Origin: Paludibacter jiangxiensis
GTDB lineage: Bacteria; Bacteroidota; Bacteroidia; Bacteroidales; Paludibacteraceae
Length of the DNA stretch: 64,000 nucleotides
Assembly (NCBI RefSeq): GCF_001618385.1
Contig: NZ_BDCR01000001.1
Coordinates: 372,001 to 436,000, forward strand
Reading direction: 5' to 3'
The notes under the pieces are model-generated. The model saw only the letters and a program-made list of their open reading frames with translations, ran no database searches and was not told where the DNA came from. The number at the start of each line of letters is the position of its first letter. Position 1 is the first letter of the stretch. Of this stretch, positions 1-64,000 are shown piece after piece. A program made the translations under genes and the position numbers.

Positions 1-848
1 TCATAGCATTCGCCCATGAATACCTGCAACAAGTCCGGATATGCCACTTTTTCCTCACACCTGCGATAGCATTCGAGCGAGTCTTCAAAACGGTTGAGAT
101 GGAAAAGAGTATTTCCTTTTTGCAACCATCCGCCGAAGTCTTCTTCGTCAATGACAGTCACATAATCGAAAGCTTCAAGCGCCTGAGAATAATTTGCCTG
201 ATTGAAATATACCAAACCAAGGTTGAACCATGCTTCCAAAGAATAAGCATCTGCATCAATTATCCTGTTGTAGTAATCGATGGCCGTTTGCGCCTGATCC
301 AACTGTTCGTAGCAAAACGCGGCATCCTGCAGCAAATCGGCATCAGCAGAATCTTCCGCAAGACCTTTTTCAAGATAAATCAATGCCCGTTTGTAAAACC
401 CGTTTGAAATATACACATGAGCAATATCGAGGCAGAGATTGGGCACATCAGAGTGTGCATTGTCTGCCAGTCTTGAAAAAACAAGATGAGCTTCCGATTC
501 GTGGTTAAGGCGCAGCAAGGCTTCCCCTTTCAACAATTCGGTTTCAGCATCATTGGTGGTATGGATTCGTTCGAGAATTTGGAGTGCTTTACGTGCATCT
601 CCGGAGGCGAGGTAAACTTTTGCCCGTTTGGTTTGTAAAACAGTGCTGCCCGGATGCAGGGTCATGCCCAGATCAATGGCTTTCGAGGACTCTTTCGGTT
701 TGCCACAGTTGAGATAGTAATCTACGATAACTTCCAACTCTTCAACATCGAAATAGCCTACCGTACGGTTCTGCACTGCCTGTTCATAGCGACGCACTAC
801 CTCTTGCGATTCTTCGTCGAAGATGAATTCCTGATTGTAGCCCTTCAT
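1..848 (-). CDS. TPR-repeat protein, C-terminus beyond window edge
   Basis: Reading on the minus strand from the ATG at 848-846 gives 282 codons with no stop before the window edge, so the C-terminal end is missing. The protein starts MKGYNQEFIFDEESQEVV, has no signal peptide or membrane segment, and is made of tetratricopeptide helices; clear units include LEAWFNLGLVYFNQANYSQA and the following GGWLQKGNTLFHLNRFEDSL. It is therefore probably a cytoplasmic protein-protein interaction scaffold of a kind common in Bacteroidales, with no known reaction. It is divergent from the kinase gene at 1028, and a -7 box lies just upstream at 872-879. The partner and function cannot be told from the sequence. 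Confidence 0.8.
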   Translation of the reverse strand, partial: MKGYNQEFIFDEESQEVVRRYEQAVQNRTVGYFDVEELEVIVDYYLNCGKPKESSKAIDLGMTLHPGSTVLQTKRAKVYLASGDARKALQILERIHTTNDAETELLKGEALLRLNHESEAHLVFSRLADNAHSDVPNLCLDIAHVYISNGFYKRALIYLEKGLAEDSADADLLQDAAFCYEQLDQAQTAIDYYNRIIDADAYSLEAWFNLGLVYFNQANYSQALEAFDYVTVIDEEDFGGWLQKGNTLFHLNRFEDSLECYRRCEEKVAYPDLLQVFMGECY

Positions 849-871
849 TTATACTCCTTGTTATTACGCTG

Positions 872-879
872 CAAAGTTA
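872..879 (-). promoter_or_regulatory. Putative Bacteroidota -7 box for the TPR gene
   Basis: The minus strand reads TAACTTTG, a full match to TAnnTTTG, 24 bases before the start codon of the TPR gene. No convincing -33 TTTG is seen at the right distance. Confidence 0.4.
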
Positions 880-979
880 CGACAATATCGCGAAATCTAA
901 TCTTTTTGGGCTTCTAAAAGTTATTAACAAATTGGTTTTCAGTTGAAGAAAGGTTTGAGTGTTTGGCTTCTTAATTCCG

Positions 980-1009
980 TTGAACATCCAAGCTTTTTGT
1001 TTACTTTTG
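980..1009 (+). promoter_or_regulatory. Putative promoter of the amgK-murU operon
   Basis: TTG at 980-982 and TACTTTTG at 1002-1009 are separated by 19 bases, matching the Bacteroidota housekeeping promoter (-33 TTTG, -7 TAnnTTTG). Transcription would start near 1016, about 12 bases before the ATG at 1028. This argues against the longer reading frame that begins at 959. Confidence 0.5.
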
Positions 1010-1027
1010 CAAGATAAATTTAACGAA

Positions 1028-2446
1028 ATGGAAACCTTGAAATCTCTTTTCGCGCAGACCACCGGCGAAGCGCTGGAAGATATATATGAATTGCCCTCAT
1101 CGGGCAGTAACCGCCGCTATTTCAGGTTGACGGGCAAAAAACAGGTACTGATAGGCGTGCTGGGCACTTCTGTCGAAGAAAACAAAGCTTTCTGGCTACT
1201 TGACACTCATTTCCGCACAAAAGGATTGCCGGTACCAAAGGTGCTGGCTCATTCCGAAGATTTTCACTGCTACCTGCAGGAAGATCTTGGAGATACATTA
1301 CTTTTTGATGCCATTTCCAAAGGCCGGAGTTGCGGAAGTTTTGACGATAACGAAAAAGCATTACTCCATAAAGTGATTGCCCAGCTTCCCGGGTTTCAGG
1401 TATTGGGCGCACAGGGACTCGATTTTTCCCACTGCTATCCACGTCCCGAATTTGACAAGCGAATGATCCTGTGGGATTTGAACTATTTCAAATATTGCTT
1501 TCTGAAAGCTACGGGTTTGGAGTTCAATGAAAGCCGTATGGAAGATGATTTTGAAAAAATGGCGACCACCCTGCTCCGGGATCAGGCAAGTACATTTTTA
1601 TACCGCGATTTTCAGTCCCGCAATGTGATGGTTGTGGATGGCAATCCCTATTTCATCGACTTTCAGGGCGGACGAAAAGGACCTGTTTACTATGACGTTG
1701 CATCATTTTTGTGGCAAGCCAAGGCGCAATATTCCGACGAATTGAGAGAAGAACTGCTGCAAACTTATCTGGAAGCGTTGCGCAAGCTGACTCCTGTTGA
1801 CGAAGCCGATTTCAGGACGCAATTGCGCCATTTCGTGATTTTCAGAACAATGCAGGTTCTGGGTGCATACGGCTTCAGAGGTTATTTTGAAAAGAAACCT
1901 CACTTTATGCAAAGCGTACCGTATGCAATCGACAATCTGCGCCGCATTCTTTCCGAAGGTGAAATTGAAGAATATCCCTACCTGAATGACGTATTGAGAC
2001 AACTGACTAAAATGAAACAGTTTGCCGACCTGAGCGGAACTCGCAAACTGGAGGTAACTATATACAGCTTTGCTTATAAAAAAGGAATCCCCGATGACAT
2101 TTCGGGTAATGGTGGTGGCTATGTATTCGATTGCCGTTCCATCAACAATCCGGGCAAATACGAACATTACAAACATTTTACCGGCCTCGACAAAGAAGTA
2201 ATCGACTTTTTGGAAGAAGACGGAGGCATAACAACGTTCCTGGATCATATTTATCCTTTGGCAGATGCACATGTGCAGCGTTATATCGAACGGAAATTTT
2301 CTCACCTGATGTTTTCGTTCGGATGCACCGGCGGGCAACACCGCTCGGTCTATAGCGCCCAACATTTGGCCGAACATATTGCCAAGAAGTTTGACGTAAA
2401 AGTATCATTGTTTCACCGCGAACAAAATATTGAAAAGACATTCTGA
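1028..2446 (+). CDS. AmgK-type sugar kinase fused to RapZ C-terminal domain
   Basis: A 472-residue cytoplasmic protein with two parts. Residues about 1-330 are an aminoglycoside-phosphotransferase fold of the AmgK/COG3178 type: the catalytic loop reads YRDFQSRNVM with Asp194, followed by the metal-binding FIDFQGGRKGPVYYD. Residues about 345-472 match the C-terminal domain of the RNase adapter RapZ, ending in the glycine-rich GCTGGQHRSV (432-441); in RapZ this half binds glucosamine-6-phosphate and the GlmZ sRNA. RapZ's own N-terminal P-loop ATPase is absent. In Pseudomonas, AmgK phosphorylates MurNAc/GlcNAc at the anomeric carbon in peptidoglycan recycling, and MurU uses the product; a MurU-like gene follows after 3 bases. 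I infer an amino-sugar kinase in wall recycling with a built-in amino-sugar sensor. The ATG at 1028 fits the promoter at 980. Confidence 0.8.
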   Translation: METLKSLFAQTTGEALEDIYELPSSGSNRRYFRLTGKKQVLIGVLGTSVEENKAFWLLDTHFRTKGLPVPKVLAHSEDFHCYLQEDLGDTLLFDAISKGRSCGSFDDNEKALLHKVIAQLPGFQVLGAQGLDFSHCYPRPEFDKRMILWDLNYFKYCFLKATGLEFNESRMEDDFEKMATTLLRDQASTFLYRDFQSRNVMVVDGNPYFIDFQGGRKGPVYYDVASFLWQAKAQYSDELREELLQTYLEALRKLTPVDEADFRTQLRHFVIFRTMQVLGAYGFRGYFEKKPHFMQSVPYAIDNLRRILSEGEIEEYPYLNDVLRQLTKMKQFADLSGTRKLEVTIYSFAYKKGIPDDISGNGGGYVFDCRSINNPGKYEHYKHFTGLDKEVIDFLEEDGGITTFLDHIYPLADAHVQRYIERKFSHLMFSFGCTGGQHRSVYSAQHLAEHIAKKFDVKVSLFHREQNIEKTF

Positions 2447-2449
2447 CGG

Positions 2450-3187
2450 ATGAAAGCGCTTATATTTGCAGCCGGACTGGGCACCCGCCTCAAACCATTG
2501 ACCGACACCATGCCAAAAGCACTGGTACCGATCAATGGCAAACCTCTGTTGGAGCTTGTGCTGCAAAAGTTGATTGCAAGCGGATTTGACGAAATTATCA
2601 TTAACGTCCACCATTTTGCAGATCAAATTATTGACTTTGTAAAGCAAAACAACAGTTTTGGGGTTCGTATCGAGATTTCGGACGAGCGGGATGCTTTGCT
2701 TGAAACCGGTGGTGGCATAAAAAAGGCTTCCTGGTTTTTCGATGACGGCGAACCTTTTTTGGTGCACAACGTTGATATTCTTTCCAATATCGACCTGAGG
2801 AAACTATACAACTACCATCTATCGCACAATGGCATTGCTACGGTTGTGGTAAGCAAACGGGATACTGCCCGTTATTTGCTATTCGACAACACCTTGCGTT
2901 TGAATGGATGGACAAACATAAAAACAGGAGAAGTAAGATCTCCTTTTGAAATGCTGGACGTTGCATCTTGTCAACGGCTTGCGTTTTCGGGCATTCATGT
3001 TATTTCGCCTAAAATTTTTGATCTGATGAGTGGTTGGGACGGAAAGTTTTCCGTGATAGACTTCTACCTAAAAATTGCAGCCAAAGAAACAATTAAAGGC
3101 TTTGTGCCTGAAAATCTGAAAATGATAGATGTGGGGAAAATAGATTCGTTACACGACGCGGAATTGTTTTTAACTAACAGTTTATGA
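2450..3187 (+). CDS. MurU-like sugar-1-phosphate nucleotidyltransferase
   Basis: 245 residues of the nucleotidyltransferase (GT-A-like) fold. The N-terminal signature MKALIFAAGLGTRLKPLTD binds the nucleotide and carries the catalytic Arg; PKALVPINGKPLLE and the GGG loop ETGGGIKKA follow, with the metal-binding Asp in VHNVDILSN. Family members transfer UMP or GMP to a sugar-1-phosphate. Its position 3 bases behind an AmgK-type kinase is the arrangement of the Pseudomonas amgK-murU pair, where MurU makes UDP-MurNAc from MurNAc-1-phosphate and bypasses de novo synthesis. The UDP-MurNAc assignment is inference from context; a mannose-1-phosphate guanylyltransferase-like role is the alternative. 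The stop codon overlaps the next start (ATGA), which suggests translational coupling. Confidence 0.75.
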   Translation: MKALIFAAGLGTRLKPLTDTMPKALVPINGKPLLELVLQKLIASGFDEIIINVHHFADQIIDFVKQNNSFGVRIEISDERDALLETGGGIKKASWFFDDGEPFLVHNVDILSNIDLRKLYNYHLSHNGIATVVVSKRDTARYLLFDNTLRLNGWTNIKTGEVRSPFEMLDVASCQRLAFSGIHVISPKIFDLMSGWDGKFSVIDFYLKIAAKETIKGFVPENLKMIDVGKIDSLHDAELFLTNSL

Positions 3188-4131
3188 GAAAGATCCTCTT
3201 TTTGTTCTGTATTGTTTTGCTGACAGCCTGTCACACTAAGCATGACGGCACGTTGACTATCGGCGTTCTGAAAGGACCGTCGGCTATCAGTGTATCCCAA
3301 TGGCTTGACAAAGCTCCGGTTATTGATGGCAAAAAACTCCACATAGAGATTTTTGAAGAACCGGCTGACTTACAAGCTAAAATGATTCAGGGCAAAGTAG
3401 ATTTTGCGGTCTTACCAACCACAATTGCGGCAATACTGTACAACAAAGGCGTTGACTATCGAATGATTGCATGCCCGGTGCAGGGATCGGTAAGTGTCGT
3501 TTCGTCCGACTCCATCACCTCCTTCAACGATCTAAAAAACAAAACAGTCTCTGTTTCCGGTCAGGGAACCACTCCCGACGTTTTATTTACCCTGCTGGCC
3601 TCCAAGTATGGATTCCGCAACAAAGAATTACTCATTGACTATAAAATAGGCAATCATCCTGATTTGGCACAGGCCATTATTATGGGCAAGATCACAACCG
3701 CCTTGTTACCGGAACCATTTGCCACAATGGCTTGCTCTAAGAACCGATCTGTAAGAAATGTGATTAGTCTGAGCAATGAATTGGCAAAGGTGGATAGTAC
3801 ACTGTTGTTTGCCATGACTGCTTTTGTTGCCCGAAAAGAGTTGGTAGAGAAGAACTCCGCAATGATCGATTCAATTTCTGACCGTTACCAATCGGCTTTA
3901 GTATGGTTACGCTCCAACACCTCCAAAGCTGCCGACGTGACTGTGGCTGCCGGAATCTTGCCTAACAAAGAAATTGCGCTTCGAAGCATTCCCAAGTGCA
4001 ATATGCGCTACTTAAAAGCTTCGGACAACTGGCAACGCATTGAGAAGTACCTTGATATATACTTCCATTTTGACCCAAAAACCGTCGGAGGCAAGCTTCC
4101 GGACAAGCGGTTTTATTACGGCATTCATTAA
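3184..4131 (+). CDS. ABC-type substrate-binding lipoprotein (NMT1/SsuA-like)
   Basis: 315 residues. It begins with a lipoprotein signal peptide, MRKILFLFCIVLLTAC, whose lipobox LTAC gives a lipidated Cys near residue 16. The rest is a two-lobe periplasmic binding fold of the nitrate/taurine/thiamine-precursor group: TIGVLKGPSAI opens lobe 1, VDFAVLPTTIAAILYNKG is the typical strand-helix, and TALLPEPFATMA the matching segment in lobe 2. It would hold a small ligand outside the inner membrane for an ABC importer, but no permease or ATPase gene is adjacent. The ATGA overlap with the MurU-like gene suggests co-translation. The ligand is unknown; a link to cell-wall recycling is possible only by context. 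Confidence 0.75.
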   Translation: MRKILFLFCIVLLTACHTKHDGTLTIGVLKGPSAISVSQWLDKAPVIDGKKLHIEIFEEPADLQAKMIQGKVDFAVLPTTIAAILYNKGVDYRMIACPVQGSVSVVSSDSITSFNDLKNKTVSVSGQGTTPDVLFTLLASKYGFRNKELLIDYKIGNHPDLAQAIIMGKITTALLPEPFATMACSKNRSVRNVISLSNELAKVDSTLLFAMTAFVARKELVEKNSAMIDSISDRYQSALVWLRSNTSKAADVTVAAGILPNKEIALRSIPKCNMRYLKASDNWQRIEKYLDIYFHFDPKTVGGKLPDKRFYYGIH

Positions 4132-4148
4132 TTCTACGGATGTAGCTC

Positions 4149-4724
4149 ATGATAAAGACAGCAGTTTTTTCAGGCACCTTCAACCCGATCCACGTCGGCC
4201 ATCTCGTTCTTGCAAATTATTTGTGCGAGTTTACAGATGTGGATGAAGTGTGGCTAATGGTAAGCCCGCTCAATCCGTTAAAAGAGCCGAATACTGCCCT
4301 TGACAGTAAGCTGCGGTATGAAATGGCGAAGCTTGCGATAGATGACGACGCCCGTTTATCGGCGTCCGACTTCGAACTCCATTTACCTCAGCCAACCTAT
4401 TCCATAAAAACATTGACGGCTCTTCGCGATAACTATCCGGACCGTGAATTTTCGCTTTTAATTGGAGCTGACAACTGGCTGGTATTTGATCAATGGAAAG
4501 ACTATCAACAAATTATTGATGAATTTCCTATCTGGATTTATCCCCGGGCCGGATTTGAGGTTAAAATTCCGGATTTTATGCCCTCGGTTAAACTTTTGTC
4601 AGCGCCTTTGGTCGAAATCTCGTCGACATTTATTCGCCAGTCGATAACTGGAGGTCATGACATGCGTCGTTTTGTACCGGAAGAGGTTTGGAAGTATATA
4701 AAAACTAACCGCTTGTATCTTTAA
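4149..4724 (+). CDS. nadD: Nicotinate-nucleotide adenylyltransferase NadD
   Basis: 191 residues, the normal NadD length. It transfers AMP from ATP to nicotinate mononucleotide, giving deamido-NAD in NAD biosynthesis. The nucleotidyltransferase signature is clear: FSGTFNPIHVGHLVLA near the N-terminus holds the HxGH-type motif, and the C-terminal SSTFIRQSI is the SxTxxR ATP-binding motif. The start is 17 bases after the preceding stop, so it is likely the last gene of the operon beginning at 1028. A -7 box for the next gene lies after its end. Confidence 0.93.
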   Translation: MIKTAVFSGTFNPIHVGHLVLANYLCEFTDVDEVWLMVSPLNPLKEPNTALDSKLRYEMAKLAIDDDARLSASDFELHLPQPTYSIKTLTALRDNYPDREFSLLIGADNWLVFDQWKDYQQIIDEFPIWIYPRAGFEVKIPDFMPSVKLLSAPLVEISSTFIRQSITGGHDMRRFVPEEVWKYIKTNRLYL

Positions 4725-4726
4725 GA

Positions 4727-4757
4727 TTGTCTGAGACAAAAACACCAAATACTTTTA
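4727..4757 (+). promoter_or_regulatory. Putative promoter of FKBP gene
   Basis: TTG at 4727-4729 and TACTTTTA at 4750-4757 (7 of 8 to TAnnTTTG) are separated by 20 bases, within the Bacteroidota spacing. The start codon follows at 4787. Confidence 0.4.
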
Positions 4758-4786
4758 CTAATTAATTAAATATTAAAATTTTACAG

Positions 4787-5611
4787 ATGAAAAAAACATT
4801 TTTGATGATTGCGGCATTTGCACTGGTTTTTACTGCCGCCGAAGCTAAGAGCCCCAAAAAAACAGAGGCCAAAGCAGCACCTCAGGAAAAGATCTTTACC
4901 AATGGCGTTGACTCTATGAGTTATGCTCTCGGTTTGAACCTCGGCGCTGATTTTGCTAAAAACATCAAAACCATTCCCGGAGGTCAATGCAATGTCGACC
5001 TGCTTATCAAAGCCTTTTCCACCGCAATGAAAGGTGACTCTGCTTTAATGGCAAAAGAATTCGCCAACACCTATTTCCGCTCATACATGATGGCAGCTCA
5101 GGCAAAAGATGCTGCAGCCAAAAAAGAAGCAGGCGAAAAGTTTCTTGCAGAAAACAAAACCAAAGAAGGCGTAAAAACTACTGCCAGCGGATTGCAATAT
5201 ATCGTACTGAAAGAAGGTAACGGTGTAAAACCGAAAGATGTTGACACTGTAGTGGTACACTATACCGGAACTTTGATCGATGGCACAAAATTTGACAGTT
5301 CAGTAGATCGTGGCGAACCGATTACATTCCCTTTGAACGGCGTAATCAAAGGCTGGACTGAAGGTGTTCAACTGATGACCGTTGGCTCTAAATATAAATT
5401 CTTCATTCCTTACTCATTGGGATACGGCGAACAGGGAGCCGGCAATGGCGTAATTCCTCCATATGCTACTTTGGTTTTCGAAGTAGAGCTGTTGAATGTA
5501 AAACCGTACAAAGAACCGGTAAAAGTTGAAGAACCAGCTAAACCGGCTGACGATGTCAAAGCTGCTAAACCAGCCACAAAGAAAGCACCAGCCGCAAAAG
5601 CTAAGAAGTAA
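4787..5611 (+). CDS. FKBP-type peptidyl-prolyl isomerase, secreted
   Basis: 274 residues. A signal peptide ([20 protein letters not shown]) directs it to the periplasm. An FkpA-type N-terminal dimerisation domain follows ([19 protein letters not shown], about residues 42-120), then the FKBP catalytic domain (about 130-240) with [30 protein letters not shown] and [14 protein letters not shown]. It should catalyse proline cis/trans isomerisation and act as an outer-membrane or periplasmic folding helper. The C-terminal 35 residues are a low-complexity Lys/Ala/Pro tail ([14 protein letters not shown]) not needed for catalysis. It stands alone between its own promoter and a strong terminator. Confidence 0.92.
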
Positions 5612-5636
5612 ATTCTTCCAACATACTATTTAACAA

Positions 5637-5680
5637 CAAAGAGAGTTGCCGGGTCTGCCTGACAACTCTCTTTGCTTTTT
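5637..5680 (+). terminator. Rho-independent terminator after FKBP gene
   Basis: A perfect 12-bp stem, CAAAGAGAGTTG at 5637-5648 with CAACTCTCTTTG at 5663-5674, is followed by CTTTTT. Confidence 0.85.
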
Positions 5681-5790
5681 ATAGCGCAAATGATGATTAC
5701 AAAACAACACTATAGGATATACTACTGAACAGCAGCAATTAGTATCAGAATTAGCTAATAAAATATCAGCGTTTTTTTCAAAACATTCCA

Positions 5791-5798
5791 TATTTTTG
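5791..5798 (+). promoter_or_regulatory. Putative -7 box of the GH5 endoglucanase gene
   Basis: TATTTTTG is a full match to TAnnTTTG, 33 bases before the chosen ATG at 5832. No good -33 element is visible. Confidence 0.4.
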
Positions 5799-5831
5799 CA
5801 CCTAACATACACCTTAAAACAATCAAACACC

Positions 5832-6803
5832 ATGAAAAGACGCTTCGTCTTCCCGCTATTATTGATTGCAACTCTATCTTTATCCTCGTTCAAAGCCCCG
5901 AAAGGCTCACCAGTGGCTCTGAACGGAAAGTTGCACACAACAGGCACGCAGTTGTGCAATCAAAACAATTCGCCTTTAGTTTTAGCCGGCGCCAGCTTAG
6001 GATGGCATAATCTTTGGCCGCGGTTTTACAATGCCGATGCCGTAAAATGGTTGGCCAATGACTGGAAGTGCAACGTTATCAGGGCTTCTATGGGCGTAGG
6101 ACTTGATGACAGTTACCTTGAAAATCCTTCGTTTGCTCTGCAATGTATGACAAAAGTGATTGATGGCGCCATCAAAAACGGCATCTACGTAATCATTGAT
6201 TTTCACAGCCATAAACTTCACACGCAGGAAGCCAAGACATTCTTTGCTCAAATGGCAGCAAAGTATTCTGGCAATCCGAATGTAATTTATGAAATATGGA
6301 ATGAACCCGATTATTTTTTCTGGAAAGACGTAAAACAATACTCGGAAGAAGTCATCTCGACCATTCGGGCAATTGATACGGACAATCTGATATTAGTCGG
6401 ATCGCCTCACTGGGATCAGGATCTTGATTCGGTAGCGGCTAATCCGATTTTGGGCCAGAAAAACATCATGTACTCCATGCACTTCTATGCCGGAACCCAC
6501 AAAAAATGGTTGCGTGATCGCACCGACACGGTAATGGCAAAAGGAATTCCCATATTTATCTCCGAATGTGCCGGCATGGAGGCTTCCGGCGACGGTCCGA
6601 TCGACAAAGCAGAATGGGCGGCCTATCAGGAATGGATGAAAGACAGGAAACTCAGCTGGATTGCATGGTCGGTATCCGACAAAAACGAAACCTGTTCCAT
6701 GCTTTTGCCCAGAGCTTCAGAAAAAGGCAACTGGACAGGAGATTTATTGAAAGAATGGGGTAAAATTACCCGGGAAAGCATACGAAACGCCAACACAAAA
6801 TAA
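5832..6803 (+). CDS. GH5 endoglucanase (cellulase, likely subfamily 2)
   Basis: 323 residues. The ATG at 5832 gives a signal peptide (MKRRFVFPLLLIATLSLSSF); the in-frame start 36 bases upstream overlaps the -7 box and is less likely. The mature protein is a single GH5 barrel: GASLGWHNLWPRFYNADAV at the start, IIDFHSHKLH on strand 3, acid/base Glu158 in YEIWNEPD, histidines in SMHFYAG and nucleophile Glu245 in FISECAG. It should cut beta-1,4-glucan internally after export. There is no carbohydrate-binding module, lipobox or sorting tail, so it is probably periplasmic. It lies alone between two terminators, away from the PUL at 36-54 kb. Confidence 0.88.
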   Translation: MKRRFVFPLLLIATLSLSSFKAPKGSPVALNGKLHTTGTQLCNQNNSPLVLAGASLGWHNLWPRFYNADAVKWLANDWKCNVIRASMGVGLDDSYLENPSFALQCMTKVIDGAIKNGIYVIIDFHSHKLHTQEAKTFFAQMAAKYSGNPNVIYEIWNEPDYFFWKDVKQYSEEVISTIRAIDTDNLILVGSPHWDQDLDSVAANPILGQKNIMYSMHFYAGTHKKWLRDRTDTVMAKGIPIFISECAGMEASGDGPIDKAEWAAYQEWMKDRKLSWIAWSVSDKNETCSMLLPRASEKGNWTGDLLKEWGKITRESIRNANTK

Positions 6804-6835
6804 TTGGCTCAACCAAAGCTCTCTCAAAAACAAGA

Positions 6836-6873
6836 AGCGGGATTGTCTGAACAACAGACAACCCCGCTTTTAT
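6836..6873. terminator. Convergent terminator
   Basis: AGCGGGATTGTCTG (6836-6849) pairs with CAGACAACCCCGCT (6855-6868) with one G-T pair, followed by a T-rich run. It lies between the converging GH5 and porin genes. Confidence 0.8.
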
Positions 6874-6890
6874 TTTACACCTTCACTGAT

Positions 6891-8150
6891 TCAAAAAAAC
6901 ATCGTTGCGCTAAGCAAGGTTCTGAGGTTTGAAACCATGTGAGCATCTTTCACCTTTCCTTTATCAGCAGGATCGTAAGTACCATATGCCGCACCTGTCA
7001 ATTCCTCTTCCAAAGCGAATTGGAAACGACCGGCTGTATAGATAAACGAAGGAGAAACACGGTACAAAGAGCCGATATTATTTCCGTAACCATAATAGAT
7101 TCCTGCAGCATTATCTTTCAATCCGAGATTCTTTACATATCCAAGAAATAATCCGGCCTGATATTTTTTTCCATAAGTAAAATTTGCCCAGGCATTGAGC
7201 GACTGAGACGGAGTATACTCAATATCACCGTTAGCTTTAACTGCCTTCACGGCATACCCGCCCTGAAGAAGAGCTTCGCTCATATTCTGGATATACAAAC
7301 CCTGCGCTTTGGCGGTAAACAAACCACACTGTTTCTGTGCAAATACCGCTGCCGAAACCGTCGTCAGCTTTTCATCCGTTTTATAGGTTGCACTTCCAAC
7401 AGTGTATGAAGTACGCGGGCAAAGACTTTTGAGGTCGACACTGGCACCAAAGATAGTGCTTCCTTTGGCATAATACGCAAGCCCGGTCAACTCCGGCATA
7501 TCAGAATTGCGTTGATACAGGTTTGATTTACCGTTGGGCCCGTACGAAGGGAAAGCACTCTGCATGAAAGCCGCTGCAGAAAGCCGCAACCATCCTGACG
7601 AGAAGTTGTAGCGAATTTGTTCTCCTCTTGAAAAAGGCTGAAAAGGCGCTCCCCATGCAGCTCCGACAACGGTTGGAGTTACCGGTCCAAGAAACGGATG
7701 CCATGAACGACCAATCTGCCATTCGCTGTTTTTTCCGCTAAATTTCAACCAGGCATGGCGAAACAATATTGTTTTTGTATCGACATTCGAAAAATCGAAT
7801 TCAAAGAATGATGACAATTGGAAATTCCCGAGCTTCGGTCCGGTAAAGGTTGCATTGAAACGCGTTAAAGCAGCGGAGAAATTCATGTTAGCATCTGCAT
7901 TGAGATCCTTGCCGTTAGCGTCCGGATTTTTAGCCGAAGGCATCACGAAAATGAGGCCGTCAATCAAAGAGTAGTTATTATTACGTGTATCGAGGAAAGC
8001 ATCGGTTCTGAAATACCCGCCAAACTTAAGGCTCATACCATCTCCCAGACTAACAGATATTTTTTTCACCTGATCGTTTTCCTGCGCGAACAAACTTGTA
8101 ACAGAAAACACAACCACCAACAATACCAACAGAATGTTTTTTTGCTTCAT
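6891..8150 (-). CDS. Outer-membrane beta-barrel porin (DcaP-like)
   Basis: 419 residues. The signal peptide MKQKNILLVLLVVVFSVTSLFA is followed by alternating beta-strand patterns throughout, for example LKFGGYFRTDAFLDTR, FRHAWLKFSGKNSEWQIGRS and GLFTAKAQGLYIQNM. It ends in Phe (SATMFF), the usual C-terminal signal for barrel assembly. The placement of QIGRSWHPFLGP and the overall size resemble DcaP-like outer-membrane channels. It probably forms a passive pore; the substrate cannot be told. It is monocistronic on the minus strand with a -7 box upstream. Confidence 0.75.
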   Translation of the reverse strand: MKQKNILLVLLVVVFSVTSLFAQENDQVKKISVSLGDGMSLKFGGYFRTDAFLDTRNNNYSLIDGLIFVMPSAKNPDANGKDLNADANMNFSAALTRFNATFTGPKLGNFQLSSFFEFDFSNVDTKTILFRHAWLKFSGKNSEWQIGRSWHPFLGPVTPTVVGAAWGAPFQPFSRGEQIRYNFSSGWLRLSAAAFMQSAFPSYGPNGKSNLYQRNSDMPELTGLAYYAKGSTIFGASVDLKSLCPRTSYTVGSATYKTDEKLTTVSAAVFAQKQCGLFTAKAQGLYIQNMSEALLQGGYAVKAVKANGDIEYTPSQSLNAWANFTYGKKYQAGLFLGYVKNLGLKDNAAGIYYGYGNNIGSLYRVSPSFIYTAGRFQFALEEELTGAAYGTYDPADKGKVKDAHMVSNLRTLLSATMFF

Positions 8151-8183
8151 TTAGTGCAAATTAGAGGATTAATAAATTGGCTG

Positions 8184-8191
8184 CAAAAATA
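8184..8191 (-). promoter_or_regulatory. Putative -7 box of the porin gene
   Basis: The minus strand reads TATTTTTG, a full match to TAnnTTTG, 33 bases upstream of the porin ATG. Confidence 0.4.
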
Positions 8192-8296
8192 CAACCAAGT
8201 ATTGAATCCCGCACTATTCTATTGACTTTTTATATTAAAAAAGAGTATATCTTTCGGATTTTAGATTCAGGCAGTACGTTTTTTCGAGAAATCCGG

Positions 8297-9364
8297 CTAT
8301 TTTTCAGGATGCAACTCCAATCTCTTCCGAACATAAAGATCTATATACACCGGAAGATGATCGCTAAAGCCGCCGTGATACTTCATCCCCACATACGTTC
8401 GGAAAGGCTGCTTTCCAAACCATTTCACATCATCTTCCAATAAAAAGGAAGCATCAAAGACATGCAGCATGGAACCTGAAGTAAAAACTGAAGCCGTTGA
8501 ATTCAGCAGGTGAGAGGAAACAACGATTTGATCCAACATTCCCCATTCACCGGCATGTTTGTACGATCCGATTCGTGCTGCTTTATTAGTAGTATAACAC
8601 AAATTGAACAGGCTCTTTTCGGCCATTGGGGCATCGTCGGGCAGAGCGCCCAACACACGGGTCATACTATCATTATCCGGATAATCATTAAAATCGCCCA
8701 TGATAATAATGTTTGCCCCCGAATTGAGCATAAAAAGACTATCAACCTGACGGCGAAGAACAGCCGCAACCTGAAGCCGTGCATTTTGAGATTCCAGTTC
8801 ACCGCCAAGCCGCGAAGGGAAATGACTTACAAACACATGCAACGTATCTCCGTTACGCAATTTACCCGCCACATATAAAATATCGCGGGTATGTCGACGT
8901 GGATTATCCGCAAAACGAATGCGAACAGGCTTTTCCTGATAGGGCTTAAAGAATTTCGGCTGATAGAGCAATGCTACGTCAATTCCTCTGGGGTCGGGCG
9001 ACTCAAAATGAGAAACCTTATAATGCAGATTACGCAAAGCCGAGTATCTGGTCAGATCATCCAACACCCTTTGGTTCTGTACTTCGCACAAACCCACTAA
9101 AACAGGGGGATTCCAACCACCCACCGCAGTAATAACCCTCGCTATATTGTCTCGTTTCTGATAGTAACGCGAAGCATTCCATCCCTTTGTATTTGCGGTA
9201 TCAGGTAAGGACAAAAGCGAATCGTGCCGATAATCCAGAAAATTCTCTACATTATAACTCATCACCCGAACAACCTCAACCGAATCATTGCTCTGCGCAA
9301 ATACGGAAGCCGTAAAAAACAAACAGCTAAACAATATTAGCACTGTCTCTTTTAGTCGCATCAT
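8297..9364 (-). CDS. Secreted endonuclease/exonuclease/phosphatase-family protein
   Basis: 355 residues starting with a signal peptide (MMRLKETVLILFSCLFFTASVFA). The mature part has the EEP fold: VVRVMSYNVENFLD (metal-binding Asn), VGLCEVQN (metal-binding Glu), FVSHFPSRLGGE (catalytic His region), IIIMGDFNDYPDNDS (Asp/Asn pair) and the terminal GGFSDHLPVYID with the catalytic Asp-His. The family hydrolyses phosphodiester bonds in DNA, RNA, lipids or inositol phosphates. An exported enzyme is probably a nutrient-scavenging nuclease or phosphodiesterase. Two adjacent ATGs (9364 and 9361) could serve as start. It is separated from the FKBP gene upstream by a terminator. Confidence 0.85.
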   Translation of the reverse strand: MMRLKETVLILFSCLFFTASVFAQSNDSVEVVRVMSYNVENFLDYRHDSLLSLPDTANTKGWNASRYYQKRDNIARVITAVGGWNPPVLVGLCEVQNQRVLDDLTRYSALRNLHYKVSHFESPDPRGIDVALLYQPKFFKPYQEKPVRIRFADNPRRHTRDILYVAGKLRNGDTLHVFVSHFPSRLGGELESQNARLQVAAVLRRQVDSLFMLNSGANIIIMGDFNDYPDNDSMTRVLGALPDDAPMAEKSLFNLCYTTNKAARIGSYKHAGEWGMLDQIVVSSHLLNSTASVFTSGSMLHVFDASFLLEDDVKWFGKQPFRTYVGMKYHGGFSDHLPVYIDLYVRKRLELHPEK

Positions 9365-9419
9365 GACTTGTTTATTGCATTAGATATTACAAAGAAACGA
9401 TATTTGAGCAGAGATACAA

Positions 9420-9453
9420 AAAAAGCGTTCCGCAAATTTGCAGAACGCTTTTT
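9420..9453 (-). terminator. Terminator after second FKBP gene
   Basis: AAAAAGCGTTC (9420-9430) pairs perfectly with GAACGCTTTTT (9443-9453), giving A- and T-rich flanks usable on either strand. It lies directly behind the minus-strand FKBP gene. Confidence 0.8.
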
Positions 9454-9475
9454 GATAAGTTATAGTGCCAACTGA

Positions 9476-10384
9476 TTAGCGACCCTGTGGAGCACCCTGA
9501 GGAGCACCAGGACCTTGAGGACCTTCTGGTTGAGCAGGAGCTTTTTCGATGCTTAACAATTCAACTTCGAATACCAGAGTTGAGAAAGGTTTGATAGCAC
9601 CCATTTCACGTTCCATATAACCGAGTTCTGCAGGAACATAAATTTTCCATTTTGAACCAACAGGCATCATAGTCAATGCTTCTGACCAGCCTTTGATAAC
9701 CTGACCAACGCCAAATGTTACAGGAGCTTTACCTTCGTTAGTATCAAAAACAGTTCCGTTGATCAAAGTTCCTTTGTAGTTAACTTTTACCTGATCGTTT
9801 GCTGTCGGTTTAGGACCGTTACCTGCTTTGATTACTTCGTATTGCAAGCCGTCAGGAGTAGTTACCACGCCTGGTTTCTTTTTGTTTGCTTCGAGGAATT
9901 TTTTGCCTTCTTCGATGTTTTTACCGTAAAGTTTTTTAGATTTTTCAGCCTGTAATTTCTGCATTGTGGTACGGAAGAACATTTCAGCTACTTCAGGACG
10001 AATCTTCATGCCTTTATTTTTCATTCCGGCAATCAAACCAGCTTTGATCAGCTCAACATTCATTTTCAATGTGCTGTCGCCCATCAAACCGCCTTTTGAT
10101 TGTTTTTTCAAAGATGCGCCGATGTTAAGACCGGTAGCATATTGAGCAATATATTTATCGTCAGAACCGATACCTTTTTCGAAACCTTTGATAAAAGCAT
10201 CTACTGCTTTAGCTGTGGTATCACCACCCAACGAATAAGCTTTTACTTGCGGGCCGTTCAAAACGCCAAACGCATAGTTCAGACTATCCAGCTGAGTTTT
10301 CATTTTTACAGAGCTTTGGCTGCATGAGGAAAAACCAACCATCAATGCTAAACCTGCTACAACAAGAACACTTAATTTTTTCAT
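9476..10384 (-). CDS. FKBP-type peptidyl-prolyl isomerase lipoprotein
   Basis: 302 residues. The start MKKLSVLVVAGLALMVGFSS leads to a lipobox Cys (SSCSQ), so it is anchored to a membrane. The layout is that of FkpA/Mip: an N-terminal dimerisation domain (LDSLNYAFGVLNGPQVKA to about residue 165), a helix linker, and a C-terminal FKBP domain with VKVNYKGTLINGTVFDTN, VIKGWSEALTMMPVGSKW and [13 protein letters not shown]. It is a second envelope proline isomerase in this window and differs from the one at 4787 in being lipidated. The last 20 residues are Pro/Gly/Gln-rich (PQGPGAPQGAPQGR), a likely unstructured tail. It has its own -7 box and terminator. Confidence 0.92.
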   Translation of the reverse strand: MKKLSVLVVAGLALMVGFSSCSQSSVKMKTQLDSLNYAFGVLNGPQVKAYSLGGDTTAKAVDAFIKGFEKGIGSDDKYIAQYATGLNIGASLKKQSKGGLMGDSTLKMNVELIKAGLIAGMKNKGMKIRPEVAEMFFRTTMQKLQAEKSKKLYGKNIEEGKKFLEANKKKPGVVTTPDGLQYEVIKAGNGPKPTANDQVKVNYKGTLINGTVFDTNEGKAPVTFGVGQVIKGWSEALTMMPVGSKWKIYVPAELGYMEREMGAIKPFSTLVFEVELLSIEKAPAQPEGPQGPGAPQGAPQGR

Positions 10385-10450
10385 CTTTCGTTTTTATTAG
10401 ATTAAACAATATCACATATTTTCGGTACCATATTGGGCAAAACTGCGTTG

Positions 10451-10458
10451 CAAATATA
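10451..10458 (-). promoter_or_regulatory. Putative -7 box of second FKBP gene
   Basis: The minus strand reads TATATTTG, a full match to TAnnTTTG, about 67 bases upstream of the ATG at 10384. Confidence 0.35.
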
Positions 10459-10536
10459 ATGATTTTTATCCAAGCCATTAACACTTGCCTCTTTTTATAA
10501 ATTAAAGACCAAAAGAGAGTTCCTTTTCGTCATTAA

Positions 10537-11004
10537 TCAGTCATTTACACGCATCATCTCCTGCCCTACGATTTCGGCAGCTTCCACCACAAACCTTGCA
10601 CATGGACGTTTGGCATAATACTCAGCATTGCGATCGGATGGAACGGGCGATTCTCTCTGTCGCTTCACATCCAGCAATTCGCGGCAAATAATGGTGCCAA
10701 AACGTGATCTAAAATCGTCGGCCACCCGTTGTACCGAAGCATAATTCTCTGTTTTGGCCTCTTTATCGTTCGGATCTGATGCCGGATATCGCAAGCCCAG
10801 TAGCAAAAATGAGCCGCTCAGGGCGCCACAAACTTCACGTAGCCGCCCCATGCCTCCACCGAACGACGAGGTTAAGCGCCGGGCAAGTTCAGGATCCAGG
10901 TCAAACACATCAGCATAAGCACAAAATACCGACTGGGAACAATTGTACCCTTCATTAAATAAAGCCAACGCTTTTTCTTTACGTTGCTCAATGTCTATCT
11001 GCAT
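10537..11004 (-). CDS. C_GCAxxG_C_C family (putative redox) protein
   Basis: 155 residues without signal peptide. It has the spaced cysteines that name this family: YNCSQSVFCAYA near residue 22, REVCGALSGSFLLLG near 58 (the CGAxxG core), a Cys in TIICRELL and one in RPCARFVVEAA near the end, with conserved SSFGGGMGR. Members are small cytoplasmic proteins thought to be redox-active or metal-binding; no reaction is established. It starts 13 bases after the binding-protein gene upstream and should share its transcript, so it may act on the same imported metal or cofactor. Confidence 0.85.
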   Translation of the reverse strand: MQIDIEQRKEKALALFNEGYNCSQSVFCAYADVFDLDPELARRLTSSFGGGMGRLREVCGALSGSFLLLGLRYPASDPNDKEAKTENYASVQRVADDFRSRFGTIICRELLDVKRQRESPVPSDRNAEYYAKRPCARFVVEAAEIVGQEMMRVND

Positions 11005-11017
11005 AATTCAATATTTA

Positions 11018-12154
11018 TCATTTAAGTTGTGTCACATAAACAAGCTTGTAATCCGGCAACAATTCAGGATGAACCGCCTTAATAAAGTCCTGAAGAATCA
11101 ACTCGGGGTGAAGCACTCCGTCTTCCCAAAAATCGTTCCCGCCTGACTCATTGATTCTGTTGTACAATGAATAGACTCTTTTATCTTTACACGCCTTGAA
11201 ATGTGCGTAACGAGCGTCACTCTGCATCAGGCTGCTCAGGTTTTTCGCATCGCAATTGAGCCACACCTGCGCATTTCCGAAGTATTGCAGCGCCTGTTCA
11301 AAATTCACAGGAATACTACCAGCAGTAGTGTCATTGGCAAAATGATATTTCACCTTTGCATCAGCAAGCAGGTTGCCCATAAAACCTTTGCCGCTCGGCA
11401 TGTACCAGGTTCCCTTAAAACTACTTCCTATCATAACTTCGGGAGTTTCTTTTGCCTTCGAAGCCAACATTTTCGCCGCCAGATATTTTTGTTCCGTTTG
11501 CCGGAAAATCGAGTCAGCAAGCTTTTCTTTGTTGTAAAGAACAGCGATAAACTTTATCCATTCGGCACGACCCAAAGGCGATGTTTCCATCCACTCGTTA
11601 TTAAATATCACGGGGATTCCGGCCTGAGATATTCTTTCAGCCGCAGCATCCGTCTGGTTATAGCTGCTCATCATCAACGCCTGAGGCTTTAACGACATTG
11701 TCTTTTCTACATTGAGACTGAACGCATCGCCAAGGTCGATTGTTTTTCCATCCCGGCATTGACGAATCAGGGCTGAATTATAAACCAGCTTAGGAGAAGA
11801 AACACCGGTTATGGAGGGTAATTCATTCAGCGCTGCAATAAACGCGTAATGCGTAGCAGATGTTGCCGCAATAGAGTGTAAAGGAGCCACAACCGTTTTC
11901 CGCTTATCGGGAGTATTGACACCGTTTTGCGTCACAATGTAATATTTTGCCTGCACAGCTCCTTTTTTCCATGGATTATATACAACCAGACATTTGTACC
12001 CCTGATAGTATTCTATCACAAACCCGGTAGCGTACTTCGGCTTTACAACCGAGTCGGGAGCTACGTTTGCATTCGAACTGCCTTTCTGACTGCAAGAAGT
12101 GATCATGGCAACAGACAGGCATAATGCTAAAAACCAGCTAAATCGCGTAAACAT
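11018..12154 (-). CDS. BtuF/FepB-type substrate-binding lipoprotein
   Basis: 378 residues from the ATG at 12154 (MFTRFSWFLALCLSVAMITSC); the lipobox ITSC lies near residue 21. A longer frame to 12211 would overlap the promoter and spoil the signal peptide. The mature protein is the class III binding fold used for vitamin B12, haem and ferric siderophores: an N-terminal lobe with RKTVVAPLHSIAATSATHYA, a long spine helix, and a C-terminal lobe with WYMPSGKGFMGNLLADA. It would deliver ligand to an ABC importer not encoded here. The gene downstream is a C_GCAxxG_C_C protein, 13 bases away. Iron complex or corrinoid is the best guess for ligand. Confidence 0.8.
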   Translation of the reverse strand: MFTRFSWFLALCLSVAMITSCSQKGSSNANVAPDSVVKPKYATGFVIEYYQGYKCLVVYNPWKKGAVQAKYYIVTQNGVNTPDKRKTVVAPLHSIAATSATHYAFIAALNELPSITGVSSPKLVYNSALIRQCRDGKTIDLGDAFSLNVEKTMSLKPQALMMSSYNQTDAAAERISQAGIPVIFNNEWMETSPLGRAEWIKFIAVLYNKEKLADSIFRQTEQKYLAAKMLASKAKETPEVMIGSSFKGTWYMPSGKGFMGNLLADAKVKYHFANDTTAGSIPVNFEQALQYFGNAQVWLNCDAKNLSSLMQSDARYAHFKACKDKRVYSLYNRINESGGNDFWEDGVLHPELILQDFIKAVHPELLPDYKLVYVTQLK

Positions 12155-12176
12155 CGTGAGTAAAATAAATTTTCCG

Positions 12177-12208
12177 CAAAAGTACGCATAATTCTGCAAC
12201 CTCTTCAA
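12177..12208 (-). promoter_or_regulatory. Putative promoter of the binding-lipoprotein operon
   Basis: On the minus strand, TTG (12208-12206) and TACTTTTG (12184-12177) are separated by 21 bases, a good Bacteroidota promoter. The ATG at 12154 follows about 22 bases later. Confidence 0.5.
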
Positions 12209-12357
12209 CAACCTTATTTCAAAAACATTTCAATTGAGTGCTATAGCTATTGGAAATTTGTGTACCTTCGTATCAAATTTGCAAACAAAGCAGAACTACA
12301 GTAACCATCTGGTTTATTTGCAATTGCACTAACAACACTCCTATAGTTTATTGCTTT

Positions 12358-13152
12358 ATGCAACAATATCTTGACTTGCTGCAACGGGTTCTGGATGAAG
12401 GCGTCCACAAGGAAGACCGCACCGGAACAGGCACGATAAGTGTATTCGGCCATCAAATGCGGTTTCGCCTCGAAGACGGATTCCCGCTCCTGACTACCAA
12501 AAAGCTCCACCTGAAATCTATCATTTACGAATTACTCTGGTTTCTGAAAGGCGATACGAATGTAAAATACCTGCAGGACAACGGAGTGCGAATATGGAAT
12601 GAGTGGGCTGATGAAAACGGAGAGCTCGGTCCCGTTTATGGTTCTCAATGGCGGTCATGGCCGGATTACAAAGGCGGTCATATCGATCAGATCAGCGAAG
12701 CGGCAGAAACCATCAAAAACAATCCGGATTCACGACGCATCATCGTCAGCGCATGGAATGTCGGGGCCCTGCCCGAAATGCATCTTCCTCCCTGCCATGC
12801 TTTTTTCCAGTTCTATGTGGCAAACGGCAGGTTAAGCCTGCAACTATACCAGCGAAGCGCTGATATCTTTTTGGGTGTTCCGTTCAACATCGCCTCTTAC
12901 GCATTGTTGCTACAAATGATGGCGCAAGCCACCGGGCTGAAAGCCGGCGATTTTGTTCATACGTTGGGAGATGCACATATTTACACCAACCACCTCGAAC
13001 AGGTGCACCTGCAGCTCTCTCGCGAACCACGCGCTTTACCTCAGATGATAATCAACCCCGAAAAGAAAAATATTTTCGACTTCGAATACAGCGATTTCGT
13101 GCTCGAAGGGTACGATCCGCATCCGCATATTAAAGGCGCAGTGGCCGTTTAA
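12358..13152 (+). CDS. thyA: Thymidylate synthase
   Basis: 264 residues, the same length as the E. coli enzyme, when started at the ATG at 12358 ([15 protein letters not shown]). It methylates dUMP to dTMP using methylene-tetrahydrofolate. Visible motifs are [17 protein letters not shown] (phosphate-binding Arg), the catalytic Cys146 in [32 protein letters not shown], and [14 protein letters not shown]. An in-frame extension upstream to 12250 is not conserved-looking and is left out. It is followed by pssA 51 bases later; the usual partner dihydrofolate reductase is not next to it. Confidence 0.97.
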
Positions 13153-13203
13153 TGATACGTTCACCACGCACAACAAACATAAAGAATCTCAAATACGACA
13201 AAA

Positions 13204-13914
13204 ATGATTTCTATTGATTTACGCAAGCTGATCAAGCATGTTCCCAATACAATTACATGTTGTAATTTATTCTCGGGGTGTATCGCCATTTCAGCGGGTT
13301 TTGACGGCCAATATCTGTTGGCACTTATTTTCATTTTATTGGCAGCTGTTTTTGACTTTTTCGACGGATTTGCAGCTCGCATGTTACATGCTTACTCGCC
13401 CATGGGCAAAGAGCTCGATTCACTGGCTGATATAGTAAGTTTTGGTGTAGCGCCATCGGCAATGGTTTTTTCGATTTTGTACGATTGTCTGCCTCTCGAC
13501 TGGCACATTCTCAGCTACCTGGCATTCCTGATCGCCATTTTCTCGTGCCTCCGTCTCGCCAAATTCAATATCGACACGCGACAGACAACATCTTTCATAG
13601 GACTTCCTGTCCCGGCGAATGCTATTTTCTGGGCTTCGTTCGTCTACACCTCCAATAATCTGTTTGCATCTATTTATTGGGAGTACTACATCATTCTGAT
13701 CGCTATTTTCTGCTACTTATTGGTATCCGAATGGCCCATGTTTTCGTTGAAAATGAAAAACTTAAAGTGGGAAGACAACAAAATTCAGTTTAGCTTTCTG
13801 ATAACATCTGCCCTCATTGTTCTCGTGTCCCGTTTCAGTCCCGGATCGCTCGCCATGGTCATTGCCGTATATGTGCTATTTTCGATCGGGAGTTACATTT
13901 CTAAAAAACAGTAA
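13204..13914 (+). CDS. pssA: CDP-diacylglycerol-serine O-phosphatidyltransferase
   Basis: 236 residues, an integral membrane enzyme with about six to eight hydrophobic segments. The CDP-alcohol phosphotransferase signature is complete at residues about 57-85: DFFDGFAARMLHAYSPMGKE followed by LDSLADIVSFG, with the four conserved Asp residues. It makes phosphatidylserine, the precursor of phosphatidylethanolamine. NTITCCNLFSGCIAI near the N-terminus is typical of the type II (Bacillus-like) PssA rather than the E. coli enzyme. It probably forms an operon with thyA. Confidence 0.9.
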   Translation: MISIDLRKLIKHVPNTITCCNLFSGCIAISAGFDGQYLLALIFILLAAVFDFFDGFAARMLHAYSPMGKELDSLADIVSFGVAPSAMVFSILYDCLPLDWHILSYLAFLIAIFSCLRLAKFNIDTRQTTSFIGLPVPANAIFWASFVYTSNNLFASIYWEYYIILIAIFCYLLVSEWPMFSLKMKNLKWEDNKIQFSFLITSALIVLVSRFSPGSLAMVIAVYVLFSIGSYISKKQ

Positions 13915-13940
13915 AAAATACAGGAAGGCACGTATTTGTG

Positions 13941-13972
13941 TTGTATGGCTTCAAAAAAAATTGCTACTTTTA
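13941..13972 (+). promoter_or_regulatory. Putative promoter of the sugar transporter-kinase operon
   Basis: TTG at 13941-13943 and TACTTTTA at 13965-13972 (7 of 8 to the -7 consensus) are separated by 21 bases. The transporter ATG follows at 14031. Confidence 0.45.
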
Positions 13973-14030
13973 ACGCCAGATTTATCAAACACAAATTAAT
14001 TATTAACATCTAACAAAATCAACCTATCAA

Positions 14031-15299
14031 ATGAACACAAATCAAAAAAGCTACGCATTGCCAATAGCAATGATGTTTGCATTGTTCTTTATGATTGCCT
14101 TCGTAACCGGACTGCCAAGTCCTATGGGGGTCATCGTTGCCAAACAGTTTGGCGCTACCAATTTTGAATCTCAGTTGGGATTCCTCGGCAACTTCCTTGC
14201 CTATGCTTTTATGGGCATCCCGGCAGGTATGATGCTAAAGAAAATCGGATACAAAAAAACAGCTCTTTCTGCCATTATCGTAGGATTTGTAGGGGTATCC
14301 GTACAATTTCTTTCGGGTCAGGTCGGCAGTTTCTCTGTTTACCTGATCGGTGCATTTATTTCCGGTTTTTCAATGTGTATGCTCAACACGGTAGTTAATC
14401 CAATGCTCAACACACTCGGAGGCGGAGGAAACAAAGGAAATCAATTAATCCAGTTCGGAGGTTCAATCAACTCAATCGGTGCAACAATTACCCCAATGCT
14501 TGTAGGCTGGTTAATGGGTGCTGTAGCCGGAAGAACCATCGAAAAAGCTAATCCTGCGTTATTCCTTGCTTTAGGCATTTTCGCGCTGGCATTTGTTGTT
14601 CTTCTTTTTGTTGACATACCAGAACCTCACATGGAAAAGGCTGAAGACAAAAAAGTAAAAGACACTCACAGTCCTCTTTCTTTCCGCCACTTCATCTTCG
14701 GGGCAGTAGCTATCTTCATCTATGTTGGTATCGAAATCGGCATTCCAAGTACTGCAAATCTTTATATGACAGCACAATCATCAGCAGCCAACCCTGGCCT
14801 TGGTATTGATGCGACCATTGCAGGAAGTATCGTAGGTCTTTACTGGTTGCTTATGCTGGTCGGTCGTTTGACAGGTGCTTCTATCGGTGCTAAAGTTTCA
14901 AGTAAAACCATGTTGACAGCTGTAGCTTCAACCGGTCTTATCCTGATTCTTCTCGCCATATTCAGTCCGAAATCACTGGTTGTTACCGTTCCATTCATTG
15001 GCACAGTAGTTCCTATCAGTGTTATCTTCATTGTACTTTGCGGACTTTGTACCTCCATTATGTGGGGTGGAATTTTCAACCTTGCAGTAGAAGGTCTGGG
15101 CAAATACACAGCTGCTGCTTCCGGCATCTTCATGGTAATGGTTTGCGGTGGTGGTATCGTTCCTCTCATTCAGGGATGGGTATCCGACCATTTCGGCTAC
15201 ATCAGCAGCTATTGGGTAATGTTTGCATGTCTGGCTTATATGCTCTGGTATGCACTTGTAGGCTGCAAAAACGTGAACAAAGATATTCCAGTTGAATAA
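14031..15299 (+). CDS. Sugar:proton symporter, MFS FucP/GluP family
   Basis: 422 residues with about 12 membrane helices. The N-terminal helix and loop (FMIAFVTGLPSPMGVIVAKQ) and the cytoplasmic motif GMMLKKIGYKKTALSAII match the fucose/glucose-galactose permease family of the major facilitator superfamily. QFGGSINSIGATITPML is the family's helix 5 signature. It imports a hexose with protons across the inner membrane. The ROK kinase gene starts 23 bases after it, so the pair probably takes up and phosphorylates the same sugar, most likely glucose or a close relative. Confidence 0.88.
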   Translation: MNTNQKSYALPIAMMFALFFMIAFVTGLPSPMGVIVAKQFGATNFESQLGFLGNFLAYAFMGIPAGMMLKKIGYKKTALSAIIVGFVGVSVQFLSGQVGSFSVYLIGAFISGFSMCMLNTVVNPMLNTLGGGGNKGNQLIQFGGSINSIGATITPMLVGWLMGAVAGRTIEKANPALFLALGIFALAFVVLLFVDIPEPHMEKAEDKKVKDTHSPLSFRHFIFGAVAIFIYVGIEIGIPSTANLYMTAQSSAANPGLGIDATIAGSIVGLYWLLMLVGRLTGASIGAKVSSKTMLTAVASTGLILILLAIFSPKSLVVTVPFIGTVVPISVIFIVLCGLCTSIMWGGIFNLAVEGLGKYTAAASGIFMVMVCGGGIVPLIQGWVSDHFGYISSYWVMFACLAYMLWYALVGCKNVNKDIPVE

Positions 15300-15322
15300 C
15301 CACATAATCTTTTACCAACATC

Positions 15323-16282
15323 ATGGAAAGTCCTTATGTAATTGGCATTGATATGGGTGGTACAAATACCGCCTTCGGCATTGTTGACATGCGTGGTGAA
15401 GTATTGCGCCGAGGTGCCATCAAAACTCAGAAACACACAGACGTAAACCTCTATATTGATGAATTGTATTCCGCTTTAATGGAAATCATCGAAGAGGTAG
15501 GCGGCATCGAAAAAATTAAAGGCATCGGAATGGGTGCCCCCAACGGGAACTATTACACCGGGAACATTGAATTCGCTCCTAACCTTCCCTGGAAAGGCGT
15601 TATCCCATTTGCAAACATGCTGAAAGAAAAATTCGGTGTTCCGGCAGCTTTGACCAATGACGCTAATGCAGCAGCTATCGGCGAAATGACCTATGGCGCA
15701 GCCCGCGGCATGAAAAATTTCATCATGATCACTCTGGGAACCGGAGTTGGTAGCGGCATCGTCATCAACGGACAGTTGGTGTACGGTCACGACGGCTTTG
15801 CCGGTGAACTCGGGCACACCACTATCGTTCGCAACAACGGACGTGTTTGCGGTTGCGGAAAAACCGGCTGCCTCGAAACTTACACATCGGCTACCGGCGT
15901 TGCACGTACAGCAAGAGAATTGCTTGAAATCCGCAAGGACGACAGTCTGTTGCGCAACATTCCTCTCGAAAGCATCACCTCGAAAGATGTGTTTGATGCG
16001 GCTGTGAAAGGCGATGCAATTGCGCTCGAAATTTTTGAATATACGGGCAAACTGCTGGGTGAAGCTTTTGCTGACTTTGTTGCTTTCAGCGCACCTGAAG
16101 CCATCGTAATCTTCGGCGGCTTGGCAAAATCGGGCGATCTGATTATGAAGCCCGTACGCGACAACATGGAGCAAAACCTGTTGCCCATCTGGAAAGGCAA
16201 AGTCAAATTACTGTTCTCTGCCCTCAATGAAGCCGATGCAGCCGTTCTTGGTGCAAGTGCTTTAGCCTGGGAACTGAAATAA
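15323..16282 (+). CDS. ROK-family sugar kinase (glucokinase-like)
   Basis: 319 residues. It opens with the phosphate-binding VIGIDMGGTNTAFGIVD; LTNDANAAAIGEMTYGAARG carries the catalytic Asp; ITLGTGVGSGIVINGQLVYG and HDGFAGELGHTTI bind sugar; CGCGKTGCLE is the ROK zinc site. There is no DNA-binding domain, so it is an enzyme and not a ROK repressor. Glucokinase is the most likely activity; mannose or N-acetylamino sugars are alternatives. It is co-transcribed with the FucP-type transporter and followed by a hairpin at 16306. Confidence 0.9.
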   Translation: MESPYVIGIDMGGTNTAFGIVDMRGEVLRRGAIKTQKHTDVNLYIDELYSALMEIIEEVGGIEKIKGIGMGAPNGNYYTGNIEFAPNLPWKGVIPFANMLKEKFGVPAALTNDANAAAIGEMTYGAARGMKNFIMITLGTGVGSGIVINGQLVYGHDGFAGELGHTTIVRNNGRVCGCGKTGCLETYTSATGVARTARELLEIRKDDSLLRNIPLESITSKDVFDAAVKGDAIALEIFEYTGKLLGEAFADFVAFSAPEAIVIFGGLAKSGDLIMKPVRDNMEQNLLPIWKGKVKLLFSALNEADAAVLGASALAWELK

Positions 16283-16305
16283 GATTTCACTATTTTGTCT
16301 GATAA

Positions 16306-16335
16306 AACAGCCTGCGGGATCTCCCGTGGGCTGTT
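16306..16335 (+). terminator. Hairpin after ROK kinase gene
   Basis: AACAGCC-TG-CGGGA pairs with CCCG-TG-GGCTGTT around a 3-4 base loop, with one internal mismatch. The T-run is weak, so this may be a partial terminator or transcript stabiliser. Confidence 0.5.
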
Positions 16336-16367
16336 ATCATAAACACAAGATTATAAATTTCACACCA

Positions 16368-16691
16368 ATGAAAAAAGACAACCGACTTTCCTGGGGGATC
16401 ACCCTTATCTTCTTCGGCATCCTTTTCCTGCTGGATCACCTGCATTTCATTCCTGACAGTGCTGCTCAGTACATTTTTGAATTCCGGAATTACCCTATTT
16501 ATGCCGGCATCATCTTCCTGCTGACCAATAAAAACCTGACCATTGGGATTGTTTTGCTGGTTATCGGGCTTTTCCTTCGCCTTTCCGATATCATTCAGAT
16601 GACCCGTAATTTCTCCGAATACGTTTGGCCTTTGCTTTTGATTGTTGCCGGGGCAGTTCTACTGTTTGGTTCAAAAAAAGGGAAACGCTAA
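16368..16691 (+). CDS. Small membrane protein, LiaF/DUF5668-like
   Basis: 107 residues from the ATG at 16368 (MKKDNRLSWGITLIFFGILF). It has four hydrophobic segments and no soluble domain. The opening SWGITLIFFGILFLLDHL resembles the repeated transmembrane unit of the LiaI/LiaF/DUF5668 group, often linked to envelope stress sensing, and WPLLLIVAGAVLLFGSKK repeats the pattern at the end. It ends in a basic tail. Function unknown. The next gene starts 10 bases after its stop, so they are probably cotranscribed. Confidence 0.65.
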   Translation: MKKDNRLSWGITLIFFGILFLLDHLHFIPDSAAQYIFEFRNYPIYAGIIFLLTNKNLTIGIVLLVIGLFLRLSDIIQMTRNFSEYVWPLLLIVAGAVLLFGSKKGKR

Positions 16692-16701
16692 TCTATCGTT
16701 T

Positions 16702-17466
16702 ATGAAAGTGGTTTGTATTGGAGCCGGGAATGTGGCTACTCACTTATCCCAAGCGCTTTATAAAGCAGGATTCGTCATAACCCAGATCGTTAGTCGCACA
16801 GAAGAAAATGCCAAAGCACTGGCTCTGTCTGTCGATGCCGACTGGACAACCAATCCTGACAATATTGAAGACGCTGATATCTATATCTATTCTGTCAGCG
16901 ACTCCGCATTGGGTGAGATGATACACCGGAATCCCAGAAAGAACGGGTTGCATGTACACACAGCCGGAAGCATGTCGCTGTCTCTGTTTGAAGGATATAA
17001 AGAACGGGGTGGAGTTTTGTATCCGTTGCAAACTTTTTCAAAAGGGAAAGCAGTTAATTTCAAGGATATTCCTCTTTTTATAGAGGCATCCAATGCTGAC
17101 GACCTGAATGTTCTCAGAGAACTGGCGTCTGGTATCAGCAATAAAGTATACGAAGCGAGCTCAGCACAGCGGCAACAGCTACATCTGGCGGCCGTATTTG
17201 CCTGCAACTTCACCAACCATCTGTTTGCCATCGCCGAATCCATTTTGCACGAAGCAGATATTCCATTTGAAGTGCTTCGCCCCCTGATTCAGGAAACCAT
17301 TGACAAAACAGCAACGCTTTCACCTCGCGAAGGTCAGACCGGACCTGCCGTCAGGAAAGATTTCAACGTAATGAACAAACACCTTGACAAGTTAACAGAT
17401 CATCCGGAATGGCAAGAGATATATCGATTACTGTCTCAGGATATTATTAATAACCACCGAGGTTAA
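16702..17466 (+). CDS. Rossmann-fold and DUF2520 domain protein
   Basis: 254 residues from the ATG at 16702; the in-frame extension to 16642 overlaps the previous gene and is rejected. Residues 1-110 are an NAD(P)-binding Rossmann fold (MKVVCIGAGNVATHLSQALY, IVSRTEENAKAL, ADIYIYSVSDSALGEM). Residues about 125-250 are the helical DUF2520 domain, which resembles the C-terminal half of ketopantoate and pyrroline-carboxylate reductases, with QLHLAAVFACNFTNHLFAIA. It is probably a cytoplasmic oxidoreductase of unknown substrate. The gene ends at a convergent terminator shared with dnaE. Confidence 0.85.
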   Translation: MKVVCIGAGNVATHLSQALYKAGFVITQIVSRTEENAKALALSVDADWTTNPDNIEDADIYIYSVSDSALGEMIHRNPRKNGLHVHTAGSMSLSLFEGYKERGGVLYPLQTFSKGKAVNFKDIPLFIEASNADDLNVLRELASGISNKVYEASSAQRQQLHLAAVFACNFTNHLFAIAESILHEADIPFEVLRPLIQETIDKTATLSPREGQTGPAVRKDFNVMNKHLDKLTDHPEWQEIYRLLSQDIINNHRG

Positions 17467-17474
17467 AACTATGG

Positions 17475-17524
17475 CATCAATAAAAAATGCGGAACCATAA
17501 TTGATTCCGCATTTTTTATTGATG
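17475..17524. terminator. Convergent terminator, DUF2520 gene and dnaE
   Basis: A perfect 20-bp inverted repeat, CATCAATAAAAAATGCGGAA (17475-17494) with its complement at 17505-17524. The A/T runs make it work in both directions between the converging genes. It ends 1 base before the dnaE stop codon region. Confidence 0.9.
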
Positions 17525-17525
17525 T

Positions 17526-20500
17526 TTATTTATTCACCTCGAATTCAAGTATTTCTCCCAACTTTTGCTCTTCCAGATAATGTATTAATGGTCTGGATAC
17601 GTTAATTGATTTACTTCGGGCAAACATCTTAATATTCACATTGTTTACCTCATCTTTCACATTAAAGAAAAGAGAGGTTCGTCCGGTTACAGACTGTTCA
17701 AAAGCCAAAGCCTTCAGGTCACTGATCAATTCGTCGGTCAGCTGATTCAGATCTATCCCGATGTTCAGCGATTTAATCAGCGTTCCCTTCACGTTGTGCA
17801 GCTCTTCAATTTTAGATATTTTGAATTCCCACACGATCGGTTCGTCCGGACTACGCTCCTTCTTGAATTTCCAGTCCGAGCCGCGTTCTTTTACGTTTCC
17901 GCGAAGACAAACGAACAAGTCCTTGATCATATATTTGTTATACTCTATGTAATCGTTGCCGAAAAGCATAAATTCATACGATCCGGAGTAATCCTCAATC
18001 ATGAGCGAACCGAAAGGCCGTCCGGTTTTGGTCGTCCCCTGCCGGAACCCTGTAACAATTCCACCGGCAACCACTTCCCTACCCTTCAACTCTTCAATAT
18101 CTTTGAAGTCAATCATGTGGGTATTACATCCATATTTCAGCTCCAACTCAAACTCATCCAGCGGGTGAGCCGAAAGGTAAATACCGACATAATCCCGCTC
18201 CTTATTGAGACGTTCAAGTGTAGACCATTCTTCTGCAGGAGGCATTACCGGTTTGGCAATTTCTACCTCCTCAAATCCTCCGAAAAGAGAATTGGTGATG
18301 GTTGCTTTATCGTTTTGCACTTTGTTGCCATAGCGCATCAACGAATCAAGTGCCGGTTCGTCTTTGCCATTCGAGGCAAAGTATTGTTCGCGTTTCACAT
18401 CGCTAAAAGTATCAAAAGCACCTGCAAGAATAAGACTTTCAACTGTTTTTCGGTTACAGGCGTTGAGATTCACGCGTTCCATAAAATCGAACACGCTCTG
18501 GTACGGACCATTTTTCTCCCGTTCACTTACAATAGCTTCAACGGCCCCTTCGCCCACACCTTTAATACCACCTAAACCAAAACGAATTTCACCCTTACTG
18601 TTGGAGACAAATGTCAGGCGGCTTTCGTTCACATCAGGTCCAAGAACCGGAATTCCCATCGCCTTACACTCATCCATAAACTTGGAGATTTCAGTGATGT
18701 CGTCCTTATTTCGGGTTAAGTTGGCAGCCATAAATTCTGCCGGATAGTTCGCCTTGAGGTATGCCGTCTGGTAAGCAATCCAGGAATAGCAGGTAGCATG
18801 CGATTTGTTGAAAGCATAAGACGCGAACTTTTCCCAATCGCCCCATATTTTCAGTACCACCTCTTCCGCATAACCGTTTTTCTTACAGCCTTCAACAAAT
18901 TTCACCTTCAGGTGAGCCATTTTGTCTTTCAGCTTCTTTCCCATGGCCTTACGCAATGTATCACTCTCGCCTCGTGTAAAGTCGGCCAACAAACGCGAGA
19001 GTAACATCACCTGTTCCTGATAGACTGTAATCCCATAAGTGTCTTTCAGGTACCGTTCCATAATAGGAATATCGTACACAATAGGTTTTCGGCCGTGCTT
19101 ACGATCGATAAAATCAGGGATGTACTCCATTGGCCCCGGACGATAAAGGGCATTCATCGCGATCAAGTCCTCAAACTGAGTAGGACGCAGCTCGCGAAGG
19201 TATTTCTGCATACCGGCCGATTCAAACTGGAATGTTCCGGTAGTGCGACCGATACTGTAAAGTTCGTACGTCTTCTTATCGTCAATAGGAATTTTGTCAA
19301 TATCAAGATCTATGCCCCGTGACTGTTTGATATTCTTCAACGCTTCCTTAATGATAGAAAGAGTCTTCAATCCAAGAAAGTCCATCTTTATAAGACCCAC
19401 ATTCTCAATAACAGAACCTTCGTACTGCGTTACCAGAACATCCTCGTCGCTTCCTTTTTCCTTGGCGGTACTAAGAGGCACAAACTTTGTCAGGTCGTCG
19501 GAACCAATAATAACACCACAAGCGTGAACACCCGTCTGGCGGATGGTTCCTTCAAGCATTTCGGCATATTTCAGGGTATCGGACAGCGTCCTGTCGTTCG
19601 AGTTGAGAGCCGCTTTCAGTTCCGGAACATATTTCAGGCAGGTCTTCATGTTCACCTTCACCGGCTTATCGTCCACATCCGGCAAACGATCAGGTATCAG
19701 CTTGGTAAGTTGAATTGCCTCCTGAAGCGGAAGATTCTGCACCCGGGCAACGTCTTTGATACTCGACTTGGTGGCCATTGTACCATAGGTAATAATGTGT
19801 GCCACCTTCTCTTTACCGTATTTCTCCGTTACCCAACGCAATACTTCACCACGCCCGTCATCATCGAAGTCAATATCGATATCAGGCATTGATATACGGT
19901 CGGGGTTAAGGAAACGCTCAAACAGAAGGTCGTATTTAATAGGGTCGATATCGGTAATTTTGAGGCAGTAGGCAACTGCAGAACCAGCCGCAGAACCACG
20001 ACCGGGACCAACAGAAACACCCATATTTCTGGCAGCCTGGATGAAATCCTGCACAATAAGGAAGTAGCCGGGAAAACCCATTGTCTTCATCACGTCCAGC
20101 TCAAATTCGATGCGTTCGAGGGCTTCCGCAGGTAGCGGATCCCCATAACGTTCCTTTGCCCCAATAAAAGTCAGTTCCCTCAAATAATCGGATTCAAACT
20201 TGATACGGACAACTTTGTCGTATCCACCCAGCTTATCAAACCGGTCACCGAACTCTGTCCGCAGGTCTTCCTCTGAGAAACGTTCTCTGTATGTCTGGTC
20301 AGATCCAAAACTCTCCGGAATCGGGAACATCGGCATCAACGCGTCCGAGTCGATACTGTATCGTTCTACCTTATCAGCAATTTCGAGAGTATTAGCAAGA
20401 GCCTGAGGCACATCCGCAAAAAGCGCCGCCATTTCCTCTGGCGTTTTCAACCACTCTTGCTTGGTGTAACGCATTCGGTTCGGATCGCTAAAATCCTTAC

Positions 20501-21329
20501 CCGTACTCAAACAGATCAAGCGATCATGGCCTTCCGCATGTTCCTGATTTACAAAGTGAACATCATTGGCCGCAATCACTTTCGTATTGGTCTTTTCTGC
20601 CAGTTCGAGCAACTTCGCGTTCACGATCTGCTGCTTTTCGTACACGTTGAAATCAGCCTGAGGCACTTCTGCTTTATGACGTTGTAATTCAAGGTAGAAA
20701 TCTTCGCCAAAACGCTCCTTAAACCACATGATCGCCTGCTCTGCACCTTCTATATCGCCGGACAAGATTTTACTCGGAATCTCGCCCCCCAGACAAGCTG
20801 TTGTAACGATCAAACCTTCTTTGTATTTATCCAAAATATCTTTGTCAATACGCGGACGGTAATAATACCCGTCAATCCAAGCAGCAGAAATCAGCTTACA
20901 GAGATTTTGATAGCCCTTTTTATTTTTGGCCAACAGGATAAGGTGATGCCCGCTACCATCTTCTTTTATCGATTTATCGAAACGGGTACGACGTGCGACA
21001 TACGTTTCACACCCAAGAATCGGTTTGAAAAGGTGAGATTCAGCTTCCTTGAGCTTCGTCTGCAACCCGGCAATTTCAGATTCAGAGCCTCCTCCTGCTT
21101 TGAGTTCTCCAATCTGCGCCTTCAGTTGCTTTATTTCATCTTTAACCTTACCATTCTTTTTATTCGCGTAGTCGCAGAGTTCCTTAATACCGAACATAGA
21201 GCCATGGTCTGTCAGGGCAAGAGCGTTCATGCCGGTAGCCACCGCTTTATCAATCAGGTCATTCACTTTCGACATTCCGTCAAGAATGGAATAATGCGAG
21301 TGAACATGCAAATGCACGAATTTGTTCAT
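17526..21329 (-). CDS. dnaE: DNA polymerase III alpha subunit
   Basis: 1267 residues. This is the replicative polymerase. It opens with the PHP domain (FVHLHVHSHYSILDGMSKVN, ALALTDHGSMFGIKELCDYA); a charged coiled-coil insertion of about 45 residues (near 57-103, DEIKQLKAQIGELKAGGGSE) separates two PHP strands. The catalytic palm has the paired aspartates Asp483 and Asp485 in MPDIDIDFDDDGR; GPGRGSAAGSAVAYCL and the fingers motif GPMEYIPDFIDRKHGR follow. After the tandem HhH, an OB domain (REVVAGGIVTGFRQGTTKTG) lies near residue 1100. The PHP histidines HVHSH and TDHGS look intact, so proofreading-type metal binding may persist. It is monocistronic. Confidence 0.97.
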   Translation of the reverse strand: MNKFVHLHVHSHYSILDGMSKVNDLIDKAVATGMNALALTDHGSMFGIKELCDYANKKNGKVKDEIKQLKAQIGELKAGGGSESEIAGLQTKLKEAESHLFKPILGCETYVARRTRFDKSIKEDGSGHHLILLAKNKKGYQNLCKLISAAWIDGYYYRPRIDKDILDKYKEGLIVTTACLGGEIPSKILSGDIEGAEQAIMWFKERFGEDFYLELQRHKAEVPQADFNVYEKQQIVNAKLLELAEKTNTKVIAANDVHFVNQEHAEGHDRLICLSTGKDFSDPNRMRYTKQEWLKTPEEMAALFADVPQALANTLEIADKVERYSIDSDALMPMFPIPESFGSDQTYRERFSEEDLRTEFGDRFDKLGGYDKVVRIKFESDYLRELTFIGAKERYGDPLPAEALERIEFELDVMKTMGFPGYFLIVQDFIQAARNMGVSVGPGRGSAAGSAVAYCLKITDIDPIKYDLLFERFLNPDRISMPDIDIDFDDDGRGEVLRWVTEKYGKEKVAHIITYGTMATKSSIKDVARVQNLPLQEAIQLTKLIPDRLPDVDDKPVKVNMKTCLKYVPELKAALNSNDRTLSDTLKYAEMLEGTIRQTGVHACGVIIGSDDLTKFVPLSTAKEKGSDEDVLVTQYEGSVIENVGLIKMDFLGLKTLSIIKEALKNIKQSRGIDLDIDKIPIDDKKTYELYSIGRTTGTFQFESAGMQKYLRELRPTQFEDLIAMNALYRPGPMEYIPDFIDRKHGRKPIVYDIPIMERYLKDTYGITVYQEQVMLLSRLLADFTRGESDTLRKAMGKKLKDKMAHLKVKFVEGCKKNGYAEEVVLKIWGDWEKFASYAFNKSHATCYSWIAYQTAYLKANYPAEFMAANLTRNKDDITEISKFMDECKAMGIPVLGPDVNESRLTFVSNSKGEIRFGLGGIKGVGEGAVEAIVSEREKNGPYQSVFDFMERVNLNACNRKTVESLILAGAFDTFSDVKREQYFASNGKDEPALDSLMRYGNKVQNDKATITNSLFGGFEEVEIAKPVMPPAEEWSTLERLNKERDYVGIYLSAHPLDEFELELKYGCNTHMIDFKDIEELKGREVVAGGIVTGFRQGTTKTGRPFGSLMIEDYSGSYEFMLFGNDYIEYNKYMIKDLFVCLRGNVKERGSDWKFKKERSPDEPIVWEFKISKIEELHNVKGTLIKSLNIGIDLNQLTDELISDLKALAFEQSVTGRTSLFFNVKDEVNNVNIKMFARSKSINVSRPLIHYLEEQKLGEILEFEVNK

Positions 21330-21393
21330 ATATATGATAATAAACTATTTACAATTAGAAAAATGGGGAATGTGTTTTTGGAATTTCCCGGTT

Positions 21394-21401
21394 CAAAGTT
21401 A
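21394..21401 (-). promoter_or_regulatory. Putative -7 box of dnaE
   Basis: The minus strand reads TAACTTTG, a full match to TAnnTTTG, 64 bases upstream of the dnaE ATG. No -33 element is evident. Confidence 0.35.
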
Positions 21402-21496
21402 CAAAAAAGGAAGGTTGTCTTTCGCTGCTGTTGAATAAAATTCGACCAACATCAGTGCTAAAACAATAATAAGCCATAAACAACCGGCTACAGAAG

Positions 21497-23659
21497 TTAT
21501 CTGCGGAAGATGATTTTCACCAGGCGGTACCACACTCTCTGAATTTGAACAAAAATCCATCTTTCAGATCTGTGCAGACGTTCGAATTTATAATGTGGCT
21601 GATGGAGAGTACTGAAACGTTCGTCGGTATTATCGGGTTTCTCATATTGTTCAGGATAAACCACCAAAACATTGTGCGCAGTATCCGACAAAACAGAATT
21701 TTCCACCAGCTTATCGAAAGTTTCGTCATACGAGATGGCATTAGGACGAGCAGCAAAAAAGACGCACATATCGGTATCTGTTATATTTCCCGACAGCGGA
21801 TGCAGTTCATCCACGGAATGATACAGAAAAAACTCAAGAGAAACGCCATGATGCATTTGTTTGTGATGCATCACAATAGCACGTGTTTCAGGTGTTGAAT
21901 AAACCATAATTTCCACATGCAGCTTTCTTGCAATATTGCTCACATGGGCAAAACACCGCCCGAACCCTACCTCCAGTTCGGCTTTTCCCGGCAAGAACAC
22001 AATCAATCGGGATGTCTGTTTCAGATGGAAGACCGGCTTGTAAATAAACAGTGAACAGCTTACTCCTTTCAACAACATTTCCGTCATCAATCCGAAAAGC
22101 GTATCGCGTGATTTGAGTTTCTGGTGCAAACCAATCACCACATCTGTAATTGCATATTCTTTAGCTGAATAGAGAATGCCACTTGCCACATTCACATCAT
22201 AGCGGGAAATTCGTTCCACCCACTGATCGGCAACCGACGCCACCTTAGCAGCCTGCAACAACAAGCGATCTCCTTGTTCTTTATGAGCCTCGTCGTTGTC
22301 GTTCACTACCCGGAGAGCATACAAATCTTCTTTCGACCTCGGGTTTTTAATGGCGATGGAAAATTCGACGAGGTGATCCAGCGTATGAGGATTAGCAACA
22401 GTAAACATTATGCGTTCACGTCTTTTCTCTTCCGGCACCGAATCATCCGCAATACGTCCGGCCGACAACATTTGCCTTGCAGCATTCTCTGTCACAAGCA
22501 TGCTTATAGTGCCCGACACCAAAATCATAATGACCGCGCCTGTCATCACGCTGTCCGGAAGCAAATGTGATCCGTCGGGCAAAGTAATTGCATAGCCAAT
22601 CATGACGGTAACCAGCGTGATACCCGCCTGACCGTTACTCAGCCCGAAAATCATCTGTCGCTCGTATCTGTTCATCGAGAATGTTTTCTGCGTCAGAAAG
22701 GCAACAATCCATTTGGAGCAAACGGGAACCAAAACCATGACCAAAGCCACCAGAATTGCATCAAAACCGGAACCCAGCACCCGAAAATTGATTATCATAC
22801 CCAAGGAGATAAGGAAAAAGGGAACAAACAGAGCGCTTCCCACAAATTCCAGCCGATTCATAAGTGGCGATATCTTTGGAATTAAGCGATTAAGCGATAT
22901 ACCTACCATGAAAGCTCCCAAAACACTTTCCAGGCCTGCTACCTGCGCAAAGAAAGCTCCAAAAAAGACCAGTGCCAACACAAAAATATATTGCAACACA
23001 CTATCTTCAAATCGTTTAAAAAACGAATGCGCTATTTTGGGATAAAGCCACAAGACGATAACAGCGAACAAAATCATCTTGGCACTTTCCAGCAACCATG
23101 AAGTATTGGATCTCAGCAACGAAAACTGATCGGATACGAGAGTAAGAATAACCAGCGACGCGGTAACCGTGATAATGCTACTGACTGTAGCAATTTTAAC
23201 CGGACGGCGGGCACCCAGACAAAAACGGCTCACCACGGGATAAGCCACCAGGGTATGAGTCGCATACATGCTGGCCAGCAACACAGAAGTTGCAAAACTA
23301 AAATGAAGAAGATACATGCCGGACAAAAGCCCCAGCGTCATTGCCACAACAAACGAATAAAAACCAAACACGCCGCCTTTAATCCTGTTCTTGCGCAAAT
23401 CGTTGATTTCAATCGAGACGCCCGACATGAACACAACATAAAGCAATCCAACATTACCAAAAAGATGGAAGCTGTCATCATTCGAAAGTACGTTAAAACC
23501 GAACGGGCCAAGAGCTATTCCTGCCAGTACCAAGCCCACCAGTGGAGGAACCCTCAACCTGTTGAGCAACAATGGAGAGAACAGAATAACCAGCAAAACG
23601 ACCGCAAAAATCAAGGTCGGACTTGCCAGTGGCAATATGAAAGGAGAAGCGGGATGCAT
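21497..23659 (-). CDS. Cation:proton antiporter (CPA2/KefB-like) with Usp-like tail
   Basis: 720 residues from the ATG at 23659 (MHPASPFILPLASPTLIFAV); the frame extends 9 codons further to a TTG that I do not choose. Residues about 10-390 hold some 12 membrane helices of the sodium/proton exchanger fold: LLNRLRVPPLVGLVLAGIAL, GLLYVVFMSGVSIEINDLRK, and AGLESVLGAFMVGISLNRLI near the ion site. Residues about 420-690 are soluble and look like two universal-stress-protein-type domains rather than the KefB RCK/TrkA-N domain, so nucleotide gating may differ. It exchanges Na+ or K+ for protons at the inner membrane. Confidence 0.82.
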   Translation of the reverse strand: MHPASPFILPLASPTLIFAVVLLVILFSPLLLNRLRVPPLVGLVLAGIALGPFGFNVLSNDDSFHLFGNVGLLYVVFMSGVSIEINDLRKNRIKGGVFGFYSFVVAMTLGLLSGMYLLHFSFATSVLLASMYATHTLVAYPVVSRFCLGARRPVKIATVSSIITVTASLVILTLVSDQFSLLRSNTSWLLESAKMILFAVIVLWLYPKIAHSFFKRFEDSVLQYIFVLALVFFGAFFAQVAGLESVLGAFMVGISLNRLIPKISPLMNRLEFVGSALFVPFFLISLGMIINFRVLGSGFDAILVALVMVLVPVCSKWIVAFLTQKTFSMNRYERQMIFGLSNGQAGITLVTVMIGYAITLPDGSHLLPDSVMTGAVIMILVSGTISMLVTENAARQMLSAGRIADDSVPEEKRRERIMFTVANPHTLDHLVEFSIAIKNPRSKEDLYALRVVNDNDEAHKEQGDRLLLQAAKVASVADQWVERISRYDVNVASGILYSAKEYAITDVVIGLHQKLKSRDTLFGLMTEMLLKGVSCSLFIYKPVFHLKQTSRLIVFLPGKAELEVGFGRCFAHVSNIARKLHVEIMVYSTPETRAIVMHHKQMHHGVSLEFFLYHSVDELHPLSGNITDTDMCVFFAARPNAISYDETFDKLVENSVLSDTAHNVLVVYPEQYEKPDNTDERFSTLHQPHYKFERLHRSERWIFVQIQRVWYRLVKIIFRR

Positions 23660-23712
23660 CAATGGTATAAGAGTAATTCTGTACAAGAAGCTGTATTAAC
23701 AGGCTCTTGTGG

Positions 23713-23720
23713 CAAATATA
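23713..23720 (-). promoter_or_regulatory. Putative -7 box of antiporter gene
   Basis: The minus strand reads TATATTTG, a full match to TAnnTTTG, 53 bases upstream of the ATG at 23659. Confidence 0.35.
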
Positions 23721-23790
23721 CGAAAAGTTTGAAACAATCGGAGGAAGAATCGGGAATTGCTGATACCTGATTTTGAACGAATATTTTCCT

Positions 23791-23798
23791 TAACTTTG
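23791..23798 (+). promoter_or_regulatory. Putative -7 box of thioesterase gene
   Basis: TAACTTTG is a full match to TAnnTTTG. TTTG at 23772-23775 lies 15 bases upstream, slightly close for a -33 element. Confidence 0.4.
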
Positions 23799-23862
23799 CA
23801 CTCCGAAATTACAGAACCACATTGCCTGCTAATAATCTAACAGGCAAGCAAAAACAGAGCAC

Positions 23863-24285
23863 ATGCCTGCACAACCATACATTTATGAGCTTAAAATGAA
23901 GGTGCGCGACTACGAATGCGACCTTCAGGGTATTGTAAACAATGCCAATTATCAACACTATTTCGAGCACACACGTCACGAATTTTTGCTGACCAAAGGT
24001 GTTAGTTTCTCCGAATTGCACGAACAGGGAATAGACGCTGTGGTAGTTCGTCTGGAAATGGCGTTCAAATCGTCCTTACGGCCAACCGAAGAGTTTGTCT
24101 CCAAACTCTACCTAAAAAAAGAAGGGTTGCGTTACGTTTTTTATCAGGCCATTTATCGCCTTGCCGACAACAGACTGTGCATTACGGCCAAAGTGGATAA
24201 TGCTGTATTAATCAACGGAAGGCTTGGACATTGCGAAGCTCTTGATAAAATAGTAGAAGAGTGCGAAAAGAGCATTCCGCAATAA
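23863..24285 (+). CDS. Acyl-CoA thioesterase, hot-dog fold (YbgC/FadM type)
   Basis: 140 residues, the usual length for a single hot-dog domain. The family motif is intact: VRDYECDLQGIVNNANYQHY (Tyr-x3-Asp-x2-Gly-x3-Asn-x2-Tyr), with the catalytic Asp, followed by the long helix FEHTRHEFLLTKGVSFSEL. It hydrolyses acyl-CoA or acyl-ACP thioesters in the cytoplasm. It ends 13 bases from the convergent GNAT-acyltransferase gene, with no obvious terminator between them. The acyl chain preferred cannot be told. Confidence 0.88.
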   Translation: MPAQPYIYELKMKVRDYECDLQGIVNNANYQHYFEHTRHEFLLTKGVSFSELHEQGIDAVVVRLEMAFKSSLRPTEEFVSKLYLKKEGLRYVFYQAIYRLADNRLCITAKVDNAVLINGRLGHCEALDKIVEECEKSIPQ

Positions 24286-24298
24286 ACCGATTCGGGTA

Positions 24299-25258
24299 TT
24301 AAAACGGACTGCCAAAAAAGTGCGCTTTATATTTGAGGTAGGGTTCTATGTGACGGCGACGTTTTTCTTCGAAAATATCAGCAACCGTAATCATGATCCC
24401 TGTATCAAAAATATTGGCGAACTCCTGATTGATACCGGTACCGAACGTTTTCATTGTAGGTGACAGCCCGATATAAGCATTGATAAGCGCCGGAATATTA
24501 ACCCCAAGCGTGCGGACTTCGAGATTGAGTTTGCGGTAGTTATCCTTAAACGTCTTTTCGTTAAAGAAGGCATCGTAGTGTTTCATCTTTTCTTCTGATG
24601 GACGAAAATCCTGCTCCTTTAACGTTACCAGCGATTCATCATCATTGAAATAACGATACATGAAATAAAGGATCATATCACGTGCTTCCGCGTTGAAATC
24701 GGGATAAATAGTCACTTTACCGATAAGATAGTCAGTATGCTCATCGGTAGCCAATGCTCCCAGACCATCCCAAAGATTGTCGAGAGCAAAAAGACTTTTA
24801 GCTCCTTTATGCGAAGATTGATAAGCCGGAGGCACAAAAGCGCGTCCAAGATCAATAGTTCTGGGAAGATATTCGTTAATGAATTTCGGAGAAAAATGAA
24901 ACATGTGAGAAGTAACCGCCACCGGCTGGCCTTCGGAGTCAAATTTCATGTCGCGTCCGTGAAGGAAACGGTAGCCACCCATGATTTCTCTTTCCTCCTC
25001 GTTCCATACAATCAGTTGCTTATATGGCTCGTCCATCGTATCAAACTCGTCCACGTCGATTTCCAGACCGGTACCACCTCCGGAAGCCCGAAACGAGAGT
25101 TCGCGCAGTCGGCCTATCTCCCTCATCACGTTGGGTGAATCGTGAGCCGTAATGACATAAATATGATTATTTGCCTTATTCGTGGGACGTAAGAGTTTGT
25201 CTGCCGTCAGCTCGCTTAAAAGTAAATTTGTATCTACGGGAGGTATAATATCAATCAT
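24299..25258 (-). CDS. GNAT-fold acyltransferase resembling GlsB/OlsB
   Basis: 319 residues from the ATG at 25258 (MIDIIPPVDTNLLLSELTAD); the frame reaches upstream only to a TTG at 25282. It matches the hemolysin-like/ornithine-lipid acyltransferase branch of the GNAT superfamily: REIGRLRELSFRASGGGTGL, IDVDEFDTMDEPYKQLIVW, REIMGGYRFLHGRD and ELGRAFV-like TIDLGRAFVPPAYQ. In Bacteroides thetaiotaomicron GlsB, from this group, N-acylates glycine as the first step of glycine-lipid synthesis, with the O-acyltransferase GlsA next to it. Here no PlsC-type GlsA partner is adjacent, so the glycine-lipid role is inference. Confidence 0.72.
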   Translation of the reverse strand: MIDIIPPVDTNLLLSELTADKLLRPTNKANNHIYVITAHDSPNVMREIGRLRELSFRASGGGTGLEIDVDEFDTMDEPYKQLIVWNEEEREIMGGYRFLHGRDMKFDSEGQPVAVTSHMFHFSPKFINEYLPRTIDLGRAFVPPAYQSSHKGAKSLFALDNLWDGLGALATDEHTDYLIGKVTIYPDFNAEARDMILYFMYRYFNDDESLVTLKEQDFRPSEEKMKHYDAFFNEKTFKDNYRKLNLEVRTLGVNIPALINAYIGLSPTMKTFGTGINQEFANIFDTGIMITVADIFEEKRRRHIEPYLKYKAHFFGSPF

Positions 25259-25279
25259 AAGTTTAATAAAAAAACCGGA

Positions 25280-25287
25280 CAAAAGTA
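25280..25287 (-). promoter_or_regulatory. Putative -7 box of GNAT-acyltransferase gene
   Basis: The minus strand reads TACTTTTG, a full match to TAnnTTTG, 22 bases upstream of the ATG at 25258. This supports that start over the TTG at 25282. Confidence 0.45.
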
Positions 25288-25488
25288 AACATAATTATCG
25301 AACAATCAGACAGAGAGAACAGATTAATTTTTTGTTACAGATAAAAACAAAAAACAACAGCAACGGTCCGACCGCCCGAAAAAGCCTTCAAATCTCTATA
25401 AAACAAGCCACTACAAAACACACACTGACTTTCAGTCAATTATAAGATTTTCCCTGCGAATAAAATTTTAAGAAATCGGATAAAAGCT

Positions 25489-25511
25489 GTTGAAAACATG
25501 TTGGAAAATAT
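25489..25511. repeat. Short tandem repeat upstream of mraZ
   Basis: Two adjacent units, GTTGAAAACAT (25489-25499) and GTTGGAAAATAT (25500-25511), lie just upstream of the MraZ boxes. They could be a second protein site or chance; the 334-base gap 25259-25592 otherwise holds only the two divergent promoters and the MraZ boxes. Confidence 0.3.
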
Positions 25512-25527
25512 TCAATGTGTTTTAAAG

Positions 25528-25542
25528 TGGGGAATTGTGGGG
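25528..25542 (+). promoter_or_regulatory. Putative MraZ operator: two TGGGG boxes, 10-bp period
   Basis: TGGGG at 25528-25532 and TGGGG at 25538-25542 are direct repeats separated by 5 bases. Characterised MraZ proteins bind tandem TGGGN repeats with 5-bp spacers upstream of their own operon. The boxes flank the presumed -33 element (25534-25537), so bound MraZ would block RNA polymerase. No third in-phase box is seen. Confidence 0.65.
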
Positions 25543-25565
25543 CAGTGAAAAATTGTATATCTTTA
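25534..25565 (+). promoter_or_regulatory. Putative promoter of the dcw cluster
   Basis: ATTG at 25534-25537 and TATCTTTA at 25558-25565 (7 of 8 to TAnnTTTG) are separated by 20 bases. The transcript would start near 25572, about 21 bases before mraZ. Confidence 0.5.
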
Positions 25566-25592
25566 CATCATCTTATGCAGTTTTGAAACAAC

Positions 25593-26060
25593 ATGTCAGT
25601 TTTTATTGGAAATAGTGACGCAAAGGCCGATGCAAAGGGCAGAATTTTCATTCCAGCCCATTATCGCAAGGCGCTTCAGGAGGGCGAAAGCAGCCGTCTC
25701 GTGATGCGAAAAGATCCTTACAGCAATAGCCTCATGCTTTATCCGGAAACGATATGGAATCAAAAACTCACTACCCTGAAAAACGGACTTGACGAATGGA
25801 ATCCGACCCATCAGATTGTTCTCATGCAATATGTCTCTGAAGCCGAATGGCTGGACATGGACTCACAAGGCCGGGTACTCATTCCAAAGAAATATCTCCA
25901 GCTGATTGGAGCCGAATCTGAAGTTCAGTTTGTCGGAATGCTCGACACGTTTTCGCTGTGGGCAAAAGGCAATTTCGAAAAAGCCAAGCTGCCGGCCGAC
26001 GAATTCACCAGTCTTTTGCAGCAAATCATGTCTAAGCCCAAAAACACGCAAGAACAATAA
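25593..26060 (+). CDS. mraZ: Transcriptional regulator MraZ
   Basis: 155 residues, the usual length. It has two AbrB-like swapped-hairpin repeats: FIGNSDAKADAKGRIFIPAH in the first half and EAEWLDMDSQGRVLIPKKYL in the second, each with the DxxGRxxIP core that binds DNA as a ring-shaped oligomer. In other bacteria MraZ represses its own dcw operon. The paired TGGGG boxes at 25528-25542 fit that role here. It is the first gene of the cluster and is followed 17 bases later by rsmH, the standard order. Confidence 0.95.
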   Translation: MSVFIGNSDAKADAKGRIFIPAHYRKALQEGESSRLVMRKDPYSNSLMLYPETIWNQKLTTLKNGLDEWNPTHQIVLMQYVSEAEWLDMDSQGRVLIPKKYLQLIGAESEVQFVGMLDTFSLWAKGNFEKAKLPADEFTSLLQQIMSKPKNTQEQ

Positions 26061-26077
26061 AATCAATCTCCTTTACT

Positions 26078-26992
26078 ATGAGTGAATATCACGTACCTGC
26101 CCTTTTAAACGAAACCATCGACGGATTAAACATCCGCCCGGACGGGGTGTATGTTGACGTCACCTTCGGAGGTGGAGGACATTCAAAAGAAATTCTCAGC
26201 CATCTGGGCAAAAATGGCAAACTGTTGGGCTTTGATCAGGATGAAGCCGCCTATAACAACCGGCTGGACGACGAACGCTTTATCTTTGTCCGCAGCAATT
26301 TTCGCTACATCAGCAACTTCCTCAAATATCACGGCATCGAAAAGGTAGACGGTGTTTTAGCCGATCTGGGTGTGTCGTCGCATCACTTCGACAGTGCCGA
26401 TCGTGGTTTTTCGTTCCGTTTTGACGGCAATCTCGATATGCGGATGAACAAAAAATCCACGCTCAGTGCCGAACAAATAATCAATTCGTATCCGGAAGAA
26501 AAGTTGGCCAATCTCTTCTATAATTACGGAGAACTGAACAACTCCCGAAAACTTGCCTCGGCAATTGTCAAAGCACGATCTCAAAATAAAATCACCACGA
26601 TCAACGAATTGCTGGAAATTCTGCAACCTTTCTTCCGATTTGAACGGGAAAAGAAAGATCTGGCAAAAGCATTCCAGGCCATCCGCATTGAGGTGAATAA
26701 CGAGATGGGTACCCTGAAAGAATTGCTGACCCAGATTCCGGACTTACTGAATCCCGGAGGCAGATTGGCCGTTATCACCTATCATTCGCTAGAAGACCGC
26801 CTGGTAAAAAATTTCATCCGGAGTGGAAACATGGAGGGAAAAATTGAGAAAGATTTCTACGGCAATGTACAAACGCCCCTCAAAGCGATTAACAACAAAC
26901 CTATTATCCCTACCGACGAAGAAGTAACAACAAACCCGAGAGCACGAAGCGCGAAGTTACGCGTAGCAGAAAAGGTTAGTGAACGAAAATAG
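26078..26992 (+). CDS. rsmH: 16S rRNA (cytosine-1402-N4)-methyltransferase
   Basis: 304 residues. It methylates N4 of C1402 in the 16S rRNA decoding centre using S-adenosylmethionine. The N-terminal EYHVPALLNETIDGLNIRPD, the SAM-binding loop YVDVTFGGGGHSKEIL, GVLADLGVSSHHFDSADRGF and YHSLEDRLVKNFI are the RsmH hallmarks. It is in its usual place after mraZ. The ftsL start lies 7 bases after its stop if the ATG at 27000 is used; a GTG start at 26979 would overlap instead. Confidence 0.97.
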   Translation: MSEYHVPALLNETIDGLNIRPDGVYVDVTFGGGGHSKEILSHLGKNGKLLGFDQDEAAYNNRLDDERFIFVRSNFRYISNFLKYHGIEKVDGVLADLGVSSHHFDSADRGFSFRFDGNLDMRMNKKSTLSAEQIINSYPEEKLANLFYNYGELNNSRKLASAIVKARSQNKITTINELLEILQPFFRFEREKKDLAKAFQAIRIEVNNEMGTLKELLTQIPDLLNPGGRLAVITYHSLEDRLVKNFIRSGNMEGKIEKDFYGNVQTPLKAINNKPIIPTDEEVTTNPRARSAKLRVAEKVSERK

Positions 26993-26999
26993 CACGAAC

Positions 27000-27368
27000 A
27001 TGGACTCGACAGAACAAACCACACAACCGAAAGAAACGGCAAAAACCAAACAATGGAGCTTCCGTCAATGGATGAGCGGAGACATTCTGACCACTGATTT
27101 TTTCAGAGGGCAGATTTTTCTCTTTCTTTTGCTTTGTGTTATAGCTATATTTTATATTGACAACCGTTTTGCCTGCGAACAACAAATCGTGAAGATCAAC
27201 CGGCTAAAAGAGCAGCTCACCAATGCCAAATACGAATCGTTAACCACCTCGTCTATTCTGATGCAAATCAGCAGACAATCGCAGGTTAGCGTCGAAGTGA
27301 CCAACAAAGGCATTGACCTTCAACCATCTTCAGAACCCGCCATAAAAATAGATGACAATGAACAATGA
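27000..27368 (+). CDS. FtsL-like division protein
   Basis: 122 residues from the ATG at 27000 (MDSTEQTTQPKETAKTKQWS). The layout is that of Bacteroidota FtsL: a hydrophilic cytoplasmic N-terminus, one membrane helix around residues 37-53 (GQIFLFLLLCVIAIFYI) and a short periplasmic coiled coil (EQQIVKINRLKEQLTNAKYE). FtsL sequences diverge strongly, so the call rests on topology and on its place between rsmH and ftsI. In the divisome it would pair with FtsB- and FtsQ-like proteins and activate FtsW/FtsI. It overlaps the start of ftsI by 11 or 17 bases. Confidence 0.8.
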   Translation: MDSTEQTTQPKETAKTKQWSFRQWMSGDILTTDFFRGQIFLFLLLCVIAIFYIDNRFACEQQIVKINRLKEQLTNAKYESLTTSSILMQISRQSQVSVEVTNKGIDLQPSSEPAIKIDDNEQ

Positions 27369-29499
27369 CCGCCGCGACATATTGCTCCGATTTGGTATTG
27401 TGTATGTAATAATACTGGCAGTAGCCGCCGCAATTGTTTTCAAAATAATTGACATACAGTACCTTGAACGACCAATATGGATGAAGTTAGCCTCAAGGCT
27501 GACGCAGGCCGACAGAGAGGCTCCGGCTAACCGCGGCAATATCTTTGCCGCCGACGGAGAACTTTTGGCAAGTACACTGCCAAAATATTACCTCTACATG
27601 GACATGCGGTCTGACGCGTTGCACGACACTATAAAGAATCACAAGAAGCCGCTTTTCTACGAAAAAGTCGACTCTTTGGCAATGTCTCTGTCCAGAAAAC
27701 TGGGAGACAAATCAAAAGACGAGTATAAAAGAAGCCTCATCAGCGCTTTCAAACGGGTTGACAAACGCTTTTTGCTCTACCCTTATCTGGTGTCATTCTC
27801 CGACATGCAGCAAATCAGGAAATTTCCGTTGTTCAATTTAGGAAAAATAAAAAGCGGTCTGTGTGAAGAAGTCTATGCACGACGTGTGCGTCCTTTTGGC
27901 GATTTGGGATCAAGAACCATCGGAGATATTTACGGAGACGGAGCCCGTGGCGGCAAAAACGGTATAGAGCTTGCATTCGATTCGTTACTCAAAGGCAAAC
28001 CGGGCGTTTTCTCACGCCAGCGCATCGCCGGAAGGTGGGAAAACGTGGTGGCCGTTCCACCGGAAAACGGAGCCGACATCTTTACCACTCTTGATGTATC
28101 CATTCAGGATATTACCGAAAGTTCGCTTCTGAAAGAGATGACAGCACTGCAAGCCAATGAAGGCTGTGCCGTGGTAATGGAAGTAGGCACCGGTGAGATT
28201 AAAGCCGTGGCAAATCTCGGTCGTCTGCCGGACGGAAGCTATGCAGAACGCAGAAATGAAGCCTTTGCCGATCAGGGAGAACCGGGATCAACATTTAAAG
28301 TTGCCTCTATCATGGCAGCCCTCGATGACGGATTAATTTCGGAAAATGATACTGTCGATACCGGAAACGGCCTTTATTCATTCTTTGGACAGGTGATGAA
28401 AGACCACAACGCAGACCGTGGCGGGTATCACAAAATATCTGTTGCTCAGGCTATCTGGTATTCTTCCAACGTGGGCGTTTCCAAAGCAATTTACAATGCC
28501 TATAAAAACAATCCGGGAGCATTTGTCGACAAGCTGTACAGCATGAAGTTGAACCAGCGCATGCATTTTGACATTCCCGGAGCGGGAAGGCCACACATCA
28601 AGCACCCGAACGACAAGAATTCAATTTGGTCGAACACCTCTCTTCCATGGATGTCAATCGGATATGAAGTCGGGATGCCTCCCATTTACACGCTGGCATT
28701 CTACAATGCTATTGCCAACGGAGGCAAGATGATCCGTCCTTATTTAGTAAGATCAGTGCAACGGGATGGCAAAGTTATCAAATCGTTTACAACCGAAACC
28801 ATAAACGAAGCCATCTGTAAACCGACAACCCTGACAAAAATCAAAGCAATGCTCGAAGGTGTTGTCACCAGCGGAACCGGTAAGAGTGTTGCATCGCCGT
28901 TTGTGAAAATTGCGGGTAAATCAGGAACAGCACAAATTTCGAAAGGCAGCGCCGGTTACAAATCGAACGGAGTCACCCACCAGGTTTCGTTTTGCGGGTA
29001 TTTTCCGGCAGACAATCCCCGCTATACGGTTATTTGCGTGATTCGTCAACCACAAATAGGCATCGCATCAGGCGGACACATGGCCGGGGCAGTTGTTAAA
29101 GATATTGCGGAACTTGTTTACGCTAAGAAAATTACCGTAACGCCGAAAGAGATTGCAAAAACCAATAACACCCCGAAAATTCCGGCTGTGAAAGGTGGTA
29201 ATTACAACGAAGTACAAACCGTACTTTCCCGACTGGCAATCAACTTCATGGGAGACAAGGGCAACTATAAATGGATCCAGACTTTATCGGATGCAAGCAG
29301 CGTTCAGATACGTCCCATGGACAACAGAAGGAATTCTGTTCCCAATGTCGTTGGATTAGGGGCTAAAGATGCCGTATATTTACTGGAAAACATTGGCTTA
29401 CGCACGCAACTGGTTGGTCGCGGAAAGGTGGTGGCTCAATCGCTGGCTGCCGGTGCTTATCCGCAGAAAGGCCAAACGGTTATTCTCTCATTGCAATAG
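27358..29499 (+). CDS. ftsI: Septal peptidoglycan transpeptidase FtsI (PBP3) with PASTA domain
   Basis: 713 residues from the ATG at 27358; another ATG 6 bases upstream is equally possible. It has a membrane anchor near residues 10-32, a PBP dimerisation domain (about 50-220, DREAPANRGNIFAADGELLA) and a transpeptidase domain with all three motifs: nucleophile Ser311 in EPGSTFKVAS, SSNVG, and KSGTAQ. The last 60 residues are one PASTA domain (PNVVGLGAKDAVYLLENIGL), which binds wall fragments or stabilises the protein. It cross-links septal peptidoglycan in partnership with FtsW (33981). Its start overlaps ftsL, indicating coupled translation. Confidence 0.95.
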   Translation: MNNDRRDILLRFGIVYVIILAVAAAIVFKIIDIQYLERPIWMKLASRLTQADREAPANRGNIFAADGELLASTLPKYYLYMDMRSDALHDTIKNHKKPLFYEKVDSLAMSLSRKLGDKSKDEYKRSLISAFKRVDKRFLLYPYLVSFSDMQQIRKFPLFNLGKIKSGLCEEVYARRVRPFGDLGSRTIGDIYGDGARGGKNGIELAFDSLLKGKPGVFSRQRIAGRWENVVAVPPENGADIFTTLDVSIQDITESSLLKEMTALQANEGCAVVMEVGTGEIKAVANLGRLPDGSYAERRNEAFADQGEPGSTFKVASIMAALDDGLISENDTVDTGNGLYSFFGQVMKDHNADRGGYHKISVAQAIWYSSNVGVSKAIYNAYKNNPGAFVDKLYSMKLNQRMHFDIPGAGRPHIKHPNDKNSIWSNTSLPWMSIGYEVGMPPIYTLAFYNAIANGGKMIRPYLVRSVQRDGKVIKSFTTETINEAICKPTTLTKIKAMLEGVVTSGTGKSVASPFVKIAGKSGTAQISKGSAGYKSNGVTHQVSFCGYFPADNPRYTVICVIRQPQIGIASGGHMAGAVVKDIAELVYAKKITVTPKEIAKTNNTPKIPAVKGGNYNEVQTVLSRLAINFMGDKGNYKWIQTLSDASSVQIRPMDNRRNSVPNVVGLGAKDAVYLLENIGLRTQLVGRGKVVAQSLAAGAYPQKGQTVILSLQ

Positions 29500-29541
29500 A
29501 GACAGAAATCAGAAATTCAACTATTAGAAAAAGGACTTAAA

Positions 29542-30999
29542 ATGCAGTTATCATCATTAATCCAAAGCATAGATATTATCAAGACGATCGGCAGCACCGA
29601 CGTTGAGATTGCCAATGTACAGTTCGACTCGCGCAAAGCGACCGAAGGATCACTTTTTATTGCCACCAGAGGGACAGCAACTGACGGGCACCAATATATA
29701 TCCAAAGCAATTGAACAGGGAGCTATCGCTGTTGTTTGCGAAGAATTGCCGGAAGCACTCAACGATGAAGTCACTTATATTCTCACCGACAGCAGTTCTG
29801 ACGCGTTGGGACAAATAGCCCACACCTGGTTTGGAAAACCTTCCACAAAACTAACACTGGTAGGGGTTACCGGCACAAACGGCAAAACCACCACAGCCAC
29901 TCTTCTATACCAACTGTTCCGCAAATTCGGGCACAAAAGCGGGCTGCTTTCGACCGTATGCAATTACATCGACGAACGTCCGGTAGAGGCCACACACACC
30001 ACACCGGATCCTCTTGAACTCAATCAACTGTTGGCAGAGATGGTTTACGAAGGTTGCGAGTATGCTTTCATGGAAGTAAGCTCCCACTCTATCGATCAAC
30101 GGCGTATTGCAGGGCTGCAATTTGCAGGCGGAATATTCAGCAACATTACCCGTGACCACATTGATTATCACAAAACTTTCGACGCATACCTGAAAGCAAA
30201 AAAACGTTTCTTTGACGATTTGCCCGAAACAGCATTCGCGCTCACCAATTTGGACGACAAAAACGGCATGGTGATGCTGCAAAACACCAAAGCCGGAAAG
30301 AAAACATATTCCACACGTACGCTGGCCGATTTCAGAGGTAAAATCATTGAAGAAAACTTCGACGGCATGGTTCTTCATATGAACGACATAGAGGTTGCAG
30401 TTCCTTTTATTGGACGTTTCAACGTTTCCAATCTTTTGGCAGTATTTGGCACCGCCGTACTTTTGGGTTGTCCCGAACACGACGTATTGGTGCACCTGAG
30501 CAGTCTTCAACCTGTTTCCGGTCGTTTTGAAGCCTTGCGTTCTCCTAATGGGTTCACTGCAATTGTTGATTACGCCCATACCCCTGACGCACTGAAGAAT
30601 GTACTCGGCACCATCAACGACATTGTCAATGGCAAAAGTCAGGTGATCACAGTGGTTGGTTGTGGAGGAAACCGCGACAAAGGAAAGCGCCCGATGATGG
30701 CCCGCGAAGCAGTGAGTGCCAGCAACAAAGTTATTTTTACTTCAGATAATCCACGCGATGAAGAGCCCATGGACATCCTGAACGATATGCTTGCCGGACT
30801 TAACGACGAAGAAAAACGCGGCACACTTACCATTCCTGACAGGGAACAGGCAATCAAAACAGCCTGTATGCTGGCTCAAAAAGGAGATGTTGTCCTCATT
30901 GCCGGCAAAGGCCATGAAGATTATCAGATCATCAAAGGTGTAAAACACCATTTTGACGACAAGGAAGTTGTCCGTGCGTATTTTGTCTCAATGCAATAA
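29542..30999 (+). CDS. murE: UDP-MurNAc-tripeptide synthetase MurE, mDAP type
   Basis: 485 residues. A Mur ligase with the ATP loop [19 protein letters not shown] (residues about 108-126), the central-domain [15 protein letters not shown] and the C-terminal [11 protein letters not shown]. The tetrapeptide Asp402-Asn-Pro-Arg405 is the known determinant for adding meso-diaminopimelate, so the peptidoglycan is of the mDAP type. It ligates mDAP to UDP-MurNAc-Ala-Glu in the cytoplasm. It starts 42 bases behind ftsI, in canonical order. Confidence 0.97.
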
Positions 31000-31037
31000 T
31001 CCATCAACCAAAATATCCATTTCAAAACAAAGACCAA

Positions 31038-32300
31038 ATGCTTTATTATCTTTTCCAATATCTTCACGATTTGCACGTTCCGGGGTCGGGTATGTTCAGC
31101 TTTATATCGTTTCGTGCCGGTATGGCCTTCATATTCGCCTTGTTGATTGCGACTCTGATCGGCAGGAAGATTATTAATTACATGCAGAAAAAACAAATCG
31201 GAGAAACCATCCGCGACATGGGGTTGGAAGGGCAACTTTCTAAAAAAGGCACGCCTACCATGGGAGGTGTTATCATCATCATCTCCATTCTGGTTCCGGT
31301 TTTGTTGTTCGGCATCCTGCACAACATATATACCGTACTGATGATCGTTTCTACCATCTGGCTCGGATGCATCGGTTTTCTGGATGACTACATCAAAGTA
31401 TTCCGCAAAAACAAAGAAGGACTTCAGGGACGATTCAAAATTGTCGGACAAATCGGACTTGGCCTTATTGTCGGCCTGACGCTTTACCTGAGTCCTCAGG
31501 TGGTAATGCGCGAAAACGTAGGCGTAAAATACACCGGCAACGACCAGGAAGTAGTCATGTACCGCAATTACGATTTCAAATCGACGCAAACGACAATTCC
31601 TTTCGTCAAAAATCACAACTTCGATTACGCAGATGTTTTCTCATTCCTTGGAGAAAACGCTCAAACCTGGGGTTGGGTTCTTTTCGTGCTGGTAACGATT
31701 TTCATCGTCACGGCTGTATCTAATGGTTCAAATATGACCGACGGACTCGACGGACTGGCAACAGGCTCTTCGGCGATCATCGGGGTGACGCTCGGGATAC
31801 TCGCCTACCTGTCGAGTAATATCAATTACGCGTCCTACCTCAACATCATGTATATACCCGACGCGGGCGAACTCGTGGTATTTGCCGCGGCATTTATCGG
31901 AGCTACTGTCGGATTCTTATGGTACAATGCCTTTCCGGCTCAGGTCTTTATGGGTGATACCGGCAGTCTGACACTGGGAGGTATCATTGCCGTCTTTGCA
32001 ATCATTATTCACAAAGAATTATTGATCCCGATTTTGTGTGGTATTTTCCTGGTTGAGAACTTATCGGTAATGATACAGGTGGCACACTTCAAACGGACAA
32101 AAAGAAAATACGGGGAAGGTCGCCGGATATTTAAAATGGCTCCCCTCCACCATCATTTCCAAAAACCGGGAAATTCAGGCATACAGGCGCTGATCCAACG
32201 TCCATACCAGCCTATTCCCGAATCAAAGATCGTTATCCGTTTCTGGATGGTTGGCTTGATGCTCGCTGCATTAACCATCATCACACTAAAAATGCGTTAA
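31038..32300 (+). CDS. mraY: Phospho-MurNAc-pentapeptide translocase MraY
   Basis: 420 residues with about ten membrane helices. It transfers phospho-MurNAc-pentapeptide to undecaprenyl phosphate, making lipid I. The active-site loops are present: [36 protein letters not shown] (paired Asp), [19 protein letters not shown] and [13 protein letters not shown]. Residues about 150-200 form an extra loop ([20 protein letters not shown]) longer than in E. coli MraY (360 residues); this accounts for the extra length. Position after murE is canonical. Confidence 0.97.
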
Positions 32301-32320
32301 ATCTATAACTATACAACGTT

Positions 32321-33655
32321 ATGGCAACAAAAATTGTAGTATTGGGAGCCGCTGAAAGTGGAATTGGGGCAGCAGTCCTTGCTCAAAAAGAAGGTTTTGA
32401 GATTTTTGTATCCGACTTCGGGAACATCAAGCCGGAATACAAAGAGATGCTCGAAAAATATAACATCCCCTGGGAAGAAGGAAAACACACCGAGGAAATA
32501 GTTCTTGCTGCATCCGAGATTATCAAAAGCCCGGGCATTCCCGAAAAAGCACCAATCATTAAGAAACTTCGTGAAAAAGGGACTTCTATTATTTCGGAAA
32601 TAGAATTTGCCAAACGCTACACCAACGCAAAAATGATTTGTATCACGGGAAGCAACGGAAAAACCACCACCACTTCGCTGATATATCACACCCTGAAAAA
32701 CGCTGGGCTCAATGTAGGTCTGGCGGGCAACATTGGCAAGAGTCTTGCATGGCAGGTTGCTGAGTGCAACTACGACTGCTACGTTGTGGAACTAAGCAGC
32801 TTCCAGCTCGACGGCATGTACGATTTCAAGGCCGACGTAGCCATCTTGCTCAACATAACCCCGGACCACCTGGATCGTTACGACTATAAATTTCAGAATT
32901 ACATCGACTCAAAGTTTCGTATCATTCAGAACCAAACAGCGGAAGACGCCTTTATTTACTGGAATGACGATCCAATAATTACCGCAGAACTCGAAAAAAG
33001 AAACATCGCATCCAACCGTTTGCCATTTGCTCTTGAAAAGAAGAAAGATGAAAAGGCATACCTTGAAGGTAGTAATATCGTATTCAACATCAATGATCCG
33101 TTTTCCATTCCGCAGGGCGAATTGGCAATTCAGGGAATACACAACCTTTACAACACAATGGCTGCCGGTTTGGCTGCAAAAACCATCAATGTAAAAAACG
33201 AAGCAATCCGCCAGTCGTTCCGTAATTTTCAGGGAGTGGAGCACCGTCTGGAATACGTCGCCACAGTACGTGGAGTTCGTTACATCAACGATTCAAAAGC
33301 GACCAATGTCAATTCATGCTGGTATGCTCTGCAAAGCATGAAAACGCCCGTGGTGCTAATTCTCGGAGGAACCGACAAAGGAAATGACTACACCGAAATA
33401 GAAGAGCTTGTACGACAGAAGGCACACACTCTCATTTTCATGGGATTGGACAACCACAAGCTACATGATTTCTTCGATAAAATGGGCAAAAAAACGTTCG
33501 ATGTTCAATCGATGGAAGCAGCGATAAAAACAGCCTACGAAAACAGTGTGAAAGGCGACACCGTTTTGCTTTCACCTTGTTGTGCAAGTTTTGACCTGTT
33601 CCAAAATTATGAAGACAGAGGTGTTCAGTTCAAAGAGCATGTCAGAAAATTATAA
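32321..33655 (+). CDS. murD: UDP-MurNAc-L-alanine:D-glutamate ligase MurD
   Basis: 444 residues. It adds D-glutamate to UDP-MurNAc-Ala. Domain 1 binds the UDP (KIVVLGAAESGIGAAVLAQ), domain 2 has the ATP loop ICITGSNGKTTTTSLIYH and NITPDHLDRYDYKFQNYI, and domain 3 has VEHRLEYVATVRGVRYINDS and the C-terminal LLSPCCASFDLFQNYEDRGV, a clear MurD signature. It is followed by the unassigned 92-residue gene at 33675 instead of directly by ftsW. Confidence 0.97.
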   Translation: MATKIVVLGAAESGIGAAVLAQKEGFEIFVSDFGNIKPEYKEMLEKYNIPWEEGKHTEEIVLAASEIIKSPGIPEKAPIIKKLREKGTSIISEIEFAKRYTNAKMICITGSNGKTTTTSLIYHTLKNAGLNVGLAGNIGKSLAWQVAECNYDCYVVELSSFQLDGMYDFKADVAILLNITPDHLDRYDYKFQNYIDSKFRIIQNQTAEDAFIYWNDDPIITAELEKRNIASNRLPFALEKKKDEKAYLEGSNIVFNINDPFSIPQGELAIQGIHNLYNTMAAGLAAKTINVKNEAIRQSFRNFQGVEHRLEYVATVRGVRYINDSKATNVNSCWYALQSMKTPVVLILGGTDKGNDYTEIEELVRQKAHTLIFMGLDNHKLHDFFDKMGKKTFDVQSMEAAIKTAYENSVKGDTVLLSPCCASFDLFQNYEDRGVQFKEHVRKL

Positions 33656-33674
33656 TCACTAAATCCCGACGTTC

Positions 33675-33953
33675 ATGTTAATGTTTTATTCAAATAAAAG
33701 AATTTCCAAATGGGGATTCTGGCACAAAAAGGGCAAGTGGCCATTCTGCATAACCGTAGGATTAAGCATTGGATTGGTCATTTATGCCTTGTTCCTCACT
33801 CTTTTTATCATTTCAGGCAGCTACTTGTCCGTTGCACGAATGATTGGAGCCACGCTTGCCATAGCACTCGGCGGCACGGTTATCGGATGGATGGCCTGGT
33901 ACGAAAACGAAGAAAAATACGAGCACTGGCTTAAGTCTCAAAAAAAGAAATAA
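33675..33953 (+). CDS. Unassigned 92-residue membrane protein in the dcw cluster
   Basis: I do not recognise this gene. It starts 19 bases after murD and ends 27 bases before ftsW, on the same strand, so it must be transcribed with them. The product has a basic, aromatic N-terminus (NKRISKWGFWHKKGKWPF), two membrane helices (about residues 27-48 and 54-73), and a charged cytoplasmic tail (YENEEKYEHWLKSQKKK). Both termini are predicted to be inside. A second ATG at 33681 is also possible. Codon use and base composition resemble its neighbours. A small accessory protein of wall synthesis is a plausible guess only. Confidence 0.7.
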   Translation: MLMFYSNKRISKWGFWHKKGKWPFCITVGLSIGLVIYALFLTLFIISGSYLSVARMIGATLAIALGGTVIGWMAWYENEEKYEHWLKSQKKK

Positions 33954-33980
33954 ACACAAACGACTCATAAAATATCAGGT

Positions 33981-35192
33981 ATGCGCGATTTTTTCAAAAA
34001 ATATTTTCAGGGCGATTCGGTTATATGGACAGTATTTTTTCTGCTCTGTATGATCTCAATCGTGGAGCTTTACAGTGCCAGTAGTTCTCTGGCATTCAGA
34101 GCCTCCAACCATGCTGCCCCGATGCTCCGCCATGCCATGTTTCTGGCGTTGGGAGCTGCCATTGTAGCCGGCGTACACATGATCAACTACAAGAGCATCA
34201 ACAAATTTGCATACATCCTGCTGGTCATATCGGTACTGGCCCTGATATATGCTCTATTGAGAGGGGTTAACGCCAATGATGCGAAACGCTGGATTGGAGT
34301 CGCCGGAATTCAGTTCCAGCCATCGGAATTTGCCAAAATCTCGCTGCTGGTTGTGGTCGCAGATCTGATTTCAAAAGCAAAGAATGCGGAAGAGCTCAAC
34401 AAATCATTTTTAAAAATAGTCGGAGTAACGCTGGTTATTTGCGGCTTAATCTGTCTGGAAAACTTATCGACAGCGTGTATTCTGTTCGGGGTTGTTTTTC
34501 TGATGATGATCATCGGACGAATTCCATTTAAGAAATTAGGCATGTTGCTGGGTGGTATAGCTGTCGCTATTTTGCTTCTGATTGCATGTATGCATATTGT
34601 CCCTGAAAACCACCGTCCCAAAGCATTCAACCGTTATTACACCTGGGAGAACCGTATTGCCAGGTTTATGAAGCACAACAAAGACGACAAAGATAAATAC
34701 GTAATCACCGACGAAAACTATCAGGTGATGCATGGCCAGATTGCCATCGCCCGTGGTGGTGTAATTGGCGTATTTCCCGGCAATAGTTTGGAACGCAACT
34801 ATCTGCCACAGGCTTACGCCGACTATATTTATGCTATTGTGGTGGAAGAGACCGGCCTTCTTGGAGGTATATTCGTCATGGCACTCTATCTTTTCCTTCT
34901 GTTCCGAGCGGGACAAATAGCGTGGCGATGCAACGAGCCTTATCCATCATTGCTGGTCATTGGCCTTACGCTCATGATTGTCATCCAGGCCATGGTAAGC
35001 ATGGGTGTAACTGTGCATTTAGGTCCGGTTACAGGGCAACCTTTGCCCATCATTAGCCGCGGAGGAACATCTATTCTGGTAACCAGTGTCTATTTTGGCA
35101 TTATTCTTAGCGTAACCCGTTATTTCAAGAAAGGCAAACAAAAAACGGAATCTCCCGAAACAAATACTACAGCAAATGAACCAACCGAATAA
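33981..35192 (+). CDS. ftsW: Septal peptidoglycan glycosyltransferase FtsW
   Basis: 403 residues with about ten membrane helices, a SEDS-family enzyme that polymerises lipid II at the septum. Visible motifs are YSASSSLAFRASN after helix 1, KRWIGVAGIQFQPSEFAKI (the essential loop with KxxxPSE), QVMHGQIAIARGGVIGVFPG, the catalytic-region YIYAIVVEETGLLGGI and TGQPLPIISRGGTSIL. The cytoplasmic tail is rich in Thr, Glu and Asn. It works with FtsI (27358). The last 17 bases overlap murG. Confidence 0.96.
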   Translation: MRDFFKKYFQGDSVIWTVFFLLCMISIVELYSASSSLAFRASNHAAPMLRHAMFLALGAAIVAGVHMINYKSINKFAYILLVISVLALIYALLRGVNANDAKRWIGVAGIQFQPSEFAKISLLVVVADLISKAKNAEELNKSFLKIVGVTLVICGLICLENLSTACILFGVVFLMMIIGRIPFKKLGMLLGGIAVAILLLIACMHIVPENHRPKAFNRYYTWENRIARFMKHNKDDKDKYVITDENYQVMHGQIAIARGGVIGVFPGNSLERNYLPQAYADYIYAIVVEETGLLGGIFVMALYLFLLFRAGQIAWRCNEPYPSLLVIGLTLMIVIQAMVSMGVTVHLGPVTGQPLPIISRGGTSILVTSVYFGIILSVTRYFKKGKQKTESPETNTTANEPTE

Positions 35193-36279
35193 ATTCATCA
35201 TAAGCGGAGGAGGAACCGGAGGCCACATCTTTCCGGCTATTGCTATCGCTAATGCCTTAAAGGCAAAAGTCGAGAATGCCGAGTTCCTCTTTATTGGAGC
35301 AGAAGGCCGCATGGAGATGGAAAAAGTTCCCGCAGCAGGCTACAAAATCATCGGGTTACCTATCCGTGGATTCGATAGGAAAAACATGCTGCGCAATGTA
35401 AAAACATTGATGCTGCTTGCAAAATCCATGTATAAAGCAAAGAAAATCGTGAAAGACTTTGCTCCCAACGCTGTCATTGGAGTAGGCGGATATGCCAGCG
35501 GTCCTACACTAAAGGTCGCTTCTCAACTTGGCATTCCCGTTATCGTACAGGAACAAAATTCTTTTGCAGGGGTCACCAACAAGCTTTTGTCCGATAAAGC
35601 AGCCTGTTTTTGCGTTGCTTATGAAGGAATGGAACGTTTCTTCCCCAAAGAAAAGATTATACTTACCGGCAACCCCATCCGGCAGGATCTTCAACTCGAT
35701 CCGAAAAGAAAAGAAGAGGCATATAAGTTCTTCAATCTTGATCCGGCCAAAAAGACACTTTTGGTAATCGGAGGCAGCCTCGGAGCACGCACCCTCAACC
35801 AAAGCCTGTTGGGGCATCTTGAAACATTGGCACAATCAGGAATACAAGTGATATGGCAAGCCGGAAAGATCTACATTGAAAATCTGCGAAAAGAGAGCGC
35901 CTCGTCAATTACCAAAGACATTATCCTGACGGACTTCGTTGCCCGCATGGACTACGCATATGCCATCGCCGATCTGGTTATCTCGCGCGCCGGAGCAAGC
36001 TCCATTTCCGAACTATGTTTGTTAGGGAAACCGTCCATTCTGGTTCCTTCTCCCAACGTGGCTGAAGACCACCAGACACATAACGCGATGGCTCTTGTGC
36101 ACAAAGATGCAGCCGTGATGATTAAAGATGTGGACGCAAAAGAGCAGTTAGTTCCTGCTGCATTGAAACTAATAGAAGACAACCTACAGTTATCACAGCT
36201 GGCCACCAACTGTCTGAAACTTGCAGAAAAAGATTCGGCTGCCCGAATAGCCGATGAGATACTGAAAAGAGCGAAATAA
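35176..36279 (+). CDS. murG: Lipid II synthase MurG
   Basis: 367 residues, a GT28 glycosyltransferase on the inner face of the membrane that adds GlcNAc to lipid I. The N-terminal glycine loop FIISGGGTGGHIFPAIAIAN, GVGGYASGPTLKVASQLGIP, QEQNSFAGVTNKLLSDKA, and the donor-site GGSLGARTLNQSL and ISRAGASSISELCLLGKPSI are all present. It is the last gene of the cluster here: a terminator follows at 36287 and the next gene is convergent, whereas in most relatives murC and ftsQAZ come next. Confidence 0.97.
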   Translation: MNQPNKFIISGGGTGGHIFPAIAIANALKAKVENAEFLFIGAEGRMEMEKVPAAGYKIIGLPIRGFDRKNMLRNVKTLMLLAKSMYKAKKIVKDFAPNAVIGVGGYASGPTLKVASQLGIPVIVQEQNSFAGVTNKLLSDKAACFCVAYEGMERFFPKEKIILTGNPIRQDLQLDPKRKEEAYKFFNLDPAKKTLLVIGGSLGARTLNQSLLGHLETLAQSGIQVIWQAGKIYIENLRKESASSITKDIILTDFVARMDYAYAIADLVISRAGASSISELCLLGKPSILVPSPNVAEDHQTHNAMALVHKDAAVMIKDVDAKEQLVPAALKLIEDNLQLSQLATNCLKLAEKDSAARIADEILKRAK

Positions 36280-36286
36280 ATAAAAA

Positions 36287-36316
36287 CCGATCCTCATGAG
36301 GGTCGGCTTTTGTTTT
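36287..36316. terminator. Terminator closing the dcw cluster
   Basis: CCGATCCTCA pairs with TGAGGGTCGG (36287-36306, one mismatched centre pair), followed by CTTTTGTTTT. It lies between murG and the convergent regulator gene, overlapping the latter's stop by a base or two. Confidence 0.8.
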
Positions 36317-39170
36317 ACAATCCCATCAGAAATTCCGTCAGGTTTTGTTCGTGAGGAAGATTCAGTTTTTTCCTTAGCCTGTACCTTGCCATTTCAATAC
36401 TTTTGGAAGATATATTCATCAGGCCGGCAATTTCTTTTGAACTGATATTCATCCGTATGTATGCCGCCAGTTTCAGATCTGATGTTGTAAGCCCCGGGAA
36501 CTGAGTACTCAACTTAACGAGATAGTTATCGTGTGTCTTATTGAAACTCATTTCAAAGACTTTCCATTCTTCATCCGGGTTCTTATTCTTTTCAACGATG
36601 TGTTTCAGCCCCCTCAGCTCCGAAGATGGAATTGTTCTATTCAAAACAAGTTTTGCAATTTCAGCGTCCAGTTTGCTCATCAGTTTATTCTTGTGCAACA
36701 TTGATTTTGTCACACGCGAAAGCTCATCGATTTGAGATTTTACCTGTTCCTGCAGCACCCGATTTTCCATCTTTGCCATCTCTTTCTCATGCTCGTTTTC
36801 AATACGTTTTTGCTCTTTCAGCCATCGACTTTGTAAATATTTATAATAGAGCAGAGCAAGACCTGCAACCAGCAGAAGAAACAAACAAAAACCAATCCAG
36901 CCCATGTACCAGGGCGGCAAAATAGTAATCCGGAGTTCCTGTGAATAATAAACTTCATTTGTACCAACAATGGTTGCCTTGACCTGAAAAACGTAATCAC
37001 CCGCTGGCAAATTAGTAAACGTTGCAATGTTACTTGATGATGCGATAGAGAAGTTTTCCGAGTTTCCCTTCAGGCGATAACTATACCGTATGTTTCCTTC
37101 GTTTTCATAATCAGGCAGAGTAAACCGTATAAAAATTGTATTATGCTTGTACGGAAACTTAATAGCATGGGTTGCGTAATAATCGAGAGAATTAGGTAAA
37201 GACAAAGGTTTCAAGACATTGGTGAATGTTCCGATATCGCGGAGATAAACCATATTCTGCTTTGTTTTGGGAGAATAGTTTGCATTCATCACGGCAAAAC
37301 TATTCGACGTACAAACCATGTAAGATCCATCGGATATCTTCTCTACATCTTCATATGTTTTGATGAGTTGTTTGTAGAGCGATTCCATGTTCCGGCTCTC
37401 TATAGTAGGTTTTTGCGTAAGGTAAGCCTTGATACAGAAAAACTGATCGGCCGCATAGCACCACATCCTGTCGGCATCCAATTGCAAACGATGAATATTA
37501 GCTTTTTTCGGCATCAAACGATTGATAAGCGGATCTGGAATAAATCTGTTCAACGCATAGTCGAACTTAAGAATACCTTTTACCCCATCAAGCGCAAATA
37601 CGTTCCCATTATAAGAATAAATTCCTCTGGTAGTAACATGATTAATGCCAATATCTTCCAACTGGCTGCTACTGGATACAACATTCTCAAAGTTTGAATC
37701 AAACTTTACTTTACAAAAGCCGGCCGAAAGACTTCCAACATAAATATTATTATCTCTGTCCTTCGCCAAGGATGATCCATCGTAGGGAAAAACGGCCTGC
37801 GCTTTGATTGTATATTGACTCCCCTTGATATGCATCACACAAAGCCCGTCATAGGTAAGAAACAAAACGGTATTGTCATCAATTTTCAACCAATGAGAAG
37901 TTCCGCTCTTGGTATAAATAAAATCACCCTTTGATCCTTCTACGGCATAAATCCCCTTATTATGAGCACACAGCAATTTATTTCCCACTACCTGCAATGC
38001 CCAAACCTGTCCCTGAGACTTCGGCATAAGAGTTAAGGGTAATTCTCGTTCAGGATAAGACAGATCGGCAATCGCACAACTAAACAAGCCCTGATTAGTA
38101 GCAAAGTAAAGTCTGCCATTAAATTCCTTCACCTGATAAACCGAACCAAGCACCCCTTTCGGATCAGGAAATGTACGGATGGGGCTGTTTAGCTGGATGT
38201 GTGCAATTCCTCGGTCCAATCCCAGCCACAGGTTGTTTGTCTGATCGGAAAAGATGCTCAACACAGTATTATTTGGCATTCCTTTAGGCTTGTTGATGGT
38301 TGACTGTATATTCCCATTGTGGTCAGTAATAAGCAGACCATTCAGAATGGTTCCAAAGGCAAACTTTCCTCCGGGGAGAGAAACCATGCTGAATATTTGG
38401 TTCTTTATAAGGAAATCATTACACGGGAAATTACATTTTGAAATACGTCCGTTTTCCATCATATAAAGCCCTCTGTCAATCGTTGCAATTAAAATGGCAT
38501 TAGCAGAATAAGTCTCCATTCCATATACACAATCTCCGGTAAAAATTTCGCCACCGGGAACACCTACAAGCCTGTCATCTTTCAGCTCCATCAGTCCAAG
38601 TACCTTTTCCTGCGCAAACAAGCGATCGTTTACCCGAAAAAGAAACTGAAAACGATTGGGCGCCGGTATTATTGAAATTGATTTAGTTTCAGTGTTGTAT
38701 TTATAAATATTCTTGAAACTATGGAAATAGACCGAATTATGAAAGGGAACTATTTTCCAGATTTCTTCATCGGCAAAATGGAGATTTGATGCTTGGGTGA
38801 GCGAGGTATACTTAAGTTTACGGGTAGAAATATCTTCTGTCCAATATCCAAATTCATTCCGGACTCCGGTATAAATTTTCTGGTCATCAGTAATCGCTAT
38901 ACTGCGTACGTTGGGCGCAAATTTCGGCAAAGGATAGAGCGTCCATTGGCTCCCGTCATACTCCAGCAAACCGGCCGAATTTGCAAAATACATGTACCCT
39001 TTCTTGTTTTGTGCAATCGCCCAGGTTTGATTCGCAGCATTGTATACATTCTTGTCAAAATAGGTGATTTTAGGAACACAAACATTCTCAATTTTTTCGA
39101 CACCGGCAAAAACGCTCTCCGACAAAAATGAAAATAAGCAAAATACTGTAACATAAATACATGCTTTCAT
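36315..39170 (-). CDS. Membrane-spanning PUL regulator: propeller, Y_Y_Y, HTH
   Basis: 951 residues from the ATG at 39170, which gives a good signal peptide (MKACIYVTVFCLFSFLSESV); starts at 39212 or 39227 leave almost no leader after the -7 box. Residues about 30-650 are a periplasmic two-blade-type beta-propeller sensor (repeats such as NLWLGLDRGIAHI, NRLYFATNQGLFSC-like). A Y_Y_Y domain (about 665-745, IRYSYRLKGNSENF) precedes one membrane helix near 755-778, a coiled coil, and a C-terminal LuxR-like HTH (LTTSDLKLAAYIRMNISSKE, about 890-945). There is no histidine-kinase or receiver domain, so it is a one-component switch, not a hybrid two-component system. It is divergent from susC and should sense a glycan fragment and control that locus. 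Confidence 0.85.
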   Translation of the reverse strand: MKACIYVTVFCLFSFLSESVFAGVEKIENVCVPKITYFDKNVYNAANQTWAIAQNKKGYMYFANSAGLLEYDGSQWTLYPLPKFAPNVRSIAITDDQKIYTGVRNEFGYWTEDISTRKLKYTSLTQASNLHFADEEIWKIVPFHNSVYFHSFKNIYKYNTETKSISIIPAPNRFQFLFRVNDRLFAQEKVLGLMELKDDRLVGVPGGEIFTGDCVYGMETYSANAILIATIDRGLYMMENGRISKCNFPCNDFLIKNQIFSMVSLPGGKFAFGTILNGLLITDHNGNIQSTINKPKGMPNNTVLSIFSDQTNNLWLGLDRGIAHIQLNSPIRTFPDPKGVLGSVYQVKEFNGRLYFATNQGLFSCAIADLSYPERELPLTLMPKSQGQVWALQVVGNKLLCAHNKGIYAVEGSKGDFIYTKSGTSHWLKIDDNTVLFLTYDGLCVMHIKGSQYTIKAQAVFPYDGSSLAKDRDNNIYVGSLSAGFCKVKFDSNFENVVSSSSQLEDIGINHVTTRGIYSYNGNVFALDGVKGILKFDYALNRFIPDPLINRLMPKKANIHRLQLDADRMWCYAADQFFCIKAYLTQKPTIESRNMESLYKQLIKTYEDVEKISDGSYMVCTSNSFAVMNANYSPKTKQNMVYLRDIGTFTNVLKPLSLPNSLDYYATHAIKFPYKHNTIFIRFTLPDYENEGNIRYSYRLKGNSENFSIASSSNIATFTNLPAGDYVFQVKATIVGTNEVYYSQELRITILPPWYMGWIGFCLFLLLVAGLALLYYKYLQSRWLKEQKRIENEHEKEMAKMENRVLQEQVKSQIDELSRVTKSMLHKNKLMSKLDAEIAKLVLNRTIPSSELRGLKHIVEKNKNPDEEWKVFEMSFNKTHDNYLVKLSTQFPGLTTSDLKLAAYIRMNISSKEIAGLMNISSKSIEMARYRLRKKLNLPHEQNLTEFLMGL

Positions 39171-39224
39171 GAAGTATTTTATTAATAAGGTTAAATTGAC
39201 ATATTTGAGCATTATTACAAATGA

Positions 39225-39232
39225 CAAAGATA
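39225..39232 (-). promoter_or_regulatory. Putative -7 box of the PUL regulator gene
   Basis: The minus strand reads TATCTTTG, a full match to TAnnTTTG. The transcript would start near 39218, about 48 bases before the ATG at 39170. Confidence 0.45.
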
Positions 39233-39370
39233 GAATATTATTTTACACATTGATAAATATAGATTTTTTTATTTTTTTGATATTGATTTTTAAACATTTG
39301 ACCATATCAATGTAGAGTTATAATAGAGGCATTTTTTGAACTACATATAGTTTTTGTAGAGGTATGAAAA

Positions 39371-39402
39371 TTGATATAAATACATTACCGGATATACATT
39401 TG
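39371..39402 (+). promoter_or_regulatory. Putative susC promoter
   Basis: TTG at 39371-39373 and a perfect TACATTTG at 39395-39402 are separated by 21 bases. It implies a leader of about 345 bases before susC. The 583-base gap 39171-39753 holds this, the divergent regulator promoter, and the long leader with a 13-codon ORF; nothing else was recognised. Confidence 0.55.
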
Positions 39403-39753
39403 CATAAAAATTATTTAATCTTAAATCGATTCAACGACACATTAGCCAAAGCAAAAGAGTTTGCCGTGAATTGGAATGTCGTCTATTTGAAAACATGAGA
39501 ACACAAAAGGGGCTTATTGTATTTTTATTTTCTTAATTCCTCTCGCAAAAATGCAATATGTTCCTGTACTTCTCTTTTTCGACTCCCGACAAATACATTT
39601 ACGACTCAAATCATGCGCAGGCAACCAGACGGAATAGTCATTGAACCGGCAATTACGAGTAACGAAACTCATTCATTTATCAACTATATATTTTTTAATT
39701 CTAAGTTCAACCTGCCTAGTCCGTTTTTATGGACGAAGCGTAATTCTAAACCT
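39403..39753 (+). other. Long untranslated leader of susC
   Basis: About 345 bases of presumed 5' UTR. It contains a small ORF at 39495-39536 (MRTQKGLIVFLFS) and an in-frame ATG at 39613 that would add 47 residues to SusC without a signal peptide, so it is not used as the start. Long leaders in front of SusC genes are known sites of small-RNA control in Bacteroides; no specific structure is shown here. Confidence 0.4.
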
Positions 39754-42700
39754 ATGAAGAAACGAGTGATTTTGGTTTTGCTTATTTTGTTCTGTATGGG
39801 CAAAGTAATGGCACAAAACATTTCGGGTGTGGTTCTTGATGCAAGCAGTGAACCACTTCCCGGTGTAGCGGTTGTCGTTAAAGGGACAACCAAAGGGACA
39901 ACTACCGACCTGAACGGTAAGTTTACAATACCCAATGTTCAGGATCCTGCGAATAAAACAATTGTATTTAGCTACATCGGCTTTGAAACAGTTGAGCAAG
40001 TCATTGGTAGTAATGCTGGCAACATTAAAATTACCATGAAAGAGACGAGCAAATCAATCAACGAAGTAGTGGTAGTTGGTTATGGTGTAAAGAAAAAGAG
40101 TTTGGTAACAGGTGCCATCTCCAGTGTATCGGCAGATGACATTAGTAAAACCAATATCTCCAGAGCTGAAGAAGGTTTGCAAGGAAGAACCTCCGGTGTG
40201 CAGGTAGTTCCTGTTTCAGGAGCTCCGGGAGCCGGCATGAACATTCGTGTTCGTGGTTATGGTTCCAATGGCGGTAGTAACCCTCTGTACATTGTAGACG
40301 GAATTAAAACCGGCGACATTAACTATCTCGACCCTGCAAATATTGCCAATATGGAAGTATTGAAAGATGCTGCTTCCTGCGCCATTTACGGAGCTGAAGG
40401 TGGCAACGGCGTTGTGATCATTACTACAAAAAGAGGCCAAGCCGGAAAAATGAGCATTACTTATGATTTTCAACAATCATTCAAAAGTGCAGCTCGCCTA
40501 CCTAAACTAATGAATACCAGCCAGTATGCTCAGTTTATGACAGAGAAAAATGCAGATGGCAATTCAATTTTAAACGCACCTATTGATCAGAATTACAACA
40601 CTGACTGGTTGGATGCCATTTTTTCTACAGGCTATACCACTAAGCATCACCTTGCTTTTTCGGGTGGAAATGAAAAATCCACATACAACCTGAGCGTTGG
40701 CTACTTTAAAAACAATGGTATTATTGTTGGAAATAAAGATTTATTTGAACGTTATTCGGCATCATTCAACTCGGATCATCACATGACAAAATGGTTGAAA
40801 GTAGGTAATACTTTTGATTATTCTCACGTAGCTTCGAGAGGCATCAATGAAAATGGTGGTGAATTTGGAGGTATGATTGGTAGCGCATTGCAGTTGGATC
40901 CAACCACCCCAATCGAATATACAGATCCTTCTAAAATCCCGACATTTATTCAGGGTGAAATTGCCGCAAACAGAAATTTGATTACCAAAGCTCCCAGTGG
41001 AAACTATTATGGTATTTCTCAATACGTAGCTGGTGAAATCATCAATCCATTCGTATCTCAAGCCAATAATACCGGTAAATTTACCGGAGATAAATTAATG
41101 GCTAGTATGTATGCCGATATGAATCTTTTCAAAGGCTTCACCTTTACTTCCCGTTTTGGATACGAACTTGCCTTTAATAACAATCATTACTGGACTCCAA
41201 TATTCTACTATGATGCAACCAATAAAAACCTGGCTGCAATCACCCATGACAATAATGATTATTACAGAAAATGGACTTGGGAAAATTTTGCCACTTACAA
41301 TTACAAAGTTGGCGGACATAACTTCACATTATTAGCCGGGTTCTCTTCTGAAGATTATTTACACAAAAACATCAATGGCCAGGGTAGCCCAATGGATTTT
41401 CCTTCAGACAACAATGCTGAACTGGACTACACCTCTCACACTCAGGACAATGTAACCGGATCACCCAAAGAGTTGAAAAAAGAGTCGCTATTTGGCCGTG
41501 TATCTTATGACTACATGAACAGATACCTGTTAGAAGCTTCTGTTCGTAGAGATGGAGCAGGTCTTTCTCAGGTACCTAAACAAGGACGCTGGGGAGTATT
41601 TCCCTCTGTTTCGGCAGGTTGGGTAATGTCTAATGAAGATTTCTTTAAAAGTGATGTGGTTTCATATGCCAAACTGAGAGGCAGTTGGGGGCAAAATGGT
41701 AATCTTGCATCTCTGGACGAAAGTCAATTGTTCAGATATAATGCGGTGATCACTGGTTATAGTGGAAGTCAGCCTATTACTTATACTTTGTCAAACGGAA
41801 CTACGATGCAGGCCTACGAACCTAATGTATTATCTAATGATAAACTTACATGGGAAACCAGCCAACAGCTTGATTTAGGACTTGATTTGGGCTTTTTCAA
41901 TGATAAATTACGCTTTACCGCTGACTACTTTGTCAAAACAACTAAAGGCATGATTTTCACCGGAATACCTTCTTATTCAAGTGGAAACTTTGCTCCTCAG
42001 GCTAATGGTGGCAAAATTGAAAACAAAGGATTTGAATTCGATTTATCATACAAAAACAAGCTTGGAGACTTAAACTACTCTGTAAACGTTAACTGTTCTC
42101 CTCTTTCCAACAAAGTTACCGAATTGGATCCTGTTTTTGGTAAAAGAGTTGGCGGTGCAAGCATCGGCACAGGTTGGCCAAACGTAACAATGTTTGAACC
42201 TGGTTACTCTGTATGGCATTTCTATGGATATAAAACCCATGGCATCGACCCGGCAACCGGCAATCCTATTTTTGTAAATGCCAAAGGCCAGGACACCAAA
42301 ATCGGCGATATTACCGATGCTGACAAGCAGGATTTAGGCAGTGCCGTTCCTAAGCTCACCTATGGTGGCAATATTAATCTTTCGTATAAAGATTTTGATT
42401 TTGCATTGAACTTTGCTGGAGCATCAGGCAATAAAGTAGTAATGGGCTGGATCAGAACTGACAAGTTGGCCTCCAATCGTGTAACTTATTTTTACGATGG
42501 TCGTTGGACAAAACCGGGAGACAAAGTCTCTAAACCGGGAGCTAATCCGGACGCTAAAACATATCAGAGCGATCAGTATGTATTTGATGGTTCATTCCTG
42601 AGAATTCAAACGATTCAGTTTGGATACAACGTACCTAAACCAATCCTCAAACAATTGAACATAAACAATTTGAGACTATACGTTTCTCTGGATAATTTCT

Positions 42701-42834
42701 TTACAATTACATCTTATCCGGGTTTGGATCCTCAACCTACTATTCAGAACAATAGTGCAAACAATATTGGTATCGACCGCGGTACTTACCCGATGGCTAA
42801 GGATATTATGCTTGGAGCATCCATAACTTTTTAA
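39754..42834 (+). CDS. SusC-like TonB-dependent glycan importer
   Basis: 1026 residues from the ATG at 39754, which gives a clean signal peptide (MKKRVILVLLILFCMGKVMA). Order: carboxypeptidase-like regulatory domain (about 22-105, ISGVVLDASSEPLPGVAVVV), TonB box region (NEVVVVGYGVKKKS), plug (about 115-230, GTSGVQVV-like GRTSGVQVVPVSGAPGAGMN and NPLYIVDGIKTGDINYLDPA), then a 22-strand barrel ending in LGASITF with the terminal Phe. There is no N-terminal STN domain, so it is driven by TonB alone and not by an anti-sigma factor. It forms the channel closed by the SusD lid at 42938. Substrate inferred from the downstream enzymes: a beta-glucan oligosaccharide. Confidence 0.95.
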   Translation: MKKRVILVLLILFCMGKVMAQNISGVVLDASSEPLPGVAVVVKGTTKGTTTDLNGKFTIPNVQDPANKTIVFSYIGFETVEQVIGSNAGNIKITMKETSKSINEVVVVGYGVKKKSLVTGAISSVSADDISKTNISRAEEGLQGRTSGVQVVPVSGAPGAGMNIRVRGYGSNGGSNPLYIVDGIKTGDINYLDPANIANMEVLKDAASCAIYGAEGGNGVVIITTKRGQAGKMSITYDFQQSFKSAARLPKLMNTSQYAQFMTEKNADGNSILNAPIDQNYNTDWLDAIFSTGYTTKHHLAFSGGNEKSTYNLSVGYFKNNGIIVGNKDLFERYSASFNSDHHMTKWLKVGNTFDYSHVASRGINENGGEFGGMIGSALQLDPTTPIEYTDPSKIPTFIQGEIAANRNLITKAPSGNYYGISQYVAGEIINPFVSQANNTGKFTGDKLMASMYADMNLFKGFTFTSRFGYELAFNNNHYWTPIFYYDATNKNLAAITHDNNDYYRKWTWENFATYNYKVGGHNFTLLAGFSSEDYLHKNINGQGSPMDFPSDNNAELDYTSHTQDNVTGSPKELKKESLFGRVSYDYMNRYLLEASVRRDGAGLSQVPKQGRWGVFPSVSAGWVMSNEDFFKSDVVSYAKLRGSWGQNGNLASLDESQLFRYNAVITGYSGSQPITYTLSNGTTMQAYEPNVLSNDKLTWETSQQLDLGLDLGFFNDKLRFTADYFVKTTKGMIFTGIPSYSSGNFAPQANGGKIENKGFEFDLSYKNKLGDLNYSVNVNCSPLSNKVTELDPVFGKRVGGASIGTGWPNVTMFEPGYSVWHFYGYKTHGIDPATGNPIFVNAKGQDTKIGDITDADKQDLGSAVPKLTYGGNINLSYKDFDFALNFAGASGNKVVMGWIRTDKLASNRVTYFYDGRWTKPGDKVSKPGANPDAKTYQSDQYVFDGSFLRIQTIQFGYNVPKPILKQLNINNLRLYVSLDNFFTITSYPGLDPQPTIQNNSANNIGIDRGTYPMAKDIMLGASITF

Positions 42835-42937
42835 CCAAATCATCAAATTAAGCGATGAAACGATCGTGCGTTCAAGAACATCATAATTGTTGAAACATGT
42901 CGTTCCATATGACCTTAAACAAGAAAATTATTATCAT

Positions 42938-44566
42938 ATGAAAACAATAATAAAAAAGATTCTTCCTCTTGCTTTAGTTGCCATTCTGTTTACCGGATGT
43001 GCTAAAGATTTCCTCGATGTGGATCAAAAAGGTGTAAGAACCATTGCTACTTTTTACAAAACGGATGCAGACGCAACCAGTGCTATTGCATCTTGCTACA
43101 ACATGTTACGGGCCATGAATGCCAGTGTATGGACCAGTTTCTGGATGACCAAGGAATCGTTGGCCGACGATATCTATTGCGGTGGCGAAAACTCGGGCGA
43201 CCGTCCTGAATATCAGGAGTTGAATACATTCACTTTTGGTCCGACAAACAGTCCGATTACGAACATCTATCGTTATTCGTACATGGTTATTTACCGTGCC
43301 AATCTGATTATCGACAACATCAAGAATCCGACACCTTATCAGAAACTGGTGATTGCCGAAGCCAAAGCAATGCGCGCGTATGTCTATTTTGAATTGGGTA
43401 CATTGTATGGTCCTGTTCCATTGGTACTGCATGAACTTCAACCCACAGAATATGCTCAGGGTAATTCAACCATGGAAACACTTTATGCTCAGATTGAAAA
43501 AGACCTTAACGAAGCCATTGTTGATCTTCCTAAAAAAAGCCAGCTTACTGCTGCCGGATCCGATCCTGCTCGTTTCAGCAAGGGAACTGCTATGGCATTC
43601 CTGGGAAAAGCTCAGCTATTCGAGAAAAAGTATGCAGAAGCAGCTACTACATTTCAGGCATTGATAGATTCACACGAATATGACCTGTATCAGCTCTCTG
43701 AAATCAACAACGACTATACTCAATTGTTCAGAAAGAGTACTGAATTCGGAAAAGAATCTATTTTTGAAATAAGCTACACCAGTGATCGTAAAAACGACTG
43801 GGGTAACGCCTTTGGTGACCTTTGGAATGATCCTTCAAGAACTAATCCTGCAAACCTAGTTTGGCAGCTTTGCGGTCCGCGTGGCGACCAGGGATTCAGT
43901 GGAGGCTCTCTGAATATCAATGGTGGTTGGGGATTCGGTTATCCGACTCTTAGCTTATGGAACGCCTTTAAAGCTGCCGGTGATTCCGTTCGCTTGCAAG
44001 GCACTATCCTGACAGCTTCTCGCGTGGTAGCTGCCGGAGGCACAATGGGTAAGGATGGTAACTATATGTATGGTTGTCCGGGGCTTGTACGTCTGAAATA
44101 CACAACATGGGCCGATGAAACATCATCAGCATCAGGTGCCGTTCCTGATCTTTGCTATGGAACAAACCTGCGAATTATGCGTTATGCCGATGTACTGCTG
44201 ATGGCTGCTGAAGCCTATTTGCAATCAAGCAAAGCTAATCTTGCCCTTCCTTTGATTAACCAGGTTCGTACTCGTGTGAATTTGCCGGCACTGACTTCAG
44301 TTACTCTGGATAATATCAAACTCGAAAGAAGACTTGAGCTTGCATTCGAAGGCCCTCGTTATCAGGACCTGGTACGCTGGGGCGATGCTGCAACCGTACT
44401 GAAAGATCAGGGCAAACAAGTTCCAACAGGAAAAGTAGTTGGTGGACAGTTGCAATTTGCCACAAAATCAAATGCTGGTTTTGTTGCTCCGAAGAACAAT
44501 ATGTTCCCTATTCCATTCAACGAAATGTCGTCTAACCCGAATGTGAAACAGAACCCTGGTTATTAA
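42938..44566 (+). CDS. SusD-like surface glycan-binding lipoprotein
   Basis: 542 residues from the ATG at 42938 (MKTIIKKILPLALVAILFTG, lipobox FTGC). The SusD/RagB TPR-like helical fold is clear: FYKTDADATSAIASCYNMLR near the start, AEAKAMRAYVYFELGTLYG in the middle and the C-terminal LERRLELAFEGPRYQDLVRW. It lids the SusC barrel and binds the polysaccharide at the cell surface. It lies 103 bases after susC and is followed by a strong terminator at 44621, which should reduce read-through into the enzyme genes. Confidence 0.95.
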   Translation: MKTIIKKILPLALVAILFTGCAKDFLDVDQKGVRTIATFYKTDADATSAIASCYNMLRAMNASVWTSFWMTKESLADDIYCGGENSGDRPEYQELNTFTFGPTNSPITNIYRYSYMVIYRANLIIDNIKNPTPYQKLVIAEAKAMRAYVYFELGTLYGPVPLVLHELQPTEYAQGNSTMETLYAQIEKDLNEAIVDLPKKSQLTAAGSDPARFSKGTAMAFLGKAQLFEKKYAEAATTFQALIDSHEYDLYQLSEINNDYTQLFRKSTEFGKESIFEISYTSDRKNDWGNAFGDLWNDPSRTNPANLVWQLCGPRGDQGFSGGSLNINGGWGFGYPTLSLWNAFKAAGDSVRLQGTILTASRVVAAGGTMGKDGNYMYGCPGLVRLKYTTWADETSSASGAVPDLCYGTNLRIMRYADVLLMAAEAYLQSSKANLALPLINQVRTRVNLPALTSVTLDNIKLERRLELAFEGPRYQDLVRWGDAATVLKDQGKQVPTGKVVGGQLQFATKSNAGFVAPKNNMFPIPFNEMSSNPNVKQNPGY

Positions 44567-44618
44567 CCCGGAAAGAAAAGGATTGATCTATATTCAAATA
44601 GATTAAGCTACTCTATAA

Positions 44619-44654
44619 AACTAACATCCGGCTTGAAAGCCGGATGTTAGTTTC
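44619..44654 (+). terminator. Terminator after susD
   Basis: CTAACATCCGGCTT (44621-44634) pairs perfectly with AAGCCGGATGTTAG (44637-44650) around a tiny loop, followed by TTTCTA. The stem is 13-14 bp. Confidence 0.8.
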
Positions 44655-44711
44655 TAAATACAGATGTAATTTCGCCGCACTGACGCCTACCTAACCATCA
44701 AACCACTGGTA

Positions 44712-46172
44712 ATGCACAGCTTGAAAATAACATATAAGATGTTCCTTGTGCTTGTGTTTTCCCTGTTATCTGTAACAGGATGCAAAAGCGCTATTGTAGA
44801 AGGAAGCGTTACCGGCGACCAAATGAAAGAGCAAAACCCTGCAAAAACAGATATTATGCTCTGGCTTACAAACCCCACGCAATCAATTTTATTCCAAAGG
44901 CAAAACTTCCCAATCAATTTTAGCGGATCAACCAACAACTACCCTACAATTATTGTCGATTCTACTGAAACCCATCAGACAATTGACGGATTTGGTTTTG
45001 CCCTGACCGGAAGCAGTGCTCTGCTCATCAATAATCTACACAGCGAAAAAAAAGAGGCTTTACTTAAAAATCTTTTTTTGACTGATTCCACAGGCATCGG
45101 CCTCAGTTATCTCCGAATAAGTATAGGAGCTTCCGACTTAAGTCCGGAAGTATTTACGTACAATGAAACTACAGACGGAAAAAGAGATGACAGCCTTCAG
45201 TATTTCTCGTTAGCAAAAGACAATGCCAACCTGATTCCGGTACTGAAAGAAATCATCAAACTTAATCCATCAATCAAAATACTTGCAACACCGTGGACGG
45301 CACCGACCTGGATGAAAACCAACCACAGCTACTCTGGCGGTAGTTTACGCCCCGATTGTTACGATGTATATGCACGTTATTTTGTGAAATATATTCAATC
45401 GATGCAGGAAGCGGGCATTACAATTGATGCCATTACCCCTCAAAACGAGCCATTGAATGCATATAACAATCCGGCAATGCTAATGTCGGCTACAGAACAG
45501 GCTAATTTTATCAAAAACTATTTAGGTCCTCAGTTTCTGGACAACCATTTGAAAACCAAAATAATCATATACGATCACAATCTCGATCATCCGGAATATG
45601 CCATCGACATATTGAATGATCCGGAAGCAGCCAAATATATCGATGGTTCAGCGTTTCATCTGTATGCCGGCACTATCGAAACAATGTCTAAAGTAAAATC
45701 GGCACACCCCGAAAAAAATCTCTACTTCACCGAACAGTACACCGCCGGAAATGGTTCATTTGCAGAAGATTTCGCGTGGCACGTTAAAAATCTAATCATT
45801 GGTGCAACCCGTAATAACAGTCGCAATGTCATAGAGTGGAACCTCGCATCTGATCCGACTTTAAGCATGCACACCCCGGGAGGTTGTAATTCGTGTCTGG
45901 GAGCCCTCACAATCAGTGCTGATGCCTACCGGAATGTGAGTTATTACATCATTGCTCATGCCTCAAAGTTTGTACGATCGGGCGCAGTACGCATAGGCAG
46001 TAACATTGTCGGTGATTTACAAAACGTAGCATTCAAAAATCCGGACGGACAAAAAATACTGATCGTCCTCAACACCGGTAAAAGTCCTGTAACATTCAAT
46101 ATAGGGTTCAACAACAAGACAGGCCTCGTAACGCTCGCCGCCGGTTCCGCCGGAACTTTTGTCTGGAAATAG
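44712..46172 (+). CDS. GH30 glycoside hydrolase lipoprotein
   Basis: 486 residues. A signal peptide ends in a lipobox (SVTGC, Cys24), so the enzyme is membrane-anchored and may be at the cell surface. The GH30 barrel is recognised by HQTIDGFGFALTGSSALLIN, LATPWTAPTWMKTNHSY, acid/base Glu246 in PQNEPLNAYNN and nucleophile Glu341 in FTEQYTAGNG, with a beta-sandwich flanking the barrel at the C-terminus. GH30 includes beta-1,6-glucanases, glucosylceramidases and xylanases; with the GH16 and GH3 partners here a beta-1,6-glucanase-type activity is the best inference. It takes the place where other PULs have a SusE-like binding protein. Confidence 0.88.
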   Translation: MHSLKITYKMFLVLVFSLLSVTGCKSAIVEGSVTGDQMKEQNPAKTDIMLWLTNPTQSILFQRQNFPINFSGSTNNYPTIIVDSTETHQTIDGFGFALTGSSALLINNLHSEKKEALLKNLFLTDSTGIGLSYLRISIGASDLSPEVFTYNETTDGKRDDSLQYFSLAKDNANLIPVLKEIIKLNPSIKILATPWTAPTWMKTNHSYSGGSLRPDCYDVYARYFVKYIQSMQEAGITIDAITPQNEPLNAYNNPAMLMSATEQANFIKNYLGPQFLDNHLKTKIIIYDHNLDHPEYAIDILNDPEAAKYIDGSAFHLYAGTIETMSKVKSAHPEKNLYFTEQYTAGNGSFAEDFAWHVKNLIIGATRNNSRNVIEWNLASDPTLSMHTPGGCNSCLGALTISADAYRNVSYYIIAHASKFVRSGAVRIGSNIVGDLQNVAFKNPDGQKILIVLNTGKSPVTFNIGFNNKTGLVTLAAGSAGTFVWK

Positions 46173-46208
46173 ACTGTAAAAAACATAACTATCATCTAAC
46201 CTATTACT

Positions 46209-46316
46209 ATGAAACGAACATGTTGCTCCACAACATCAGTGGGTATTCTAATAGTTTCAGCAACCTGGAGTTCCATAATACTACAACCAAAAAGAACATT
46301 GAAGTATGAAAGCTAA
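46209..46316 (+). CDS. Possible 35-residue upstream ORF overlapping second GH30 start
   Basis: ATG at 46209 opens a 35-codon frame (MKRTCCSTTSVGILIVSATW...) that ends 8 bases inside the next gene, in another frame. The product looks like a short hydrophobic peptide. It may be a translational-coupling leader for the GH30 gene or chance. Confidence 0.25.
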   Translation: MKRTCCSTTSVGILIVSATWSSIILQPKRTLKYES

Positions 46317-47760
46317 CTTATTAGGTATTTGCTCAATTGCAGCCATGTGTTTGTTCCCTTCTTTCGGTTTTTCAGCCTCTGGCGTTACTAAAAAAATATC
46401 GAAATCAACGGTGTACACTACTGCGGAGAATACTCCGCTGAAAATCACACAGACCGGAACATTGCAATTTAATCAAGCCAAACAGCCTCTCGAGAAAGAA
46501 ATTTGGATATTCATAGATCCGGCTCAAAAATTTCAATCAATAGTGGGCATTGGAGGCGCCATAACCGATGCGGCCGCCGAAACATTTGCAAAGCTGCCGG
46601 AATCCGCTCAAAAAGAGTTATTAACTGCTTTTTACGACCCTAAAAACGGGCTTGGTTATTCTATAGTACGAACCAATATAGGCAGTTGTGATTTTTCGAG
46701 TGATAGTTATTCTTATGTTGCCAACAACGACGAACAACTCAAGACATTCAGTGTTTCTCACGATGAAAAGTACAAAATTCCGCTCCTCAAAAAAGCAATT
46801 GCTACCGCCGGCGGTAAGCTACCTCTATTTGTCAGCCCATGGTCTCCTCCTGCATGGATGAAAGATAATAATGACTTACTTCATGGAGGGAAATTGCTGC
46901 CAAAATACCGCCAATTATGGGCAAACTACCTTATCAAATTCATTAAAACATACGAGCAAAAGGGAATGCCGGTCTGGGGGGTATCTGTACAAAACGAACC
47001 GATGGCAGTACAAACCTGGGAATCCTGCATTTTCACCGCCGACGAAGAGCGTGATTTTATAAAGAATTTCATTGGCCCGACTTTGGAGAAATCGGGCATG
47101 AAAAATATCAAACTATTAGCCTGGGATCACAACCGAGATCTGCTTTATCATCGTGCAAGCACCATCATGGCTGATCCGCAAGCAGCCAAATACATTTGGG
47201 GGTTCGGTTATCACTGGTACGAAACCTGGAGTGGTAGCGGCATGCAATTCGAGAACCTAAAAAGAGTAAAAGAAGCATTTCCATCGAAGAATTTACTATT
47301 CTCAGAGGGCTGCATTGAAAAATATGATGCTTCAAAAACAAAAGAATGGTGGTTGGGTGAACGGTACGGAAAGGCCATGATAAACGATTTCAACAACGGG
47401 AATAGCGGATGGGTGGACTGGAATATTCTCCTCGATCAAAACGGAGGGCCCAACCATGTTGGTAACTTCTGTTATGCACCTGTGCATGCAGATACAAACA
47501 CAGGAAAACTAACATACACCAATATTTTTTATTATCAGGGTCATTTTTCAAAGTTTGTAAAACCCGGAGCCAAACGAATTGCCTGTTCGACAACACGGGA
47601 TCAACTGCTCGCAACTGCATTCCTCAACAAAGACGGAAAAATTGTTGTAATCGCAATGAATCCAACCGACAATCCGATGGATTACAACCTCTTTATTGAA
47701 GGTGTTACAGCGCCGGTAAAATGCTTGCCTCACTCAATTTCCACATTAATTATAGAATGA
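46306..47760 (+). CDS. GH30 glycoside hydrolase, secreted
   Basis: 484 residues with a signal peptide (MKANLLGICSIAAMCLFPSF) and no lipobox, so probably periplasmic. GH30 landmarks: IVGIGGAITDAAAETFAKLP, SIVRTNIGSCDFSSDSYSYV, FVSPWSPPAWMKDNNDLLHG, acid/base Glu231 in SVQNEPMAVQTWESC and nucleophile Glu334 in LFSEGCIEKYD. It differs from the GH30 before it (PQNEP versus VQNEP context), and resembles the glucosylceramidase/beta-1,6-glucanase branch (subfamilies 1/3). Together the two would handle 1,6-linked branches. The gene is 133 bases behind the first GH30. Confidence 0.9.
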   Translation: MKANLLGICSIAAMCLFPSFGFSASGVTKKISKSTVYTTAENTPLKITQTGTLQFNQAKQPLEKEIWIFIDPAQKFQSIVGIGGAITDAAAETFAKLPESAQKELLTAFYDPKNGLGYSIVRTNIGSCDFSSDSYSYVANNDEQLKTFSVSHDEKYKIPLLKKAIATAGGKLPLFVSPWSPPAWMKDNNDLLHGGKLLPKYRQLWANYLIKFIKTYEQKGMPVWGVSVQNEPMAVQTWESCIFTADEERDFIKNFIGPTLEKSGMKNIKLLAWDHNRDLLYHRASTIMADPQAAKYIWGFGYHWYETWSGSGMQFENLKRVKEAFPSKNLLFSEGCIEKYDASKTKEWWLGERYGKAMINDFNNGNSGWVDWNILLDQNGGPNHVGNFCYAPVHADTNTGKLTYTNIFYYQGHFSKFVKPGAKRIACSTTRDQLLATAFLNKDGKIVVIAMNPTDNPMDYNLFIEGVTAPVKCLPHSISTLIIE

Positions 47761-47807
47761 TGCTAATAGGTTATTTGGGCAATTAATGATTGTGTTGCAT
47801 CAACTCT

Positions 47808-47856
47808 AAGTTGGCATAGCCAGCGTTTTGTAAGTGTTTTGCTGGCTAGCCAACTT
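47808..47856 (+). terminator. Large hairpin after second GH30
   Basis: AAGTTGGC-A-TAGCCAGC (47808-47824) pairs with GCTGGCTA-GCCAACTT (47841-47856), a 16-bp stem with one bulged base. A T-rich stretch follows but is not immediate. It separates the GH30 gene from the GH16 gene, which has its own -7 box. Confidence 0.6.
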
Positions 47857-47884
47857 TCATCAATAGTTTTAATTTTTAAATTTC

Positions 47885-47892
47885 TATATTTG
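47885..47892 (+). promoter_or_regulatory. Putative -7 box of GH16 gene
   Basis: TATATTTG is a full match to TAnnTTTG, 52 bases before the ATG at 47944. The -33 region is only T-rich. Suggests the last part of the locus can be transcribed independently. Confidence 0.4.
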
Positions 47893-47943
47893 CTTATCAA
47901 AATGACCTTGGACACATCCCCGGACTATAAAATACGCTATTTT

Positions 47944-49011
47944 ATGAAGTCATTCATTTTAACCTTCTTTGCCGCATTTTTATTTGTATCGTGCAGCAAA
48001 TCAGAACCAACGATTCAGAACTCAACTTATGTTTTGAGTACCGACATTACATACACAACGGTTAACAAGACCGACAGCGTTAACTATATTGTTTTAAAGG
48101 CAAAAACGCAAGGGACCAGCACCTCTATAGCATGGGATTTCGGGGACGGGGAATCACAATCAGGAGATTCTATCATAAAGCATTACTTTCCTAAAAAAGG
48201 CACCTATTCCATCAAACTGACAGTGACCGATTTTCTCGGCACAACAGCTTCGGCAACTAAAGACATTGCAATAACTGCCGACGATCCGGCCTATGTTCCC
48301 CACAAATTGATTTGGAGCGACGAATTTGACGGTACAACCCTCAACACATCGAACTGGGTCAATGAAACCAATATCGACGTCAACAACGAGTGGCAGAAAT
48401 ACACCAACGGAGATAACCTGACAATAAAAGACGGCATCCTTACCATAACAGCAAAAAAGGTAGGAACCGGACAAAAGAAGGGAGATTACACTTCAGGACG
48501 CATTAATTCGAACGGCTTAAGAACATTCCTGTACGGACGGATGGAAATCAAAGCAAAACTACCCGCCGGAAGAGGAACCTGGCCTGCTACCTGGATGCTA
48601 GGTGCAAATATAGCCACTGCAGGTTGGCCTGGCTGCGGCGAGCTCGATATCATGGAACATGTAGGTTACAATCCACTGTGGGTGAAAGGATCAATCCATA
48701 CTCCATCCAGTTATGGCAATACAGTGAATAATGCCGATTACAAACTGACCGATTGCGAGTCGGCTTTTCACACTTACGGAATGACCTGGACTCCTTCAAA
48801 AATTGAATATTACGTTGACGATCCCGATCATCCTTTCTATACATACAGTCCGGCGGTAAAAAATGCCTCCAACTGGCCTTTCAACAAACCCTGTTTCTTC
48901 ATTCTTAACCTTGCCATCGGAGGTGATTGGGGCGGCGCACAAGGAGTGGACGACTCCATTTTCCCTTGTTCGATGCAGGTTGACTATGTGAGGGTTTATA
49001 ATTACAAATAA
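47944..49011 (+). CDS. GH16 endo-beta-glucanase lipoprotein (laminarinase-like)
   Basis: 355 residues from the ATG at 47944 (MKSFILTFFAAFLFVSC, lipobox FVSC). Residues about 25-115 are a PKD-type beta-sandwich (IAWDFGDGESQSGDSI), and about 118-355 a GH16 beta-jelly roll: WSDEFDGTTLNTSNWVNETN, GRMEIKAKLPAGRGTWPATW, and the catalytic CGELDIMEH with nucleophile Glu233 and acid/base Glu238. The extra residue in ExDxxE marks the laminarinase/beta-1,3-glucanase branch (GH16_3). As a lipoprotein it is likely the surface endo-enzyme that first cuts the polymer. Confidence 0.92.
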   Translation: MKSFILTFFAAFLFVSCSKSEPTIQNSTYVLSTDITYTTVNKTDSVNYIVLKAKTQGTSTSIAWDFGDGESQSGDSIIKHYFPKKGTYSIKLTVTDFLGTTASATKDIAITADDPAYVPHKLIWSDEFDGTTLNTSNWVNETNIDVNNEWQKYTNGDNLTIKDGILTITAKKVGTGQKKGDYTSGRINSNGLRTFLYGRMEIKAKLPAGRGTWPATWMLGANIATAGWPGCGELDIMEHVGYNPLWVKGSIHTPSSYGNTVNNADYKLTDCESAFHTYGMTWTPSKIEYYVDDPDHPFYTYSPAVKNASNWPFNKPCFFILNLAIGGDWGGAQGVDDSIFPCSMQVDYVRVYNYK

Positions 49012-49075
49012 ATGGAGCTTATGAATTAAACTGAGGAATCAGTTCATTTTCAACAATATCTCTAATACTATTCCC

Positions 49076-50698
49076 ATGAAACGCTCTCTGCTGTTAACCA
49101 CTATTTTGCTTGCAGGCCTATCTCCGGTGTTTTCTCAAACCGGAAATAATGAAACAGCAATAGTTTCAGGCAACAGCAAAGCAGTAGTTCAGACCGACTG
49201 TGGGAAGGTGAGGGGTTTCATACACAAAGGCACCTTTATATTCAAAGGCATACCTTACGCCGAAGCCGAGCGTTTTATGCCTCCTGTCAGGGTTAAAAAC
49301 TGGGATGGAATACGCAGTTCAATGACATACGGGCCGGTTTGTCCGCTTGAACCGATGAACAGTGTAAACGATGAAAGCGAATTTATTTTTCATCATGACT
49401 GGGGTTATCAAAACGAAGATTGTCTGCGCTTGAATATATGGGCTCAGGGAATAAATGACACTAACAAACGTCCGGTGATGGTATGGCTTCACGGAGGAGG
49501 ATACAGTGCGGGATCATCGCAGGAATTGCCTTCTTATGATGGCGAAAACCTGAGTAAAAAAGGTGACATTGTGCTCGTATCCATCAATCACAGACTGAAT
49601 GTTCTCGGATTTCTTGACCTTTCGGCGTACGGAGAAAAATATCATCAATCTGCCAATGTTGGCATGATGGATATTGTAGCAGCGTTGCAATGGATTAAAA
49701 ACAATATTGCGCAATTCGGAGGCGACCCGGACAACGTTACTATTTTCGGACAATCGGGCGGTGGCGGCAAAGTGATTACTCTGATGAATGCTCCATCAGC
49801 AAAGGGATTGTTTCATAAAGCCATTTCTCAAAGTGGAGTTGTATCCAATTTCAGAGAACCTGCCATCACAAAACAAATTAGCGCAGAAGTACTAACCGAG
49901 CTTAAACTAAACCCTTCTCAGGTCGATTCTCTGCAGAAAATACCGTATAATATACTCATTGCCGCGTCGAAAAAAGCAATTGCGAAAGTTCAGCAGAAGT
50001 TGGCATCTGAAGGAAAAATCAGCGGTGACGTCAATATTGGATGGAGTCCCGTGCTCGATGGCTTCTTCCTCCACTACCAGCCTTCCGATGCGAAGGCAAC
50101 CGCTATCTCGAAGGAGATCCCGCTACTTATAGGATCGACGAAAAACGAGTTTATTCCCTCGTTAAGTAACCCAAAATTACGACACGGCACCATTGCTGAT
50201 ATTACATCATACATCAACAACATCTATAAAGACAAAGCCGAAGCCTACATTGACGCCGTAAAGCAAGCTTACCCCGGAGACAATCGTCCATCCGACCTTA
50301 TTGACATTGACCTCCGCTTCAGAGCTGGAGTATTATCTGAAGCCAAATTAAAATCAACGACAGGCTCAGCACCGGTTTACATGTATCTGTTCGGATGGCA
50401 ATCGCCTGTGATGGATGGTGATTATAAAGCCATGCACTGCTTCGAACTTCCATTTGTATTCAACAATATCGGTCGTTGCGAAGAAATGACAGGAGGAGGG
50501 AAAGCCGCTTATGAGCTTGCAGATAAAATCAGTCAGGCATGGATCAATTTTGCACGAACAGGAAATCCCAACCACAAAGGGTTGCCCGAATGGCCGGTTT
50601 ATTCCGTTGAAAACGGTGCTTTAATGTATTTCGATAACAAATGTGTGGTAAAAAACCACCACGACGACTGCTTAATGAATCTAACGACCAAAAAATAA
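49076..50698 (+). CDS. Type B carboxylesterase, secreted
   Basis: 540 residues with a signal peptide (MKRSLLLTTILLAGLSPVFS). An alpha/beta-hydrolase of the carboxylesterase type B family: GTFIFKGIPYAEAERFMPP, the oxyanion-hole VWLHGGGYSAGSS, nucleophile Ser227 in FGQSGGGGKV, Glu in STKNEFIPS and His454 in KAMHCFELPFVFNN. The nucleophile elbow reads GQSGG rather than the usual GESAG. It probably removes acyl groups from the glycan or a linked molecule so that the glycosidases can act. It ends 4 bases before the GH3 gene, so they are coupled. Confidence 0.88.
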   Translation: MKRSLLLTTILLAGLSPVFSQTGNNETAIVSGNSKAVVQTDCGKVRGFIHKGTFIFKGIPYAEAERFMPPVRVKNWDGIRSSMTYGPVCPLEPMNSVNDESEFIFHHDWGYQNEDCLRLNIWAQGINDTNKRPVMVWLHGGGYSAGSSQELPSYDGENLSKKGDIVLVSINHRLNVLGFLDLSAYGEKYHQSANVGMMDIVAALQWIKNNIAQFGGDPDNVTIFGQSGGGGKVITLMNAPSAKGLFHKAISQSGVVSNFREPAITKQISAEVLTELKLNPSQVDSLQKIPYNILIAASKKAIAKVQQKLASEGKISGDVNIGWSPVLDGFFLHYQPSDAKATAISKEIPLLIGSTKNEFIPSLSNPKLRHGTIADITSYINNIYKDKAEAYIDAVKQAYPGDNRPSDLIDIDLRFRAGVLSEAKLKSTTGSAPVYMYLFGWQSPVMDGDYKAMHCFELPFVFNNIGRCEEMTGGGKAAYELADKISQAWINFARTGNPNHKGLPEWPVYSVENGALMYFDNKCVVKNHHDDCLMNLTTKK

Positions 50699-50702
50699 CG
50701 AC

Positions 50703-53066
50703 ATGAAGACCTTAAAAAATGCGCTTATTGCAACATCTGTTGCCGTGCTATCTGTTGGCATAGCCCCCTTAACCAAAGCTCAGCAGAGTTTTGACGTAAA
50801 AAAGGTAGTATCTTCTATGACCTTAGAAGAAAAAGCCTCTCTGGTTGTAGGCAAAGGGATGCAAATGGATCCCTCTGTGAAGCAAACCGCACCTGTTGTC
50901 GGCCATACCGATCAATTAGTACCCGGGGCTGCCGGAATCTCGGCTTCATTCCCTAAATATGGCATCACCCCGATGGTACTGGCTGACGGGCCTGCCGGGT
51001 TGCGCATTGAACCTAAACGTAAAAATGACAAAGCCACTTATTACTGCACAGCATTTCCGGTGGCTACCGTTCTGGCCTCTTCGTGGGACATTGATTTGGT
51101 AAAACGTGTGGGCATGGCTATGGGCAACGAAGTGCACGAGTACGGTGCGGATATTTTGTTAGCTCCGGCACTCAACATACACCGCAATCCACTTTGCGGA
51201 CGCAATTTTGAATATTATTCCGAAGATCCGGTTGTGGCTGGAAATATTGCCGCTGCAATGGTCAATGGTGTTCAGTCACAAGGCGTGGGCACCTCCATCA
51301 AACACTTTGCCGCCAACAATCAGGAAACCAACCGCAACACGGTGAATAACCTCATGAGTGAACGTGCAATACGGGAAATCTACCTTGAAGGATTCAGAAT
51401 TGCGGTTCAAAAATCGCAACCATGGACAGTCATGTCTTCCTACAATTTAATAAACGGGACTTACACCTCTGAAAGTTACGACCTGCTCACTACTATTCTT
51501 CGTGACGAATGGGGATTCAAGGGGTTTGTAATGACAGACTGGTTTGGAGGCTTAGACCCTGTGGCTCAGATGAAAGCCGGCAATGACATGATTATGCCCG
51601 GTATGCCGAAACAATCTACTGCAATTATCGAGGCTGTAAAATCAGGCAAATTATCGATGCAGGAACTGGACAGAAATTGCGAACGCATACTGAATATCAT
51701 GCTACTATCTCCGCATTTCCAAAATTACAAGTTCTCAAACCATCCGGATCTGAACGCTCACGCATTGGTAACACGTCAAGCAGCAACCGACGGCATGGTA
51801 TTGCTCAAGAATGAGAAAGCGACATTACCAATTGCCGGTTCTGTAAAAAAAATAGCCCTATTAGGAAACACTTCTTACGCCATTATCAAAGGCGGAACAG
51901 GCAGTGGAAATGTAAATGCAGCTTATAGTATCGATCTGTTGCAGGGTCTTGATAACGCTGGTTACAAAATTAGCCCGTCGTTAAAAGAGAGTTATTTGAA
52001 CTTCCTCAAAGCCGAAAAAGCAAAGTTACCCAAATTGAGTGCCAATGATATGATGTTCGGGCACATAACACACATTGGTGAAATGCCCGTTAACCAGGCT
52101 AAAGCAGCAATTTTAGCTGCAGAAAACGACATTGCCCTGATAACCATCGGTCGCAACTCGGGCGAAGGTATCGACCGGAAAGTTGACGGTGATTTCAACC
52201 TGACAAAGAAAGAAATGAGCCTTTTGACCGAAATATCGGCAGCATTCCATGCCAAAGGCAAAAAGGTGATTGTTGTTCTCAATATTGGCGGGGTTATTGA
52301 AGTTGCCAGTTGGAGAAACTTAGCAGATGCAATCTTATTGGCATGGCAACCGGGTCAGGAAGCCGGTAACTCTATTGCTGATGTATTGAGTGGAAAAGTA
52401 AACCCGTCGGGAAAACTGACATCGACCTTTCCAATGTCATACAAAGATGTTCCCTCTTCGAAAAGTTTTCCGGGCATAGAATTACCCAACCCGCATCCGA
52501 AGGCTGCCGTAAGTGATTTTCTTTCGGCAAAACCGGCAGAATCTACATATGATGACGGCATTTACGTAGGATATCGCTATTATAACACCTTCAAAGTACC
52601 TGTAGCCTACGAATTCGGTTACGGATTATCATATACTACATTTACTTACAGTAACCTCTCGCTTAGCAGCAATACATTCAGCAATGCTATTACAGCCACC
52701 GTCACAATCAAAAACACCGGTAATGTCGCTGGTCGCGAAGTAATACAATTCTATTTAAGTGCTCCGGCCTCATCACTCGACAAACCAAATGAAGAGCTGA
52801 AGGATTTTACCAAAACATCTATGCTAAAACCTGGCGAGTCTCAACAAATTACGTTTACGATTTCTCCACGCGATCTTGCCTCGTTCAATACGGCGGCTTC
52901 TTCTTGGATAGCTGATGCCGGAACTTACACTGTCAAAATCGGAGCTTCTTCCAGAGACTTCCGTCAAACAGCTACATTTTCCCTGCCAACGGAAATAGTA
53001 GTAGAAAAAGCCCACAAAGCGTTGGCGCCATCGCGTACTTTCAATGAACTAAAGCCTCAAAAATAG
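50703..53066 (+). CDS. GH3 beta-glucosidase, periplasmic
   Basis: 787 residues with a signal peptide (MKTLKNALIATSVAVLSVGI...TKAQ). Three domains: a barrel (about 30-345) with ADGPAGLRIEPKRK, KHFAANNQETNRNTVNNLMS and nucleophile Asp279 in FVMTDWFGG; an alpha/beta sandwich (about 365-600) with the acid/base region GRNSGEGIDRKVDGDFNL; and a fibronectin-III-like C-terminal domain (about 670-765, NTGNVAGREVIQFYLSAP). It releases glucose from the ends of imported beta-gluco-oligosaccharides. A short hairpin at 53122 follows. Confidence 0.93.
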   Translation: MKTLKNALIATSVAVLSVGIAPLTKAQQSFDVKKVVSSMTLEEKASLVVGKGMQMDPSVKQTAPVVGHTDQLVPGAAGISASFPKYGITPMVLADGPAGLRIEPKRKNDKATYYCTAFPVATVLASSWDIDLVKRVGMAMGNEVHEYGADILLAPALNIHRNPLCGRNFEYYSEDPVVAGNIAAAMVNGVQSQGVGTSIKHFAANNQETNRNTVNNLMSERAIREIYLEGFRIAVQKSQPWTVMSSYNLINGTYTSESYDLLTTILRDEWGFKGFVMTDWFGGLDPVAQMKAGNDMIMPGMPKQSTAIIEAVKSGKLSMQELDRNCERILNIMLLSPHFQNYKFSNHPDLNAHALVTRQAATDGMVLLKNEKATLPIAGSVKKIALLGNTSYAIIKGGTGSGNVNAAYSIDLLQGLDNAGYKISPSLKESYLNFLKAEKAKLPKLSANDMMFGHITHIGEMPVNQAKAAILAAENDIALITIGRNSGEGIDRKVDGDFNLTKKEMSLLTEISAAFHAKGKKVIVVLNIGGVIEVASWRNLADAILLAWQPGQEAGNSIADVLSGKVNPSGKLTSTFPMSYKDVPSSKSFPGIELPNPHPKAAVSDFLSAKPAESTYDDGIYVGYRYYNTFKVPVAYEFGYGLSYTTFTYSNLSLSSNTFSNAITATVTIKNTGNVAGREVIQFYLSAPASSLDKPNEELKDFTKTSMLKPGESQQITFTISPRDLASFNTAASSWIADAGTYTVKIGASSRDFRQTATFSLPTEIVVEKAHKALAPSRTFNELKPQK

Positions 53067-53121
53067 AGACTCATCTAAAGAGAATATTCCTATCATTTTT
53101 CAAACGTTTTTGCTGTAGTGT

Positions 53122-53143
53122 CCGGCCTCCATTCAGGAGCCGG
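53122..53143 (+). terminator. Short hairpin after GH3 gene
   Basis: CCGG-C-CTCC pairs with GGAG-CCGG around ATTCA. No T-run follows, so its role as a terminator is doubtful. Confidence 0.4.
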
Positions 53144-53261
53144 GCATTCGGCAAAAGATCTATGCAAGACAGTTGTACCGGCTTGTACAGTTCGTTTTGT
53201 GCCTTTATAATTTATCACGTAACAAATAAATTTTCTTCAACTTCATAAAATTTCAGGAATC

Positions 53262-54515
53262 ATGTCCAAACATTTTTTATTCCGTTTCGTTCTATTATTT
53301 GCCCTGTTTTCTGGCAGCATTGTAATTATGGCAACACCTCCAAAGCAGAGCAGTTCCAAATTTTTCAGAGTCGACGGACAGCAATTGAAGGCTCCCAACG
53401 GTAAACCGTTCCTTATTCAGGGTATCAATCTTGGCAACTGGGTGAATCCTGAAGGGTATATGTTTCTCTTTAATAACGTAAGCTCTTTTCGTCTGATTGA
53501 TCAGGCGCTTAAAGAACTGGTAGGTGCCGATGAGACGAACCGTTTCTGGCAACAGTTTCAGGACAGCTATATCACAAAAGCGGACATTCATTACATCCGT
53601 CAGACGGGCATGAATTCCATCCGGCTGCCGTTTCACTACAAACTCTTCACCAGAGAAGATTACATGGGAGCCAACAATGAAAACCGTGGCTTTGAACTGA
53701 TTGACCGTGTCATCGGGTGGTGTAAAGCTGAAGGTCTATCGGTTATCCTGGATATGCACGATGCTCCAGGCGGGCAAACCGGCGACAATATCGACGATAG
53801 CTATGGCTATCCCTATTTGTTTGAAAACAAAAATGATCAGGCACTGTTTTGTTCTATTTGGAAACGAATTGCGAAAAACTATGCCAACGAAACAGCGATA
53901 ATTGGATATGACCTGCTGAACGAACCAATAGCTCATTACTTTTCCAATAAAGACGAACTGAACAAGCTTTTAGAACCGATTTACAAGATGGCCACTGCTT
54001 CGATTCGTGAAGTTGACAAAAACCACATTGTTATTTTAGGTGGCGCTCAATGGGATGGGAATTTTACGGTGTTCAACGATTGGAAATTTGATGATCAAAT
54101 GATGTACACCTGCCATCGTTACTGGTGTGATACGTTACAGGCAAATGTTCAGGATTTCGTGGACTTTCGGAATAAAACCAATCGCCCGATTTACATGGGA
54201 GAAACCGGGGAAAACACCGACATATGGGTTAATGCTTATCGCAAATTACTCGAAACGAACAATATTGGATGGCACTTCTGGCCATACAAAAAGCTTGAAA
54301 AAACAAGCTGTATGGTATCTGTAAAACCTCCGGTGGGATGGGATAAAATTGTAGAGTTTACAAAGAAAGACCGGAGTAGTTTTGAGAAGATTAGAGAAGT
54401 AAAACCGTCAGTAACAGAAACAAGGGCAATTCTGAAACAGCTACTTGAAAATATTAAGTTCGAAAACTGTTTGAAGAACGACGGGTATATTAAAGCATTA
54501 GGAAAACAGCCCTAA
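53262..54515 (+). CDS. GH5 glycoside hydrolase, secreted
   Basis: 417 residues with a signal peptide (MSKHFLFRFVLLFALFSGSI, cleavage near ATPP). A single GH5 barrel: LIQGINLGNWVNPEGYMF, MNSIRLPFHYKLF, ILDMHDAPGGQTGDN, acid/base Glu221 in YDLLNEPIAHYFS, CHRYWCDT and nucleophile Glu314 in YMGETGENTDIW. The long substrate loops and GNWVNPEG opening resemble exo-beta-1,3-glucanase-type GH5 enzymes and differ from the cellulase-like GH5 at 5832. It fits a glucan PUL as a side-chain or end-acting enzyme; the exact linkage is unknown. It is the last gene of the locus. Confidence 0.85.
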   Translation: MSKHFLFRFVLLFALFSGSIVIMATPPKQSSSKFFRVDGQQLKAPNGKPFLIQGINLGNWVNPEGYMFLFNNVSSFRLIDQALKELVGADETNRFWQQFQDSYITKADIHYIRQTGMNSIRLPFHYKLFTREDYMGANNENRGFELIDRVIGWCKAEGLSVILDMHDAPGGQTGDNIDDSYGYPYLFENKNDQALFCSIWKRIAKNYANETAIIGYDLLNEPIAHYFSNKDELNKLLEPIYKMATASIREVDKNHIVILGGAQWDGNFTVFNDWKFDDQMMYTCHRYWCDTLQANVQDFVDFRNKTNRPIYMGETGENTDIWVNAYRKLLETNNIGWHFWPYKKLEKTSCMVSVKPPVGWDKIVEFTKKDRSSFEKIREVKPSVTETRAILKQLLENIKFENCLKNDGYIKALGKQP

Positions 54516-54530
54516 ATCGCTTCTAAAAGT

Positions 54531-54570
54531 AAATGAGGATGTCCCGAATGAACAAGGGACATCCTCATTT
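54531..54570. terminator. Convergent terminator at PUL end
   Basis: A perfect 15-bp stem: AAATGAGGATGTCCC (54531-54545) with GGGACATCCTCATTT (54556-54570), then TGTTATTT. Works on both strands between the GH5 gene and the TerC-family gene. Confidence 0.85.
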
Positions 54571-54575
54571 GTTAT

Positions 54576-55628
54576 TTATGCATTGTTTTCTTTCTGAGGG
54601 AAAATAACAGAAGCCAGTATACTTATACCCAGAATACCTACCACAGCAAAGAGAGAGGGAACCGTTTCTATGTGAACATGGAAAATACTTCCCAACAACA
54701 TCTTTACGCCAATAAATGTAAGCAGGACAGCCAACCCGATTTTCAGATAGTGGAAGAGATTCATAACATTAGAGATGAGAAAGAATAACGATCTCAGACC
54801 AAGAATCGCACAAATATTAGATGCAAACACAATGTATGGATCTTTGGTGATTGAGAAAATTGCGGGAACCGAATCAACAGCAAACAAAACATCCGAAAAT
54901 TCGACAACAAAAACGACTAAAAGCAACGGTGTAATCATGCGTTTCCCGTCAATCTTAGTAAAGAAATTATCCTTTACAAAATGAGGGTGTACGGCAAAGT
55001 ATTTAGAGGCGAACCGTACAATCGGATGTTTTGACACGTTGATCTTCTCCTCTTTGTCTTTATCGACATACATCTTAATTCCCGTAAACACCAACAGCGC
55101 TCCAAAAATCCACATCACCCACTCGAAACGTTGAATAAGAGCCGCACTCAGGAATATAAAGATAAATCTCATAACAATTGCTCCCAAGATGCCCCAAAAC
55201 AAAACTCTGTGATAATATGCCTTTGGCACACTAAAGCTCATAAATATCATGATAATCACGAAGATATTATCGACAGAAAGGGCATACTCAATAAGATAAC
55301 CTGTCAGAAATTCCAGTGAAAGCGCTTTGCGGTAGATTCCCAGATTAGTATCCAAATCCAATGCCGGATTCAAATTAAGTCCGTGACCATGAAGCTGATT
55401 CAGTTCCTGAAGTCTGGCAAACGAATCGACACTGTGAATCATGTCCCCGTACGCCCCAATAAAAAGGTAAATGCAGAACGACAGCAGTGTCCAGACAATT
55501 GTCCAAATAGTTGCCTCCTTAAAAGACACCTCATGACTGTGTCGGTTAAACAAGCCCAAATCAATTGCTAAAACGACAAATATAAGAGAAAGGAATCCTC
55601 CGAAAAAGATAAATTCGTGACCGTTCAT
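54576..55628 (-). CDS. TerC/Alx-family membrane protein
   Basis: 350 residues with about nine membrane helices. It has the TerC-family features: an N-terminal helix with an acidic residue (FVVLAIDLGLFNRHSHEVSF), EYALSVDNIFVIIMIFMSF, and VVEFSDVLFAVDSVPAIFSI, whose membrane-embedded acidic residues are the conserved core. In E. coli the relative Alx exports manganese and helps metal loading of secreted proteins; TerC proteins are also linked to tellurite resistance. The size fits Alx. Metal ion export across the inner membrane is the likely role. It ends 5 bases from a convergent terminator. Confidence 0.88.
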   Translation of the reverse strand: MNGHEFIFFGGFLSLIFVVLAIDLGLFNRHSHEVSFKEATIWTIVWTLLSFCIYLFIGAYGDMIHSVDSFARLQELNQLHGHGLNLNPALDLDTNLGIYRKALSLEFLTGYLIEYALSVDNIFVIIMIFMSFSVPKAYYHRVLFWGILGAIVMRFIFIFLSAALIQRFEWVMWIFGALLVFTGIKMYVDKDKEEKINVSKHPIVRFASKYFAVHPHFVKDNFFTKIDGKRMITPLLLVVFVVEFSDVLFAVDSVPAIFSITKDPYIVFASNICAILGLRSLFFLISNVMNLFHYLKIGLAVLLTFIGVKMLLGSIFHVHIETVPSLFAVVGILGISILASVIFPQKENNA

Positions 55629-55640
55629 TATGAATTAGTA

Positions 55641-56009
55641 TTATTTTTTGAAGACAAGATACACGGCCGCAATCATTAGCAACATAGCGAGTATATGATT
55701 CCAGCGCACATCAATTTTAAATACGATAATTGAGAATACTATAAAAACAGAGAGAGTAATGACTTCCTGAATAACTTTCAACTGCATCAGCGAAAATGCA
55801 CCACCGTTACCCTGAAAACCAATCCGATTGGCAGGCACCTGTAAACAATATTCAAAGAAAGCAATGCCCCAACTAATCAGAATAACTGCAAATAAAGGCA
55901 GGGAACTAAACCAGGAAAAATCGCGCAAACGAAGATGGCCATACCATGCAATCGTCATAAATACATTGGCAAAAACAAGCAAGCCAATGGTTGTAAAACT
56001 ATTATACAT
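55641..56009 (-). CDS. DUF486/DMT-like small membrane protein
   Basis: 122 residues from the ATG at 56009. Four membrane helices; the segment WGIAFFEYCLQVPANRIGFQ and AFSLMQLKVIQEVITLSVF are typical of the DUF486 family, which resembles half a drug/metabolite transporter. No substrate is known. It lies 12 bases upstream of the TerC-family gene on the same strand and is probably cotranscribed with it; the T9SS cargo gene ends 9 bases upstream. Confidence 0.8.
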   Translation of the reverse strand: MYNSFTTIGLLVFANVFMTIAWYGHLRLRDFSWFSSLPLFAVILISWGIAFFEYCLQVPANRIGFQGNGGAFSLMQLKVIQEVITLSVFIVFSIIVFKIDVRWNHILAMLLMIAAVYLVFKK

Positions 56010-56018
56010 CAAAGATTA

Positions 56019-57278
56019 TTATTTCACATTTTTACCTCTGAGGAGATTCACATTTCCCTTCAGTTTAAACTTTTTACCATCCGTACCTGTAGCTGAAATA
56101 AGATAGTAATAAACTCCCGGAGGAGCCAGCTTCCCTCCTACTCTGCCATCCCAGCCCTGAGCGGGATCTGTTGAGGTGTAAACTCGGCCAGCCCAGGATG
56201 AGTAAAGCAATATTTTATAGTCAGCAATCGATCGGTAAGATACCCGGAATTGATCATTTTGCCCGTCCCCATTGGGTGTAAACACATTGGGCACGTTAAT
56301 AAATGAAGAACTAACTTTTACGGTCAACGAATCAGAGTGAGAACAAGAACCGGTACTGTTGGTTACTGTCAGAGTCACCTTATAGTCTCCCGTTTCATTG
56401 AAAACATAACGAAGATCTGCATCTGTGTACCTCAAATAATTGCTCGTATTAGCAAGATTGTAAATTCTCCATTCATAAAATTGCGTAACCGGAAGGTTGG
56501 CATTACTCTTGAACGAAACATTTAACGGCCCCGACCCTTCGAGCGTCCCAATTTTTCGTCCCGATTCGTTGGCAGCATCTCTTTCAACAATACTGCCCGT
56601 TGGATGACACTCCACGCGAATTGCTTTGTACATATCAGAAGTTACTGTGGCTGCTATCCCAAATAACGTTGCATACTGATCTCCGGAAAGGGTAAAAGAT
56701 GTATCCTTATACGGGGCATTCAACACAATGGTTGTGAACGGATAAGTCTCGGTCAGGCTTCTGGTAATTGCGGACCACTGACCCGAAGCGTATTTCTGAT
56801 CGGGATAAGATACTGTAAACTGACGGCTGAGAAGCTGCTTTGTGCTGTTTTTGTCGTAATACACCAAATCGGGTATCTTTCCTGATAAGTTCAATGATAT
56901 ATTGCTGCATTTATCAATACCTTCTGAAACAGCAAGAGCATTTAACGAAGGCAAATATTTTTGATAGTCAATCACCCAGATATAATATTGGACTCCATTA
57001 GCAGTCAACACATAACCCGTTCCATCCTCTACTGAAATAGCCGACAAGTTGCTCACAAAAGAGCCGTCATATTTTTTCCAAAGATAGCTCGAAGCTGATC
57101 CTGCAAACTGAATCTGATTATCAGCCGTAATCCCGTTGAACAGGAACACTGCATCGATATTTTTCACAGCACTACCAGTCAGCTGGATTGAACGACCCGA
57201 ACCGGATGAAATGAACTGAGCAAAACCACTTGTTGTGATAAAACTCAGAAGTATACTAAGGGCAATCTTTTTTATCAT
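56019..57278 (-). CDS. T9SS cargo with type B sorting domain (gliding-motility-associated C-terminus)
   Basis: 419 residues. A signal peptide (MIKKIALSILLSFITTSGFA) is followed by about 320 residues of beta-sandwich character, including a PKD-like repeat (FNETGDYKVTLTVTNSTGSC, about 285-315). The C-terminal 90 residues are the type B / CHU_C sorting domain: INVPNVFTPNGDGQNDQFRV, YSSWAGRVYTSTDPAQGWDG and LAPPGVYYYLISATG. It should be exported by the type IX secretion system and remain at the cell surface or be released. No catalytic domain is recognised, so it may be an adhesin or structural surface protein. Related cargo genes sit next to porV- or sprF-like partners; none is here. Confidence 0.88.
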   Translation of the reverse strand: MIKKIALSILLSFITTSGFAQFISSGSGRSIQLTGSAVKNIDAVFLFNGITADNQIQFAGSASSYLWKKYDGSFVSNLSAISVEDGTGYVLTANGVQYYIWVIDYQKYLPSLNALAVSEGIDKCSNISLNLSGKIPDLVYYDKNSTKQLLSRQFTVSYPDQKYASGQWSAITRSLTETYPFTTIVLNAPYKDTSFTLSGDQYATLFGIAATVTSDMYKAIRVECHPTGSIVERDAANESGRKIGTLEGSGPLNVSFKSNANLPVTQFYEWRIYNLANTSNYLRYTDADLRYVFNETGDYKVTLTVTNSTGSCSHSDSLTVKVSSSFINVPNVFTPNGDGQNDQFRVSYRSIADYKILLYSSWAGRVYTSTDPAQGWDGRVGGKLAPPGVYYYLISATGTDGKKFKLKGNVNLLRGKNVK

Positions 57279-57507
57279 ACGTCGCTATTAAGTAAAAATC
57301 GGCTTAAATCACTCATTCAAACTTTATCTGACAGAAAAAGCAAATTGACAAAAAGGCAATTATAAATTGCAAAATTACTATTTAATTTACATGTTGACAA
57401 AACTAGGGTTGATTCCTCTTGTAAACGAATTGGAATCAATAATATTACACTTTTCCACAAGAAATGACCCACTTAGCGTAAAAGTTCGGCGTTTAACAAC
57501 ATTTTAC

Positions 57508-57515
57508 TATCTTTG
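57508..57515 (+). promoter_or_regulatory. Putative -7 box of the TPR-HTH array
   Basis: TATCTTTG is a full match to TAnnTTTG, 20 bases before the ATG at 57535. TTCG at 57485-57488, 19 bases upstream, is a 3-of-4 match to -33. It would drive the first three paralogues, whose gaps are only 24 and 29 bases. Confidence 0.5.
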
Positions 57516-57534
57516 CCATACACCAACTAAAATC

Positions 57535-59133
57535 ATGCGTAAATACCTATTGTTTATATTAACATTAATAGTATTTGCCAGCTGCAAGCAAACACCCACA
57601 TACGACAAAAAATTGCTTGCTGCAGCTGGCAGCCTGGTAGAAATCTACCCGGGAAGCGCTCTCCAAAAGCTAAAACGGTTATCTCCCACACACTTATCTC
57701 CGTATGACAATGCATTATACGCCCTTTTAACGTGCAAAGCTCTTGATAAATGCGGACAATTGGGAGAATCTGATTCTCTTATCAAAATTGCCTCGTCGTA
57801 CTTTCCTCATGTCAATGACTACGAAAAATCAGCATGCTCTTTTCTATATCAATCAAGGTGCGCCCGCAACAGGGAAGATATATCTGCCAGAGCAGAAAAT
57901 CTCAATAAAGCCATTAAGTTTGGGTTGGCAAGCCAGAACAACAAGCTGACCGGCATCCTCTATTACGAAAAAGCGGCACTTTACAAAGATCAACAACTTC
58001 CTGACAGTGTCATTCACTATGGAATTTTAGCTTTCAGAACACTACAAAAAGGAGGCGACCCCCGCAGTATTTGCAATTCTCTTTTGGCAACAGGAGATGG
58101 TTTTTATAAAAAAAATAATTTCCAGGAGGCATTGCATTATTACAAGATGGCTGAACACGAATCATTAAAAACAAAAGGAGTCAATCTTCAAACGACAGCT
58201 TATCATCTTATTAGCCGCTCATATTATTGCTTACACCAATACGATTCTGCTCTTTTATATGGCAGACTATCTCTCAAAACCAAAGATACGTTTGAAGCGG
58301 AAAAACACCTGAACCTCGGAACTATTTTTGTAAAGAAAGGCGTGATAGATTCTGCCAAATATTATCTACGTCAATGTTTGCACGCAAAAAATCTTTTATC
58401 GGATTGCTACCTGCTATTACAAGAGGCTGAAGAAAAGCAAGGAAACATAAAAGCAGCTATCCAATATTCCTCATTTATCGAAGCTGCCAAAGATTCAGAC
58501 TATCAAAGATCGTTGGTGTCCAGTTCTATTTTAATGAAAAAAAAATACAATTCAGAAAAAGCGCAGGTCGAAAACAAACGGCTTTTAATTCACAATCAGC
58601 AATTTACAATTCTATCAATTTTATCTATTCTCCTGTGCTTTGTGATTTCGACATTCGTTTTAATAGAAAAAAACCGAAAAAGGAAGTTAGAGTTGCAAAA
58701 CGAAGCAGCTCAGAATGTCATTTACCAACAACAGCTTCAATTGCAATCGGAACAGATCAAAAAAATTGAGATACTGCAAAAAATGATTCAACTCAAACAT
58801 ATCCCGGAAAGTAATCTGACACAAATCGGGGCTCAGTATCTCAAGTTATTTGGCGAAGACAGCAATTTGATTCCTGCTGACATTGATGCCATGACCGAGG
58901 TAATTGACAATGCATTTAATGGGCTATCGAAACGAATCAAAGAACTGTATCCCCATTTCACCCCACGAGAAGTTCAGGTATGTTGTTGCCTTAGAGCCGG
59001 ATTTGATCATGGCGCAATACTCACTATTTTTGACATAAAAAGTGAGACATACTATCGTTATCGTTCTAATATCAGAAAGAAGATGAATGCAGGTCAGGAT
59101 GACAAAATTGAGCAGATTCTATCTGAGATATAA
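57535..59133 (+). CDS. Membrane-spanning TPR/HTH regulator, paralogue 1
   Basis: 532 residues from the ATG at 57535; a longer frame to 57367 covers the promoter. Order: lipoprotein-like signal (MRKYLLFILTLIVFASCKQ, lipobox FASC); periplasmic TPR helices (about 25-340; DSVIHYGILAFRTL, EALHYYKMAEHESL); one membrane helix (about 356-378); cytoplasmic coiled coil (QQQLQLQSEQIKKIEILQKM); linker IGAQYLKLFGE; and a LuxR-like HTH (FTPREVQVCCCLRAGFDHGA, SETYYRYRSNIRKKMN, about 478-530). The parts imply that an extracytoplasmic signal is read by the TPRs and passed through the membrane to DNA binding. No kinase or receiver domain. Target genes and ligand unknown. Confidence 0.85.
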   Translation: MRKYLLFILTLIVFASCKQTPTYDKKLLAAAGSLVEIYPGSALQKLKRLSPTHLSPYDNALYALLTCKALDKCGQLGESDSLIKIASSYFPHVNDYEKSACSFLYQSRCARNREDISARAENLNKAIKFGLASQNNKLTGILYYEKAALYKDQQLPDSVIHYGILAFRTLQKGGDPRSICNSLLATGDGFYKKNNFQEALHYYKMAEHESLKTKGVNLQTTAYHLISRSYYCLHQYDSALLYGRLSLKTKDTFEAEKHLNLGTIFVKKGVIDSAKYYLRQCLHAKNLLSDCYLLLQEAEEKQGNIKAAIQYSSFIEAAKDSDYQRSLVSSSILMKKKYNSEKAQVENKRLLIHNQQFTILSILSILLCFVISTFVLIEKNRKRKLELQNEAAQNVIYQQQLQLQSEQIKKIEILQKMIQLKHIPESNLTQIGAQYLKLFGEDSNLIPADIDAMTEVIDNAFNGLSKRIKELYPHFTPREVQVCCCLRAGFDHGAILTIFDIKSETYYRYRSNIRKKMNAGQDDKIEQILSEI

Positions 59134-59157
59134 CAACGGTCTAATTTTTTCGATGAA

Positions 59158-60792
59158 ATGGGCACAAATTCCAATATTTCCTTCCGGCAGATTCTTCAAA
59201 TATCCGCTCTCTGTTGCTACTGTTGCATACTATCAGGATGCAGGCACACATCATCGAAAGACCTCACAATATTAACGCGTGCAGATAGCTTAATGGCAAA
59301 CCAGCCGGATAGCTCTATAGCATTATTGAAAAAGATTCCTCATCCAAAGCAACTAAAGCAAAAAGATTATGCACTATATGCTCTATTAATGTGTCAGGGC
59401 ATGGATAAATGCGGAATAGACATTAAATCTGACAGTTTAATAAAAGAAGCATTGAACTATTACGATAGAAATCAAGATTCATTCAGAACTGGGTATGTCT
59501 ATTTATATTTATCCCGTATTTACAGAAATCAAGAAAATGATCAAAAACGCTCCGAAGCTTTGATCAAAGCAATCCCTTACGCCGTTAATTCTAAAGACAA
59601 TAACTTATTAGGGTTTATATATGCCGACAAAGCCGCAATTTATCAAAACCAGGGTCTGATTGACAGCATGATGTTCTATTACAAAAAGTCTTTAAGATCA
59701 TTAACTATCGCCAATGACAAAAGAAATCGAAATATTGCTTTATTAGAAATTGGATATGGATATTTTCAAAAAGGCGATCTTGATAGTGCTCTTTATTACT
59801 ACAAGAAGGCTGAACAAGAATTGGTCAGATTCGAAGACAAGATAATAAAGACCTCATTGGATCGGCTAATTGGGGTAGCATATCTGAAATTTCAAAATTA
59901 TCCGTCTGCTCTCCAATACCTAAGATCATCAATAAAAACATCAGATTCATACGATTACCATAAATACATTCTACTTTCACAAGTATTTCTAAAAACAGGA
60001 GAGATTGATTCAACTCATTTTTATCTCAAAAAATATTTACAAACGAAGCAAGATATTCCGGAATATTATGACATCTGTAGTGAATTGACTTTGAAAAAAG
60101 GTAATTTATCGGATGCATTAAAATATTCCCGAATGTATCTAAATGCAAAAAACGCAGAATATAAGCACTATTTAAACACCAGTCTCAACGGGCTGGAAAA
60201 AAAGCTGAACTTTGAAAAAGTTGAAGCTGAAAACCAAAAATTAACAATCAAAAACCAACGCTTTACAATTATCATTGCTCTGGTTACAATCCTCTGTTTT
60301 ATTATTGCAGTTATAATCCTGATAGAACAAATCAAAAAAAATAAATTGGCCTTAAAGAATGAAGCTGACATCAAACTTATTAACCAGCAAAAAATCAAAC
60401 TACAAACTGAACGGATATCAAAGATTACTATTCTACAAAACCTGATCCAGCTTAAACTTATTCCTGAACGTAATTTATCCCAAATAGGAGCTCAATATCT
60501 TAAACTATTTGGAGAGACAAATTACTCACTAACACAACACACCGAAGATATAATTAAGAATATTGACGTTGTTTTTGATGGTTTTTCCCAGAAGCTATTA
60601 GACCGATTTCCGTCTCTAACCCAAAGAGAAATATTGGTGTGCTGTTGTTTAAGAGCCGGAATCAATCAAGAATCAATACTATCAATGCTTAGTGTAAAAA
60701 GCGAAACATACTATCATTATCGTTCAAACATCAGAAAGAAGATGAACGCCGGACAAGATGATAAAGTCGAACAAATATTATCTGCAATATAA
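59158..60792 (+). CDS. Membrane-spanning TPR/HTH regulator, paralogue 2
   Basis: 544 residues, 24 bases behind paralogue 1 and clearly homologous over its full length. Lipobox ILSGC near residue 28 after MGTNSNISFRQILQISALCC; TPR region with DSLMANQPDSSIALLKKI and YALYALLMCQGMDKCGIDIK; membrane helix about 369-390; coiled coil with KIKLQTERISKITILQNLIQ; HTH with LTQREILVCCCLRAGINQES and the same RSNIRKKMNAGQDDK tail as paralogue 1. The near-identity of the final 20 residues suggests recent duplication or gene conversion. Two ATGs (59153, 59158) lie at the start; only 59158 is in frame. Confidence 0.85.
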   Translation: MGTNSNISFRQILQISALCCYCCILSGCRHTSSKDLTILTRADSLMANQPDSSIALLKKIPHPKQLKQKDYALYALLMCQGMDKCGIDIKSDSLIKEALNYYDRNQDSFRTGYVYLYLSRIYRNQENDQKRSEALIKAIPYAVNSKDNNLLGFIYADKAAIYQNQGLIDSMMFYYKKSLRSLTIANDKRNRNIALLEIGYGYFQKGDLDSALYYYKKAEQELVRFEDKIIKTSLDRLIGVAYLKFQNYPSALQYLRSSIKTSDSYDYHKYILLSQVFLKTGEIDSTHFYLKKYLQTKQDIPEYYDICSELTLKKGNLSDALKYSRMYLNAKNAEYKHYLNTSLNGLEKKLNFEKVEAENQKLTIKNQRFTIIIALVTILCFIIAVIILIEQIKKNKLALKNEADIKLINQQKIKLQTERISKITILQNLIQLKLIPERNLSQIGAQYLKLFGETNYSLTQHTEDIIKNIDVVFDGFSQKLLDRFPSLTQREILVCCCLRAGINQESILSMLSVKSETYYHYRSNIRKKMNAGQDDKVEQILSAI

Positions 60793-60821
60793 GCTGTAGA
60801 AACTAGAAATTCATCGTTGAA

Positions 60822-62459
60822 ATGGATCAATTTTCATTCATAAAGCACAAAATAATACAGCTATCTATACTATTATGTAGCTGTAGCTTTCTGTTTTTTG
60901 CTTGCAAACGGACATCCTCTCACGATCGCAGACTCTTAACCAGAGCAGACTCCTTAATGAAAACACGCCCTGACAGCGCAATCAAGCTTTTAAAATCCAT
61001 TCGGCTTCCGAACAAACTAAACGAAGAAGACCATGCTGCTTATTCCTTATTATTAAGTCAGGCTTTTGACAAATGTGACATTTATATTGAATCAGATTCT
61101 ATAATAAATACCGCCGTATCGTTTTATTCAAAAACTAACAATGCTCCTAAAGCTGCTTATGCATACTTTTACTTTTCAAGATGTGCAAAAAACAGACATG
61201 ACCAACAATTGAGAGCTAATAGATTAATCCAGGCATTCCCCTACGCCGTCCAAAGCAAAGATTACCAATTAATAGGCTTTTTAAATGCCGAAAAAGCAGA
61301 CATTTTCAGAGAACAACGAATGCTTGACAGTGTAATAAAATACGACAAAAAGTCTCTACAATACTTATCAATGGCCAAGGATCGAAGGAATATTGCTCTT
61401 TCGTATTTAGGATTAGGTTCTGATTATTACCAGAAAGAACAGTATTCATTAGCATTATCATACATGCATAAGGCATTACAGGATTCTTACAAGGTAAAGG
61501 ATTCTCTATTAATATCATCCTGCTACGGGAACAGCTCTCTCATTTACTATTATCTAAAGCAATATAACCGGGCATTAAATGCAATAAGATTAGCTTTAGC
61601 ATATAACACCCAATATGATTATGCGCAATGGATGAATTTGGGAGCCATTCTAATAAAGACCGGCAAATTAGACTCTGCGGAATTTTATCTCAAGAAAGCG
61701 ATTCAAACAAAGATGGCACTTCCAGACTGTTATATGTTACTGCAAGAAATATATATGAACAAGCATATGTACAAAGATGCCTTGCTATATTCAAAACAAT
61801 ATCTTGCAGCTAAAGACTCAAGTTACAGACAAACTCTCACATCAAGCTTTTCCGGATTAGAGAGAAAGATTAATTACGAAGAAGTATCTAAACAAAATCA
61901 GAAATTAATAATAAGGAATCAACAATACATTATGCTGATTGCAATAAGTTCTCTTTTAATCTTCATAATTACCACAATTGTACTTATTGAAAGAAACAAG
62001 AAAAAGAAACAAAAAATAAAGATTGTATCCGCAAGAAACATCATTAACCTCCAGAAAATCCAGTTACAATCAGAACAGATTTCCAAAATTGCAATCATCC
62101 AAAAATTAATTCAACTTCAACTAATTCCCAAAACCAACTTATCACAAATCGGAGCTCAATACCTTAAAATATTCAACGAAGAACATAACAAGTTAATCTC
62201 CGAACAGGAAGTAATAAGCCCGAATACAGGTCCATCTTTTGAATCTTTCTCGCTTGAACTTAAACGCAGATTCCCTTCTCTTACGGAAAAAGAACTACAG
62301 ATCTGTTATTATATTAGAGTCGGGTTCAATCTTGAATTAATTCTCGCTTCTCTCAATATCAAAAACGACACCTATTATAAATACAGATCAAATATTAGAA
62401 AAAAGATCTGTCCACACGAAAATACCAAGATCGAACAAATTCTTTCCGCAATACCTTAA
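60822..62459 (+). CDS. Membrane-spanning TPR/HTH regulator, paralogue 3
   Basis: 545 residues, 29 bases behind paralogue 2 with the same layout: lipobox LFFAC near residue 27, TPRs (DSAIKLLKSIRLPNKLNEED, YALAYNTQYDYAQWMNLGAI-like units), membrane helix about 369-390, coiled coil (KIQLQSEQISKIAIIQKLIQ), linker IGAQYLKIFNEE and HTH (LTEKELQICYYIRVGFNLEL, DTYYKYRSNIRKKICPHENT). The HTH is more diverged: the CCC of paralogues 1 and 2 is CYY here, and the tail differs, so it may bind other sites. It probably ends the first transcript; a terminator follows at 62748. Confidence 0.85.
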   Translation: MDQFSFIKHKIIQLSILLCSCSFLFFACKRTSSHDRRLLTRADSLMKTRPDSAIKLLKSIRLPNKLNEEDHAAYSLLLSQAFDKCDIYIESDSIINTAVSFYSKTNNAPKAAYAYFYFSRCAKNRHDQQLRANRLIQAFPYAVQSKDYQLIGFLNAEKADIFREQRMLDSVIKYDKKSLQYLSMAKDRRNIALSYLGLGSDYYQKEQYSLALSYMHKALQDSYKVKDSLLISSCYGNSSLIYYYLKQYNRALNAIRLALAYNTQYDYAQWMNLGAILIKTGKLDSAEFYLKKAIQTKMALPDCYMLLQEIYMNKHMYKDALLYSKQYLAAKDSSYRQTLTSSFSGLERKINYEEVSKQNQKLIIRNQQYIMLIAISSLLIFIITTIVLIERNKKKKQKIKIVSARNIINLQKIQLQSEQISKIAIIQKLIQLQLIPKTNLSQIGAQYLKIFNEEHNKLISEQEVISPNTGPSFESFSLELKRRFPSLTEKELQICYYIRVGFNLELILASLNIKNDTYYKYRSNIRKKICPHENTKIEQILSAIP

Positions 62460-62747
62460 AGAAAAACCAACATTTTCGGATCAATATCTCCTTATACATA
62501 CTAACCACCTTCCAATAGAATAATATATCACTGACCATAAGTATGTTACAAACACCTCAAATACACACTATACATATAATTTTTCTTCCCAAAATCAGAA
62601 TCCATATTTCTGTTTTCCGTAATTTTACAGAATTGAACAGCTTTCTGATCTTGTCTTAAGATTTTGAAGGTTTTTAGTGGAAAATAGAGTGGAATTGTAC
62701 GAATAATTACCAATCCATTTATTCCCTATTAGATTTTGGTTAGTTAG

Positions 62748-62780
62748 AAAGGGAACGACGCGAAGTCGTTCCCTTTTTCA
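62748..62780 (+). terminator. Terminator before paralogue 4
   Basis: A perfect 12-bp stem, AAAGGGAACGAC (62748-62759) with GTCGTTCCCTTT (62765-62776), loop GCGAA, followed by TT. The 394-base gap 62460-62853 contains this, an A/T-rich stretch of about 290 bases before it with no recognised gene, and a promoter after it. Confidence 0.8.
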
Positions 62781-62807
62781 TTTCGCCAATATGTCCGGGA
62801 GCCTATC

Positions 62808-62835
62808 TTGAGATTTATTTTATTGCGTATCTTTG
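62808..62835 (+). promoter_or_regulatory. Putative promoter of paralogue 4
   Basis: TTG at 62808-62810 and a perfect TATCTTTG at 62828-62835, spacer 17 bases. The -7 box is the same octamer as at 57508 in front of paralogue 1. Confidence 0.5.
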
Positions 62836-62853
62836 CTATCAAATTTTACATTC

Positions 62854-64000
62854 ATGGGCCGGATCATCTTCATATTTTCCTTCATTCTGCTAATAACAGC
62901 GTGTCATCATTCTTCTCCAAAGGATCAAGCCTTATTATATAATGCCGACCGAATAATGGAAATCTATCCAGACAGCGCATTAAAACTTCTGAATGGTATC
63001 AAGACCCCCCGCCAACTTTCATCTAAGGATTATGCCTTATACTCTTTTGCAATGACTCAAGCTTTAGATAAAGCATTGATTATTGTCCAATCTGACTCTC
63101 TTATAAAAAATGCTGTTACATATTATGCTGATGGAAAGGATCCAATGCGCGCTGGATATTCATATTTTTATCTCTCAAGATGTGAACGTAACCAAGGGAA
63201 TCCGAAAGGTCAAGCTGAATCTCTTCTAAAGGCGATCCCATACGCAATAAAAAGCAACAATTACAAATTACTTGGTTTTATATACAGCGAAAAAGCTTCG
63301 ATTTATAGAGAGCAAAACCAAATTGACAGCATGATTCACTATAACAAACTATCATACAACTCCCTAAAGAGAGCAAAAGATCAAAGAAACTGCATTGTCT
63401 CTCTTATCGGCATTGGCTACGGATATTACCAACTACAACAATTTTCTACTGCCCTGAAATACTATTACCAAGCTGAACATGAAGCGCAAGACAGTAAAGA
63501 CAGCACGTTACTCGCTCCAATTTACAAATTTTCCAGCTTAGCTTTATTCTACCTCAAAGACTACACAAAATCATCGCTTTACGCAAAACAAGGTATCGCA
63601 ATAGAAAAACAAAAAGATCCCTCAAACTGGTTTAATTTAGCTGCTATTTTTGCAAAGCAGAACAAATTGGATTCTGCAAAAATCTATCTTTCAAAGTGCA
63701 TTAGCCATGGATATAAAGCCCCTGACTGCTATGAATTGTTCGAAGACATTTTTGAACAAGAACGAAACTTCCAAGAAGCAATTAAATATGCCAAACTCAC
63801 GATCAATGCTAAAGATTCAACAAATAAGGCAGCTTTGCTCACCAGCTTTGCGGGTATGGAAAAAAAATACAACTATGAACGCATTGCCACTGAAAACAAA
63901 ACACTTATTATAGCAAACCAGCGAAATAAAATTGCCGTACTGTTCCTTTTGCTTGGCTTAAGTGGAATCATAGTAATTGTTTTGTTATGGAGATACAGGC
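62854..64000 (+). CDS. Membrane-spanning TPR protein, paralogue 4, cut by window end
   Basis: 382 codons are visible from the ATG at 62854 with no stop. It opens with MGRIIFIFSFILLITACHHS (lipobox ITAC), then the same TPR region as its neighbours: IYPDSALKLLNGI, YALYSFAMTQALDKALIIVQ, SLIKNAVTYYADGKDP, EAIKYAKLTINAKDS. A membrane helix begins near residue 359 (IAVLFLLLGLSGIIVIVLLW), just before the window ends. The coiled coil and HTH expected by homology are not visible. It has its own promoter and lies behind a terminator, so it is regulated apart from copies 1-3. Confidence 0.82.
   Translation, partial: MGRIIFIFSFILLITACHHSSPKDQALLYNADRIMEIYPDSALKLLNGIKTPRQLSSKDYALYSFAMTQALDKALIIVQSDSLIKNAVTYYADGKDPMRAGYSYFYLSRCERNQGNPKGQAESLLKAIPYAIKSNNYKLLGFIYSEKASIYREQNQIDSMIHYNKLSYNSLKRAKDQRNCIVSLIGIGYGYYQLQQFSTALKYYYQAEHEAQDSKDSTLLAPIYKFSSLALFYLKDYTKSSLYAKQGIAIEKQKDPSNWFNLAAIFAKQNKLDSAKIYLSKCISHGYKAPDCYELFEDIFEQERNFQEAIKYAKLTINAKDSTNKAALLTSFAGMEKKYNYERIATENKTLIIANQRNKIAVLFLLLGLSGIIVIVLLWRYR

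Follow-up and report, generated by a model that had tools for sequence, protein, structure and literature searches.

Tandem TPR–HTH membrane regulators in Paludibacter jiangxiensis and a candidate exported partner of the fourth copy

What do tandem membrane regulators with TPR sensors respond to, and which genes do they control? The question is raised by one end of a 64,000-nt stretch of Paludibacter jiangxiensis (GCF_001618385.1, NZ_BDCR01000001.1, positions 372,001–436,000 of the forward strand; 'the window'), where three complete paralogues and one cut by the window edge lie head to tail (Table 1). The reading frames and domain matches confirm the lipobox–TPR–membrane–coil–HTH layout assigned to them in a first-pass annotation. 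Copies 1–4 each have a lipobox (a hydrophobic stretch, then A, S or G directly before a Cys that is residue 17 or 28), Pfam TPR matches, a single hydrophobic helix and an HTH-like C-terminal region. The identity to copy 2 is 43% for copy 1, 45% for copy 3 and 34–36% for copy 4, so these are true paralogues rather than chance likenesses. Gaps of 24 bp (copies 1/2) and 29 bp (copies 2/3) separate the first three genes; copy 3 is missing from the corresponding locus of a sister genome, G260. The reading frame of copy 1 itself opens upstream of the ATG listed, at TTG 57367.

Table 1. Positions of the genes and putative control elements; L009 coordinates run past the end of the window (L009:12455 is window position 64455)
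Feature	Position	Strand	Description
TATCTTTG promoter-like box	57508..57515	+	presumed operon of copies 1–3; from sequence
Copy 1	57535..59133	+	532 aa; lipobox, TPR sensor, membrane helix, coil, HTH
Copy 2	59158..60792	+	544 aa; layout as copy 1
Copy 3	60822..62459	+	545 aa; layout as copy 1
Terminator-like inverted repeat and T-run	62748..62779	+	between copies 3 and 4; sequence read by eye
TATCTTTG promoter-like box	62828..62835	+	copy 4; from sequence
Copy 4	62854..64000 in window, ends 64455 (L009:12455)	+	533 aa; variable TPR sensor, conserved membrane/coil/HTH
Putative promoter/operator copy P1	L009:12567-12627 = 64567-64627		conserved non-coding stretch and hairpin attached
Hairpin by P1	L009:12775-12831		beyond window
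Putative promoter/operator copy P2	L009:13062-13122 = 65062-65122		before DUF3244 gene
DUF3244 gene, product putatively exported	L009:13151-13540 = 65151-65540		129 aa, Ig-like, signal-peptide-like start

Extending the stretch recovered the end of copy 4, with an HTH-like terminus, and a further copy (copy 5) was found at another locus of the genome. With five members, the earlier view of an expanded family of one-component membrane regulators is borne out. Matches to the LuxR-type HTH model GerE (cut-off 23.5 bits) are weak: protein scans gave 20.1, 22.0 and 19.6 bits for copies 1–3, and in the whole-genome search copies 1 and 2 reached the cut-off (23.5 and 25.8), copy 3 scored 21.6 and copy 4 was not listed. 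The C-terminal piece of copy 4 scored 12.3 bits (E 0.13). Its end is nevertheless probably HTH-like, to judge from how the helices follow one another when the G260 orthologue is modelled with AlphaFold and from 86–96% conservation. A copy 4 without an HTH, which the first-pass annotation had named as evidence against its own reading, was considered and rejected on the complete C-terminal end beyond the window together with that model. The proposed divergence of both halves can be refined: the sensors are 38–42% identical between different copies, and the HTHs form two classes: copies 1–3 (48–62% mutual identity) versus copy 4 (29–32% to copies 1–3, 55% to copy 5).

The earlier statement that no obvious target operon is adjacent fails on the same extension: a DUF3244 gene lies 695 bp 3′ of copy 4, just past the window, and with a duplicated promoter motif before it this gene is a strong candidate for the partner or target. 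Its product scored 27.0 bits against PF11589 in the protein scan and 26.1 in the genome search (cut-off 25), and is the sole DUF3244 match in the genome at E ≤ 0.001. In the four genomes that have an orthologue of copy 4, the motif at this spacing is present at two sites per genome and at no others; the pattern was drawn from the sites that it finds, and the four genomes are related. It was looked for and not found before copies 1 and 4, where the promoter-like boxes of Table 1 lie (the Bacteroidota promoter consensus is TAnnTTTG). Two other explanations of the intergenic conservation were rejected. A genome-wide repeat does not fit the hairpin, since all seven occurrences of its 21-base core (≤2 mismatches) in eight genus genomes fall at these loci. 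Nor does a conserved ORF follow P1: by eye, G257 does not preserve the open stretch of our genome. An Rfam scan of L009:10000-14000 gave nothing above a gathering score.

How regularly do such genes accompany the regulators? Among the matches listed for 61 genomes of the family, each of the nine DUF3244 genes that have short frames and exceed the cut-off has a member of the regulator family within 2 kb, frames >160 aa (11 of the 20 over-cut-off matches) being left out. Among those listed for 198 genomes of the order (E ≤ 1e-6; 32 of 47 matches left out on the same ground), the same holds for 14 of 15 short DUF3244 genes, and the fifteenth sits at a contig edge, with just 303 bp of sequence ahead of it. 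For each genome, both surveys scored a restricted set of first-look candidates, so that some matches may be absent. The longer frames we take for type IX secretion tails, which the DUF3244 model also picks up. Under the cut-off, short-frame matches in G056, G028, G047 and G018 had a family regulator in none of the four stretches fetched (the G056 contig ends close by); two of them have a frame of ≥40 aa from a start codon, and by eye these two resemble pieces of secretion tails. Relatives of the regulators are found in at least 112 of the 198 order genomes at E ≤ 1e-25, and a profile scan of the genome contigs with a narrow four-sequence alignment gave five loci.

Between sister genomes, the copy 4 sensor is 63, 48 and 54% identical and the remainder of the protein, its output half, 85–96%; as internal controls, the sensors of copies 1 and 3 are 80–93% identical across the same genomes. 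At the nucleotide level the island of divergence spans from about 62500 to the small gene. The sensor dN of 0.30–0.50 is below dS, which is saturated or about 2, and output-half dS is raised too (0.84 to G260 versus about 0.2 for copies 1 and 2); this points to allele exchange or relaxed constraint rather than to proven positive selection. In G257 the middle of the copy 2 sensor resembles that of copy 4 more closely, which suggests an exchange between these two copies.

The partner gene at copy-4 loci varies as well: its product is an Ig protein, a shortened form, or a proline-rich peptide in tandem copies. Within the genus several partners have no Ig domain or end before reaching it and keep the exported N-terminal segment, which is repeated in two loci; partners of 39, 58, 86 and 117 aa have no Pfam family match at E ≤ 1. 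The small gene of G260 may be a recent truncation, since similar DNA continues past its stop. Beyond the genus most partners examined are of Ig length, and all five of these that were scanned match DUF3244; a G154 partner matches the Ig-like structure 3d33, a PDB sequence search with the protein of our own genome gave no match, and PF18962 matches small partner proteins weakly. Copy 5 too adjoins a small gene with an exported-type product, of 39 aa and nearly identical in three genomes, where the receptor sensors are 91–94% identical. No small exported gene lies behind copies 1–3, and the same is true of many other family receptors.

After the signal peptide the copy-4-type products carry a proline-rich segment (LPPVHIES, LPPTRIES, IPPMHMDS), and the copy-5-type pairs have NPPIKP and NPNPPIKT. 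Tandem peptide repeats occur in two of the four copy-4 loci. Of the codon differences within the repeated units, nine of nine are synonymous (about 5e-6 by codon make-up), with units delimited after being seen. Non-synonymous, and outside the nine counted, are two differences at the trailing edge of the repeat in G257, the spacer codon that follows the G060 unit, and one Y/F difference between half-units, which appears when the G257 repeat is split more finely. Our genome and G260 have an 18-residue motif, LPPVHIESMSVAESSTTL, without a single difference, yet 37% of the positions in the copy 4 sensor are changed between the two; the motif therefore does not vary in step with the sensor. Of the ligands guessed at first (peptides, glycans or surface molecules), peptides are favoured by this evidence.

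Sensor divergence next to a putatively exported neighbour, of a kind that relatives also have beside such regulators, suggests an undescribed candidate signal–receptor pair. Our main reading, with a probability of about one half, is that copy 4 would be a periplasmic TPR receptor that reads the exported product of its neighbour and controls that gene, as a self-contained module. The TPR superhelix would lie in the periplasm and bind the product, most likely through the proline-rich segment; the signal would pass through the membrane helix and the coil to the HTH, and binding of the HTH to the TGTTAATATAAT element before the small gene would activate that gene, closing a feedback loop. Diversification would affect sensor and ligand and spare the output half and the operator, and copies 1–3 would share the sensor design, end in the other HTH class and lack a neighbouring ligand gene.

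Three other accounts have to be weighed against it. If the DUF3244 protein were a regulated effector, such as a surface or secreted Ig-like protein, and the receptor sensed an environmental peptide, glycan or competitor molecule and merely controlled the gene, then linkage and operator would be expected equally, diverse ligands could drive sensor diversity, and the Ig-length partners beyond the genus would find a ready explanation. The genus partners that lost the Ig part, kept the exported segment and in two loci repeat it fit this poorly, as does the copy-5 trio, in which a conserved sensor accompanies a conserved peptide; we regard the effector account as rather unlikely. CpxP and CpxA are a model for a periplasmic subunit titrated by envelope stress, and the small product might likewise hold its receptor off in the same cell, with no signal between cells. 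The signal peptide, which leads at least to the periplasm, the autoregulatory layout of the promoter motif and the Ig-like fold (the 3d33 match of a G154 partner), suited to protein–protein contact, would all agree with this, but a constant subunit would not be expected to diverge fast or to contain a short motif in tandem, and we consider this account improbable. Ordinary expansion of environmental sensors, with divergence by relaxed constraint and recombination beside a DUF3244 gene that is just a conserved neighbour, would accord with how common the relatives are in the order and with the suggested sensor exchange in G257. It leaves unexplained why copies 1 and 3 of the same genomes show no such divergence and why the DUF3244 linkage is nearly complete, and we find it decidedly improbable.

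The receptor–ligand reading has a bold version, a diffusible peptide pheromone, which we offer tentatively and rather doubt: Bacteroidales would possess a peptide quorum-sensing system with a secreted precursor, which sometimes repeats a short proline-rich pheromone in tandem, and a membrane-spanning, periplasm-facing TPR–HTH receptor whose sensor cassettes are swapped between paralogues and species to yield signalling types, with DNA-binding half and operator constant and the DUF3244 Ig domain a droppable carrier or export module. Should the ligand pass from cell to cell, this would be a case of peptide signalling in a phylum of Gram-negative bacteria. The open-licence literature, in the parts available, gave no description of such an architecture. 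What the periplasmic TPR sensors of Bacteroidota sense is an open question, stated for FimS in 2024 (PMC11053733, available part); the locus supplies a candidate ligand, a candidate operator and sensors that vary naturally, so that short synthetic peptides could be used to address it.

The AlphaFold model of the G260 copy 4 has 16 TPR-like helices, predicted as eight helix pairs. In Foldseek, eukaryotic or designed TPRs take ranks 1–18, and the peptide-pheromone receptors Rap and NprR come first among bacterial and phage matches, starting at rank 19; a profile search too finds Rap and NprR among many TPR matches, and the similarity is generic. Copy 4 has in common with the RRNPP systems of Bacillota (Rap/Phr, NprR/NprX, PlcR/PapR) a TPR receptor beside a gene for a small exported product, as has copy 5, with ligand binding by the TPR domain putative. 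NprR also combines TPR and HTH, and in RRNPP receptors the HTH, where one exists, is N-terminal. Those receptors are cytoplasmic (PMC10075063, available part). Here, by contrast, the N-terminal TPRs are predicted to be periplasmic, behind a lipobox, and are followed by a membrane helix and a C-terminal, putatively LuxR-like HTH; we take the likeness to be convergent.

Closer at hand in Bacteroidales, FimS of Porphyromonas gingivalis has a periplasmic TPR sensor of similar size, but its output is a histidine kinase and it has two membrane helices; its signal was an open question in 2024, for which the authors consider a polypeptide (all from the available part of PMC11053733). The FimS NCBIfam model weakly matches copies 1 and 3 (E 8e-4 and 9e-4). 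The best NCBIfam match of all four copies is the BT3442 family, NF053779 (E 3e-20 to 3e-29), at 72.5, 102, 97.2 and 95.2 bits for copies 1–4 (copy 4 in its cut form) against a cut-off of 940, with the best-matching stretch reaching no further than position 418 of the 563 in the profile; the copies are not members of this equivalog. Behind the copy 5 peptide a 103-aa frame resembles part of an Ig domain by eye and has no Pfam family match. In B. theta the gene for the TPR protein BT_3442 neighbours BT_3441, whose product is homologous to the Ig-like BVU_0276 (3d33), and the pair resembles that of copy 4 and the DUF3244 gene (PMC2954219, available part).

Behind the fourth of the tandem lipobox–TPR–membrane–coil–HTH regulators of Paludibacter jiangxiensis (copy 4) lies a small gene whose putatively exported product carries an Ig-like DUF3244 domain. 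What the sequences show is the layout, the linkage of the two genes, the pattern of divergence and a promoter motif. We put at roughly 0.5 the probability that copy 4 is a receptor and this product its ligand. Under the predicted topology the product would bind the periplasmic TPR superhelix of copy 4, and regulation would run from the copy 4 HTH, as the driver, to P1 and P2, two motif copies between copy 4 and the small gene. Any release from the cell would also be putative, and we consider it rather unlikely that the product is a diffusible pheromone. The first-pass annotation had seen copy 4 cut by the window end and had left room for further copies; extension of the locus (L009) completed the gene, and a fifth paralogue (copy 5) was found elsewhere in the genome.

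Features of the regulator locus and of copy 5 (window positions unless prefixed; window, G000:C1:372001–436000; L020, region of copy 5)
Feature	Position	Strand	Description
TATCTTTG box	57508		ahead of copy 1; sequence
Copy 1	57535–59133	+	sequence
Copy 2	59158–60792	+	sequence
Copy 3	60822–62459	+	sequence
Inverted repeat and T-run	62748–62779		3′ of copy 3; sequence
TATCTTTG box	62828		copy 4's own; sequence
Copy 4	62854 to stop at L009:12455 (window 64455)	+	sequence, extended past window end
P1 unit	L009:12567–12831 (window 64567–64831)		operator-like motif, promoter, conserved stretch of about 150 nt, locus-specific hairpin
Small gene	L009:13151–13540		129 aa; signal-peptide-like start, segment GGTLPPVHIESMSVAESS, DUF3244 domain
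Copy 5	L020:9880–11520 = C4:571880–573520		frame, fifth paralogue

Copies 1–4 each have a Cys after A/S/G behind a hydrophobic stretch (lipobox), TPR matches, a single hydrophobic helix, a coil and an HTH-like C-terminal region. Since the gaps between copies 1 and 2 and copies 2 and 3 are only 24 and 29 bp, copies 1–3 look, from sequence, like a single operon behind the first TATCTTTG box. Divergent and immediately upstream of copy 1 is a gene for a PKD and CHU_C (type IX secretion) protein (56019–57278, minus strand), a possible candidate target of copies 1–3.

In an AlphaFold model of copy 4 from the genus genome G260 (10 sequences; mean pLDDT 80, pTM 0.55), residues 23–319 form 16 TPR-like helices and the membrane segment lies inside one long predicted helix (326–428), followed by short helices at 448–533; pLDDT is below 50 at 424–447. 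The top Foldseek ranks against the PDB were LGN/Pins and designed TPRs; proteins of bacteria or phages appear from rank 19 onward, beginning with Rap and NprR, both pheromone receptors (E values between 1e-6 and 1e-5; TM 0.48–0.58 by target among the rows listed). TPR similarity is generic, and therefore the modelled likeness to Rap and NprR is only compatible with peptide binding. In the genus genome G060 (L128:5311–7272, minus strand; contig C22) a relative of the TPR sensor with its membrane part is fused to a histidine kinase (HisKA, HATPase_c) in place of an HTH, by its sequence a natural output swap. The C-terminal part of a 970-aa frame at 36315–39227 (minus strand) matches the membrane–coil–HTH half of the profile (E 2e-11), and similar large frames occur at C1:180616 and C4:464624; this output module is thus common to other sensor types.

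The small gene is closely linked to such regulators. Its product scores 27.0 bits for DUF3244 (cut-off 25) and is the sole match in its genome at E ≤ 0.001. In 61 family genomes, all nine short-frame (up to 160 aa) matches over the cut-off, among the matches listed, lie within 2 kb of a copy-type regulator, seven downstream on the same strand and two divergent, one of the latter (G034:C14) nearly 2 kb off. None of four under-cut-off short-frame matches in the family genomes has a regulator in the fetched stretch; these look like other things. Across 198 order genomes, 14 of the 15 short-frame matches listed at E ≤ 1e-6 adjoin a copy-type regulator (one, in G075, divergently), which the survey listed for 12 and fetching of the regions revealed for two (G150:C3 and G234:C1:366356). 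In the fifteenth case (G150:C17) the contig ends 304 bp from the start of the match, which leaves the neighbour out of sight. Both surveys capped how many candidates were scored in each genome, and all these counts are at least the values given. The reverse linkage fails: many regulators, copies 1–3 included, have no DUF3244-type gene behind them. A like pair is described for B. thetaiotaomicron in PMC2954219, where the TPR protein BT_3442 is accompanied by BT_3441, which is homologous to the Ig-like BVU_0276 (3d33); the DUF3244 partner at G154:C99 matches 3d33 with E 9e-6. That gene order was the only trace of the pairing among the open-licence literature matches listed, as far as their excerpts go. 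In the parts available, the RRNPP survey is confined to complete Firmicutes genomes (PMC10075063), and a survey of RiPPs in Bacteroidales describes two of its clusters as containing TPR genes and cites pheromone binding by TPR regulators elsewhere, the words DUF3244 and LuxR being absent from those parts (PMC10352776).

Copy 4 diverges chiefly in its sensor. Identities for sensor, membrane/coil and HTH are 63, 96 and 96% (G260), 48, 94 and 94% (G257) and 54, 85 and 86% (G060), and the four alleles vary most in TPR5–8 (residues 178–319). The controls are 93/98/99% (G260) and 80/90/91% (G257) for copy 1, 92/92/88% (G260) for copy 2 and 86/85/80% (G257) for copy 3. The exception is copy 2 of G257 (49/79/80%), whose sensor is 57% identical (locally up to 80%) to P. 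jiangxiensis copy 4 versus 47% to its copy 2, while its initial 90 residues and output half are copy-2-like; a sensor cassette therefore seems to have been transferred between paralogues. In 300-bp blocks compared with G260, which lacks copy 3 at this locus, the flanks are 88–100% identical, most of the copy 4 sensor 70–76% (minimum 56%), the output half 80–89%, P1 94%, the small gene 85% and the sequence directly after it 96%. The low points for G257 are the sensors of copy 2 (48%) and copy 4 (53%) and the small gene (64%).

Does this reflect selection for change? For the copy 4 sensor dN is 0.30–0.50 and dS saturated or about 2; for the output half dN is 0.017–0.031 and dS 0.84–1.27 in the three pairs among P. 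jiangxiensis, G260 and G257, and dN ∼0.11 with saturated dS against G060. Set against a dS of only ∼0.2 for copies 1 and 2 to G260, this pattern indicates that the alleles are old, that exchange has occurred and that the sensor is under weaker constraint; it does not show positive selection. Receptors of the copy 5 type from the three genomes with a near-identical 39-aa product have sensors 91–94% identical. P. jiangxiensis and G260 share the LPPVHIESMSVAESSTTL motif exactly and their copy 4 sensors differ at 37% of positions, which argues against lockstep change of motif and sensor.

The putative ligand gene itself is plastic. Behind copy 4, the G260 product (58 aa) stops shortly after LPPVHIESMSVAESSTTL, DNA similar to the P. 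jiangxiensis Ig-coding part persisting past the stop; that of G257 (86 aa) carries YVPLPPTRFVPLPPTRIESLSVV repeats and that of G060 (117 aa) has three ALIKYPIPPMHMDSQ units. Nine of nine codon differences within the repeat units (five in G257, four in G060) are synonymous, with a chance of ∼5e-6 from codon make-up for unit borders drawn after inspecting the sequences; differences just beyond the borders, and a Y/F difference between G257 half-units, are non-synonymous. Behind copy-5-type receptors, the 39-aa product ends in DDDPTNPPIKP in P. jiangxiensis and G257, with one letter different in G260. Longer partners in G257, G260 and G256 (118, 121 and 140 aa) combine NPNPPLKS, NPFPPIKT and NPNPPIKT with DUF3244 (38.5–42.7 bits), and another G256 receptor has a 53-aa partner 1.2 kb behind it without the domain. 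A Pfam scan at E ≤ 1 gave no family match for the 39-, 58-, 86- and 117-aa products. Loci L155 (G260) and L157 (G257) were counted as the same as L021 and L022, having identical receptor ends and small genes.

Ahead of the small gene in all four genomes with copy 4 orthologues stand P1 and P2, both reading TG(T/C)TAATATA(A/T)T...CTTTGTA; the spacing between the motif's first base and the C of CTTTG is always 54 bp. The pattern TAATATAWT-N40-44-YTTTGTA, derived from these sites themselves so that variant sites would escape it, gave nine matches in the eight genus genomes, namely the eight P1/P2 sites and a single further site in G256, against four for the control with reversed letters. The HTH of copy 4 is conserved at 86–96% in the four genomes and would bind this candidate operator. 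In P. jiangxiensis both units terminate in a strong hairpin (z −4.8 and −7.5), whose core has seven matches in four of the eight genus genomes, all at copy 4 loci (one in G060 and two in each of P. jiangxiensis, G257 and G260; none with the control pattern). There the stretch behind P1 of P. jiangxiensis folds better than shuffles (z −3.4) and contains no conserved ORF; P1 may be the source of a small RNA or a relic of a duplicated small gene.

Several neighbouring arrangements were also observed. Behind copy 5 (L020:11721–12487) a 39-aa exported frame and a hairpin-like element precede a separate 103-aa frame, Ig-part-like by eye, with no signal peptide or Pfam match. In G256 (L173, C1:212736–214325) a receptor gene with an internal stop is followed by an exported gene, DUF3244-like by eye. 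A frame of 170–180 residues lies between the DUF3244 gene and the next receptor gene in G001 (L049:3773–4312) and G035 (L030:2414–2923). In G241 (L150) two consecutive exported genes of DUF3244-like appearance stand behind one receptor, the first being a DUF3244 match.
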